This document shows, piece by piece, positions 1 through 33,620 of a stretch of 33,620 nucleotides of DNA. The stretch covers positions 1-33,620 of the IMG/VR virus record IMGVR_UViG_3300020473_000008. One strand, written 5' to 3'. Numbering within the stretch: position 1 is the first letter of the stretch; the number at the start of each line of letters is the position of its first letter. The notes under the pieces were generated by a model. The model had not been told where the DNA came from and did no database searches. It was given only the letters and a program-made list of their open reading frames with translations. This DNA is from a virus. The position numbers and the translations under genes are program-made.

Positions 1-77
1 TGAAAATAAAGCTGGTTCAGGAGAAATTAAAAATTTAACTGATCTTTGCTATGGAGTATTAGAGCCTGTAAGAGCAA
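1..77. repeat. terminal direct repeat, left copy
   Basis: Bases 1-77 are identical to 33544-33620. The endolysin reading frame crosses the join without interruption, so the repeat marks closure of a circular assembly and the unique length is 33,543 bp. A 77-base overlap equals a common de Bruijn graph k-mer size, which makes an assembly overlap more likely than a biological terminal repeat. It does not show whether the packaged DNA is circularly permuted or has fixed ends. Confidence 0.95.
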
Positions 78-415
78 GGTTTGAAAAACCAATTATGGTT
101 ACTTCAGGATATAGAAGCCCAGCATTATGTGAAGCTATTGGCTCAAAACCTACATCACAACATACAAAAGGAGAAGCTGTTGATTTTGAAATCGCTGGTA
201 TATCGAACTTACAAGTAGCTTTATGGATTCAAAATAATTGTGATTTTGATCAACTTATACTTGAATATTGGAAAGAGGGAGAACCTAATAGTGGGTGGAT
301 ACATGTAAGTTATAAAGAAGATAGTAATAGAAAACAAGTGCTGACATATTCAGGAAATAAGTATATAAATGGATTACCAGATGCCAAATGGTCAGATGGT
401 AAATTTGCAAATTAA
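1..415 (+). CDS. endolysin, M15-type peptidase (3' part, continues from 33476)
   Basis: This is the main part of a 160-residue cell-wall peptidase whose first 22 codons and part of codon 23 lie at 33476-33543 across the circular join. The M15 (D-Ala-D-Ala carboxypeptidase-like) zinc motif SQHTKGEAVD is at residues 75-84, giving ligands His77 and Asp84. The third ligand His124 is in GWIHVSY. The fold is expected to cut peptidoglycan stem peptides at the end of infection. There is no signal peptide, so release through a holin is expected, and membrane proteins at 979 and 2214 lie just downstream. The ATG at 95 is internal and would remove the N-terminal third. The family call is firm; the exact bond cleaved is not known. 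Confidence 0.9.
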   Translation, partial: ENKAGSGEIKNLTDLCYGVLEPVRARFEKPIMVTSGYRSPALCEAIGSKPTSQHTKGEAVDFEIAGISNLQVALWIQNNCDFDQLILEYWKEGEPNSGWIHVSYKEDSNRKQVLTYSGNKYINGLPDAKWSDGKFAN

Positions 416-427
416 AAGGAGAATATA

Positions 428-520
428 ATGTTAACAGCAAAACAAAAAAAATTACCACCAGCTTTACAAAAAGCTATTTTAAAAAGTAAAAAAAAGAAAA
501 AAAAGAAAGCGAGGAAATAA
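428..520 (+). CDS. 30-residue lysine-rich protein
   Basis: This tiny gene begins with ATG at 428, behind a good ribosome-binding site (AAAGGAG, 415-421). It encodes an N-terminal helix (LPPALQKAILKS) followed by an almost pure Lys/Arg tail. Its stop overlaps the next start in a TAATG at 518-522. The protein is soluble, very basic and probably binds nucleic acid or anionic surfaces, but no function is known. Poly-A codon runs make it sensitive to sequencing indels. The tight coupling to both neighbours is the main support. Confidence 0.6.
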   Translation: MLTAKQKKLPPALQKAILKSKKKKKKKARK

Positions 521-603
521 TGCCATACGGTACAGGAAGTTATGGGTCAAAAAGAGGTAGACCTATGAAAAAAAAAAAGAAAAAGAAAAAAAAGAGAAAA
601 TAA
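520..603 (+). CDS. 27-residue basic protein (MPYGTGSYGSKRG type)
   Basis: The start overlaps the stop of the 428 gene and the stop overlaps the start of the 603 gene (TAATG both times). The N-terminus MPYGTGSYGSKRGRP is distinctive. From memory, similar short peptides followed by poly-lysine occur beside lysis genes in marine phages and cyanophages. The rest is 9 Lys in a row, then Arg-Lys. No function is known. Homopolymer A runs at 568-600 could hide indels or allow ribosome slippage. Confidence 0.6.
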   Translation: MPYGTGSYGSKRGRPMKKKKKKKKKRK

Positions 604-785
604 TGGTTAAAGTAGCATCTATTAAAGGTATTATTAAAGGATTAAAATCTGGTCAACAAAAGACTATGCGAAAACATGCTAGACATCACACTTTAAAGCA
701 TATTCGTTCAATGGCACTTGCTATGAAAAAAGGTGCTACTTTTCAAACTGCTCATAGAAAAGCAATGAAAAATGTTGGAAAATAA
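603..785 (+). CDS. small basic helical protein (60 aa)
   Basis: A 60-residue, strongly basic protein with regularly spaced His, Lys and Arg (RKHARHHTLKHIRSMALAMKK, around residues 23-43) and an A-H-R-K-A-M-K repeat near the end. It is probably an all-helical nucleic-acid or membrane-surface binder. It is coupled by TAATG to the genes on both sides. Similar proteins accompany endolysin genes in marine phages as I remember them, but no biochemical role is established. There is no signal peptide or membrane segment. Confidence 0.75.
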   Translation: MVKVASIKGIIKGLKSGQQKTMRKHARHHTLKHIRSMALAMKKGATFQTAHRKAMKNVGK

Positions 786-979
786 TGCCCAAAAAAAAAC
801 CTATATATGCATCTGCTAGACCAAAAAGATTAGGAAAACCTAAATCATTTAATAAAAAATCCAAAGCATATAAATCTGCTAAAAGAAGTGCTGATAAAAG
901 ATTCGGTAAAAAAGTAAGTCTATATAAAAATATTTATATTTCACAAAGAATAAAAAAATACAAAGCAAAAAAAAGATAA
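785..979 (+). CDS. lysine-rich hypothetical protein (64 aa)
   Basis: This is the fourth consecutive highly basic small protein. About a third of its residues are Lys, with scattered Ser and Tyr and no cysteine or acidic cluster. Low-complexity composition prevents a confident family call. The ATG follows the stop of the previous gene in TAATG, and its own stop TAATG starts the 979 gene, so it is translated as part of one chain. Possible roles include DNA condensation or binding to host nucleic acid, both speculative. Confidence 0.65.
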   Translation: MPKKKPIYASARPKRLGKPKSFNKKSKAYKSAKRSADKRFGKKVSLYKNIYISQRIKKYKAKKR

Positions 980-1209
980 TGTCAAAAAAACCTAGAACAA
1001 CAGGAGAACACATTATCGCCTTATATGGTCATATAACAGGATTAAAAAAATCTATAACTAAAATCGAAACAAATGATTTAAAACATATGCACCAAGATAT
1101 AGATAAATTAGATTCTAAATTTGATAAATTAACTGCATGGATTGTTTATGGTGTAGGTGCTGTTGCAATCGTATTCTTAACCCAAATACTTTACATTTTC
1201 GCAAAATAA
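979..1209 (+). CDS. small membrane-anchored protein, holin or XhlA-like candidate
   Basis: Seventy-six residues with a soluble heptad-like N-terminal region (KKSITKIETNDL to KLDSKFDKL, residues 23-51) and one C-terminal hydrophobic segment (AWIVYGVGAVAIVFLTQILY, about 53-72). This layout resembles XhlA-type haemolysin or holin accessory proteins that sit near endolysins. The C-tail is very short (IFAK). It lies in the lysis neighbourhood, four small genes after the peptidase, and is coupled to the preceding gene. The membrane topology is visible; the lysis role is inferred from context. Confidence 0.7.
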   Translation: MSKKPRTTGEHIIALYGHITGLKKSITKIETNDLKHMHQDIDKLDSKFDKLTAWIVYGVGAVAIVFLTQILYIFAK

Positions 1210-1211
1210 AT

Positions 1212-1230
1212 ATACAAGTAAAACTTGTAT
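1212..1230 (+). promoter_or_regulatory. hairpin covering the start codon of the phosphoesterase gene
   Basis: ATACAAGT (1212-1219) and ACTTGTAT (1223-1230) form a perfect 8-bp stem with an AAA loop. The right arm contains the first two bases of the ATG at 1229. There is no purine-rich ribosome-binding site in the 20 bases upstream. If the hairpin forms in mRNA it would hide the start and could make translation conditional. Confidence 0.5.
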
Positions 1231-1930
1231 GGCTAATAAAAGAATTTTAGTAATTAGTGATATGCATTTGCCATATCAACATAAAGATTCAATAATATTC
1301 TTAAAAGAAATTAAAAAAGAATATAAACCAGATATGGTTGTAAATATTGGCGATCTTTTGGATTTTCACGCGATAAGTATGCATGAACATAATCCAGATT
1401 TATATTCTGCTGGACACGAATTAGATAAAGCAAAAGAATATATAAAACAAATTGAAGATATATATCCCGAAGTAACAGAAGTGGATTCAAACCATAGTAG
1501 TTTAGTATATAGACGAGCATTAAAATATGGAATGTCAAAACAATTTCTTAAACCATATGGGGAATTTCTTGGAACTAGAAAATGGAAATGGATAGATGAT
1601 TTAACCTTAACAATGTCAAATGGACAAAGATGTTTTTTTACTCACGGTAGAAGTGCAGATGTTTTAAAGGTTTCGCAAACTATGGGTATGTCAGCCGTTC
1701 AAGGACACTACCATACAAAATTTTTAATTAGTTATTGGGCTAATCCTGACAACTTATTTTTTGCAATGAATGTGGGGTGTATGATAAATCAGAAGTCTAT
1801 GGCGTTTAATTACGCAAAGAATTTTAAAACAAGGTTTATTCTAGGTTGTGCTATTATTTTAGATGGAATACCAAAATTATTACCTTTAGTCTTGAATAAC
1901 AATGGGGATTGGATTAAAAAGCTTGTATGA
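1229..1930 (+). CDS. calcineurin-like metallophosphoesterase
   Basis: A 233-residue protein with the full metal-binding set of the calcineurin-like phosphoesterase family: D11 and H13 (ISDMH), D42 (IGDLLDF), N88-H89 (SNHSS), H139 (FFTHG) and H160/H162 (GHYH). These hold two metal ions that hydrolyse phosphomono- or diesters. The substrate is unknown; phage members have been linked to nucleotide or RNA-end processing. The start is fixed because motif I begins at residue 6. The start codon lies in a hairpin with no ribosome-binding site. The 3' end overlaps the next gene by 4 bases. Confidence 0.9.
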   Translation: MANKRILVISDMHLPYQHKDSIIFLKEIKKEYKPDMVVNIGDLLDFHAISMHEHNPDLYSAGHELDKAKEYIKQIEDIYPEVTEVDSNHSSLVYRRALKYGMSKQFLKPYGEFLGTRKWKWIDDLTLTMSNGQRCFFTHGRSADVLKVSQTMGMSAVQGHYHTKFLISYWANPDNLFFAMNVGCMINQKSMAFNYAKNFKTRFILGCAIILDGIPKLLPLVLNNNGDWIKKLV

Positions 1931-2211
1931 GTTCAAATAAGCTAAAAAATACCCTTTTAAAGAGCCATAGAGCAACGCAGAGCAACGATTCAGCATTTTC
2001 TGACCAAGTGGGTGGAGATTGGTATAAAAAGCTTAAAATCCAACCTTTAGATTATGCTATGGATAATAACCTTAATGCTTGTCAAACAAAGGTAGTTAAA
2101 TATATATCAAGGTATAATTTAAAACATAAAAGTATTAAAGAACAAATTAAGGATTTAGATAAAGCAAAGCATGTTATTGATATGCTTATAGAAAAAATAC
2201 AGGAAAAATAA
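1927..2211 (+). CDS. DUF3310-family protein
   Basis: Ninety-four residues. From about residue 32 the protein matches the DUF3310 pattern: WYKKLKIQPLDYAMDNNLN, then KVVKYISRYNLK and a helical DLDKAKHVIDMLIE end. This small nucleotide-kinase-like family is widespread in phages and of unknown biochemical role. ATG overlaps the stop of the phosphoesterase gene (ATGA), suggesting co-translation and perhaps a shared nucleotide-related function. The first 30 residues are not part of the family and look unstructured. Confidence 0.85.
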   Translation: MSSNKLKNTLLKSHRATQSNDSAFSDQVGGDWYKKLKIQPLDYAMDNNLNACQTKVVKYISRYNLKHKSIKEQIKDLDKAKHVIDMLIEKIQEK

Positions 2212-2213
2212 TT

Positions 2214-2591
2214 ATGTGGTTGAATTTATTAAGTTTAGGTGTAAAGACAGGAGCCAAGATTTACCAAAATAAACAGCGTACAAAACAATTAATGTCAGAT
2301 GCTCAAATGCACCACGCAGAGCAAATGGCGAAAGGCGAAATTGAATATAAAGCGAAAGTTATTGAAAGCAATGATAATGGTTGGAAAGACGAATTTGTCC
2401 TTGTTCTCGTATCTTTGCCTATTCTTTTATTGGGTTGGTCTGTTTTTTCTGACGATCCTGAAATTCGTGTAAAATTAGATTTATTTTTTGAATATTTCAA
2501 AAATTTGCCATATTGGTATCAAGCAATTTTTATTGGTGTTGTATCTGCAATTTATGGATTAAAAGGTGCCGATATAATGCGTAAGAAGTAG
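2214..2591 (+). CDS. two-pass membrane protein, candidate holin
   Basis: A 125-residue protein with a helical N-terminal half (KQLMSDAQMHHAEQMAKGEI, 25-44) and two hydrophobic segments (LVLVSLPILLLGWSVF, about 63-78; AIFIGVVSAIYGLKG, about 104-118) separated by an acidic linker. The short C-tail is basic (RKK). This organisation is common in marine phage genomes near the lysis genes and would suit a class II holin. It starts 2 bases after the DUF3310 gene. The membrane topology is clear; holin activity is inferred. Confidence 0.75.
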   Translation: MWLNLLSLGVKTGAKIYQNKQRTKQLMSDAQMHHAEQMAKGEIEYKAKVIESNDNGWKDEFVLVLVSLPILLLGWSVFSDDPEIRVKLDLFFEYFKNLPYWYQAIFIGVVSAIYGLKGADIMRKK

Positions 2592-2623
2592 TTTTTAAAT
2601 TCAATTAATGCTATATCTATTTT

Positions 2624-2857
2624 ATGATAGATGCGGTAATTACAGAATTAGAACTTCAATTAGAATCTAATTATAGTCCATATGGACATTTTGTTTGTTT
2701 TAGATTTATTGACACTTATCCTATGTTTCCAAAAATAAATAAAACTATAAATGAAATTACAAAATTTGATGATATTAGGGTTATAGATATTAACCATACA
2801 TTTGAACAAATAACCGAAAAAACGGATTTAAAAGGATTAGAATTTACCAAGCATTAA
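2624..2857 (+). CDS. hypothetical protein at the end of the rightward operon (77 aa)
   Basis: Seventy-seven residues, mixed alpha/beta by eye (IDAVITELELQLE, HFVCFRFIDTYP, FDDIRVIDINHTF). No family was recognised and no membrane or signal segment is visible. No clear ribosome-binding site precedes the ATG at 2624. It is the last gene before the convergent terminator at 2861-2878. Composition and codon use match the neighbours, which supports a real gene. Confidence 0.65.
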   Translation: MIDAVITELELQLESNYSPYGHFVCFRFIDTYPMFPKINKTINEITKFDDIRVIDINHTFEQITEKTDLKGLEFTKH

Positions 2858-2860
2858 ATA

Positions 2861-2878
2861 AGGGGGATTTCTCCCCCT
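2861..2878. terminator. bidirectional terminator between converging operons
   Basis: AGGGGGA (2861-2867) pairs perfectly with TCCCCCT (2872-2878) around a TTTC loop. It lies 3 bases after the stop of the rightward gene ending at 2857 and 8 bases before the stop of the leftward gene at 2887. The flanks are AT-rich but lack a long T run on either side. Its position between the two converging gene sets makes a two-way terminator the natural reading. Confidence 0.8.
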
Positions 2879-2886
2879 CATAACTA

Positions 2887-3270
2887 TTAATTTCTTGTTA
2901 GCTTTTCTGTTGCTAATTCATTAATAGATTTTTGTTTTAAGTTTTCACAATAACTATGAGCATTTTTAGATTGCACTTTACATAAAAGATAATAAGCTTT
3001 TCTTTTGGATAATTCCAATTTCAGCTTTTTATATCTTTCATCATTGTTAGCTTTAACTTTAGCTTGTGCAACAGATATAGACTCATTAGATACCTTTTCA
3101 CTTATAACAAAATCAAACATTTCCTCTTTTTGGTCTTTTGCCTCATCATAATCTATTTCAGCATTAATCAATTTTTTATCATAATGGTCTAAATAAACTA
3201 TTATCTTATGAGGGTCAAAATGAGGTGGTCTCATTTCAATATAAGTAGGTAATGAATCTTTATCGTCCAT
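2887..3270 (-). CDS. hypothetical protein, last gene of leftward operon (127 aa)
   Basis: A 127-residue soluble, highly charged protein. The N-terminal 35 residues (DSLPTYIEMRPPHFDPHKII) look ordered. The remainder is long amphipathic helix, likely coiled coil (KVKANNDERYKKLKLELSKRKAYYLL). It has Cys98 and Cys108. Its start overlaps the stop of the 3270-3635 gene (TAATG), so the two products may act together. No family was recognised. Confidence 0.7.
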   Translation of the reverse strand: MDDKDSLPTYIEMRPPHFDPHKIIVYLDHYDKKLINAEIDYDEAKDQKEEMFDFVISEKVSNESISVAQAKVKANNDERYKKLKLELSKRKAYYLLCKVQSKNAHSYCENLKQKSINELATEKLTRN

Positions 3271-3635
3271 TACTTATAGTCGTTCTGACCTAATTGTTGC
3301 TCATACTCTTGTGGGTCAAAATCAGTCGCTGGTCTTTGTGACCATTCCTGTTCGGATTGTGGCAACTGATCGTCCATTTCATGAGTAGGTGCTTTAGGTT
3401 TATTCCAAGCTGGATTTTGTTTGGTCTTATCGTAATAAGGAAACAATTTCCAACCACTATTTTTATTATCCCAAAAACCTTTCAAAACTAAATTTTGATT
3501 GTTTAGGATAACTTCTAAAATAACTCCATCTTTTTTTGTGGATTTTATTTTAGCTTGTCCGCCTGTATTATCAGATGAATTATTATAATTCTTTTTCTGA
3601 TAACCATTATTGTACTGTGCTTTATTATATTGCAT
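3270..3635 (-). CDS. hypothetical protein, possible DNA-binding partner of the nuclease (121 aa)
   Basis: A 121-residue protein with an Asn/Tyr/Gln-rich start (YNNGYQKKNYNNSS), a central ordered beta-rich part (GVILEVILNNQNLVLKGFW, about 38-56) and a disordered acidic C-tail rich in Gln, Asp and Glu. An ordered core plus acidic tail recalls single-strand DNA-binding proteins, but no OB-fold signature was identified. It lies downstream of the RecB-like nuclease in the same operon and has a good ribosome-binding site (AGGAG). The function is a guess from context. Confidence 0.65.
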   Translation of the reverse strand: MQYNKAQYNNGYQKKNYNNSSDNTGGQAKIKSTKKDGVILEVILNNQNLVLKGFWDNKNSGWKLFPYYDKTKQNPAWNKPKAPTHEMDDQLPQSEQEWSQRPATDFDPQEYEQQLGQNDYK

Positions 3636-3650
3636 CAGATTCTCCTATTG

Positions 3651-4397
3651 TTAGTATTCAACACTTTCCATTTGTTCCATAACATATTTTGCTCCAATGA
3701 AAGCATTAAACAGTTTTTTATTAAGAGGAATTTCCTTTATTTCAATTTCTGCCTCTTTTTTAGATAACTTAACTATAAAAGATTTAGAAACTTTATTTCC
3801 AGTTTCTTCCTCATATGCAAACTTATAAGCATTTAACTGCAAATAATAGTCAAATGTTATGAAGTTACTTGTCTTAATATCCATTAAAACAAGATTTCCT
3901 TTCTCATCTTTACAGATAAGATCAAGAGTACCAGCATAGTTATATTTTTTACAATAGATTTTTTTCTCTATTTCAACTACCTCGTACTTTTGTTTATTCC
4001 ACCAACCAAGAAAAGCATTCCAGCAATTAACTACTGCTTTATCCGATTGTTGCGGAATTTCTTTGCCCTTTAGATAGTCCTCAATTAGACCATGAACAAC
4101 TGAACCTACCAAAGCACCCTCATCTCTAAATGAATCAGGTTTCTTTTTAGCAGATGCAAATATTCTTTCTAATACTGCTCTATCTATTGGTTCCCCCAAA
4201 TCTAATTTTTCATTAATTAACCTTTTAACTTCATTCAAAGGTGTATTAACTAACCAATTAGTTAATTGAGGTTTTGGTATACCACGACCACAAATTCCTG
4301 TAACCGATTCTACCTTTTTATCATTAACATAATACATATGCTTATCATCATTGTAGCTTAATATTATGCCATTTTTTAGTGGGTATTTTTTCCACAT
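3651..4397 (-). CDS. PD-(D/E)XK nuclease, RecB/Cas4-like
   Basis: A 248-residue protein carrying the RecB-type nuclease pattern: H102 in VVHGLIEDYLKG, D159 in AGTLDLI, D173-I-K175 in LMDIKTS, and Q187 in YLQLNAYKFAYEEETG. These are the metal and catalytic residues of PD-(D/E)XK exonucleases used for end resection in phage recombination. The four-Cys cluster of true Cas4 is not evident. It overlaps the upstream XRE-like gene by 22 bases and starts behind GGAAAGG. No annealase of the RecT or Erf type was recognised beside it; the 3270 gene is the nearest candidate. Confidence 0.88.
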   Translation of the reverse strand: MWKKYPLKNGIILSYNDDKHMYYVNDKKVESVTGICGRGIPKPQLTNWLVNTPLNEVKRLINEKLDLGEPIDRAVLERIFASAKKKPDSFRDEGALVGSVVHGLIEDYLKGKEIPQQSDKAVVNCWNAFLGWWNKQKYEVVEIEKKIYCKKYNYAGTLDLICKDEKGNLVLMDIKTSNFITFDYYLQLNAYKFAYEEETGNKVSKSFIVKLSKKEAEIEIKEIPLNKKLFNAFIGAKYVMEQMESVEY

Positions 4398-4699
4398 TTT
4401 TTACCTTTCCAACTGAATTGTCGCCAAAGTATATTCAAATCATAATTATAATAATTTGATAAAGCAAATACTCTAGCTAAATCAGTTTTTACTCCAGATT
4501 CAAACCTATATAAATCAAAAATTGAATTGAAATATTTAGGATTGTCTTGAACTACTGCTTCAGCAGTTATTTTATTATCAAGTCTAATATTCTTAAACTT
4601 AATACCAATAATTTGATTTAAAAGTTTAGCATTAGCATTTTTATTAAATGATTCTACCATACCTTTAACCATAAAATTGGTTTTTGTTACTTTATCCAT
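4376..4699 (-). CDS. XRE-like helix-turn-helix protein, divergent
   Basis: A 107-residue protein whose middle (IKFKNIRLDNKITAEAVVQ, then YRFESG and LSNYYNYDLNILW) has the spacing of an XRE/Cro-type helix-turn-helix domain, including the R-x-E-S-G that follows the recognition helix. There is an unusual insertion-like stretch (DNPKYFNSIF) in the recognition region. It may regulate the leftward operon or assist the nuclease. ATG follows CTAGAAAGG with 5-base spacing. The HTH assignment is by pattern only. Confidence 0.6.
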   Translation of the reverse strand: MDKVTKTNFMVKGMVESFNKNANAKLLNQIIGIKFKNIRLDNKITAEAVVQDNPKYFNSIFDLYRFESGVKTDLARVFALSNYYNYDLNILWRQFSWKGKKCGKNTH

Positions 4700-4709
4700 A
4701 TATGCCTTT

Positions 4710-4985
4710 CTAGTTTAAAACCGAATGTCCACGATTAATTAAACATTTTCTATATATAGATTCATGTTGCGTATCTGCCGTAGGACTTTCAATCCAAAAA
4801 ACAATACCACCCCAAAAAGTACTATTTGTATCTGCCACCATTTTACAATGTTGCAAATCATTAGTAATTTCTGTTGCTTTGTCCGAATCAAAAGTACCAC
4901 TTCGTCCAGCCGTGTCAATAACTGGTTTATACGAACAATTAGTCAGGCAAACGCCTAGGACTAATAGGTACATTATTTTCTTCAT
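4710..4985 (-). CDS. small lipoprotein of the cell envelope
   Basis: Ninety-one residues with a lipoprotein signal: MKKIMYLLVLGVCLTNC, where LTNC is a lipobox and Cys17 would be lipidated. The mature part starts SYKPVIDTAG and holds two further cysteines (Cys47 and Cys80). It would sit on the outer or inner membrane. Being in an early-type operon away from lysis genes argues for envelope remodelling or superinfection exclusion rather than an o-spanin. It begins behind CTAGAAAGG and overlaps the 4939 gene by 47 bases. Confidence 0.78.
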   Translation of the reverse strand: MKKIMYLLVLGVCLTNCSYKPVIDTAGRSGTFDSDKATEITNDLQHCKMVADTNSTFWGGIVFWIESPTADTQHESIYRKCLINRGHSVLN

Positions 4986-5130
4986 TTTTCCTTTCTAGCT
5001 TATATTCCATTTTATTTTTAGCTTTAGATGAAAGAATGGAAGTATATTCATCTAAATAATCAAGAGTACTGCAACCTGTATTTTTAATAATACGATTCAT
5101 TGCAATAATCCTTTTTTCTTTCCAACTCAT
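4939..5130 (-). CDS. hypothetical small protein (63 aa)
   Basis: I chose the ATG at 5130 (MSWKEKRIIAMNR) because it overlaps the stop of the membrane ORF upstream in an ATGA and is preceded by TAGGAA; a longer frame starting at 5160 would lack these. The product is charged and helical with one Cys and no membrane segment. Its last 47 bases run through the start of the lipoprotein gene, so translation of the two is probably coupled. No family was recognised. Confidence 0.55.
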   Translation of the reverse strand: MSWKEKRIIAMNRIIKNTGCSTLDYLDEYTSILSSKAKNKMEYKLERKNEENNVPISPRRLPD

Positions 5131-5246
5131 ATTAATATTCCTAAAATAAATCCTATACAAAAGATAACTATTTCAGTTCTATAATATAAGCTTTTTATAC
5201 CAATTAATTGTTTCCAATCTTTTGGTGTTTTACCAAAAATAAGCAT
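5127..5246 (-). CDS. 39-residue single-pass membrane protein
   Basis: A short frame beginning MLIFGKTPKDWK at 5246, with a C-terminal hydrophobic segment (EIVIFCIGFILGILI, about 25-39) that ends the protein. It starts 6 bases after a full CTAGAAAGG ribosome-binding site and is the first gene after a promoter at 5285-5313. Its stop overlaps the next start (ATGA, 5127-5130). Together with the lipoprotein two genes on, it suggests an envelope-directed cassette. Confidence 0.7.
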   Translation of the reverse strand: MLIFGKTPKDWKQLIGIKSLYYRTEIVIFCIGFILGILI

Positions 5247-5284
5247 AAAGCCCCTTTCTAGTTTTTTTGAGTAGCTGACTCATC

Positions 5285-5313
5285 AGTATTTAGGAACAAC
5301 CCTAAATAGACAA
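5285..5313 (-). promoter_or_regulatory. leftward sigma70-type promoter P1
   Basis: Read on the minus strand: TTGTCT (-35, 5308-5313), a 17-base spacer, then AATACT (-10, 5285-5290). The -10 lies in the 10-base element ATACTGATGA that recurs at two other leftward start sites. The -35 overlaps the foot of the hairpin at 5310-5333. It would drive the membrane/lipoprotein/HTH/nuclease genes. Confidence 0.7.
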
Positions 5314-5333
5314 GGGGAATTAAATCCCCTTGT
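5310..5333 (-). terminator. hairpin terminator after the 5344 gene
   Basis: ACAAGGGGA (5310-5318) and TCCCCTTGT (5325-5333) form a perfect 9-bp stem with an ATTAAA loop, starting 10 bases past the stop at 5344. The minus-strand tail (CTATTTAGG) is only weakly T-rich, so termination may be partial. The same bases supply the -35 of promoter P1. Confidence 0.7.
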
Positions 5334-5343
5334 TTCGTCTTAT

Positions 5344-5646
5344 TTATTTTTCTGATATTTCATATTTATTAGTAGTTTCGTTATAAAACTGTTTATCTCC
5401 AACCCAACCACCACTAACTTTTTTTGGTTTTCCACAATTTGTAATTTTACAATCATGGAAAGTTGTATAAACAGCTTTTTTAAAGAAATTTAAAATTTCC
5501 TTATCATTTAAAAGCCAAAGATCAAAATCTTCAAAACTTTTAAATTTTCCACTAACAGCATAATTTAACAGTTTTTGTTCATCTTTTTTTGGTAAATAAA
5601 ACGTAAACCTTGTTTTACATTCCCATATATTACCATTTTCTTGCAT
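5344..5646 (-). CDS. hypothetical protein (100 aa)
   Basis: Translation most likely starts at 5646 (MQENGNIWECKTR), 1 base after the stop of the DUF932 gene, with a weak GAG site upstream. A frame open from 5679 would add 11 residues inside the DUF932 gene. The product has a beta-rich start (CKTRFTFYLPKKDEQ), a Phe- and Asp-rich middle (KSFEDFDLWLLND) and two late cysteines. No family was recognised. It ends just before the hairpin at 5310-5333 and is probably co-translated with DUF932. Confidence 0.7.
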   Translation of the reverse strand: MQENGNIWECKTRFTFYLPKKDEQKLLNYAVSGKFKSFEDFDLWLLNDKEILNFFKKAVYTTFHDCKITNCGKPKKVSGGWVGDKQFYNETTNKYEISEK

Positions 5647-5647
5647 A

Positions 5648-6694
5648 TTAAACTCTAACCGCCATTGGATTATTAGCAAAGATAATTAAGCCACCAAGTT
5701 CCTGTAAGAACCTTGCTCTATCATCTGTTTTATCCTCATCATTAGCTAAATTAGTTATTGCATTAGCTAACTCATATTTTGAAGTGGTAAATGTATCTCC
5801 AACATATTTACCTAATCTTTCAAAAATTTGAGCCCTTTCCGAATCAGATACGCCTTGTCTTTTTGCTAATTGAACAATTTGATGTGAATTAATAGATTGC
5901 TTGGTAGCATCTTTTAATTTCTGTAAGTTTTCCTGAAACAATTCAGAATTACTTACCAATTCAATTTGTTTTTTCATATTGTCAATAATAGTAATCCATT
6001 GGTCGTCTTTTTCTGTATCAATTACTATTTTACCAACATGTCTAGCATAGAAACGATTTAAGTATCTAGGTGCTACCATACCATTAGTACAAACTAATCT
6101 GTAAATAAATGGTTGGATAATTAAACTACCACCACCAACTTCTGAATTGGTAATAGTAATACCACCTTGAACTATATCGTCCTTTTCAACCTCGCCTTCA
6201 AGTTTTGGTGTAACTGCTGTAATATTTAAATAATCCCCATCATAATGAGCATATTTTAATTCAGCATTCATATCCATTAACTTGTTTAAGCTATGGTTAA
6301 CAACTACATCATTATCTATTCTTTTATACCTATCTGACATAATTGCTCTTGCCGTATCATTGGTGCCATATCCTTTTGTTCTAATCATTAACTTTCTATT
6401 TTTGTTTTTATTAATCCAAAAATTTAAGTTATGAGCAACAAGTTCTTGGCTAACAGGCAAACATTTACTTATGTAACTTCTGCCTATATCCAATCTTCCA
6501 CATAACTGACCTAATGAATGATCGGTTAATTGGTGCCCTTTGCTAGAAAATGCCCATAAATTTGGAAACATTTCATTAACATTAGCATGTGGTTTAATTG
6601 AAATAGAATGTAAATCAACAATATAGTCTTTTTTATATTGAACATCATTGTTAATTTTTTCTACCATTTTTTTTATATCATGACCTTTTTTCAT
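5648..6694 (-). CDS. DUF932 protein (phage/plasmid-like protein)
   Basis: A 348-residue protein with the DUF932 core: RKLMIRTKGYGTNDTARAIMSD followed by YKRIDNDVVV (around residues 105-130), a GGGSLIIQPFIYRLVCTNGM block and a helical C-terminal domain. DUF932 proteins occur on phages and plasmids, often near recombination genes; their activity is not established. The start at 6694 (MKKGHDIKK) sits 6 bases from a near-perfect CTAGGAGG site; the longer frame to 6733 would run through the promoter. It follows promoter P2 and shares a message with the 5344 gene. Confidence 0.87.
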   Translation of the reverse strand: MKKGHDIKKMVEKINNDVQYKKDYIVDLHSISIKPHANVNEMFPNLWAFSSKGHQLTDHSLGQLCGRLDIGRSYISKCLPVSQELVAHNLNFWINKNKNRKLMIRTKGYGTNDTARAIMSDRYKRIDNDVVVNHSLNKLMDMNAELKYAHYDGDYLNITAVTPKLEGEVEKDDIVQGGITITNSEVGGGSLIIQPFIYRLVCTNGMVAPRYLNRFYARHVGKIVIDTEKDDQWITIIDNMKKQIELVSNSELFQENLQKLKDATKQSINSHQIVQLAKRQGVSDSERAQIFERLGKYVGDTFTTSKYELANAITNLANDEDKTDDRARFLQELGGLIIFANNPMAVRV

Positions 6695-6734
6695 GATTTT
6701 CCTCCTAGTTATAATTAATGGGACTGCCATCATC

Positions 6735-6763
6735 AGTATCTATTCATCACAATAGATAGACCA
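6735..6763 (-). promoter_or_regulatory. leftward sigma70-type promoter P2
   Basis: On the minus strand: TGGTCT (-35, 6758-6763), a 17-base spacer and GATACT (-10, 6735-6740), again within ATACTGATGA. As at P1, the -35 is the foot of a terminator hairpin. It is placed to drive the DUF932 and 5344 genes. Confidence 0.7.
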
Positions 6764-6783
6764 GCGAATAAATCCGCTGGTTT
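6758..6783 (-). terminator. hairpin terminator after the 6792 gene
   Basis: ACCAGCG (6760-6766) pairs with CGCTGGT (6775-6781), extended by one G-T and one A-T pair to 6758/6783, around an 8-base AT-rich loop. It starts 9 bases beyond the stop at 6792 and runs into the -35 of promoter P2. The T tract is weak. Confidence 0.7.
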
Positions 6784-6791
6784 CGGCTATA

Positions 6792-7127
6792 TTACCAACA
6801 TTGATAATCTGACCTAATTGCTATTTTATTATTAGGTAATTTTTTTATTTTTGAAATACTTCCACCACCGTGAAAATATTCACACCAATAAGATATAGAA
6901 GATTCTAAATTTTTATCACAAATAATTGTGAAAGATTTATAATCTATATAATCTTTAAATATTGGACATTTTAATTTTGATGTACAATTATTTTCATCAA
7001 AACCACCAAAATTCCAATTATACATTTTAGAATTATCTAAATTTGGTTTTACAAAATATTCTTCAAATTGTAATTGTGTTAATTTAGAATTATTCTTATT
7101 TGTTGGTTCAAGTATAGTTACTTGCAT
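6792..7127 (-). CDS. hypothetical protein (111 aa)
   Basis: The start is set at 7127 (MQVTILEPTNK), 5 bases after CTAGAGAGG; the open frame to 7172 has no such site and overlaps promoter P3. The product is Asn- and Lys-rich, with cysteines in NNCTSKLKC, IICDKN, YWCEYF and the final CW, and a HGGGSISKIKKLPNNKIAIR segment that resembles a small enzyme or binding domain. No family was recognised. It is a single-gene unit between P3 and the hairpin at 6758-6783. Confidence 0.68.
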   Translation of the reverse strand: MQVTILEPTNKNNSKLTQLQFEEYFVKPNLDNSKMYNWNFGGFDENNCTSKLKCPIFKDYIDYKSFTIICDKNLESSISYWCEYFHGGGSISKIKKLPNNKIAIRSDYQCW

Positions 7128-7173
7128 ATTTACCTCTCTAGTTTTTCGTTTTGGTTTATTAGCTAACATCATC

Positions 7174-7202
7174 AGTATAACTTGCTAAAGGTTATAGAAA
7201 CT
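7174..7202 (-). promoter_or_regulatory. leftward promoter P3 with weak -35
   Basis: The minus strand carries TATACT (7174-7179) inside the same ATACTGATGA element as P1 and P2. At 17-18 bases upstream only AGTTTC or TAGTTT is found, a poor -35, so this promoter may need an activator or be weak. It lies 47 bases upstream of the start at 7127. Confidence 0.5.
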
Positions 7203-7213
7203 AGGAAAGGAAA

Positions 7214-7330
7214 ATTTATACGGCTAAAGAAACTAATCTAAAGCACTTGCCGTTTACCATTGCTGAATTGACGGTTTTGGTTAAGGGATTAATCCTATAT
7301 GGATTATCTAATACCTACCCAAACTACTAA
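7214..7330 (+). pseudogene. possible small gene or remnant with ATT start
   Basis: A plus-strand frame with no ATG. ATT at 7214 lies 3 bases after CTAGGAAAGG (7201-7210), a ribosome-binding site of the type used elsewhere in this genome. The 38 codons encode IYTAKETNLKHLPFTIAEL and continue to a stop at 7328. A -1 shift near 7312 would continue into a second open frame to 7510 (ITDLDSNNLFTVYKIPTKTDF). Codons are richer in G and C at the third position than in neighbouring genes. It could be a decayed gene, a frameshifted gene or chance. Confidence 0.25.
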
Positions 7331-7416
7331 AAATTACGGATTTGGACTCCAATAATCTTTTTACGGTATATAAAATACCAACTAAAACCGATTTTAAAGT
7401 TTTAGCGAAAAGTGAC

Positions 7417-7497
7417 AAATTTACAAAACTTATTGGGAAAACTCCATTGGTTTTTTTCTGCAAGGAATTAAATTCCAAAACCAAAATTTGTAAATTT
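7417..7497. repeat. nested inverted repeat
   Basis: Outer arms AAATTTACAAA (7417-7427) and TTTGTAAATTT (7487-7497) pair over 11 bp. Inside, TTGGTTTT (7447-7454) pairs with AAAACCAA (7477-7484) over 8 bp. Innermost is GGAATT-A-AATTCC (7464-7476). All arms are perfect. Such nesting suits a cruciform, a replication origin or a folded RNA. Confidence 0.65.
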
Positions 7498-7593
7498 ATG
7501 TTTTCGTAAGACATAGGTATTTATACGAAATACTATAAATATCTAAATAGTTAAAAATCCTTTAAAAATAAGGCTTTTCAATGAAAACCTTAT

Positions 7594-7617
7594 AAAACAA
7601 TAAAAAACCATTGTTTT
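7594..7617. repeat. inverted repeat AAAACAAT/ATTGTTTT with neighbouring hairpin
   Basis: AAAACAAT (7594-7601) and ATTGTTTT (7610-7617) form 8 bp, extended by one A-T pair. Just upstream, AAGG-C-TTTTC (7570-7579) pairs with GAAAACCTT (7583-7591) with one bulged C; on the minus strand that hairpin is followed by ATTTTT, so it could terminate leftward transcription from further right. Confidence 0.5.
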
Positions 7618-7659
7618 AATAAATATCAAATCAAATGGTAAATTAATTCGCATATACTT

Positions 7660-7752
7660 TTAGTTTAGTCGATTTAAATTGCAGTTAATGGTTAAATCGG
7701 ATAATAAAAAAATTGAGGGGTGTTTCTTAAATTCTTTTAGCGAATCATACAT
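7660..7752 (-). CDS. possible 30-residue leader protein of the leftward set
   Basis: ATG at 7752 follows AACTAGAAAGG with 5-base spacing, the same extended ribosome-binding site seen before confirmed leftward genes. The 30 codons encode MYDSLKEFKKHPSIFLLSDL and end at 7660. The frame passes through the CGATTTAA inverted repeat. Just upstream on this strand is a strong hairpin followed by six T residues (7775-7808), so expression may be attenuated. The peptide has no recognisable motif; the call rests on the ribosome-binding site. Confidence 0.42.
   Translation of the reverse strand: MYDSLKEFKKHPSIFLLSDLTINCNLNRLN
7670..7705 (+). promoter_or_regulatory. candidate rightward promoter with overlapping operator
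   Basis: CGATTTAA (7670-7677) and TTAAATCG (7692-7699) form an 8-bp inverted repeat with 14-base spacing. It overlaps TTGCAG (7679-7684) and GATAAT (7700-7705), 15 bases apart, which could be a -35/-10 pair for the operon starting at 7830. A repressor on the repeat would block this promoter. The spacer is shorter than ideal. Confidence 0.4.
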
Positions 7753-7774
7753 CTCTCCCTTTCTAGTTAAAAAA

Positions 7775-7808
7775 TGTATGGGGAGTTTAACCGATTTCTC
7801 CCCATGCA
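7775..7808. terminator. strong hairpin upstream of the XRE gene, attenuator or leftward terminator
   Basis: ATGGGGAG (7778-7785) pairs perfectly with CTCCCCAT (7798-7805) and can extend to 7775/7808 with one G-T pair, giving about 11 bp. The loop holds an ACCGATTT site. On the minus strand it is followed by ATTTTTT, as in an intrinsic terminator. On the plus strand it ends 21 bases before the ATG at 7830 and could shape the leader. Confidence 0.6.
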
Positions 7809-7829
7809 CAATCAATCATAGGAGCAACA

Positions 7830-8147
7830 ATGCAAGAAGATAAAAAAATCTTCAATAATTCTATTGGAGTAAAAATAAAAACAAAAAGGTTGGAACTTAA
7901 AAAAACTCAATCTTGGTTGGCAAATAAATTAGGAGTTACATTTCAACAAATACAAAAATATGAAAAAGGTGCCAATGCAATTACTTGTTATAATTTAAAA
8001 CAAGTAGCAAAACATTTAAAAGTATCAATTTTATATTTTTATATTGATGGTTATGAATCTGACCAAGCATTTGAAAATGATAAATTAGAACCATTAATTT
8101 TAACTAAAGAAATGGAAGTACAAAATGATAAAAGTTCAAGTAGATAA
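7830..8147 (+). CDS. XRE-family transcriptional regulator
   Basis: A 105-residue protein with a clear XRE helix-turn-helix at residues 12-70: VKIKTKRLELKKTQSWLANK, LGVTFQQIQKYEKGANAI and LKQVAKHLKVSILYFY. The LGVTFQQIQKYE recognition helix is typical of alphaproteobacterial regulators. The C-tail is acidic and probably flexible. It is the first rightward gene, behind AGGAG (7821-7825), and likely binds operators in 7128-7829 to set the balance between the two gene sets. No C-terminal peptidase domain is present, so it is Cro-like in size rather than a cleavable CI repressor. Confidence 0.9.
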   Translation: MQEDKKIFNNSIGVKIKTKRLELKKTQSWLANKLGVTFQQIQKYEKGANAITCYNLKQVAKHLKVSILYFYIDGYESDQAFENDKLEPLILTKEMEVQNDKSSSR

Positions 8148-8391
8148 AATTTGGCTCGGTAAAGTAAGTATAAGAGATTATATTTACAAAAAATGTTTAA
8201 GAAAAAAAGAATCATTAGGTATTACACACGGAAAAGAATATATGTTTATACCATATGATAAATTAAAAAAGGCAAAACAAATTACCAATGAAAGTTTTAC
8301 ATCAAAATTTAATGGTAAAAAATACAAACTTATAGACTTTGATTGGAAACCGTTTAAACCTAAAAATCCTAATCAGGAGAAATTATTATGA
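8125..8391 (+). CDS. hypothetical protein (88 aa)
   Basis: An 88-residue basic protein (KIWLGKVSIRDYIYKKCLRKK, HGKEYMFIPYDKLKKAK, FNGKKYKLIDFDWKPFKP). It is beta-rich by eye and may bind nucleic acid. The start overlaps the XRE gene by 23 bases and the stop overlaps the next start (ATGA), so it belongs to the early rightward message. One Cys, no membrane segment, no recognised family. Confidence 0.68.
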   Translation: MIKVQVDKIWLGKVSIRDYIYKKCLRKKESLGITHGKEYMFIPYDKLKKAKQITNESFTSKFNGKKYKLIDFDWKPFKPKNPNQEKLL

Positions 8392-8678
8392 GTAATGAAA
8401 ACTTTTTAGATATACCTAAAACTGATGAAACACAGCAACCTACTCCAGAAGAATATTATTTTTCTAAATCTAAAAATCAGTGGATTATGGTTTCTGATAT
8501 GTCGGATATGCATGTAAGAAGAGCATTTAAACGACTTTTAAGAATGATTAGGTTAAATCAATTAATTGATATTTCAGATGCTAATAAAGATACTTTCAGA
8601 AAAGCAGAAGTTTTAAATGAAATTAATAATATAATTAGTCATTGTGAAACAATTAAAGAAAAAATCGAGGATAATTAG
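8388..8678 (+). CDS. hypothetical protein (96 aa)
   Basis: Ninety-six residues with an acidic, disordered N-terminal 25, a VRRAFKRLLRMIRLNQLIDI helix in the middle and a C-terminal helix (VLNEINNIISHCETIKEKIE). The ATG follows CAGGAG and overlaps the previous stop (ATGA). It may be a small adaptor among the early DNA-metabolism genes. No family was recognised. Confidence 0.68.
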   Translation: MSNENFLDIPKTDETQQPTPEEYYFSKSKNQWIMVSDMSDMHVRRAFKRLLRMIRLNQLIDISDANKDTFRKAEVLNEINNIISHCETIKEKIEDN

Positions 8679-8796
8679 TTATTTAGAATTTAAATTAAAT
8701 AAAGAATTAGCTTATGAAAACACATATGGAAAAGAAAAAGAAATCCAAAAAGAATATGAAAAATATCTTGAAGAAAAAGCCAAAGAAAATTCTTAA
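8644..8796 (+). CDS. possible small charged helical protein, GTG start (50 aa)
   Basis: A frame opening with GTG at 8644 inside the preceding gene and running to TAA at 8794. The product (ISYLEFKLNKELAYENTYGK, then KEYEKYLEEKAKENS) has the Glu/Lys/Tyr balance and AT-ending codons of real genes here. The GTG start has no clear ribosome-binding site; an ATT at 8671 after CGAGG is an alternative. It overlaps the 8714 frame, so only one of the two may be used. Confidence 0.4.
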   Translation: MKQLKKKSRIISYLEFKLNKELAYENTYGKEKEIQKEYEKYLEEKAKENS

Positions 8797-8857
8797 TGGA
8801 TATTATATTCATGATGGAAAAATAACTTATTTATATGAAAAAGTCCGACAGGATTAG
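8714..8857 (+). CDS. possible lysine-rich small protein (47 aa)
   Basis: ATG at 8714 opens a 47-codon frame with a Lys-rich first half (MEKKKKSKKNMKNILKKKPK) and a more ordered end (NGYYIHDGKITYLYEKVRQD). Its last 23 bases overlap the HNH gene at 8835. It competes with the 8644 frame over 8714-8796. The C-terminal half looks protein-like; the N-terminal half may be an artefact of A-rich sequence. Confidence 0.38.
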   Translation: MKTHMEKKKKSKKNMKNILKKKPKKILNGYYIHDGKITYLYEKVRQD

Positions 8858-9128
8858 ATTTAACAAATTAAAAGAATTAGGTTGTGTTGCTTGTGGTTCA
8901 AATAATGTAGTAATACACCATATTAGAAAACATACAGGATTATCTTTAAGACCTGACCATCAAGATACAATTCCTTTATGTCCAAGACATCATAATATGG
9001 GTAATGAATCAATACATCTTAATAAAAAGTTGTTTGAAGAAAAATTCGGTACTGAAAAACAGCTTTTAATAAAAACAAACATAAAACTAAATCAATTAGA
9101 AAGGAGTTATTTATTTTATGAAAAATAA
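8835..9128 (+). CDS. HNH/Ref-like nuclease
   Basis: A 97-residue protein with CVACG (C17, C20) and two histidine blocks: VVIHHIRKHTG (about 26-36) and IPLCPRHHNMG (about 46-56), followed by IHLNKKLFEEKFG. This matches the Ref/DUF968-type HNH fold, in which HH and the later HH-N bind metal and cut DNA, and the cysteines hold a structural zinc. P1 Ref is a RecA-dependent nuclease; a role here in recombination or origin processing is inferred. It lies between early regulators and the replication protein. It is smaller than P1 Ref, about the catalytic core only. Confidence 0.82.
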   Translation: MKKSDRIRFNKLKELGCVACGSNNVVIHHIRKHTGLSLRPDHQDTIPLCPRHHNMGNESIHLNKKLFEEKFGTEKQLLIKTNIKLNQLERSYLFYEK

Positions 9129-9399
9129 ACAAATGGTAAAAATAGAGGATATACAAAATATGGAATCTATTGTTGAGGATAGCATAAAAAAAATTGTACC
9201 TAAAAAAACAGTTAATTTTATGATTAATTCAGAGTCGTTATATTTTAACGAAAATGACCAACAAATATCTGAAAAACAATTTAATGATATTATGTATGAT
9301 ATTGCTAATAAGCAAAAATGGTATGGAGTTCCAAAGGTATGGAAACCAACACAGGCAGAACCTTGGCAATTTTTTGTAGCACAATTTATAGCGAGGTAA
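9118..9399 (+). CDS. hypothetical protein next to replication gene (93 aa)
   Basis: Ninety-three residues. The start overlaps the HNH gene by 11 bases, and AGGAG lies 12 bases upstream of ATG 9118; a second ATG four codons in is also possible. The C-terminal WYGVPKVWKPTQAEPWQFF is Trp- and Pro-rich and probably a binding surface. It directly precedes the DUF1376 gene (1-base gap). No family was recognised. Confidence 0.65.
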   Translation: MKNKQMVKIEDIQNMESIVEDSIKKIVPKKTVNFMINSESLYFNENDQQISEKQFNDIMYDIANKQKWYGVPKVWKPTQAEPWQFFVAQFIAR

Positions 9400-9400
9400 T

Positions 9401-10237
9401 ATGGAAACTAATAAATTTCATGCTTTGCAATTATTTACAGATACATTTACAGCAGAAACGGTACATTTAAGCAATGAACAAGTAGGTATATATATTAGAT
9501 TATTATGTTTTGCTTGGACTAAAAATACAAAACCATTTTCAACAAAATCTGCTTATAGAATATGTCAATGTATAGATGGAAGTTGTTATGCTAAAGTTGA
9601 AGAAATATTGGAAGAATTTTTTATACCAAATGAAGAACATAATCATTGGACTCATAAAAGATTAACAGCTGAACATAAATATTTAACAGCTAAATATCAA
9701 AGAAAATCATATGCTGGTAAAAAAGGTGCTGAAGCAAGATATAAAAACGGAACATTAGAAAAACAAATTACTGACCAAAATGATTTGATTGAAGTTCTTG
9801 CCAATGGCAAAACAATGACACCTATACCTATACCTAAACCTATACCTAATAATAAATATAGCTCAATTTTTGAGGAACTTTGGAAAGGTTTAATTATTAA
9901 ACGAGGTTCCAAATGGAAAGCATACCAAACATTTATAAAAGTTTGTGATGATATGCCAAAAAAAGAAACAATTATTGATATATATAATAAACAAATGCAA
10001 GGTATTGAGGACAAATTTGTGCCACATTTTAGCACATGGTTAAGTCAAAAAAGATGGGAAATGGAAGAAATTGATCAAATAAAACAGGAATCGCCTGTTA
10101 ATTTACGTCAAAAAATGGAAAAATTAGGGTTTGATTTTAGGCATAGCGAGGACAGATTTGATTACTTCAAAAAAGATGGAAAAGAGTATAAAATAGATAG
10201 GTATGATAAAGACCATATAATACACAATGTTGAATGA
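9401..10237 (+). CDS. DUF1376 replication protein (replisome organiser-like)
   Basis: A 278-residue protein. Residues 1-110 match the DUF1376 winged-helix domain: HALQLFTDTFTAETVHLSNE, then YIRLLCFAWTKNTKPFS and KRLTAEHKYLTAKYQRKSYAGKKGA. A proline-rich linker (PIPIPKPIPNN) follows, then a helical C-terminal domain (FEELWKGLIIKRGSKWKA, VPHFSTWLSQKRWE) resembling the DnaD/helicase-loader end of phage initiators. It probably binds the phage origin and recruits the host helicase, since no phage helicase or polymerase was recognised. The 3' end overlaps the 10234 gene. Confidence 0.82.
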   Translation: METNKFHALQLFTDTFTAETVHLSNEQVGIYIRLLCFAWTKNTKPFSTKSAYRICQCIDGSCYAKVEEILEEFFIPNEEHNHWTHKRLTAEHKYLTAKYQRKSYAGKKGAEARYKNGTLEKQITDQNDLIEVLANGKTMTPIPIPKPIPNNKYSSIFEELWKGLIIKRGSKWKAYQTFIKVCDDMPKKETIIDIYNKQMQGIEDKFVPHFSTWLSQKRWEMEEIDQIKQESPVNLRQKMEKLGFDFRHSEDRFDYFKKDGKEYKIDRYDKDHIIHNVE

Positions 10238-10368
10238 AAGCAATATTAAGAATATTTAAATATGCAAGGAGAAGAATAATTGCTTTAGCATTGGAAAATC
10301 GTAGGTTGAAAGCACAATTACAAATATATCAAGCAGTAATTGAATCAGAGGTTGAAACAAAACAATGA
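10234..10368 (+). CDS. 44-residue basic helical protein
   Basis: ATG at 10234 overlaps the stop of the DUF1376 gene (ATGA) and its own stop overlaps the start of the 10365 gene (ATGA). The peptide has a basic N-terminal part (LRIFKYARRRIIALALENRR) and an amphipathic, probably dimerising helix (LKAQLQIYQAVIESEVE). It may assist replication. Double coupling is strong support for a real gene. Confidence 0.7.
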   Translation: MKAILRIFKYARRRIIALALENRRLKAQLQIYQAVIESEVETKQ

Positions 10369-10649
10369 AAAGAAAAAAAGCACAATATAAATTTGCCATT
10401 ATTAAAAAAAAGAAATATTATTTTTATAAAATTACATGGTTAGATATTTTAGGCGATGCAGGACATTGTACTAGCTTTGATTTTTTAGGAATGAAACCTA
10501 GTGTAATGGTAACACATGCTTATTTGTTTCAAAAAGATAAAAAATGTGTAAGAACATTTGGAACATATGAAGAAAATGATGAATTATTTAGTGATAGAAA
10601 TGTTTTTCCAAAAGGTGTAATAGTTAAAATGGAAAAAATACCTGTATGA
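10365..10649 (+). CDS. hypothetical protein upstream of the modification pair (94 aa)
   Basis: Ninety-four residues, beta-rich by eye (KKYYFYKITWLDILGDAGHC, VMVTHAYLFQKDKKCVRTFG). The C-terminal FPKGVIVKMEKIPV is a further strand. The pattern suggests a small barrel, possibly SH3- or OB-like. It is coupled by ATGA overlaps to both the 10234 gene and the ParB-like gene, so it may act with that cassette. No family was recognised. Confidence 0.68.
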   Translation: MKRKKAQYKFAIIKKKKYYFYKITWLDILGDAGHCTSFDFLGMKPSVMVTHAYLFQKDKKCVRTFGTYEENDELFSDRNVFPKGVIVKMEKIPV

Positions 10650-11182
10650 AGATTGAAGAAATAGATATTAATCTAATTAAACCATATAAAAACAATCCAA
10701 GAGAAATATCTGCTGATGCAGTAAAAAAAGTCCGTAATAGTATTTCAGAATTTGGTAATAATCAACCAATAGTTATAGACCAAGATAATTATATTGTTGT
10801 TGGTCATACAAGATGGAAAGCATTAAAAGAATTACATAAAAAAACAGCATTTGTTATTAAAAAGGATTTTGAAAAAAATAAAGCAATAGCATATAGAATA
10901 ATGGATAATCGGTCAGGACAAGAAACTAAATGGAATGAAGATTTGTTAATATCTGAATTAAATATATTAAAAGATGAAAGTTTTGATTTAGATTTAACAG
11001 GATTTGATAAATTAGAATTAGATAAATATTTATCTGATAAAGAAGCATTGGAAGATAGTTCAGAAATAACTATACCAAATAAATGTGAAGTTATAATTGA
11101 ATGTGAATCTGAAGAAAAACAACAAGAATTATATAATGAATTATCTGAAAGAGGATTAACTTGTCGAGTGTTAAATTTCTAA
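10646..11182 (+). CDS. ParB/Srx-fold protein
   Basis: A 178-residue protein with the ParB N-terminal pattern: YKNNPREIS (14-22), VRNSISEFGNNQPIVID (29-45) and YIVVGHTRWKALKEL (49-63). The middle is helical (ISELNILKDESFDLDLTGFD). The C-terminal 30 residues form a compact domain (KCEVIIECESEEKQQELYNE). There is no ParB HTH for parS binding, so a CTP/ATP-using or modification-linked role is more likely than partition. It overlaps the ABC-GNAT gene by 22 bases. ParB-like genes next to DNA-modifying genes are a known phage theme; the specific role here is inferred. Confidence 0.88.
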   Translation: MKIEEIDINLIKPYKNNPREISADAVKKVRNSISEFGNNQPIVIDQDNYIVVGHTRWKALKELHKKTAFVIKKDFEKNKAIAYRIMDNRSGQETKWNEDLLISELNILKDESFDLDLTGFDKLELDKYLSDKEALEDSSEITIPNKCEVIIECESEEKQQELYNELSERGLTCRVLNF

Positions 11183-12234
11183 AAGAAACAGAATATAAGC
11201 CAACATTTAGAACAGAACAAATATGTGGCATATATGATTTAGTACCTGAAAAAAAACTTAAAAAGGAATTTGATTTTAATATTGATTTAAATTTTGATTG
11301 GCAAGTTGGTTTAATTGTAGGAACATCTGGTAGTGGTAAAACAAGCCTAGCTAAACAATTATTTAAAGATAATTATATTAGGTCTTTTAAATGGGATAAT
11401 AATTCAGCATTTATAAATGAATTTCCAAAAGATATATCCATAAAAGAAATTTCAAAATGTTTAGCAAGTGTTGGTTTTGCTAGTCCACCTTTGTGGTTAT
11501 TACCTTATTCAGCATTATCAACAGGACAACAATTTAGAGTGGATATAGTAAGGGCATTATTACAAAATAAAGATATGGTATGCTTTGATGAATTTACCTC
11601 TGTTGTGGATAGAGATGTAGCTAAAATTGGTAGTCATTGTGTTCAAAAATTTATTAGGAAAACAAAAAAGCAATTTGTAGCCGTTTCATGCCATTATGAT
11701 ATTGTTGATTGGTTGCAACCTGATTGGATATTTGATGTAAATACAAACAAATTAACTAGGGGGTCAGCCAAGCGACCAGAAATTGACTTCAAAATATATC
11801 CAACAAGCGTTGACTCATGGGGAATGTTTAGAAACTATCATTATTTGAATACTAATATACACCGTGCATCAAAATGTTTTATTGGATATATATGGAATAA
11901 GCCTGTTGCATTTGGGGCAGTTTTACAATTTCCACACCCACATATAAAAAAAGCTAAAAGAGAACATAGAATAGTTACTTTGCCAGATTATCAAGGCATT
12001 GGATTAGGTAATAGGATAAGTGAATTTTGTGGTAAATATTTTACTAAATTGGGTTATAGATATTATTCAGTAACATCACAACCATCAATGATATATTCAA
12101 GAAATAGGAGTAAAAATTGGGTAATAAAAAGAAAATTATCTCATATAAAAGGCGATAATTCTAATTTAACGAAACATTTTAAAAAATCAGCAAGTAACCG
12201 AAGATTGACAGCCACCTTTTTATATATTAATTAA
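11161..12234 (+). CDS. ABC-type ATPase fused to GNAT acetyltransferase-like domain (candidate Mom-like)
   Basis: A 357-residue, two-domain protein. The N-terminal part is an ABC ATPase: Walker A GTSGSGKT (54-61), signature LSTGQ (119-123), Walker B DMVCFDE (138-144) and H-loop His178 (AVSCHYD). No membrane partner gene is present, so it is not a transporter. Residues about 210-357 are GNAT-like, with motif A DYQGIGLGN (276-284) preceded by REHRIVTLP. COG2401 describes such fusions, and phage Mu Mom, which converts adenine to a carbamoylmethyl form, belongs to the GNAT fold. The start is TTG at 11161, 6 bases after GAGG; no in-frame ATG lies before the Walker motifs. DNA modification is a hypothesis. 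Confidence 0.85.
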   Translation: MSSVKFLKETEYKPTFRTEQICGIYDLVPEKKLKKEFDFNIDLNFDWQVGLIVGTSGSGKTSLAKQLFKDNYIRSFKWDNNSAFINEFPKDISIKEISKCLASVGFASPPLWLLPYSALSTGQQFRVDIVRALLQNKDMVCFDEFTSVVDRDVAKIGSHCVQKFIRKTKKQFVAVSCHYDIVDWLQPDWIFDVNTNKLTRGSAKRPEIDFKIYPTSVDSWGMFRNYHYLNTNIHRASKCFIGYIWNKPVAFGAVLQFPHPHIKKAKREHRIVTLPDYQGIGLGNRISEFCGKYFTKLGYRYYSVTSQPSMIYSRNRSKNWVIKRKLSHIKGDNSNLTKHFKKSASNRRLTATFLYIN

Positions 12235-12249
12235 CACAAAAAGGACATA

Positions 12250-12591
12250 ATGGCACGACCACTTAAAAAAGTAGATAGCGAAGCAATAAAGAAATTAGCA
12301 CAATTACATTGCACTTATGAAGAAATTGCAGAATTTTGTGAGGTTTCAACAAAGACATTACAAAGGAATTATGTCCACCTAATAAAAAAGGGGCGTGAGA
12401 TGGGCAGAATTAGTTTAAGACGTGCTCAATTTGAGAAAGCATTAGGTGGTAATGTAGCTATGCAAATATGGTTAGGAAAGCAACATTTAGACCAAAAAGA
12501 TAAAATTGAACAAACTAATTTTAATGAACCATTACCATTAATAATTGATGCAAAAGCAGAAGAAATAAAAGATGGCAAAAAGAAAAGGTAA
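12250..12591 (+). CDS. small terminase subunit
   Basis: A 113-residue protein with an N-terminal helix-turn-helix (EAIKKLAQLHCTYEEIAEFC, EVSTKTLQRNY, residues 10-37) and a middle helix (RISLRRAQFEKALGGNVAMQ) followed by IWLGKQHLDQKDK. This is the usual layout of small terminase proteins, which recognise phage DNA and pass it to the large subunit. The ribosome-binding site AAAGGA is present. Unusually, the large subunit is 2 kb downstream with nine small genes between. Confidence 0.82.
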   Translation: MARPLKKVDSEAIKKLAQLHCTYEEIAEFCEVSTKTLQRNYVHLIKKGREMGRISLRRAQFEKALGGNVAMQIWLGKQHLDQKDKIEQTNFNEPLPLIIDAKAEEIKDGKKKR

Positions 12592-12718
12592 TCTTTATGG
12601 TAGGGTTGAGCATGAGCCTGTATTTCATAAAACAAATATTGGTCGTAATCCTAGCAAAGCAAAAATGAATAAACATAAAAGGCGTTCATTTAAGAAATAT
12701 AGAGGTCAAGGTAAATGA
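12572..12718 (+). CDS. 48-residue basic protein
   Basis: A short frame beginning MAKRKGNLYGRVEHEPVF at 12572, overlapping the small terminase by 20 bases and ending in ATGA with the next gene. The second half (NIGRNPSKAKMNKHKRRSFK) is strongly basic with regular spacing. It probably binds nucleic acid. Tight overlap at both ends supports it. No family name is known to me. Confidence 0.65.
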   Translation: MAKRKGNLYGRVEHEPVFHKTNIGRNPSKAKMNKHKRRSFKKYRGQGK

Positions 12719-12921
12719 ATAAAAGGTCTATGTTTTATTCAAATGGAGAATTTATACCTTATCAAATGCCACAGGATTATAGACAATCAACAGGCAGAGG
12801 TTCATGTGGAAATTGCGGTATGTTTTCACAAAGAAATATGTTTTGCGGTATTTATAGGACAAGAGGTGTTAGAGATACCTATGTATGCAATAAATGGAGA
12901 CAAAGACATTTTAAAAGATAA
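12715..12921 (+). CDS. four-cysteine metal-binding small protein
   Basis: A 68-residue basic protein with C-x2-C-x9-C-x13-C (CGNC, FCGIY, YVCNKW; about residues 31-59). The arrangement resembles the iron-sulfur spacing of HiPIP proteins or a zinc knuckle. The Arg-rich end suggests nucleic-acid contact. The start overlaps the previous stop (ATGA) and the stop overlaps the next start (TAATG). An overlapping frame at 12743 loses the cysteine pattern and was discarded. Its role is unknown; it lies soon after the ABC-GNAT gene. Confidence 0.68.
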   Translation: MNKRSMFYSNGEFIPYQMPQDYRQSTGRGSCGNCGMFSQRNMFCGIYRTRGVRDTYVCNKWRQRHFKR

Positions 12922-13130
12922 TGGATTTAATTTTGTTAAATGATGGTTTGTATAGTTTAGTTTCTGTTACTAAACAAATGATGGAAGGTATTGAAATTAT
13001 GTCAGATATAAATTGTTTTGATTTATGTGATATTTTAAGATTACATTTAACAATTTATTATGAAGCCCCTTATAATGTGCATGTAATGAAAGATGGTAGT
13101 GGCGATTTTTATGGGTGTATTTGTAAATAA
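12921..13130 (+). CDS. hypothetical protein (69 aa)
   Basis: Sixty-nine residues with cysteines at DINCFDLCDILRL and the terminal GCICK. The N-terminal part is hydrophobic and helical; the C-terminal half (YYEAPYNVHVMKDGSGDFY) is beta-like. It starts in TAATG with the previous gene. An internal ATG at MSDIN would give 41 residues. No family was recognised. Confidence 0.55.
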   Translation: MDLILLNDGLYSLVSVTKQMMEGIEIMSDINCFDLCDILRLHLTIYYEAPYNVHVMKDGSGDFYGCICK

Positions 13131-13149
13131 TATATGGTAATTACAATGC

Positions 13150-13428
13150 ATGGCAAAATATAGAGGTAGAACAGTTAAATTAAATAAACCTTTTAGAACA
13201 TCAGGTCAAAGAAAGAAATTTGCTGTGTATGTTAGAAATAGGGCAACAGGCAATATCAAAAAAGTTCGTTTTGGTGATCCTAATATGTCAATTAAAAAAA
13301 ATAATCCAGCAAGGCAAAGGTCATTTTTAGCTAGGCATGGTGCTATATTGAGAAAAGTATCAGGGCAAAAAAGTTTGAAACCTGTTTATTGGGCGATTAA
13401 ATCTTGGAGAAAGGGGTTTAAAATATAA
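13150..13428 (+). CDS. conserved small phage protein with FGDPNM motif
   Basis: A 92-residue basic protein with RKKFAVYVRNRATGNIKKVRFGDPNMSIKKNNPARQRSFLARHGA across residues 21-65 (given as KKFAVYVRN, RFGDPNMSIK, RQRSFLARHGA). The FGDPNM and RxxSFxARH blocks recur, from memory, in marine phages beside head genes and as parts of prohead proteins. The usual cysteines after ARH are absent. The function is not established. It starts 19 bases after the previous gene and ends in TAATG with the next. Confidence 0.72.
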   Translation: MAKYRGRTVKLNKPFRTSGQRKKFAVYVRNRATGNIKKVRFGDPNMSIKKNNPARQRSFLARHGAILRKVSGQKSLKPVYWAIKSWRKGFKI

Positions 13429-13841
13429 TGGCATTAAAAATATCAGAAGAAGCAAAAGTATCTATGCCAATGAAAACAGTTGCTAGTTTAATTGTAATAG
13501 TTGCATTAGGAACAATGGGTTATTTTCAAATGGTTGAAAGGTTAAATATTACAGATACAAGATTACAATTAATGGAAAAAGATTTAGAAGAAAATACAGA
13601 ATTTAGAATTAAATGGCCAAGAGGACAATTAGGTTCATTACCAGCAGATTCAGAACAATTTATGATGATAGAGGATTTATATAAAACCACAGATAAATTA
13701 AATAAGCATATTGAGGAAATGGCATTAAATAAAGTTAATATAGAATTTTTAAGAAAGCAAATGGATAAGGTTTTAGAAGATATAGAAAAGTTAAAAGATG
13801 CTAATAGAGAAATTAAATATACAAATGGTAATTCACAATGA
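13428..13841 (+). CDS. membrane-anchored coiled-coil protein
   Basis: A 137-residue protein with one N-terminal membrane segment (TVASLIVIVALGTMGYFQM, about 17-35) and a periplasmic region with two helical stretches (ITDTRLQLMEKDLEENTEFR and ALNKVNIEFLRKQMDKVLED). A FRIKWPRGQLGSLPADSEQF block between them is well ordered. The shape suits an inner-membrane spanin-like or host-envelope protein. It lies between the terminase genes, not with the endolysin. The next gene overlaps by 4 bases (ATGA). Confidence 0.7.
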   Translation: MALKISEEAKVSMPMKTVASLIVIVALGTMGYFQMVERLNITDTRLQLMEKDLEENTEFRIKWPRGQLGSLPADSEQFMMIEDLYKTTDKLNKHIEEMALNKVNIEFLRKQMDKVLEDIEKLKDANREIKYTNGNSQ

Positions 13842-14047
13842 TTGAATCAGTTATAGCATTATTAATGTTTGTTAATGGAGAAATTAAAGAGCATAGAATA
13901 CAAGATAATATGGCTATGTGTTTAAGAGGTAAGCGTGAAGCTGAAAGAACTTATAGTGAAACAGTAACTTATAAATGTTATCGTGGTAAAGCTGAAACAG
14001 AAATTTATATGGGGGAAAAGTCTATTAAAGCTTTAATATTAAAATGA
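13838..14047 (+). CDS. small protein with short hydrophobic start and two cysteines
   Basis: Sixty-nine residues: a brief hydrophobic N-terminus (MIESVIALLMFV), then a folded-looking region with Cys28 and Cys47 (NMAMCLRGKREAERTY, ETVTYKCYRGKAE) that could form a disulfide. Export or membrane association is possible. Being ATGA-coupled to the membrane coiled-coil gene suggests that they act as a pair in the envelope. Confidence 0.65.
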   Translation: MIESVIALLMFVNGEIKEHRIQDNMAMCLRGKREAERTYSETVTYKCYRGKAETEIYMGEKSIKALILK

Positions 14048-14268
14048 ACAAAGTTGATGTTATAAAAGTATTAGCTGAAGATAAGACGTTTGAAAATGAA
14101 ATAAAACATAAAGGCGATAATGATTTAGAAATGAAAATTAAAATATTAAATAAAGAAATAGATACATTAAAAGCTATAATAAATTTAAAAGAAATAGAAT
14201 TATCTGTAAAAGATGATAAAATAAAAAAATTACAAAAGGAAGCAAAGGATATGTTATTATATCCGTAA
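14044..14268 (+). CDS. coiled-coil protein (74 aa)
   Basis: Seventy-four residues dominated by heptads (LEMKIKILNKEIDTLKAIIN, then IELSVKDDKIKKLQKEAK), so almost certainly a long helix that oligomerises. The start overlaps the previous stop (ATGA). A minus-strand frame across the same bases is the low-complexity shadow of this coding. No function is known; a scaffold or spanin-like partner of the neighbours is possible. Confidence 0.6.
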   Translation: MNKVDVIKVLAEDKTFENEIKHKGDNDLEMKIKILNKEIDTLKAIINLKEIELSVKDDKIKKLQKEAKDMLLYP

Positions 14269-14283
14269 TTATGAGTATTAAAA

Positions 14284-14388
14284 ATGATAGATTGGATAGT
14301 AGAAAAAATAGGCAAAGTTGCAAGGTCAATTTTTCATTGGTCTTGGAGAGTCCAAGTGCATCGAAAATATTACAAAAAAAGGAAATAG
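14284..14388 (+). CDS. 34-residue amphipathic basic peptide
   Basis: ATG at 14284 opens MIDWIVEKIGKVARSIFHWS, followed by an Arg/Lys/Tyr-rich tail, stopping at 14386-14388 directly before the ATG at 14389. The alternating Trp/Ile/Phe and basic pattern is typical of membrane-surface peptides. An overlapping frame from 14271 gives a less protein-like product that would run through the next gene. Confidence 0.5.
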   Translation: MIDWIVEKIGKVARSIFHWSWRVQVHRKYYKKRK

Positions 14389-14610
14389 ATGAAATGGATT
14401 TTACTATACCAAGTATGCTCATTAGTTAATAATTTTTGTTATCCACCATTAACAGATAGAGAATTATTAAGTTATTCAGAATGTGTAGCCAAAGGTGCAG
14501 AAAAAACTATTACATTAGTACAAAAAGCACCTAAAGAATTTGACGAACAAAAATATATAGTTAAATATTGGTGTTTAAGTGAAAATAACATTAACAAAAC
14601 CCCAACATAA
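14389..14610 (+). CDS. small secreted or periplasmic protein with paired cysteines
   Basis: Seventy-three residues with a short hydrophobic start (MKWILLYQVCSLVNN) and four cysteines (VCS, FCYPP, SECVAKG, YWCLSE). The pattern suggests export with disulfide bonds. Related short proteins upstream of the large terminase gene are common in marine phages in my recollection. It overlaps the terminase start by 32 bases. Confidence 0.65.
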   Translation: MKWILLYQVCSLVNNFCYPPLTDRELLSYSECVAKGAEKTITLVQKAPKEFDEQKYIVKYWCLSENNINKTPT

Positions 14611-15814
14611 AGTTTCAAAGAGTAATAAAAGATTTAGGGTATTAGTATCAGGCAGAAGATTTGGTAAAACCTATTTATGTATTACTGAAATGATGAAATA
14701 TGCAACCCAAGTTCGAAAGAATATATGGTATGTTGCACCAACATTTAAAATGGCTAGAGAAATTGTATGGTCTAAATTAAAACAAATGTTAGCAAGTTTT
14801 AATTGGATTGAATCTATTAATGAAACTAATTTATCAATTAGGATTAAAAGAACAGGAAGTATTATATCCTTAAAAGGTTGTGAAAATTATGATGCTTTGC
14901 GTGGAGTAGGTATTGATTTTTTAATATTAGATGAGTTTGCTGATATTGATGAAAAGGCTTGGACAGAAGTATTAAGGGCATCTATTGCTGATACAATGGG
15001 TGATGTTTTAATGTGTGGTTCTCCAAAGGGCTTTGGTAATTGGTCATACCGTATGTATGAAAAAGGTAAAAGAGATAATGAATGGGATAGTTTTCAATTT
15101 ACTACATTACAAGGTGGAATGGTATCATCAGAAGAAATAGAACAAGCAAAACAAGATATTGATATAAGAACATTTAGACAAGAATTTGAGGGTAGTTTTG
15201 AAAATTATGCTGGTGCTGTTTATTATAATTTCCATGCTGTTGATAATGTTAAACCAAAAAATATAGATTGGTCTAAACCTTTACATATAGGATTGGATTT
15301 TAATGTGGATCCAATGAGTGCTTGTGTGGCTCAATTAGAAAAAGATACAATTCATTTTGTTGATGAAATAGTTATTTATTCAAGTAATACAGATGAAATG
15401 GTTGAGGAAATACGAAACAGATATGGAACAAAACAAAAAATATTTGTTTATCCTGACCCAGCTTGTAGGCAAAGAAAAACCTCTGCTGGTGGTAAAACTG
15501 ATTTAACAATATTACAAAATGCTGGTTTTAATGTAAAATGTAAATTAAAACATAGTCCAATAAGAGATAGAATCAATGCAGTAAATTCAAGATTAAAGTC
15601 AGCAGATGGAAAGCGTTATATTTTTATCTCGCCATCTTGCAAAATTATGATAAAAGGTTTACAAAGACAAATATACAAGGAAAATACAAATATTCCTGAT
15701 AAAGAAGAAGGCTATGATCATATGAATGACAGCATTGGATATTTAATTGAAATTGTTAAACCATTAATAGCACAAAATATACCATATAAACCAATAAGAT
15801 GGACGCATAGATAA
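14579..15814 (+). CDS. terL: large terminase subunit (DNA packaging ATPase/nuclease)
   Basis: A 411-residue packaging motor. ATPase domain: Walker A-like SGRRFGKT (24-31), Walker B LILDEF (115-120) with catalytic Glu119, and coupling motif GSPKGFGNW (147-155). Nuclease domain, RNase H-like: D240 in GLDFNVDP, D293 in YPDPA, and D380/D384 in YDHMNDS. It translocates DNA into proheads through the portal and cuts concatemers. The start is GTG at 14579, which puts the usual KITLTKPQ segment just before Walker A; it overlaps the preceding gene. Domain order and length are complete. Confidence 0.96.
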   Translation: MKITLTKPQHKVSKSNKRFRVLVSGRRFGKTYLCITEMMKYATQVRKNIWYVAPTFKMAREIVWSKLKQMLASFNWIESINETNLSIRIKRTGSIISLKGCENYDALRGVGIDFLILDEFADIDEKAWTEVLRASIADTMGDVLMCGSPKGFGNWSYRMYEKGKRDNEWDSFQFTTLQGGMVSSEEIEQAKQDIDIRTFRQEFEGSFENYAGAVYYNFHAVDNVKPKNIDWSKPLHIGLDFNVDPMSACVAQLEKDTIHFVDEIVIYSSNTDEMVEEIRNRYGTKQKIFVYPDPACRQRKTSAGGKTDLTILQNAGFNVKCKLKHSPIRDRINAVNSRLKSADGKRYIFISPSCKIMIKGLQRQIYKENTNIPDKEEGYDHMNDSIGYLIEIVKPLIAQNIPYKPIRWTHR

Positions 15815-15815
15815 A

Positions 15816-17228
15816 ATGTACGCAAGAGATGAAGCATTAAATACTCATAAAGATTATAAAGAATCTGTTAGCTTATGGGAATACTATATTCGGTCGTACA
15901 ACGGTGGTTACGATTATATGGTTGGTCAATATTTAAATAGATATAATTTAGAATTGGATAATGAATTTAATCAAAGATTGGCTAATACACCTTGCGATAA
16001 TCATTGTAAAAATATAATACAAATATATTCATCTTTTTTATTTAGAGTAAAACCATCAAGAAATTTTGGTTCAATGGCAGAAGAACCTAGTTTAGAATCA
16101 TTCTTAAAAGATGCTGACCTTGATGGAAATAGCTTTAATGCAGTAATAAAACAAGCACAAAATTATGCATCTATTTATGGACATAGTTTTTTAATTTTAG
16201 ATAAACCAAAGGTAACAACAAATACACAAGCAGAAGAAATTGAACAAGATATAAGACCGTATATTTCAATTATTACCCCAGAAAATGTTTTGGATTGGAA
16301 TTTTAAAAGAGAATTAAATGGTAAATATACTTTGGATTATTTAAAAATTAGAGAAGAGGTTGATAAGAATGGTGGAACATATATGCGTGTTTGGTATTTA
16401 GACAGAGTAGATACCTTGTATATGAAAGATGATAGAACTGAACCAACCGTAATAGATACTGCCGAGAATCTGATTGGCAAAATACCAGCAGTTATTTTAT
16501 ACAATGCAAAGTCACATAAACGAGGCATTGGTCAGTCAGACCTACAAGATATAGCGGATTTGCAAAAAAGTATTTATAATGAATTTTCAGAAATAGAACA
16601 ATTAATTAGATTAACTAACCACCCATCATTAGTAAAAACTCCAAGCGTAAATGCAAGTGCTGGTGCTGGTGCAGTTATAGAAATGCCTGATGAAATGGAA
16701 CCAAATTTAAAACCATATTTATTACAACCATCTGGACAAAATTTAGCACAATTAATGGATTCAATTAATCATAAAGTTGAAGCAATTAACAGATTGGCAC
16801 ATACAGGAGCCATAAGAACAACAAGAAATCAAATTAATTCAGGAATAGCATTACAAACTGAATTTGAATTATTAAATGCAAGGTTGTCAGAAAAAGCAGA
16901 TAATTTACAAATAGCAGAAGAACAATTATTTAAATTATATAGTATGTTTCAAAATACAGAATTTGATGGAGAAATTAATTATCCTGATACATTTAACATT
17001 AGAGATTATGCATCTGATTTAGCTTTTTATCAACAAGCAAAAGCTATTAATATTCAATCTCCAACATTGCAAAAAGAAATTGATAAAGAAATTGCTAGGT
17101 CAGTTGTTGATGATGATGAAAAATTAAATGTAATATTTGATGAAATTGAACAACAAAAAGAATTAGGTCAATTTACACAAGATGAAGCACAACAACCTGA
17201 TGAAGAAGTGGAAGAAGAAGAAATTTAA
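15816..17228 (+). CDS. portal protein
   Basis: A 470-residue protein immediately after the large terminase. It has the features of siphovirus portals: an N-terminal wing (YMVGQYLNRYNLELDNEFNQ), a long central stem with LYNAKSHKRGIGQSDLQDIA and IYNEFSEIEQLIRLTNHPSL, and a C-terminal acidic tail (DEEVEEEEI). As a dodecamer it forms the DNA channel at one capsid vertex and binds terminase, then the connectors. Identification rests on gene order, length and pattern. Confidence 0.9.
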   Translation: MYARDEALNTHKDYKESVSLWEYYIRSYNGGYDYMVGQYLNRYNLELDNEFNQRLANTPCDNHCKNIIQIYSSFLFRVKPSRNFGSMAEEPSLESFLKDADLDGNSFNAVIKQAQNYASIYGHSFLILDKPKVTTNTQAEEIEQDIRPYISIITPENVLDWNFKRELNGKYTLDYLKIREEVDKNGGTYMRVWYLDRVDTLYMKDDRTEPTVIDTAENLIGKIPAVILYNAKSHKRGIGQSDLQDIADLQKSIYNEFSEIEQLIRLTNHPSLVKTPSVNASAGAGAVIEMPDEMEPNLKPYLLQPSGQNLAQLMDSINHKVEAINRLAHTGAIRTTRNQINSGIALQTEFELLNARLSEKADNLQIAEEQLFKLYSMFQNTEFDGEINYPDTFNIRDYASDLAFYQQAKAINIQSPTLQKEIDKEIARSVVDDDEKLNVIFDEIEQQKELGQFTQDEAQQPDEEVEEEEI

Positions 17229-17231
17229 TGA

Positions 17232-18266
17232 ATGGCGAATATAGTAGAAGATACAGCAATATACAGAATAAGAGCAATTGAAATTGCAGAATCAGAATAT
17301 TACGAAACTTTAATAAGAACATTAAATAAAATTGAACGAGATATTGTAGCATTAGCTGGAAAAGAACTTCCGTTAGATGATGATTTTAAATTATATAATC
17401 TTAAATCAGCAATAGCAGTACAACCATTAATAAGACAAACATTAGAAAAAGAATATTTAAGATGGTCAGATACTGTTGTTAGACAAGGTTTTAATAAACA
17501 AGCAAAAAGAATAGAAAAAGCATTTAAAAAAATAGGTAATATTCCTGTTGCTTTTCAACAATTAACACAATCAGATTTAACCTTAATACAAAATTTAAAA
17601 AGACAAACATTTACACAATTTAAAGATGTATCAAATACAATGACAAGGCGATTATCTGAAAAAATATATCAATATACATTGGTTGGTGCTGACCCTGTTG
17701 ATTTAGAAAAAGAATTAAGACAAACAATTAATGGTATATATGCAAGTGCAGATGATTCAAAAATACAAGATTTAATTGATAATATTCAATCAGATGAAAT
17801 TAAATTAAGAAAATTAGATAAAAGAAAAAATAAGACACAAGCAACACAATTAAGACAAAAATTAGACAAAAATATACAAACTTTACAATCAAAATTTGCA
17901 AGTGATAGGACAGGGGAAAATATGAAGCGTTATGCTGGGCAAATATTGAATGATTCATTAAGGGAATTTGATGCAACCCTTAATTTAGCTAAATCAGAAG
18001 AAGCTGGATTAACATATGCCGTTTATTTAGGAAATGTGATACCAACAACAAGACCGCATTGTAGGCTTGTCAGAAGTGGAAAATATGATAAGAGAAAAGG
18101 TGGATTATTTACGAAAGATGAAGTCAGAAAACTATGGCAAAGAAGTTGGAAAGGCAAAAAAGCTGGAGATCCTTTTATTGTCAGAGGTGGTTATAACTGT
18201 CGTCATCAATGGAGTTTCGTCAATCCTAATTGGTATGACGCAAACGGAAACATAAAAATAGAATAG
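17232..18266 (+). CDS. MuF/SPP1 gp7-like head morphogenesis protein
   Basis: A 344-residue protein with a helical N-terminal half and, at residues about 265-330, the MuF-type C-terminal domain: YAVYLGNVIPTTRPHCRLVR and RGGYNCRHQW. The paired Cys and His (RPHC, NCRHQW) are characteristic. Such minor head proteins attach to the portal and are packaged in small numbers. It lies between the portal and scaffold genes, as usual. No toxin or enzyme domain is fused to it. Confidence 0.9.
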   Translation: MANIVEDTAIYRIRAIEIAESEYYETLIRTLNKIERDIVALAGKELPLDDDFKLYNLKSAIAVQPLIRQTLEKEYLRWSDTVVRQGFNKQAKRIEKAFKKIGNIPVAFQQLTQSDLTLIQNLKRQTFTQFKDVSNTMTRRLSEKIYQYTLVGADPVDLEKELRQTINGIYASADDSKIQDLIDNIQSDEIKLRKLDKRKNKTQATQLRQKLDKNIQTLQSKFASDRTGENMKRYAGQILNDSLREFDATLNLAKSEEAGLTYAVYLGNVIPTTRPHCRLVRSGKYDKRKGGLFTKDEVRKLWQRSWKGKKAGDPFIVRGGYNCRHQWSFVNPNWYDANGNIKIE

Positions 18267-18274
18267 GAGTTAAA

Positions 18275-18982
18275 ATGTCCGAAGAAACAAAGGTTGTTGA
18301 ACCTCAAAACCAACAAACAGAAACAACAGAAAATACTGAAGTAAAAGTTGAAAAAGCAAAGGAAATGACTTTTACACAAGAACAATTAGATAATATTATA
18401 AAATCTAGATTGGAGTCAGAAAAAGCTAAACATCAAAGACAATTAGATGAAGTTAAAAAACAAGAAGAAGATGTTGCTAAACAAAAACAAATCCAAGATG
18501 CAAAAACAAAAGCTGACCTTGAAAAGCTAATGCAAGAAAGAATAGCTGAAAAGGAACAAGAAATTAATAAATATAAAAGCGAAATTAAAAAGGAAAGGGT
18601 TGATAATACTATATTATCTGTTGCATCAAAAAATAAAGCTATAAGCCCAAGCCAAGTAGTTTCGTTGTTAAAAGACCAAGTAAGATTAACAGATGATAAT
18701 AAGGTAGAAGTACTTGATAATAATGGAAATATTAGGTATAACCAAAAAGGAGAACTATTAACGGTTGAAGAACAAGTTAAGGAGTTTATAGATGCTAACC
18801 CACATTTCCGTCAAGGGTCTTTGTCTGGTACAGGAAGCCAGAGCAGTGTCGAGGGAAAAGCTGTAAAACCTTTTAACATCAGTGATTTAGATATGAGTAA
18901 GGCAGAGGATAGACAGAAGTATTCTGAATATAGAAAACTTCGTGATTCAAAACCTACTCAAATTAATTTAACAAATAAATAA
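18275..18982 (+). CDS. capsid scaffolding protein
   Basis: A 235-residue, Gln/Glu/Lys-rich protein made mostly of long helix (LEKLMQERIAEKEQEINKYK and neighbours, about 40-115). A small C-terminal region follows (PHFRQGSLSGTGSQSS, DMSKAEDRQKYSEYRKLRDS). This is the classic composition of scaffolds that guide capsid assembly and leave before maturation. It lies directly upstream of the capsid gene. No protease gene was recognised nearby. The ribosome-binding site TAGGAG is clear. Confidence 0.88.
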   Translation: MSEETKVVEPQNQQTETTENTEVKVEKAKEMTFTQEQLDNIIKSRLESEKAKHQRQLDEVKKQEEDVAKQKQIQDAKTKADLEKLMQERIAEKEQEINKYKSEIKKERVDNTILSVASKNKAISPSQVVSLLKDQVRLTDDNKVEVLDNNGNIRYNQKGELLTVEEQVKEFIDANPHFRQGSLSGTGSQSSVEGKAVKPFNISDLDMSKAEDRQKYSEYRKLRDSKPTQINLTNK

Positions 18983-19000
18983 ATATAGAGGACAAATAAA

Positions 19001-19846
19001 ATGGCAAACGAAAGCACAAGTTCAACGCTCTCCGAATTATACACGGAAATCGTTGCAGAAGCATTATTTGTAGCAAGTGAACAATCAATTATGAGACCAC
19101 TTGTAAAAAATTATGCTATAACAGGTGGTGGAAAGTCAGTTGAAGTTCCAATTTACTCTGCAGTTTCGGCGGCGGCAGTATCAGAAGCAACTGATTTATC
19201 TAACACAGCAATCAATCCATCTTCAGTTACTATAACAGCATCAGAAGTTGGAATTATGACAACATTAACGGATTTAGCAAGAAATTCTGCTCCAAGAAAT
19301 GTTGCGGCTGACATCGGAAAACTTTTTGGTGAAGCGATTGCAAAAAAACAAGACCAAGACTTAACAGCATTATTTGATGGTTTTAGTACAGCAGTAGGTT
19401 CAGGCTCAACAGCTTTAACTGCCGCATTAGTATTTCAATCAATTGCAAATGTTAGAAATGCTGGAGTATCAATGGACGGAGTATCAACAGTTATACACCC
19501 AATGGTAGCTTATGACCTTAAAGCAAATTTAACTAATACTTTTGCAAATGCTAGTTCTAATGATATAGCAAATGAGGCATTAAGAAATGGATTTGTTGGA
19601 AGATTAGGTGGAGTACCAATCTATGAAACAACAAACATTGCTAACGATGGAACTACTGGAGATTACAAACAAGGTGTATTCCACAGAGATGCTTTAGCTA
19701 TGGCTATGATGCAAGATTTGAAAATTGAAACTCAAAGAGATGCATCTTTAAGAGCAGATGAGATTGTAGCAACAGCAGTATATGGTGTCGGAGAATTAAA
19801 CGATACTTATGGTGTTGAATTACATTCTGATTCATCAATCCAATAA
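19001..19846 (+). CDS. major capsid protein, HK97 fold
   Basis: A 281-residue protein between scaffold and connector genes. The N-terminal region is helical (STLSELYTEIVAEALFVASE), followed by a stretch rich in Ala, Ser and Thr, a spine-helix candidate (RNVAADIGKLFGEAIAKKQD, about 99-118) and an A-domain with STVIHPMVAYDLKANL and GRLGGVPIYETTNIAN. These are typical of HK97-type capsids in marine phages. It lacks a long delta domain, which agrees with a separate scaffold gene. A GAGG site precedes the start, and a strong hairpin follows the stop. Confidence 0.93.
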   Translation: MANESTSSTLSELYTEIVAEALFVASEQSIMRPLVKNYAITGGGKSVEVPIYSAVSAAAVSEATDLSNTAINPSSVTITASEVGIMTTLTDLARNSAPRNVAADIGKLFGEAIAKKQDQDLTALFDGFSTAVGSGSTALTAALVFQSIANVRNAGVSMDGVSTVIHPMVAYDLKANLTNTFANASSNDIANEALRNGFVGRLGGVPIYETTNIANDGTTGDYKQGVFHRDALAMAMMQDLKIETQRDASLRADEIVATAVYGVGELNDTYGVELHSDSSIQ

Positions 19847-19859
19847 TAATTGGATACTT

Positions 19860-19885
19860 TGTGAGGGTGGGAAACTGCCCTCACA
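19860..19885 (+). terminator. hairpin after the capsid gene
   Basis: TGTGAGGG (19860-19867) and CCCTCACA (19878-19885) form a perfect 8-bp GC-rich stem with a 10-base loop, 14 bases past the capsid stop and followed by TTTAATAAT. It could be a partial terminator that limits downstream message relative to capsid, or a stabiliser of the capsid mRNA 3' end. Confidence 0.75.
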
Positions 19886-19903
19886 TTTAATAATGGAGAA
19901 TTT

Positions 19904-20119
19904 ATGGATATTAAATTAACAAATGGAAAAAAAATAATTACAAGACCAAAAGAACAATATGAAGCTAATTTACAACATTTTAAAATGAGAGGTTATGCTC
20001 CTGTTAATGATGTAAAAAAAGAAATTAAAAAAGCGACAAAGGATAACATTTCTGATAAAATAGTTGAATTAAAACCAAAGAAGAAAAAAAATGTTAAAAA
20101 AACTAAAAAAAAGAATTAA
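19904..20119 (+). CDS. small lysine-rich protein after the capsid (71 aa)
   Basis: The first 35 residues (MDIKLTNGKKIITRPKEQYE, HFKMRGYAP) look like a small ordered domain, and the rest is a Lys-rich tail. A similar layout appears in the 54-residue protein at 21731 (KDIKLYKDGHEVIINETQL, FLELGYK), so the two may be distant paralogues. GGAG precedes the ATG. Such proteins often lie near capsid genes; a role in head completion is only a guess. Confidence 0.7.
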   Translation: MDIKLTNGKKIITRPKEQYEANLQHFKMRGYAPVNDVKKEIKKATKDNISDKIVELKPKKKKNVKKTKKKN

Positions 20120-20152
20120 AAGACTTATTAATTGGATAATGGGTATTAGATA

Positions 20153-20638
20153 ATGGCTAATTATACAGGTGCTGATGTTATAACAACTTCTGATATTACT
20201 AAATATCAACCTGATGCTTTTAATTTTGGTATTGCTACAAGTGATACTGAAACAACAAACTTTTTAGCACAAACTACTAATGATATTTTAAGGCAATTAA
20301 GAATTGAATGGTGGCCTGTATATAAAACAAATGTATTTACAGATATAACAGTTTTAAATACTGCTGAAATGGTTAATACAAAAGTTAATTTAGACCAATT
20401 TGAAAGAGCAGGAGTTTATTTATTTTTAGGTAGATTCTTTTGTCCAGCATTATCAAAATTTAGACCTGAAGCAGATAAAGATAGATTTGAAAGAATGGCA
20501 GAGTATTATATGTCAGAATATAACAAAGAATGGAAGTCTATTTTAGAAGATGGTGTTGAATATGATATTGATGCAAGTGGAACTATTGTTTCAAACGAAA
20601 GAGAACCGTTGCATGGATTTAGAAGATTAAATAGATAA
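20153..20638 (+). CDS. head-tail connector (adaptor) protein
   Basis: A 161-residue helical protein placed where the head completion adaptor normally lies, after the capsid. Landmarks are ATSDTETTNFLAQTTNDILR (about 27-46), an RAGVYLFLGRFFCPALSKFR segment and a C-terminal EREPLHGFRRLNR. It likely docks under the portal to close the channel. The call is from position and size, not from a definite motif. TAATG links it to the next gene. Confidence 0.7.
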   Translation: MANYTGADVITTSDITKYQPDAFNFGIATSDTETTNFLAQTTNDILRQLRIEWWPVYKTNVFTDITVLNTAEMVNTKVNLDQFERAGVYLFLGRFFCPALSKFRPEADKDRFERMAEYYMSEYNKEWKSILEDGVEYDIDASGTIVSNEREPLHGFRRLNR

Positions 20639-21102
20639 TGGCTTTAAGCATAAAAGTTCAATCCAATATAAAAATAGTACAATCAAAATATATTAAATTT
20701 ATAAATAAGTTTCCTCAAATAATAAAAATGGGTTTAGACCAAGCTGGTGAAAATTTAAAAACTATTGTTGTGGATAGAACTCATAAAAGAGGTTTGGATA
20801 TGAATAATAGAAAATTTATTGGTTATTCTTCATATTATCAAGAATTAAAAGGTAAAACAAAAGTTGATTTACAAGATACAAATAGAATGTTGCAATCAAT
20901 AGGTTCAAAATTAGTATCTTCAACAAAAGCACAAGTTTTTTTTCGTAGTCAAAGAGAAGCTATTAAAGCATTTAGGCATCAAACAGGACAAGGAAAATTA
21001 CCTGTTAGAAAGTTTTTTGGATTTAATAAAAAGGTTGAAAAATTAATTGGAAAAAACTATGAAAGATTTATTAACAAACAAATAAAAAAATTTAAAATAT
21101 GA
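20638..21102 (+). CDS. HK97 gp10-like head/tail completion protein
   Basis: A 154-residue basic protein with the features of gp10-like minor tail components: an N-terminal segment (KFPQIIKMGLDQAGENLKTI, about 24-43), VDRTHKRGLDMNNRKFIGYS with the commonly seen GLD-N-Y/F pattern, and a FRSQREAIKAFRHQTGQGKL block with the conserved HQ-G turn. It belongs to the head-tail joining set. The 3' end overlaps the next gene by 4 bases. Confidence 0.78.
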   Translation: MALSIKVQSNIKIVQSKYIKFINKFPQIIKMGLDQAGENLKTIVVDRTHKRGLDMNNRKFIGYSSYYQELKGKTKVDLQDTNRMLQSIGSKLVSSTKAQVFFRSQREAIKAFRHQTGQGKLPVRKFFGFNKKVEKLIGKNYERFINKQIKKFKI

Positions 21103-21536
21103 GTATAAGAGAAGATATTGCAAATCATATAGTTTCAACAATATCTGGAATATCAAGTCCAGCTATAAAAAAGGTTACTAGACAACCATTTGAATTAGAT
21201 GAATTATCACAACAACAATATCCAGCAGTATTAATTCAAACAATAGAAGAAACAAAAGAAGATTCAGAATTAGGAAGTGGTGCTAAAACAAGAATAAATG
21301 TATTAGAATTTGGTATAACTGCTTTTGTTAAAACAAATGAAAATAATATTGATACAGAAAGAAACAATGTAGCAAGTGCTATTGAAACAGAATTAGAATC
21401 TGATATTACTAGAAATAATAAAGCACTAGATACAGAAGTTATTTCTATTGAAACTGATGCTGGTACATTATTCCCTTATGGTGCAGTTTTATTAACTATA
21501 AGAGTAATGTATGAACATCAATCAGCAACCCCATAG
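21099..21536 (+). CDS. tail terminator-like protein
   Basis: A 145-residue alpha/beta protein: IREDIANHIVSTISGISSPA helix, then strands (YPAVLIQTIEETKED, INVLEFGITAFVK), a helix (NNVASAIETELESDI) and a final strand (GAVLLTIRVMYEH). This matches the tail terminator fold (lambda gpU type) that caps the tube. It lies directly before the tail tube region, as in other siphoviruses. The call rests on topology and position. Confidence 0.72.
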   Translation: MSIREDIANHIVSTISGISSPAIKKVTRQPFELDELSQQQYPAVLIQTIEETKEDSELGSGAKTRINVLEFGITAFVKTNENNIDTERNNVASAIETELESDITRNNKALDTEVISIETDAGTLFPYGAVLLTIRVMYEHQSATP

Positions 21537-21545
21537 GAGAACTAA

Positions 21546-21719
21546 ATGGATAAAAATTTAGATAAAATTGAAAAAAAATTAGATAAATTAGAAGAACTTG
21601 TTCAAGACATTAGAGAATTATTAGAAAAACATAGAGAATATGATGATGATAATGTTGTAGATGATGAAGATGAGCAATGGGAAGATGACGAAGATATTGA
21701 CGAAGAAGAAGAAAGATAG
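21546..21719 (+). CDS. 57-residue coiled-coil acidic protein
   Basis: ATG at 21546 follows AGGAG (21536-21540). The first 34 residues are a clean leucine heptad (LDKIEKKLDKLEELVQDIRE) and the remainder is a run of Asp and Glu. A short coiled coil with an acidic tail is likely to be an oligomeric chaperone or DNA mimic. It is short but strongly supported by composition, ribosome-binding site and fit between genes. Confidence 0.68.
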   Translation: MDKNLDKIEKKLDKLEELVQDIRELLEKHREYDDDNVVDDEDEQWEDDEDIDEEEER

Positions 21720-21730
21720 TAAAAAGCATT

Positions 21731-21895
21731 ATGGCAAAAGATATTAAATTATACAAAGATGGTCATGAAGTAATTATCAATGAAACACAACTTGATAATT
21801 TTTTAGAACTTGGCTATAAGCAAGAACAAAATAAATCACAACCGAAAAAGGAAAAGGATAACAAATGGCAACACACCACGGAAAAGAAGGCGTAG
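21731..21895 (+). CDS. 54-residue small protein before the tail tube
   Basis: The first 30 residues (KDIKLYKDGHEVIINETQL, DNFLELGYK) resemble the start of the 19904 protein, then a Lys/Gln-rich tail follows. Its last 31 bases overlap the tail tube gene. The tail of the ORF (WQHTTEKKA) is read from tube-gene DNA in another frame, so the protein may be under little constraint there. Confidence 0.6.
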   Translation: MAKDIKLYKDGHEVIINETQLDNFLELGYKQEQNKSQPKKEKDNKWQHTTEKKA

Positions 21896-22251
21896 TAAAA
21901 GCTGGTGGAACTGCAATCGGAGAATTGACAGGATTCACTTTAGAAACTACTGCAGATGTTGTTGAGGATACTCAATTATCTGATGCAACAAAATCATTTG
22001 TAGCTGGAAGAACTTCATTTAGTGGCTCATTAGATATGAGTTATGATGAAACAGATTCTCCACAACAAACTTTAACAGTTGGAAGTTCTATTGCTTTTAT
22101 CTTATTACCAGAGGGTGCAACTTCTGGCGATGAAAGTTTTACAGGAACAGGGATTGTTACAGGAATGTCAGTTACTAATGGAATGGACGCAGTAATTACT
22201 AGATCTATTACATTTCAAGGCACAGGAGCATTAACTAGAGGTACTGTCTAA
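21865..22251 (+). CDS. major tail tube protein
   Basis: A 128-residue, beta-rich protein: GKEGVVKAGGTAIGELTGFT, LETTADVVEDTQLSD and a GTGIVTGMSVTNGMDAVITR segment, with low Lys and high Thr, Gly and Ser. This is the composition and motif order of siphovirus tail tube proteins, which stack as hexamer rings. Its place before the frameshifted chaperone and tape measure is as expected. AAAGGA lies at 21848-21853. Confidence 0.85.
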   Translation: MATHHGKEGVVKAGGTAIGELTGFTLETTADVVEDTQLSDATKSFVAGRTSFSGSLDMSYDETDSPQQTLTVGSSIAFILLPEGATSGDESFTGTGIVTGMSVTNGMDAVITRSITFQGTGALTRGTV

Positions 22252-22260
22252 TAAGACTTT

Positions 22261-22602
22261 ATGAAGTTAATAGATTCTGCTAAATCTCATTTTGAGTCAT
22301 TAGGCGTTCAGTCTATTGAAGTCGAAGAATGGAAAGATGAAGCTGGTAATCCAACTGTTATTTATTGGACACCTATAACATTATCTGAAAAAAATAAATT
22401 ATTTAAAAAATCAGATAATTTAAATGATGTTAGTATTCTTGCTGATATATTGGTTATGAAAGCCATTGATAAAGATGGTAATAAACTTTTTGTTTTAGAA
22501 GATAAATTAGCATTAATGCATAAAGTAGATTCTGATGTAATGTCACGCATAGCAACAGCTATGGTACAATCTCCGAGTCCTGACCAAGTAAAAAAAAACT
22601 AA
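22261..22602 (+). CDS. tail assembly chaperone, short form
   Basis: A 113-residue protein (KSHFESLGVQSIEVEEWKDE, VIYWTPITLSEKNKLFKK, KAIDKDGNKLFVLEDK) ending VKKN at a TAA directly after a slippery A-run. It corresponds to gpG-type chaperones, which coat the tape measure protein and help assemble the tail tube. Most ribosomes should stop here; a minority shift to make the long form. Confidence 0.85.
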   Translation: MKLIDSAKSHFESLGVQSIEVEEWKDEAGNPTVIYWTPITLSEKNKLFKKSDNLNDVSILADILVMKAIDKDGNKLFVLEDKLALMHKVDSDVMSRIATAMVQSPSPDQVKKN

Positions 22603-22769
22603 AATCTGATCCTCAATTAAAAAATTGTATTATTCTTGCTGATAGGTTAAAAATAACAATTAAAGAAGTTTTACAAATGGAAGAATGGGAGTATAACCAT
22701 TGGATTGGCTATTTAATGTTAGAAAAAGAAGAACATGATTTAGCTATGAATAAAGCAAGGCATAAATAA
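22261..22769 (+). CDS. tail assembly chaperone, long form by -1 frameshift
   Basis: Slippage at A-AAA-AAC (22593-22599) moves the ribosome into the -1 frame, which stays open for 56 codons (KSDPQLKNCIILADRLKITI, then EEWEYNHWIGYLMLEKEEHD) and ends with TAA at 22767-22769 in TAATG with the tape measure start. The total is about 169 residues. The gpG/gpGT pattern of siphoviruses is well established. The extension has no start codon or ribosome-binding site of its own, and its product has the W-x5-W-x-x-Y-L-x-x-E-x-E look of gpT domains. Confidence 0.85.
22593..22599 (+). promoter_or_regulatory. programmed -1 frameshift slippery site
   Basis: The heptamer A-AAA-AAC is phased as X-XXY-YYZ in the zero frame and followed at once by TAA. 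After the slip the -1 frame reads CTA AAA TCT GAT. The stop adjacent to the site should promote pausing. The surrounding run of nine A residues also makes indel errors possible. Confidence 0.85.
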
Positions 22770-24598
22770 TGGCACAAAATTTAGTTTTAAATATATTAGC
22801 AAAAGATAAAACAAAAGTAGCTTTTAATGGTATTAAAGCTGGATTATCCAATTTAAGAAATTCAATATTTTCCGTTCAATCAGCATTATTAGGTATTGGT
22901 GCTGGATTAGTAACTCGTTCATTTGTAAATGTTGGTAGAGAAGTTGAACAATTAAGATTAAGATTCTTTTTCTTATTTGGTTCAGTTGATGAAGGTAAAA
23001 AAGCATTTGATACATTAGTTAAATTTGCTGGACGTGTTCCATTTACATTGGAAGAAATAGCTGGTGCTTCAGGTAATCTTGCTGTTGTTTCTAAAGATGC
23101 AGAAGAATTAGGAAAAAATTTAGAACTTGTTGGTAATATTGCGGCAGTTACAGGATTAGATTTTAGACAAACTGCAGAACAAGTACAAAGGTCATTATCA
23201 TCAGGTTTAGCATCAGCAGAAATTTTTAGAGAAAGAGGTGTTAGAGCAATGCTTGGTTTTAAATCAGGCGTTAGTTTAAATGCAGAACAATCAGCAGAAG
23301 CATTAGAAAAAGTTTTTGGCAAAAATGGTAGATTTGGAAAAGCGGCAGAAGTATTAGGAACTACTTTTGATGGAACTCTTTCAATGATAGGCGATAAAAT
23401 ATTTCAATTTAAATTACAAACTAATGAAGCTGGATTTTTTGATTTTTTAAAAGGTGGTTTAATTACAATAAATAAACTTGTTGAAGAAAATCAAGATAAA
23501 TTAAGAAAAATGGCTAATGCTTTAGCACAAGGTTTTATTACATTTATAGAAGAAGCTATTGTAAGTGTTGTAACATTAATCAATGCAACAAAAAATATAT
23601 TTAAAGTTATAGGTTCAGGTATTTCAGGAATGATAGATATAATTAATGCTTTACCACCTGTTGTTAGAGAAATGGGTATTATTGGTTTCTTAATGTTAGG
23701 TACAAAAGGAAGAATGGTTGTTTTTGCAATAGGTTTAATATTTGACCAAATAGGAAGATTATTAAAAAAACTAGGTATTGAAATTGATATTGGTTTTTTA
23801 GAAAAATTAAAAGAATCAAATGGAGAAATTAAAGGCATTAGAAATGTATTTGAAAGAGTAAAAAAAGAAATTGAAGCAAATACAGTTGAAGTTAAAAAAA
23901 TGCAAGAGGAAGTAGAAAAGGTTAATAAAGAAGCAGAAAAGTTAAAAAGAAATATATCTCCATTTAGAAAAGAAATAGAAAAATTAAATGAAGATTCACT
24001 TAAAAAATTAACTAATTTATCTAAACAAGCGTTTGAAATATTTGAAATGGGTGTAAAAGGATTATCAAAAGGAATTGCTGAAAGCATTGTATTAGGAAAA
24101 GATTTAGGAAATACATTTAAAAATATAGCTGACCAAATATTAATAAAATTAATTGGTGCATTAGTTGAAGTGGCAATAAAAATAGGTGTTCAAATAGCTT
24201 TAGAAAATACAACAATAGTTGCATTATTAACAAAATTAGGAATAGAAAAACAAATAACTGCAGAAAAGAAAAAACAAAATGATGAAACTAAATCTGGAAA
24301 TATACATAAATTTATAGATATTGGATTAGACTTTTTAGGATTTGCAAAAGGTGGTGCAGTATCAAAAGGAAAACCAGTTGTTGTTGGCGAAAGAGGTGCC
24401 GAATTATTCATACCAAATAGTTCAGGACAAATTACACAATCAGCAAGAGGTACATCAGGTGGTTCTGTTAATGTTAATTTTAATATAACTGCTATGGATA
24501 CACAAGGTTTTGATGAGGCATTACAAAATAATAGAGGTACAATAACTGCAATAATAAATAATGCTTTAACAGAAAAAGGAAGAAGTGAGTTAGTATAA
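22769..24598 (+). CDS. tape measure protein
   Basis: A 609-residue protein that sets tail length. The N-terminal part has FNGIKAGLSNLRNSIFSVQS and a hydrophobic segment. LEEIAGASGNLAVVSKDAEE and RQTAEQVQRSLSSGLASAEI (about 90-155) are standard tape measure motifs. Hydrophobic stretches lie near 300-335 and 460-490, with a coiled coil between (KKMQEEVEKVNKEAEKLKRN). The C-terminus has FAKGGAVSKGKPVVVGERGA, the usual end of such proteins. At roughly 0.15 nm per residue the tail would be about 90 nm. A 198-residue antisense frame here is a shadow. Confidence 0.95.
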   Translation: MAQNLVLNILAKDKTKVAFNGIKAGLSNLRNSIFSVQSALLGIGAGLVTRSFVNVGREVEQLRLRFFFLFGSVDEGKKAFDTLVKFAGRVPFTLEEIAGASGNLAVVSKDAEELGKNLELVGNIAAVTGLDFRQTAEQVQRSLSSGLASAEIFRERGVRAMLGFKSGVSLNAEQSAEALEKVFGKNGRFGKAAEVLGTTFDGTLSMIGDKIFQFKLQTNEAGFFDFLKGGLITINKLVEENQDKLRKMANALAQGFITFIEEAIVSVVTLINATKNIFKVIGSGISGMIDIINALPPVVREMGIIGFLMLGTKGRMVVFAIGLIFDQIGRLLKKLGIEIDIGFLEKLKESNGEIKGIRNVFERVKKEIEANTVEVKKMQEEVEKVNKEAEKLKRNISPFRKEIEKLNEDSLKKLTNLSKQAFEIFEMGVKGLSKGIAESIVLGKDLGNTFKNIADQILIKLIGALVEVAIKIGVQIALENTTIVALLTKLGIEKQITAEKKKQNDETKSGNIHKFIDIGLDFLGFAKGGAVSKGKPVVVGERGAELFIPNSSGQITQSARGTSGGSVNVNFNITAMDTQGFDEALQNNRGTITAIINNALTEKGRSELV

Positions 24599-25218
24599 TG
24601 AGTGGTACATTTCCAATATCAACTGCAAAATTTGAAACAATGGGTTTTATGTCAAAACAAAATACCATTTCATCTAAATCAATTAATGGAAAACATTTAT
24701 CAAGGGTTGTTGATAATCAAAGATTTGGATTTACGGCAAGAATAATAATAGGAAAAAGAAGTGATATTTATGGAAGTTTAATGGCTTTTATTGTTAAACA
24801 AAGGTCAGGAAAAGAACATTTTACAATTATACCACCTGATTTAAGCAATACAAAAGGAAGTGAAACAGGAACAGTTTTAATTAATGGGTCGCATTCAGCT
24901 GGAGATACCACAATAGCTATGGACGGCTTTGGTGGAGATGGGACAGGCAGATTTAAAGCAGGAGACTTAATTAAATTTGCCTCCCATACTAAAGTATATA
25001 TGGTTGTTGAAGATGTAACAAGTTCATCAAACGCATCAACAGTTACCATTGAACCACCATTACAAGCAGATTTAGTAGATGATAGTGTGGTTACTTATAA
25101 TAATGTTCCTTTTACCGTACATTTAGAAAATGATATTCAAGAATTTGGTTCTGTTGGAACAACAAAAGATGGAGATGTATTATATCAATATGAATTTGAT
25201 GTTGAAGAACACTTATAA
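24598..25218 (+). CDS. tail protein, distal tail-like
   Basis: A 206-residue beta-rich protein directly after the tape measure, where distal tail proteins lie. The first 70 residues (KFETMGFMSKQNTISSKSIN, FGFTARIIIGKRSDIYGSLM) resemble the N-terminal ring domain of phage distal tail proteins. The centre carries GSHSAGDTTIAMDGFGG and the end VTYNNVPFTVHLENDIQEFG. It probably forms the ring joining tube to tip. The family is not certain. Confidence 0.72.
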   Translation: MSGTFPISTAKFETMGFMSKQNTISSKSINGKHLSRVVDNQRFGFTARIIIGKRSDIYGSLMAFIVKQRSGKEHFTIIPPDLSNTKGSETGTVLINGSHSAGDTTIAMDGFGGDGTGRFKAGDLIKFASHTKVYMVVEDVTSSSNASTVTIEPPLQADLVDDSVVTYNNVPFTVHLENDIQEFGSVGTTKDGDVLYQYEFDVEEHL

Positions 25219-25448
25219 TGGCAAAATATTTAGTAAGACATTGGATAAATGTAGATGTTGTTGCCGAAAAAGTAGTTGATGAGGCAGATATAAATACAAC
25301 AACAAATGATTTAGGAAAGCATAAAACTCCTGATGGAACATTTAGTTTTGTTATGATAAAAGGAAGTGAAAAAATAAACAGAACAACGTACGAAATTTAT
25401 GACGAGAAACTTAACGACAGCAGTCAAAAACCACCTAGCAACAAATGA
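25218..25448 (+). CDS. hypothetical protein in the tail tip cluster (76 aa)
   Basis: Seventy-six residues, soluble. KYLVRHWINVDVVAEKVVDE at the start, a TPDGTFSFVMIKGSEK strand region, and a polar C-tail (SSQKPPSNK) that is read from DNA shared with the next gene over 50 bases. The overlap is unusually long for this genome. No family was recognised. Confidence 0.6.
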   Translation: MAKYLVRHWINVDVVAEKVVDEADINTTTNDLGKHKTPDGTFSFVMIKGSEKINRTTYEIYDEKLNDSSQKPPSNK

Positions 25449-25965
25449 AATTGTTCCATTTCATTTATTAACAATAGGATTTTCAACACCTGTAAATTTA
25501 ACTGATAATTCATTTAATTTAACTTCATCAATATCAGGTTCAAGTAAAACATATACGGCTAGTCCATTTTTAGTTTCTGTACCATCATTTACAGAAGAAA
25601 CAGATTTATCTAAATCAAGTTTAAATATTGATTTATCAGGTGCCGACCAAACATTTATATCAACAGCTTTAAATGAAAATATTGTTAATGATGAAGTGGA
25701 AATTTATAGAGGTTTTTTAGGTAATACAAATCAAATTATTGCTGACCCTTTTTTATTATATAAAGGTACTATTGATACTTATGCAATAAGTGAATCAGAA
25801 AACGAATCAGTTTTAGCATTAACCGTTGTTTCACATTGGGCAGATTTTGAAAAGCGTTCAGGAAGATTAACAAATAATAATTCACAACAAAGATTTTTTA
25901 GTACAGATGTTGGTATGAATTTTTCAAGTCAAACTGTTCTTGATATTAAATGGGGTAGAAAATAA
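25399..25965 (+). CDS. tail hub protein, DUF2163-like
   Basis: A 188-residue beta-rich protein: VPFHLLTIGFSTPVNLTDNS, then TYTASPFLVSVPSFTEETDL and VNDEVEIYRGFLG, ending ADFEKRSGRLTNNNSQQRFF. The final W-A-D-F-E-K-R-x-G-R-L-T-N pattern resembles DUF2163/baseplate hub proteins that link the distal tail to the tip. A possible shorter start would lose the first strands. TAATG links it to the 25965 gene. Confidence 0.75.
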   Translation: MTRNLTTAVKNHLATNEIVPFHLLTIGFSTPVNLTDNSFNLTSSISGSSKTYTASPFLVSVPSFTEETDLSKSSLNIDLSGADQTFISTALNENIVNDEVEIYRGFLGNTNQIIADPFLLYKGTIDTYAISESENESVLALTVVSHWADFEKRSGRLTNNNSQQRFFSTDVGMNFSSQTVLDIKWGRK

Positions 25966-28151
25966 TGGTACATAAAGCATTTAAAAGAGCATTTAAAGCA
26001 GTTACAAAACCATTAAAAGCATTAAGAGTATTTAAATTTTTACAAAACATTAATCCGTGGGTTGCATTAGGTATATTTGCTGTTGGTTGGTTATTTATGC
26101 GTTCAAGAAAACCTGATACACCTGATTATGGAACAACAGATTTTGATACAACAGAAAAAGGAATATTAGTTAATAAACAATCAAATAATGCAAGTATTCC
26201 TGTGGTATATGGAGAAAGATTAATTGGTGGAACAAGGGTTTTTATTTCTACAAGTGGAACAGATAATATTTATTTATATGTTGCATTAGTATTGTGTGAG
26301 GGAGAAATAAATTCAATTGAAGAAATAAGAGTAGATGACAAAGTGGTAACTTTTGATGGTGCATTATCTGATAATGTTCAAAGAAATGTTGCAAGTAGTG
26401 ATAGTAATTTTTTTAAAGCTGACCCAAATGTTCAAGGTTCATCTGCTGAAAGTACAATAATTATTGAACCACATTTTGGAACTGATGGACAATCGGCATC
26501 AAGTTTATTATCAACATTATCTGATTGGGGTAATAACCATAAATTATCTGGCATTTGTTATTTAGCATTAAGATTTAAATGGAATCCAGATGTATTTGGT
26601 GGCATACCAACAGTACAAGCTAAAATAAAAGGTAAAAAAATTGTTAGTTATAATTCAAGTTTAATTGCTCAAACTCCAGCATTTTCTACAAATCCAGCTT
26701 TTTGTTTATTAGATTATTTAACCAATGAAAGATATGGTAAGGGATTAGCAATATCAAATATTAATTTACAAAGTTTTTATGATGCATCAGTTATTTGTGA
26801 AACACAAGTTACACCATATTCAAGTGCAAGTGATATTAATATATTTGATTGTAATGCAGTTATAGATACATCAAAAAAAGTAATTGATAATGTTAGAGAA
26901 ATTGTAAAAGGTATGCGTGGATATTTGCCTTTTGTTCAAGGTAAATATAGATTAAATATTGAAACAACAGGAAGTGCTAGTATATCTTTAGATGAAGATG
27001 ATATTATAGGTGGTTATGCTTTAGCAAGTCCGAGTAAAAATTCAAAATATAATCGTGTTATTGTATCATTTGTAAATCCAGCTCGAAATTTTCAGGTTGA
27101 TGAAATACAATTTCCACCAATAGATGATAGTGGATTAACAAGTGCAGACCGTCATAGTACAATGAAATCTGCTGATGGTGGTTTTTTATTAGAAGGAAGA
27201 TTTGAATTTAGAACAATTACAAGTCCATATCAAGCCGAAGAAATGGCGGAGATTATATTGCGTAGGTCTAGAGAGGCACTTGGTCTAAATATTAATGTTG
27301 GTTTTGAAGCATTTGATTTACATGTTGGCGATTTGGTTAATATAACATTAACAAGTTTAGGTTTTAGTAATAAAACATTTAGAGTTTTATCAATGACTTT
27401 TAATGAAGATTTTACTATTGGTTTATCATTAATTGAATATCAAGCATCACATTATACTTGGGCAACAAAAACAGTTGTAGCAAGTACACCAGCAACAAAT
27501 TTACCAAATCCATTTACAATACAAGCACCATCGGCAGTAACATTAACAGATGAAATGATTGAATATGCTGATGGTATTGTTATTACTAGATTAAATATTC
27601 AAATAACAGCAAGTTCAGATGCCTTTGTTCAATATTATCAAGTTGAAGCTAAATTAAGTACTGAATCAAATTTTAAAATTATATCCAATGGTCAGCAATT
27701 AAGACATGAATTATTAAATGTAATTGATGATGCTACTTATGATGTTAGAGTAAAAGCAATAAATTCTTTTGGCGTATCTTCTAGTTATACATCTGCATCA
27801 AGAAAGATTATTGGCGCAACGGAAACTCCAAATGATGTAAATGATTTATCTGTTTCTATGGTAGGTTCTAATCAAATGGAATTGACTTGGACTCCTGTAG
27901 AAGATTTAGATATTTCTTGGTATGAAATTAGATTTCAAAATGTTACAAGTGGTGCTACTTGGAATGAAAGTAGTCCATTAACAAAAGTAGTAAGAAGAAA
28001 ATCAAATACTGCAACCGTTAATGCAATTACAGGAACATTTTTGATAAAAGCAGTAGATAAATTAGGTAATAGTTCTGCAAACGCTTCGTTGGTAACAACA
28101 AGTATATCAGGATTAAACCAATTTGTTCAAACACAAAGTTTTAGTGAGTAA
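25965..28151 (+). CDS. tail tip / host-specificity protein (TipJ-like)
   Basis: A 728-residue protein. A hydrophobic segment lies near the N-terminus (NPWVALGIFAVGWLFM, about 30-45). Residues 60-470 are the phage tip-attachment J domain, with NASIPVVYGERLIGGTRVFI and NPAFCLLDYLTNERYGKGLA. The C-terminal third holds two fibronectin type III-like repeats (about 520-610 and 620-710; VDNVRVKA-type and MELTWTPVEDLDISWYEIRF strands). It forms the tail tip that contacts the receptor or the fibres. Order and length fit siphovirus J proteins. Confidence 0.88.
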   Translation: MVHKAFKRAFKAVTKPLKALRVFKFLQNINPWVALGIFAVGWLFMRSRKPDTPDYGTTDFDTTEKGILVNKQSNNASIPVVYGERLIGGTRVFISTSGTDNIYLYVALVLCEGEINSIEEIRVDDKVVTFDGALSDNVQRNVASSDSNFFKADPNVQGSSAESTIIIEPHFGTDGQSASSLLSTLSDWGNNHKLSGICYLALRFKWNPDVFGGIPTVQAKIKGKKIVSYNSSLIAQTPAFSTNPAFCLLDYLTNERYGKGLAISNINLQSFYDASVICETQVTPYSSASDINIFDCNAVIDTSKKVIDNVREIVKGMRGYLPFVQGKYRLNIETTGSASISLDEDDIIGGYALASPSKNSKYNRVIVSFVNPARNFQVDEIQFPPIDDSGLTSADRHSTMKSADGGFLLEGRFEFRTITSPYQAEEMAEIILRRSREALGLNINVGFEAFDLHVGDLVNITLTSLGFSNKTFRVLSMTFNEDFTIGLSLIEYQASHYTWATKTVVASTPATNLPNPFTIQAPSAVTLTDEMIEYADGIVITRLNIQITASSDAFVQYYQVEAKLSTESNFKIISNGQQLRHELLNVIDDATYDVRVKAINSFGVSSSYTSASRKIIGATETPNDVNDLSVSMVGSNQMELTWTPVEDLDISWYEIRFQNVTSGATWNESSPLTKVVRRKSNTATVNAITGTFLIKAVDKLGNSSANASLVTTSISGLNQFVQTQSFSE

Positions 28152-28153
28152 TT

Positions 28154-28951
28154 ATGGCAAATTTTAATGGAACAAGAGATAGTAATGTAGCAATATCAAC
28201 AGATAACGCAAATAGGAAAGTTCTTATTTTAGACACAATTACAAATTTTGATGATGGTATAGGAAACATAGAATCAGCAGAGGGTTTATTTGATTTAGGT
28301 GGAACTGATTCAACATCAAATCCAACAAATTTTAATGGTAATATACAACCATCAGGTTTTTATACTTTTGATAATACATTAAGTTTAGATGCTATTTATG
28401 ATGTCACTTTAGGTGCAAAATTAGGAATGAGTACGGAAGATGAATATGATTTATTTGATTCAGGTAGAGGTGCAACATTATTCGAGGACGCAAAAGCACC
28501 GTTTGATGGTTCCCCAGAAGTACAAGCTGGTGCAGAAATACAAGTTGGTTTTTCAGATACAAGTTTAGATAGTATAAATAATTTTAGAAAAATTGCTCAA
28601 CAAACAACATTAAAAGGAAAATTTTTTAAATTTAGATGTAAAATAACTTGCGAAAATGCAAAAGTTAGAGCAAAAGTACATGATTTAATTTTTACAGTTA
28701 ATTTTGAAAAAAGGGTTGATTCAAGAGAGGATATAGTTGCATCTGCAAGTGGTTCAGATATTACTTTTAATAATTCATTTTTTGCTATTCCAAGTTTGTC
28801 AATAATGGGGCAAGGAATGGCAGTAGGAGATTTTTTCACAATATCAAATAAAACAAAAAATGGTTTTACAATTCAATTTTTTAATAGTAGTAATACAGGA
28901 ATTAGTAGAACATTTGATTATTCAGCACAAGGATATGGCTTGAAAAGTTAA
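28154..28951 (+). CDS. minor tail protein after the tip (265 aa)
   Basis: A 265-residue protein starting 2 bases after the tip gene. The N-terminal part repeats (NFDDGIGNIESAEGLFDLGG, TFDNTLSLDAIYDVTLGAKL) and the C-terminus (SFFAIPSLSIMGQGMAVGDF and TFDYSAQGYGLKS) matches a domain that, from memory, closes tip or fibre proteins in many marine phages. It probably forms part of the tail tip complex. No enzymatic residues are seen. Confidence 0.72.
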   Translation: MANFNGTRDSNVAISTDNANRKVLILDTITNFDDGIGNIESAEGLFDLGGTDSTSNPTNFNGNIQPSGFYTFDNTLSLDAIYDVTLGAKLGMSTEDEYDLFDSGRGATLFEDAKAPFDGSPEVQAGAEIQVGFSDTSLDSINNFRKIAQQTTLKGKFFKFRCKITCENAKVRAKVHDLIFTVNFEKRVDSREDIVASASGSDITFNNSFFAIPSLSIMGQGMAVGDFFTISNKTKNGFTIQFFNSSNTGISRTFDYSAQGYGLKS

Positions 28952-28976
28952 CTAATATAAACTATAAGGATTAATT

Positions 28977-29297
28977 ATGGCACAAGTTTCAGATGTAGTA
29001 TTGGACAACCAAGGCTTTGCGAGTTTTCGTACGGAATTAAATAATATTATTGAAGCATTAAATTCAGGACATATTGGTAGTTCTACACCAGCATCGGCAG
29101 TTGCTGGAACAATATGGGTTGATAATGGAACATCAAATACTATCAAAATTAAAGTTAATGATGGAACAGATAATTTAGAATTGTTTTCAATAAATACATC
29201 AACAAATGCTATAACATTACCAAGTGGCGTTGCAGTAACAGGAACAATAACAGAAACCGATCCTAATGCTTTACCACTTGCAATAGCTTTAGGATAA
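28977..29297 (+). CDS. small fibre-type protein (106 aa)
   Basis: A 106-residue protein with ASAVAGTIWVDNGTSNTIKI (about 39-58), a short beta repeat often seen at the head of phage fibre proteins, and a Thr/Ala-rich C-terminus. It may be a fibre adaptor or a shortened fibre. AAGGA precedes the ATG. The minus-strand frame at 28952 is its shadow. Confidence 0.65.
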   Translation: MAQVSDVVLDNQGFASFRTELNNIIEALNSGHIGSSTPASAVAGTIWVDNGTSNTIKIKVNDGTDNLELFSINTSTNAITLPSGVAVTGTITETDPNALPLAIALG

Positions 29298-29304
29298 GGA
29301 AAAT

Positions 29305-29655
29305 ATGGCTAATACATTTAAAGTAAAAACTAATGATGCAATGCCAACCTCTGCTGGCACACCATTAACATTATATACAGTTCCATCTGCTACAACTTGT
29401 GTTGTAATAGGTTTAACTCTTTGTAATGTTCATTCAACATCAGTAACAGCTTCAGTAAAAATAGATTCAAACACATCTGATACAGAAACTAACCAAGAAG
29501 TTTTTGTTGTTAAAGATGTTTCTATACCAGCTGGAAGTTCGTTAGAAGTTTTATCAGGTGGTAAATATGTTTTACAAACTACTGATATTATGAAAATTGA
29601 TTGTTCTGTTTCAGCAAAGATTGATGCAACATTGAGTATTTTAGAAATAACATAG
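29305..29655 (+). CDS. beta-rich small tail or decoration protein (116 aa)
   Basis: A 116-residue protein of alternating strands (TPLTLYTVPSATTCVVIGLT, LCNVHSTSVTASVKIDSN, SSLEVLSGGKYVLQTTDIMK), with an immunoglobulin-like or jelly-roll look. No signal peptide. It lies inside the fibre cluster and could decorate fibres or capsid. AAGGA precedes the ATG. The family is uncertain. Confidence 0.62.
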   Translation: MANTFKVKTNDAMPTSAGTPLTLYTVPSATTCVVIGLTLCNVHSTSVTASVKIDSNTSDTETNQEVFVVKDVSIPAGSSLEVLSGGKYVLQTTDIMKIDCSVSAKIDATLSILEIT

Positions 29656-29663
29656 GATTTATT

Positions 29664-30890
29664 ATGGGATTTATAGGAAGAACTGTAGCACCTCTGCCGA
29701 TTAGTGTTAATGATGTTCCTGATTTACCTACATCGAAAATTACAAGTGGAACTTTTGCCGATAACAGAATTTCCGCATCAAGCGTTACTCAATATGCAAG
29801 TGATTTTGATGACAATAAAATAATAAACGATTTATCAACTCTAGGATTAAGAGTACACACACAAGAAAACTTAAATGTTTCAAACTCAAACTCAGCGAGT
29901 TTTGATGTATTCAATGACGCAAATGGTGTTACAAATTTTACTAACGCAACAAGAAATAGTGTTAATGAGTATTGTTCCACTGAAACTGTATCAGGAACAG
30001 CAGAGGGTATTGACTATCAAAATATGACACCATCAAGTTATCAATTTACATTAACAGGTACTTGGGATGGGGGTGCGCAATCATCATTTACAAATATTTA
30101 CGCTAGTTATTATGGGGAAACTGAGGGTATTGCAACAAATTCTTTATGGGCTTATTCAAACACAACTCCTAGTTCAAGTCAAGTATGGACAATTGATTAT
30201 AAAGAAACAAAAAATTTTGGTGGCAGTATTGCCTTTGGTGGTATGGACTACACAGCTTATGTTACACAATGGAAAATTGAATATAGTTCAGATAATGTTA
30301 ATTATACAGCAGTTGATATGTCAGGTGCTTCGCATGGAGCAAATGCTAAATCTCCTAATGGACAACTTAAAACTTTTTCAAGTGGTACAAATGCTGGAGT
30401 TGTTAATTTTACAGGTTCGGCTGGTGGTTATGAAAATTGGATGGTTAGAGTTGATGATGTTCCATCTTTTAGTGCTAGATACATTAGATTACAAATGTTG
30501 GCTAGAAATACAGGATCTTATTATGGGTTATCTATTTTTGAACCTTACCATTATCCATCAGTAACAAATGCAACAGGATCATTTGAGGGTGTTGCTATAA
30601 CAGCACCAACAGCCACAACAAGTATGGGTGCAGTAATTACATATCAAGATGCTGGTTCAGGATCTAATACTTTAAATACCGATATAGTTATGAAACTGTC
30701 GGCTGATAATGGAAGTAATTATTCCACAGCTACACTTACTGCTTTACCTGATTTTGCTAGCGGTATCAAAATGGCAAAAGTGAATGACCTAACTGTTACA
30801 AGTGGAACACAATTAAAATACAAGTTTGAATTTGCTAATCAAGGTGCATCTAAGTTAGCAAGAATTAGGGGAGTATCGTTACAATATTAA
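29664..30890 (+). CDS. tail fibre with F5/8 type C (discoidin)-like central domain
   Basis: A 408-residue protein. The N-terminal third matches the next gene's product (GLRVHTQENLNVSNSNSASF here; GLRTFANQNLATQNSNSMSY there). The C-terminal 100 residues also match it (LSADNGSNYSTATLTALPDF). The middle (about 150-290) differs and has QWKIEYSSDNVNYTAVDMSG and FSARYIRLQMLARNTGSYYG, typical of discoidin-type carbohydrate-binding domains. It probably binds host surface sugar. The shared ends suggest a duplicated framework with exchanged binding modules. Confidence 0.75.
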   Translation: MGFIGRTVAPLPISVNDVPDLPTSKITSGTFADNRISASSVTQYASDFDDNKIINDLSTLGLRVHTQENLNVSNSNSASFDVFNDANGVTNFTNATRNSVNEYCSTETVSGTAEGIDYQNMTPSSYQFTLTGTWDGGAQSSFTNIYASYYGETEGIATNSLWAYSNTTPSSSQVWTIDYKETKNFGGSIAFGGMDYTAYVTQWKIEYSSDNVNYTAVDMSGASHGANAKSPNGQLKTFSSGTNAGVVNFTGSAGGYENWMVRVDDVPSFSARYIRLQMLARNTGSYYGLSIFEPYHYPSVTNATGSFEGVAITAPTATTSMGAVITYQDAGSGSNTLNTDIVMKLSADNGSNYSTATLTALPDFASGIKMAKVNDLTVTSGTQLKYKFEFANQGASKLARIRGVSLQY

Positions 30891-30891
30891 T

Positions 30892-32088
30892 ATGGCTATA
30901 ATTAAATTAAATAACAATTCATTAACAAGTGTAACAGCACTTCCAAGCGGAGTAGGTGCAGACCCAAATGTAAAATTAGATGTAGCAAGATTAGGTTTAA
31001 GAACTTTTGCAAATCAAAATTTAGCAACACAAAACTCAAATTCTATGAGTTACGATGTATTTCAAGATGCAACAGGATTAGAAAGTAGTGGTGTTGGAAC
31101 AAATGCAACAAGAAATGCTGATGAGTATGTAAGTTCAGCAACATCAGCAGAACAATCAATTACAATAAATAATTCAAATTATACAACTTATGTAGATAGT
31201 GTTCAAGGTAGACAAATAAATACTAGCGCATACGATATATATGCTTATACAAATTGGTCTTTGTCGGACAACTCTACCTATGATGGAACGAATACAGGTT
31301 TAGGAACAAAAGGCTCATATCTTTTTGGAAACTTTGGAGATAGTGATTCATCATATTGGAGAGCAAATAATAATGTTGGACACACACCATCAAACTATTA
31401 TTTTCACGCAATAGGAATTAAATTAAACACAACAGCTTTAGGTGGTGCTGGTCTTGCAGTTAGAGATTGGGGATTAAAATGGAGAAATGGCTCAGGTAGT
31501 TATTGGTGGACTAATATGGAAGCTGCTAACTCCGATAGTGGTATTAGTGCAAGTACAGATGTTTGGTCTTTAGGTGGTTGTACTCTTAAAAATGGCAATA
31601 ACATTTCTAATGGTACATCTTATAGTCATTCATCAGACGGAAGTAATAATTTTGCAAGTAATAGTCAAAAAGCAAGTCATCTTTGGATTAGGCAATTTCA
31701 CTATAACGGCACAAATTCTTATATGTATGACAATTTATTTATTACTGGTATAGCATCTGTACCATCTTTAAACGCATCAGGAAATATACAATCAACTGCT
31801 ATTACTGTTCCATCTACTAGCAAAATAGGTGCGGTAATTACATACGAAGATACAGTAGGCACAAATGCTTTAAATACAGATTTATCTATTCAATTAAGTG
31901 CCGACAATGGATCAAATTACACAACAGCAACATTAACAGCTTTACCTGACTTTGCGAGTGGTGTTAAATGTGCATCTGTTACAGATGTTAGTGTTACTGC
32001 AGGCACACAGTTAAAATATAAATTATTATTTGCAAATCAAAGTGGAAGTAAGGAGTGTAGAGTTACAGGCGTTTCTCTGCAATATTAA
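30892..32088 (+). CDS. tail fibre paralogue with a different central domain
   Basis: A 398-residue fibre that starts 1 base after its paralogue. The N- and C-terminal parts are similar to those of the 29664 product, but the middle (about 100-270) is unrelated: Trp-, Tyr- and Asn-rich (YDIYAYTNWSLSDNSTYDG, RDWGLKWRNGSGSYWWTNME). This may be a second receptor-binding head. Both end with the same GVSLQY. Their coexistence suggests two binding specificities or a two-part fibre. Confidence 0.72.
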   Translation: MAIIKLNNNSLTSVTALPSGVGADPNVKLDVARLGLRTFANQNLATQNSNSMSYDVFQDATGLESSGVGTNATRNADEYVSSATSAEQSITINNSNYTTYVDSVQGRQINTSAYDIYAYTNWSLSDNSTYDGTNTGLGTKGSYLFGNFGDSDSSYWRANNNVGHTPSNYYFHAIGIKLNTTALGGAGLAVRDWGLKWRNGSGSYWWTNMEAANSDSGISASTDVWSLGGCTLKNGNNISNGTSYSHSSDGSNNFASNSQKASHLWIRQFHYNGTNSYMYDNLFITGIASVPSLNASGNIQSTAITVPSTSKIGAVITYEDTVGTNALNTDLSIQLSADNGSNYTTATLTALPDFASGVKCASVTDVSVTAGTQLKYKLLFANQSGSKECRVTGVSLQY

Positions 32089-32090
32089 TT

Positions 32091-33173
32091 ATGTCATATA
32101 TAGGTAAAATACCAGCTACAGGAAACTTTGTTAAATTAGATGCAATAAGTGTAGTTAATGGTCAAGCGGCTTATACAATGCAAAGTGATTCAGTTAATTT
32201 TACGCCAGAATCGGCTAATCATATGTTAGTATCATTAAATGGCGTAATTCAAGCACCAATAAGTTCTTTTACAATTTCAGGAAGTACAATTACATTTGCA
32301 TCAGCTTTAAGCACAGGCGATATTATTGATTTTATAATGGTTTATGGAAATGTTTTAGATATAGGAACACCAAGTGATGACACTATATCAGCATCAAAAT
32401 TACAAACAGATTCAGTTATAGAAGCTAAAATTCAAAATGATGCAGTAACAAGAGATAAAATAAATGCTATATCAACTTCATCATTACCAAGTTTTGAAGC
32501 TAAAGGAGATGGTAGTTCAGTTGAGGGTAAGATACAATTAAATTGTCATGTTAATAGTCATGGAGTTGTTTTACAAAGCCCACCTCATAGTTCAGGTCAA
32601 TCATACACAATAAAATTACCTGACAATCAAATCGCAGTAGATAAATTTATAAAAGTAAAAAGCATAACAGGAAGTGGCTCAACCGCAGTAGGTCAAACAG
32701 AATTTGCTAATGCTGGTGGTATTACAGAAGCAGATGCTTTTAGATTAAGTGCTTCAATAAATGGATCAGGTGCAAATTTTATAACTTCAAATATTGAAAG
32801 AATTGATGAATCAAGTTTTTCTAAAATTGGAACAGGATTGACAGAATCTTCAGGAGTTTTTTCTTTTGCATCTACAGGAATTTATCTTGTTCAAGCATCA
32901 TTTAATTGGTACTCAGATATTAATGCGTACACTAGAGGTTATATTTATGTAACAACAGATAACGCTTCTTATGATAGTGTTGCACAGGCAACAGAATATA
33001 TACAAGCTGGTGAATTATGTAATGGATACACTTTTGCTTTTGTAGATGTAACAGATGTATCACAAGTAAAAGTAAAATTTGGATTCAATGGTGGTAATGC
33101 AAGTTCAGGTGTTCTTGGAGATACAGCAGAAACAGAAACAGGATTTAATTTTATTAGATTGGGAGATACATAA
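32091..33173 (+). CDS. tail fibre with C1q-like C-terminal domain
   Basis: A 360-residue protein. The N-terminal 90 residues (MSYIGKIPATGNF, LVSLNGVIQAPISSFTISGS) form the phage fibre attachment domain common in marine phages. A short repeat region (SKLQTDSVIEAKIQNDAVTR) follows. The C-terminus (about 240-360) resembles C1q/TNF-like trimeric heads: VFSFASTGIYLVQASFNWYS and KVKFGFNGG. It probably binds the host surface as a trimer. Confidence 0.78.
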   Translation: MSYIGKIPATGNFVKLDAISVVNGQAAYTMQSDSVNFTPESANHMLVSLNGVIQAPISSFTISGSTITFASALSTGDIIDFIMVYGNVLDIGTPSDDTISASKLQTDSVIEAKIQNDAVTRDKINAISTSSLPSFEAKGDGSSVEGKIQLNCHVNSHGVVLQSPPHSSGQSYTIKLPDNQIAVDKFIKVKSITGSGSTAVGQTEFANAGGITEADAFRLSASINGSGANFITSNIERIDESSFSKIGTGLTESSGVFSFASTGIYLVQASFNWYSDINAYTRGYIYVTTDNASYDSVAQATEYIQAGELCNGYTFAFVDVTDVSQVKVKFGFNGGNASSGVLGDTAETETGFNFIRLGDT

Positions 33174-33174
33174 A

Positions 33175-33474
33175 ATGGACGATAAATTTATTTTTCAAAA
33201 AGCACTACAAACATTTAATGGTGGAAATTGGTATGGTTGGAAAAAAGAAGATGAAAATGGAGATGTTATTCCTAACCAAGATCGTATGCAATATAAATAT
33301 ATTAAAATTATTAAAGATGGTGCTGAAATGCCAACTGAAGATGAAGTAAATGCAAAAATTCAAGAATTAAAAGATGCAGAAGAAGAAAAAGAAAATAATA
33401 AGGCATCAGGCAAACAAAAACTAAAAGATTTAGGATTAGATGACGATGAGATTAATGCTCTACTAGGAGTCTAA
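33175..33474 (+). CDS. small fibre-associated protein (99 aa)
   Basis: ATG at 33175 comes 1 base after the fibre stop, giving MDDKFIFQKALQTFNGGNWY. An open frame reaching back to 33079 lies inside the fibre gene and is not used. The C-terminal third is acidic helix ending GKQKLKDLGLDDDEINALLG, a short motif that recurs at the ends of phage tail-linked proteins. It may assist fibre assembly. The endolysin starts directly after it. Confidence 0.68.
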   Translation: MDDKFIFQKALQTFNGGNWYGWKKEDENGDVIPNQDRMQYKYIKIIKDGAEMPTEDEVNAKIQELKDAEEEKENNKASGKQKLKDLGLDDDEINALLGV

Positions 33475-33475
33475 A

Positions 33476-33620
33476 ATGCAACTTTCCAAACATTTTAAAT
33501 TAGAAGAATTTGAAAAATCAATGACAGCTACTCGTAAGGGTATTGAAAATAAAGCTGGTTCAGGAGAAATTAAAAATTTAACTGATCTTTGCTATGGAGT
33601 ATTAGAGCCTGTAAGAGCAA
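33476..33620 (+). CDS. endolysin, M15-type peptidase (5' part, continues at position 1)
   Basis: ATG at 33476 follows the previous stop by 1 base, with AGGAG (33465-33469) as ribosome-binding site. The frame MQLSKHFKLEEFEKSMTATR runs to the window end and joins in phase with positions 2-415, giving a 160-residue protein. The N-terminal helix is the usual lead into M15 domains (HFKLEEFEKS). The last 77 bases duplicate 1-77. Confidence 0.88.
   Translation, partial: MQLSKHFKLEEFEKSMTATRKGIENKAGSGEIKNLTDLCYGVLEPVRA
33544..33620. repeat. terminal direct repeat, right copy
   Basis: This stretch is identical to bases 1-77. The endolysin frame stays open across the join, so this copy should be removed when the genome is circularised. 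Confidence 0.95.

Follow-up and report, generated by a model that had tools for sequence, protein, structure and literature searches.

What is encoded in the interval that separates the two divergent gene sets of this phage? The window, which spans all 33,620 bases of a virus record, is from a marine, SAR11-type phage whose closest isolate is Pelagibacter phage HTVC112P. The interval (7128-7829) had been placed by the sequence-only reading exactly where the gene sets diverge, and this is borne out by a leftward start at 7127 and the start of an XRE-type regulator gene at 7830. The leftward set opens with the gene starting at 7127, whose 111-aa product has no family match in Pfam or PHROG, followed by a DUF932-type gene and a PD-(D/E)XK exonuclease gene; the XRE product is assigned to the PHROG category of transcriptional regulators. 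We consider it reasonably probable that a divergent control region occupies the interval and makes two RNA devices, a hammerhead-released RNA leftwards and a leader-ORF-coupled repressor rightwards (Table 1).

The inverted repeats that had drawn attention to the interval are present as claimed, including the 11-bp and 8-bp pairs and the 13-base palindrome GGAATTAAATTCC (Table 1), and hairpins are confirmed at 7382-7405, 7518-7541 and 7593-7618. Their excess is modest: there are six perfect repeats with arms of at least 8 against 2.5±1.9 in dinucleotide shuffles (a count reached by 3 of the window's 94 tiles), and 11 with arms of at least 7 against 8.3±2.9, and the count alone is weak evidence because the sequence is A+T-rich. 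The folding energy of the whole interval gives z-scores of -6.9 (plus strand) and -3.95 (minus strand), with 0 of 20 shuffles as low; since both strands fold beyond their shuffles, the strand is undecidable from a single sequence, and the decisive evidence for the predicted structures is covariation in relatives. Among the 300-nt tiles of the window the lowest minus-strand folding energy is at 3901-4200, within the exonuclease gene.

Table 1. Positions in the window of the genes, predicted RNA elements and signals at the divergent control region.
Feature	Position	Strand	Remarks
Third predicted hammerhead (type II), intergenic in the leftward set	5274-5342	-	Cut predicted after 5309; descriptor scan, below Rfam threshold
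Type II hammerhead, leader of DUF932 gene	6718-6788	-	Rfam RF02276, 47.2 bits; descriptor scan 6759
First leftward gene, 111 aa	6792-7127	-	Flanked by two predicted hammerheads; true start likely 7127
Predicted type III hammerhead	7138-7204	-	Cut expected between 7197 (C17) and 7196
B-type structured RNA core, 10 helices	7197-7418	-	3' end is the predicted hammerhead cleavage site
Probable 5' domain of B-type RNA	7419-7510	-	Nested hairpins 7417-7427/7487-7497 and 7447-7454/7477-7484; palindrome 7464-7476
A+T-rich stretch between the two putative divergent promoters	7511-7674		Short hairpins 7518-7541 and 7593-7618
Putative rightward promoter -10 element TAAATT	7675-7680	+	Consensus TATATTG, aligned in 43 leaders
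Leader ORF, 51 codons (MVKSDNKKIEGC...NNARR)	7688-7843	+	Ends 14 nt inside the XRE gene; previously unannotated
Pseudoknot 5' strand AAAUCGGAUAA	7694-7704	+	Shortly after the leader AUG; partner 7787-7797
Nearly invariant segment CUCCCUUUCUAGUUA	7755-7769	+	Exact complement of the leftward ribosome-site context AACUAGAAAGG
Hairpin H2, loop UAACCGAUUU (pseudoknot 3' strand)	7775-7808	+	Immediately upstream of the XRE ribosome site
XRE-type HTH regulator	7830-8147	+	First large gene of the rightward set; Pfam HTH_3, E 5e-10

About 65 distinct homologous leaders were recovered from IMG/VR, using as anchors the conserved XRE-adjacent protein (8125-8388) and others. The sole relative of this protein in a bacterial genome is on a 9.4-kb contig (L326, PBVB01000001.1) of a metagenome-assembled Flavobacteriaceae genome, for which a stray piece of phage is a likelier explanation than a prophage. 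The slot corresponding to the interval contains one structured RNA, here called B-type, in 10 loci including the window, and a different one, C-type, in 32 loci (HTVC112P included, identical regions removed); there is one odd case, L200, and 27 loci have a short leader (among them L063 and L114, which are probably another region).

The B-type RNA was aligned in eight sequences, several of them near-identical, with 96.9% of the pair cells kept and compensatory changes in 19 of 58 pairs. Covariation is 0.312 against 0.152 in shuffled alignments and at most 0.077 when the structure is slid; the slid control is lenient because both this and the C-type structure were partly derived from the alignments tested, and more weight belongs to the shuffled control and to the wobble counts. 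G-U pairs outnumber A-C by 47:4 when read on the minus strand, and as an RNA of the opposite strand would reverse this ratio, the B-type RNA is a minus-strand RNA; RNAalifold energies (-33.9 for minus, -19.4 for plus) favour the same strand. A plus-strand RNA in the middle part of the interval, suggested by the lower z-score, is ruled out by the wobble counts and RNAalifold. A minus-strand mini-ORF following AACTAGAAAGGGAG (ATGATTCG...) was also rejected, its start codon being lost in L145, L156, L144 and L167. The probable 5' domain is found in close relatives, and L145 has a similar long hairpin; from a candidate promoter, leftward transcription may start near 7505, an assignment of low confidence.

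The C-type RNA lies in the same slot in relatives including HTVC112P and is pseudoknotted, with seven helices that begin in a crossing 1-2-3-1'-2'-3' order. In an alignment of 23 sequences 95.6% of the pair cells are kept and 16 of 35 pairs are changed on both sides, with covariation of 0.418 against 0.160 in shuffled alignments and at most 0.064 under the same lenient slid control; helix 2, which has no compensatory change, is the weakest element. The wobble ratio of 67:7 and the RNAalifold energies (-9.1 against -3.4) agree on the strand, and single-sequence z-scores are unremarkable on either strand. A covariance model of the C-type RNA re-found it in two more contigs, L262 and L208, and gave no match in the window, whose RNA is therefore treated as a separate family; Rfam has no family for either type. 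The C-type sequence CAGAGCC bears some resemblance to a group I intron, a likeness that we rejected as the helix order does not fit. L200 (829-1300) has a third, unrelated-looking RNA stretch ahead of a type III hammerhead, in a single sequence.

Directly behind the B-type RNA, positions 7204-7138 are predicted to form a self-cutting type III hammerhead. They have the core CUGAUGA...GAAA with an NUH cut site (UUC^) in the correct order, a stem III of CUAGUU/AACUAG and a stem I of UAUAAC/GUUAUA. Over 24 sequences 96.5% of the pair cells are kept (100% in stem I, 94% in stem III) and seven pairs are changed on both sides, with covariation of 0.137 against 0.069 shuffled and a G-U:A-C ratio of 30:0. 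Loop I (UUUAGC) and loop II (GCUAA(A)) form a pseudoknot with 93.8% of cells paired, for which L094 compensates with UUAAGC and GCUUAA (read by eye, as the alignment is shifted there). Stem II is short and irregular: G10.1-C11.1 is found solely in L147 and L148, the others having U10.1 opposite C11.1 or a bulged C and a four-pair stem UGUU/AAUA, of which one pair in the window is G-A. Weak stems II are known among natural hammerheads (PMC3088659), the window's G-A mismatch not being among those found there. The element falls below the Rfam gathering threshold, which is a detection criterion and not a chemical definition, and is missed by Rfam.

A descriptor scan of the window found three hammerheads, all on the minus strand (7197, 6759 and 5309), and none in shuffled windows. 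In some relatives a type II hammerhead replaces the type III in the same position, and several have two or three type II copies within the same operon. The 111-aa gene and the type III hammerhead look inserted: in L119 the B-type RNA leads straight into a type II hammerhead and then the DUF932 gene.

The structured RNA and a hammerhead occur together in 43 of 43 RNA-bearing loci and neither is found in the 27 others, counts that are not independent because the loci are related; a descriptor scan of 13 loci without the RNA found no hammerhead. B-type RNAs are paired with type III in nine loci and type II in one, and C-type RNAs with type III in 18, type II in 12 and both in two. Bacterial hammerheads are reported with pseudoknot contacts, very short stems II and repeated copies around ORFs (Perreault et al. 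2011, PMC3088659), and each of these elements therefore has precedent. In the papers examined we found no description of a constant partnership with exchangeable RNAs, and our literature search found no paper linking hammerheads to pelagiphages and none on HTVC112P.

The plus strand encodes a smaller device. A conserved protein frame, raised earlier as the alternative to an RNA, is indeed present in the last 140 nt of the interval, where all 54 distinct leaders keep a leader ORF open; shuffles give an expectation of 5.0, and the other frames are open in 4 and 0 (the count excludes four leaders without a start by the pattern used). The ORF overlaps the XRE start in all 54, with its stop 1-43 nt past it, and neither Pfam nor PHROG has a match for its product. 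Between the -10 hexamer and the ATG lie 7 nt, a spacing that suggests a transcript which is leaderless or nearly so, and the leader ORF is itself probably leaderless. The plus-strand pseudoknot has 88.9% of cells paired in 40 sequences, with four pairs changed on both sides, and H2 has 91.2% of cells paired, with 8 of 10 pairs so changed. The strand preference is weaker here (33:21 overall and 24:7 for H2 alone). From this arrangement we infer that translation of the XRE repressor is coupled to the leader ORF.

The segment CUCCCUUUCUAGUUA is kept in eight leaders that read it in another frame and is therefore conserved as nucleotide sequence; an antisense action on the leftward genes is possible. 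The leftward starts at 4699, 4985, 6694 and 7127 have the ribosome-site context AACTAGAAAGG, complementary to the leader segment 7755-7769; AACTAGAAAGG is exact at 4705-4715 and 5253-5263, and few of the 47 rightward genes carry it.

Three other explanations of the leftward RNA and its setting were weighed against hammerhead release. In each of the 43 loci the RNA adjoins the ribozyme on its 5' side, a position that would also suit a cis-acting sensor (a riboswitch, or a leader bound by a protein) with control over the hammerhead or over expression of the leftward genes, the whole being one regulated ribozyme. Also in favour of a sensor, the 3' strand of stem III extends into the ribosome site of the first leftward gene, and the window's stem III 5' strand could pair far upstream instead (7199-7212 with 7754-7767). 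That pairing, however, is not conserved in the C-type phages and needs a transcript from beyond the leftward promoter; moreover, unrelated RNAs (B, C and L200) precede the same ribozyme and the same RNA precedes two permuted ribozyme types. This free combining of RNA and hammerhead types fits release better than one fixed ligand-sensing unit, and we regard a sensor as unlikely. A conserved role of stem III in masking the ribosome site was rejected, as it fits the window but not the C-type phages. Less probable still is that the hammerheads serve the mRNA only, by removing its leader and giving decay-resistant 5'-hydroxyl ends, with the upstream RNA a by-product or a cap: the hammerheads at 5309 and 6759 do lie between downstream genes and have no such RNA, but the upstream RNA is strongly constrained in structure, and phages without it have no hammerhead in the stretches examined.

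A function at the DNA level, as a replication origin with cruciforms or as operator dyads for the XRE repressor, could account for a divergent promoter pair that has inverted repeats, an adjacent XRE regulator and an A+T-rich middle. DNA dyads, however, do not predict wobbles that strongly favour one RNA strand; no direct repeats (iterons) were found in 7505-7690, and the skew switch tracks gene direction, its minimum being uninformative on an origin because it falls where gene direction changes. We thus found no positive evidence for the origin that had been proposed and consider a DNA-level function very improbable as an explanation of the interval; operators may coexist within 7511-7687. 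In L160 (1587-1652), units of AAAAAATGAGCAAAATA / AAAATATGACCTTT are repeated with spacings of 21 and 49 nt between divergent promoters and are possible operators. The folded RNA proposed as the other option stands, with compensatory pairing kept among homologues in the B-type, the C-type, the hammerhead and the plus-strand hairpin, and its strand, left unclear by the sequence-only reading, is settled as minus for the main RNA and hammerhead (47:4 and 30:0) and plus for the smaller leader. The suggested GOLLD or ROOL identity does not hold: there is no Rfam match in the interval at the gathering threshold or at E up to 5, and the sole match is the type II hammerhead, outside 7128-7829.

In the two-device arrangement that we favour, a promoter within the interval would start the leftward transcript, the first 200-300 nt of which would fold into the structured RNA. 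The hammerhead directly behind it would cut the transcript, and as the cut lies behind the RNA we propose that the RNA is freed with a fixed 3' end (2',3'-cyclic phosphate), the downstream mRNA then beginning with a 5'-hydroxyl; further hammerheads would separate the subsequent leftward genes. Rightwards, a nearly leaderless transcript would open with the short leader ORF, which ends just beyond the XRE start. As the region after the AUG is predicted to pair with the loop of the hairpin ahead of the XRE ribosome site, translation of the leader is expected to open the hairpin and pseudoknot, which would allow XRE synthesis by coupling. More tentatively, and with rather less confidence than in the arrangement itself, we suggest that pelagiphage-like viruses keep a slot dedicated to a noncoding RNA released by a hammerhead, with unrelated structured RNAs replacing one another there and either hammerhead permutation serving to process the 3' end.

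The predicted hammerheads resemble the type II (RF02276) and type III ribozymes of bacteria and phages in their catalytic core, three stems and loop I pseudoknot contact, and their copies around ORFs are like those in Agrobacterium (PMC3088659). They differ in their fixed place at a divergent phage promoter, directly behind a structured RNA that is one of at least two unrelated kinds, in the irregular stem II, and in a type III form that is not reached by Rfam. Like GOLLD and ROOL, the leftward RNA is a long structured element of a phage genome and lacks a protein, but it has no Rfam match, is about 200-310 nt long, ends in a ribozyme and sits in an operon leader. On the other strand, the leader ORF recalls the erm-type leader peptides, in which a short ORF and RNA pairing lie just ahead of the regulated gene; it differs in that the ORF overlaps the regulated start codon, the transcript is probably leaderless and the peptide is not conserved in all.

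The role of hammerheads in bacteria and phages has been a question since their discovery there, and the comparative data presented here place them directly behind a conserved structured RNA and show them to be absent where that RNA is absent, which suggests, in concrete terms that can be tested, what phage hammerheads may do. The B and C types are now available as two RNA families that Rfam does not match, and since the C-type occurs in the cultured phage HTVC112P (on HTCC7211) the proposal is directly testable. The overlooked leader ORF would be an added regulatory layer on the repressor in this marine phage group.

Follow-up and report, generated by a model that had tools for sequence, protein, structure and literature searches.

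A gene pair lying immediately before the small terminase gene of a virus, encoding a ParB-like protein and an ABC ATPase fused to a GNAT acyltransferase domain, probably constitutes a phage cassette of the type predicted to acylate DNA bases. The stretch of DNA analyzed, referred to here as the window, is a virus record of 33,620 bases, and the cassette that it carries is real, widespread and conserved, and a member of the predicted kind. According to PMC7824862, Iyer, Zhang, Burroughs and Aravind (2013) predicted that a GNAT working with an ABC ATPase acylates a DNA base, and Tenacibaculum phage pT24 is named there for a GNAT-ABC ATPase system; the core idea of DNA modification by an ABC-GNAT protein is thus already in print. 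The window protein has the same domain pair, with intact ATPase and acyl-CoA motifs, and it matches phage pT24 (H27/H28) at 36.5% over 84%, the accession named in PMC7824862 being itself unmatched. The observations that bear on function are the fold of the fusion, its intact motifs, its conserved pairing with ParB, its exchange with the Mom protein of other phages, and accessory genes that recur near its relatives.

We infer a mechanism in which the GNAT domain would take an acyl group from acyl-CoA and place it on an amine of a DNA base, with an ATP-driven ABC domain, probably dimeric, acting with ParB to load or position the enzyme on DNA. The acyl mark would shield the genome from restriction, and the position of the genes suggests that it would be added before packaging; elsewhere, the same job would be done by Mom, with which the cassette is exchanged. 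If true, ATP-driven acylation of DNA would be widespread among phages and would have no known product so far.

Gene organization in the window

The ParB/Srx-fold protein (178 amino acids, ATG start) is encoded at positions 10646..11182 and the fusion (357 amino acids, TTG start) at 11161..12234, both on the plus strand, so that the two reading frames overlap by 22 nt (11161..11182), as had been noticed in the original prediction. An AGAGG sequence resembling a Shine-Dalgarno element (11150..11154, plus strand) ends 6 nt before the TTG. A start codon stands at the same distance, exactly 22 nt ahead of the ParB stop, in 114 of 229 ParB/fusion pairs from other loci, the window being left out (ATG in 86, GTG in 26 and TTG in 2), and it is this shared distance, together with the upstream AGAGG, that makes the TTG start credible. 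Chance is excluded as a source of the arrangement because it is kept in many loci.

The next gene encodes the small terminase subunit (12250..12591, plus strand), an assignment also made beforehand and borne out by a match to phrog_309 (E 7.2e-8), and the large subunit TerL lies further downstream (14579..15814, plus strand; PF03237 4.1e-11, phrog_2 1.3e-46). A terminase-like gene occurs within 2.5 kb downstream of the fusion in 121 of 182 viral representatives and 29 of 66 genome representatives, and the packaging-adjacent position is therefore common among the relatives and not peculiar to the window.

Distribution and sampling of relatives

A tblastn search found relatives of the fusion in 58 of 50,697 phage records, and in 43 of these a single place matches 80% or more of the query; seven Rhizobium records among the 58 match the ABC part only. 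The hosts of these phages include Gordonia, Streptococcus, Oenococcus, Lactococcus, Leptospira, Porphyromonas and Aeromonas. Viral contigs hold at least 596 relatives (among 600 matches listed), and bacterial and archaeal genome contigs hold 440, the best 80 of which are rich in planctomycetes and Nonomuraea.

The loci compared below are the best 80 of each of three query-centered viral-contig scans and one genome scan, with 7 loci from a single-protein scan and chosen phage matches, and are thus not a random sample. De-duplication at 90% identity, with ORFs shorter than 200 amino acids dropped, left 261 loci including the window, of which 231 were eligible for the ParB count, having at least 600 nt of upstream sequence, and 258 were kept for the A-tract count, three being dropped. 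The tree was built from 116 of 255 usable sequences.

Domain structure of the ABC-GNAT protein

The fusion matches phrog_11143 (E 5e-98 over residues 14-356) and belongs to that family, to which the PHROG library gives no function. Pfam recognizes the ABC part above its cut-off (ABC_tran, PF00005, 6.9e-9), and the two GNAT matches, Acetyltransf_7 (4.9e-4) and Acetyltransf_1 (1.1e-3), fall below their own cut-offs. The GNAT assignment rests on the predicted fold. An AlphaFold2 model from an alignment of 104 sequences has a mean pLDDT of 93.6, and structure searches with it match residues 1-205 (11161..11775, plus strand) to ABC nucleotide-binding domains, with VIA Z scores up to 15.5, and residues 208-357 (11782..12231, plus strand), which carry the acyl-CoA motif DYQGIGLG, to GNATs. 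With the whole-fusion model, the match to 1y9k has a Z of 14.4 (rmsd 3.5, 135 aligned). Since that model returned mostly ABC matches, the GNAT domain was also folded alone, giving a Z of 14.0 to 1y9k (rmsd 3.7, 138 aligned) and 13.6 to 5isv.

That a complete ABC ATPase is joined to a GNAT-like domain, as originally proposed, is supported by the conservation of both active regions as well as by the model. In the ABC part, Walker A K60, signature residues S120 and G122, Walker B D143 and E144, D-loop D150 and H178 are identical in all 104 aligned relatives, and in the GNAT part H227 is kept in 101 of 104 and Y228, R270, Q278 and G279 in all of them. The usual partner genes of the fusion, ParB and terminase, and the fused GNAT argue against a transporter ATPase, as which we regard the protein as extremely improbable despite phage records that annotate relatives as iron siderophore or hemin transporter subunits. 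A DNA-structural ATPase of the SMC/SbcC kind, or an ABC-F-like one, working in packaging, repair or translation with the GNAT as an accessory, would suit the terminases nearby, the top NCBIfam score (an ABC-F family at E 1.7e-9, well short of the cut-off) and a weak SMC_N match (2.3e-3, below the cut-off). We consider it quite unlikely all the same, because a single ABC domain passes directly into the GNAT, the model has neither a coiled coil nor a second nucleotide-binding domain, the acyl-CoA motif residues Q278 and G279 are invariant, and the fusion is exchanged with Mom.

In fold, the GNAT model ranks best with 1y9k, RimI, SpeG and other ordinary acetyltransferases (Foldseek, VIA), and its neighbors include Naa50 and NatA subunits. 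This closeness to ordinary protein and small-molecule acetyltransferases counts against an acylation cassette acting on DNA.

The ParB partner

The window ParB matches the ParB N-terminal domain of Pfam (PF02195, E 4.6e-10, above the cut-off) and phrog_620 (5.3e-46), and, as a likeness to the ParB-methyltransferase pairs and fusions of phages, it also matches part of two methyltransferase families, phrog_498 (DNA methyltransferase; 1.1e-36, profile positions 33-173 of 633) and PADLOC MTase_II (E 1.7e-23, model positions 8-146 of 436). Its GHTRWKA fits GxxRxxA, which we take to be the pattern of the ParB CTP-binding box, as do 111 of 252 ParB ORFs.

The pairing that the original prediction suggested looking for across phages does recur: a same-strand ParB lies upstream of the fusion in 212 of the 231 eligible loci, within 100 nt in 186, and in a count made before de-duplication ParB accompanied all 67 viral loci and 67 of 71 genome loci. 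The 19 eligible loci that lack it, among them Komp_PAO1_1, PX29 and Nonlabens P12024S, indicate that ParB is usual but dispensable; eight of them fall among the 47 eligible loci with a formyltransferase gene. Mom loci given the same treatment have ParB upstream in 2 of 58 cases, and ParB adjoins Mom in 3 of 80 when all Mom loci are counted with no de-duplication or strand rules. The ParB profile was built from the ParBs of fusion loci, which favors this contrast, yet it recovers the ParB that stands beside Mom in Microbacterium Antuna.

Many ParB matches in phages sit under annotated methylases, among the 60 records listed of 449. Contigs with the cytosine carboxymethyltransferase CmoX are described as holding 1660 ParBc sequences in a 2025 paper, which also describes the ParBc domain as often fused to DNA methyltransferases (PMC12783734), and a 2026 paper describes DpdB as a ParB-like ATPase in 7-deazaguanine insertion (PMC12839542). 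ParB thus recurs as a companion of enzymes that modify DNA, a series into which the ABC-GNAT protein fits; in contrast to the ParB-methyltransferase fusions and DpdB, the window ParB forms a chain of its own and is paired with an ABC-GNAT protein.

Relation to Mom

Mom, which PMC7824862 places in the GNAT superfamily, was the model for the original prediction, and kinship with it is not supported. The PHROG Mom profile, phrog_1384, has no match to the fusion at E<=0.1, and hhalign gave a probability of 0.9%, or 5.9% with a deeper alignment containing 80 more Mom loci, neither being significant. The GNAT-type fold of the domain is a weak pointer to Mom, many families sharing it. A C-terminal domain aligning with ordinary acetyltransferases and not with Mom had been named as evidence that would count against the prediction, and the structure searches bear out the first half of that description; as to the second, the solved Mom structure 8bv8 is not among the 50 PDB matches listed (Foldseek, VIA), which does not speak against a resemblance to it, and a BFVD search places the Mom protein S4TTR0 at rank 32 (E 8.7e-5).

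What the two families have in common is an H-Y that follows the first helix and an Arg close to strand four, which relates H227, Y228 and R270 of the fusion to H58, Y59 and R111 of Mu Mom (numbered on the 241-residue ORF). The positions were matched by eye, and the H-Y part also by hhalign, whose local alignment sets HYL of the fusion against HYS of Mom in register. The three Mu Mom residues matter for activity. Six Mom proteins conserve H-Y-S, ELNR, SFAD and YxAxN, of which the fusion shares only the HY and an Arg, SFAD and YxAxN being absent from it. The Mom of phage Mu also differs from the fusion in being without an ABC part, and its family (phrog_1384) rarely has ParB upstream.

The genomic positions of the two genes tie them together. 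Tail proteins of the Porphyromonas phages 008a and 015a are 94.7, 84.4 and 65.5% identical, and at the same genome end one carries the fusion with a formyltransferase and the other carries Mom. In Enterococcus phages 9184 and Q69 the fusion and Mom, respectively, each follow a polymerase, the two polymerases being 57% identical. One viral contig (L418) encodes both proteins, Mom at 2974-3624 and then the fusion at 3621-4772, so that the two genes overlap by 4 nt. Baseplate and tail-fiber genes precede the fusion in Pseudomonas Komp_PAO1_1 and viral contig L258, much as the tail-fiber region precedes com-mom in phage Mu. The exchange with Mom and the shared operon support a tie between the fusion and Mom-like work. 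Of the idea of a Mom-like modification system, the modification role is thus supported by the published prediction, the exchange and operon with Mom and the ParB partner, and kinship with Mom is not supported; we read the fusion as a GNAT of another kind that performs the task of Mom, and not as Mom itself.

One further explanation of the GNAT is that it acylates a protein, either ParB, a terminase subunit or a host factor, with the ABC domain as an allosteric switch. RimI, Naa50 and the NatA subunits among its fold neighbors would accord with this, as would the phage phiKMV protein Rac, which acylates RNA polymerase, and other phage GNATs predicted to modify host proteins (PMC7824862). Exchange and a shared operon with Mom, a ParB partner of the sort common to DNA methyltransferases and Mom, and the amino-acid and CoA genes that accompany some relatives and are ill-suited to plain protein acetylation from acetyl-CoA all point the other way, so that we think protein acylation unlikely, if somewhat less so than the SMC or ABC-F alternative, and retain DNA as the probable substrate.

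Accessory genes near the relatives

Genes for PanD (aspartate decarboxylase), a CoA-transferase and a formyltransferase were not found in the window, and they are absent near most relatives. A protein with a Formyl_trans_N domain (Pfam was run on four) is encoded downstream of the fusion in 51 of 261 loci, and the trait falls nearly into one clade of the sample tree, needing 2 changes. Records matching this formyltransferase relative number 28 among the phages, 13 of which also hold the fusion (10 Gordonia phages, Komp_PAO1_1, MT835523 and MT836387). Most of the other matching phage records are unannotated. HPSxLP is present in 51 of 51 of these proteins, a loose Asp pattern fits 29 of them, and the position that we take to be the usual catalytic Asn of formyltransferases is replaced in all 51, by G in 43, I in 4, A in 2 and V in 2, which weakens the case for a plain formylase.

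PanD followed by a relative of family III CoA-transferases is found in 6 of 261 loci, and in Gordonia/Rhodococcus phage Jace (L188, identical to L012) the two genes come directly after the fusion; one further locus (L133) has the CoA-transferase relative about 1.9 kb downstream and lacks PanD. Pfam matches for four proteins of each kind range from 2e-33 to 1.7e-30 for PanD and from 3e-9 to 7.8e-5 for the CoA-transferase, the last being just below the cut-off. With duplicates included, the PanD G-S site is present in 9 of 10 ORFs and an F-D-x-x-A-Q motif, whose Asp we read as the catalytic Asp of the CoA-transferase, in 11 of 12, the misses being pieces of a broken-looking locus (L123). The trait needs 5 changes on the tree, at least 3 of them, for PanD, forced by well-supported branches, so the pairing with the fusion arose, or was exchanged or lost, repeatedly; clustering is weak, 36 of 500 shuffles being equally low. 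PanD is not exclusive to the fusion, as 13 of the 15 PanD-matching phage records lie outside the 58 that hold it. Activation of PanD by the GNAT in the manner of PanZ was considered on account of a BFVD match at rank 9 named aspartate 1-decarboxylase, and was set aside because most loci are without PanD.

The two genes suggest beta-alanyl-CoA as the acyl donor. In the relatives that have them, PanD would produce beta-alanine for the CoA-transferase to charge, after which the beta-alanyl group would be put on DNA by the GNAT, and the simplest chemistry would accordingly run from aspartate through beta-alanine and beta-alanyl-CoA to beta-alanyl-DNA. Beta-alanine on DNA bases would, if true, be aminoacylated DNA of a kind not yet described to our knowledge. 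This variant points to a chemical group that can be tested for, and, as cultured phages carry the genes, the question is open to mass spectrometry. Besides Jace, cultured phages with the fusion include Gordonia phages of the Ligma type, which also have the formyltransferase relative, lactococcal P335, Leptospira biflexa LE3/LE4 and Pseudomonas Komp_PAO1_1.

A-tracts at the ABC/GNAT junction

A second trait of the relatives, and not of the window locus, which has no A9-A11 tract, concerns the link between the two domains. In 24 of 258 loci, the 75 nt that follow a conserved WLxPDW motif, where the ABC part joins the GNAT, contain a run of 9 to 11 A residues, amounting to 24 runs in 19,350 linker bases as against 32 elsewhere in 2.53 Mb. 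In 15 of the 24 both parts share one frame as a fused gene, and slipping by -1 reaches a stop after 1 codon, leaving the ABC part alone, whereas in the other 9 the ABC frame stops 28-29 codons on and it is the -1 frame that runs into the GNAT. The fused type forms one clade (SH-aLRT 97) and the split type needs 3 changes, which implies at least two origins of the tracts. The 15 identical CAA AAA AAA AAT stretches are unlikely to come from codon use alone (log10 P -4.3, with related loci taken as independent, though they are not), and a run length of exactly 10 in 22 of 24 loci makes homopolymer assembly errors the weaker explanation.

The tracts, which resemble that of Thermus dnaX, would fit a junction poised to yield both ABC-only and ABC-GNAT products by ribosomal or RNA-polymerase slippage. 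We tentatively suggest, as a composite that is rather less probable than the cassette reading itself, that PanD and a minimal family III CoA-transferase make beta-alanyl-CoA from which the ABC-GNAT protein forms beta-alanyl-DNA, that in other branches an enzyme of the formyl-THF type tailors the group, and that slippage at the A10 run sets the ratio of ABC-only to ABC-GNAT protein, as in dnaX. The literature searched, a scope outside which Iyer 2013 and Krishnan 2020 fell, yielded neither the accessory genes nor the junction A-tracts, and the novelty of the accessory-gene and slippage observations is unproven.

Further relatives are divided as well: the ABC and GNAT parts lie in different frames in Streptococcus, Lactococcus, Oenococcus and Enterococcus phages, and Thomasclavelia TR-TP2 has them annotated as two genes. 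Split genes in L300, L301, L303 and L330 may be sequencing errors, and the gene in L008 is cut by the contig end. A single frameshift motif for the six Streptococcus, Lactococcus and Oenococcus loci was rejected, no canonical heptamer being common to all six; A AAA AAG occurs at codon 204 of L336, A AAT TTA occurs at codon 219 of L010, L011, L336 and L339, and an in-frame T-TTT, read by eye, is present in all six.

Organization of the ABC and GNAT reading frames

A tract of nine to eleven A residues (A9-A11) marks the ABC/GNAT junction both in fused loci, where the two parts share one reading frame (L056, L063, L072, L076, L078, L079, L081, L082, L083, L086, L089, L091, L093, L098, and L099), and in split loci, where they lie in different frames (L304, L305, L306, L307, L308, L309, L315, L316, and L328). 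From their sequence, these tracts appear poised for slippage, with ABC-only and ABC-GNAT proteins as the predicted products. In phages of Streptococcus, Lactococcus, and Oenococcus (L010, L011, L335, L336, L338, and L339), the offset between the ABC and GNAT frames is -1; no canonical heptamer common to all six loci was found, and an in-frame T-TTT is present in every one of them.

The GNAT reading frame of Enterococcus phage 9184 (L180, 5621-6478) holds 80 residues with 62.5% identity to the phage Q69 polymerase, a pattern that would fit insertion of the cassette into the polymerase gene at its end.

Genes neighboring Mom and the fusion

Mom and ABC-GNAT are encoded by adjacent, overlapping genes in one viral contig (L418, 2974-4772). 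True Mom is also adjoined by ParB, in L390, L391, L396, and L184, with the ParB and Mom frames overlapping by 23 nt in L391, 4 nt in L396, and 8 nt in L184.

Genes for an aspartate decarboxylase and a family III CoA-transferase relative lie 3' of the fusion in a number of loci (L012, 6071-7182; L094, 1796-2826; L199; L214; L232; and L122/L123), an arrangement for which supply of beta-alanyl-CoA is a possible role. Formyltransferase relatives, found downstream of the fusion in 51 loci (for example L017, 6074-6691), retain an HPSxLP motif, and every one of the 51 lacks Asn at the usual catalytic position; their chemistry may be other than formylation. In L295, a thymidylate synthase relative (3995-4714) is encoded ~290 nt upstream of the fusion.

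Distribution in genome contigs and other genes of the window

Among the relatives in genome contigs (L100-L179), planctomycetes and Nonomuraea are abundant. A terminase-like gene is located no more than 9 kb away in 40 of 66 representatives of these loci, and the remaining representatives may not be prophage.

Away from the fusion cassette, the window encodes a metallophosphoesterase (1229-1930), an exonuclease (3654-4397, minus strand), and a relative of RecA-dependent nucleases (8835-9128).
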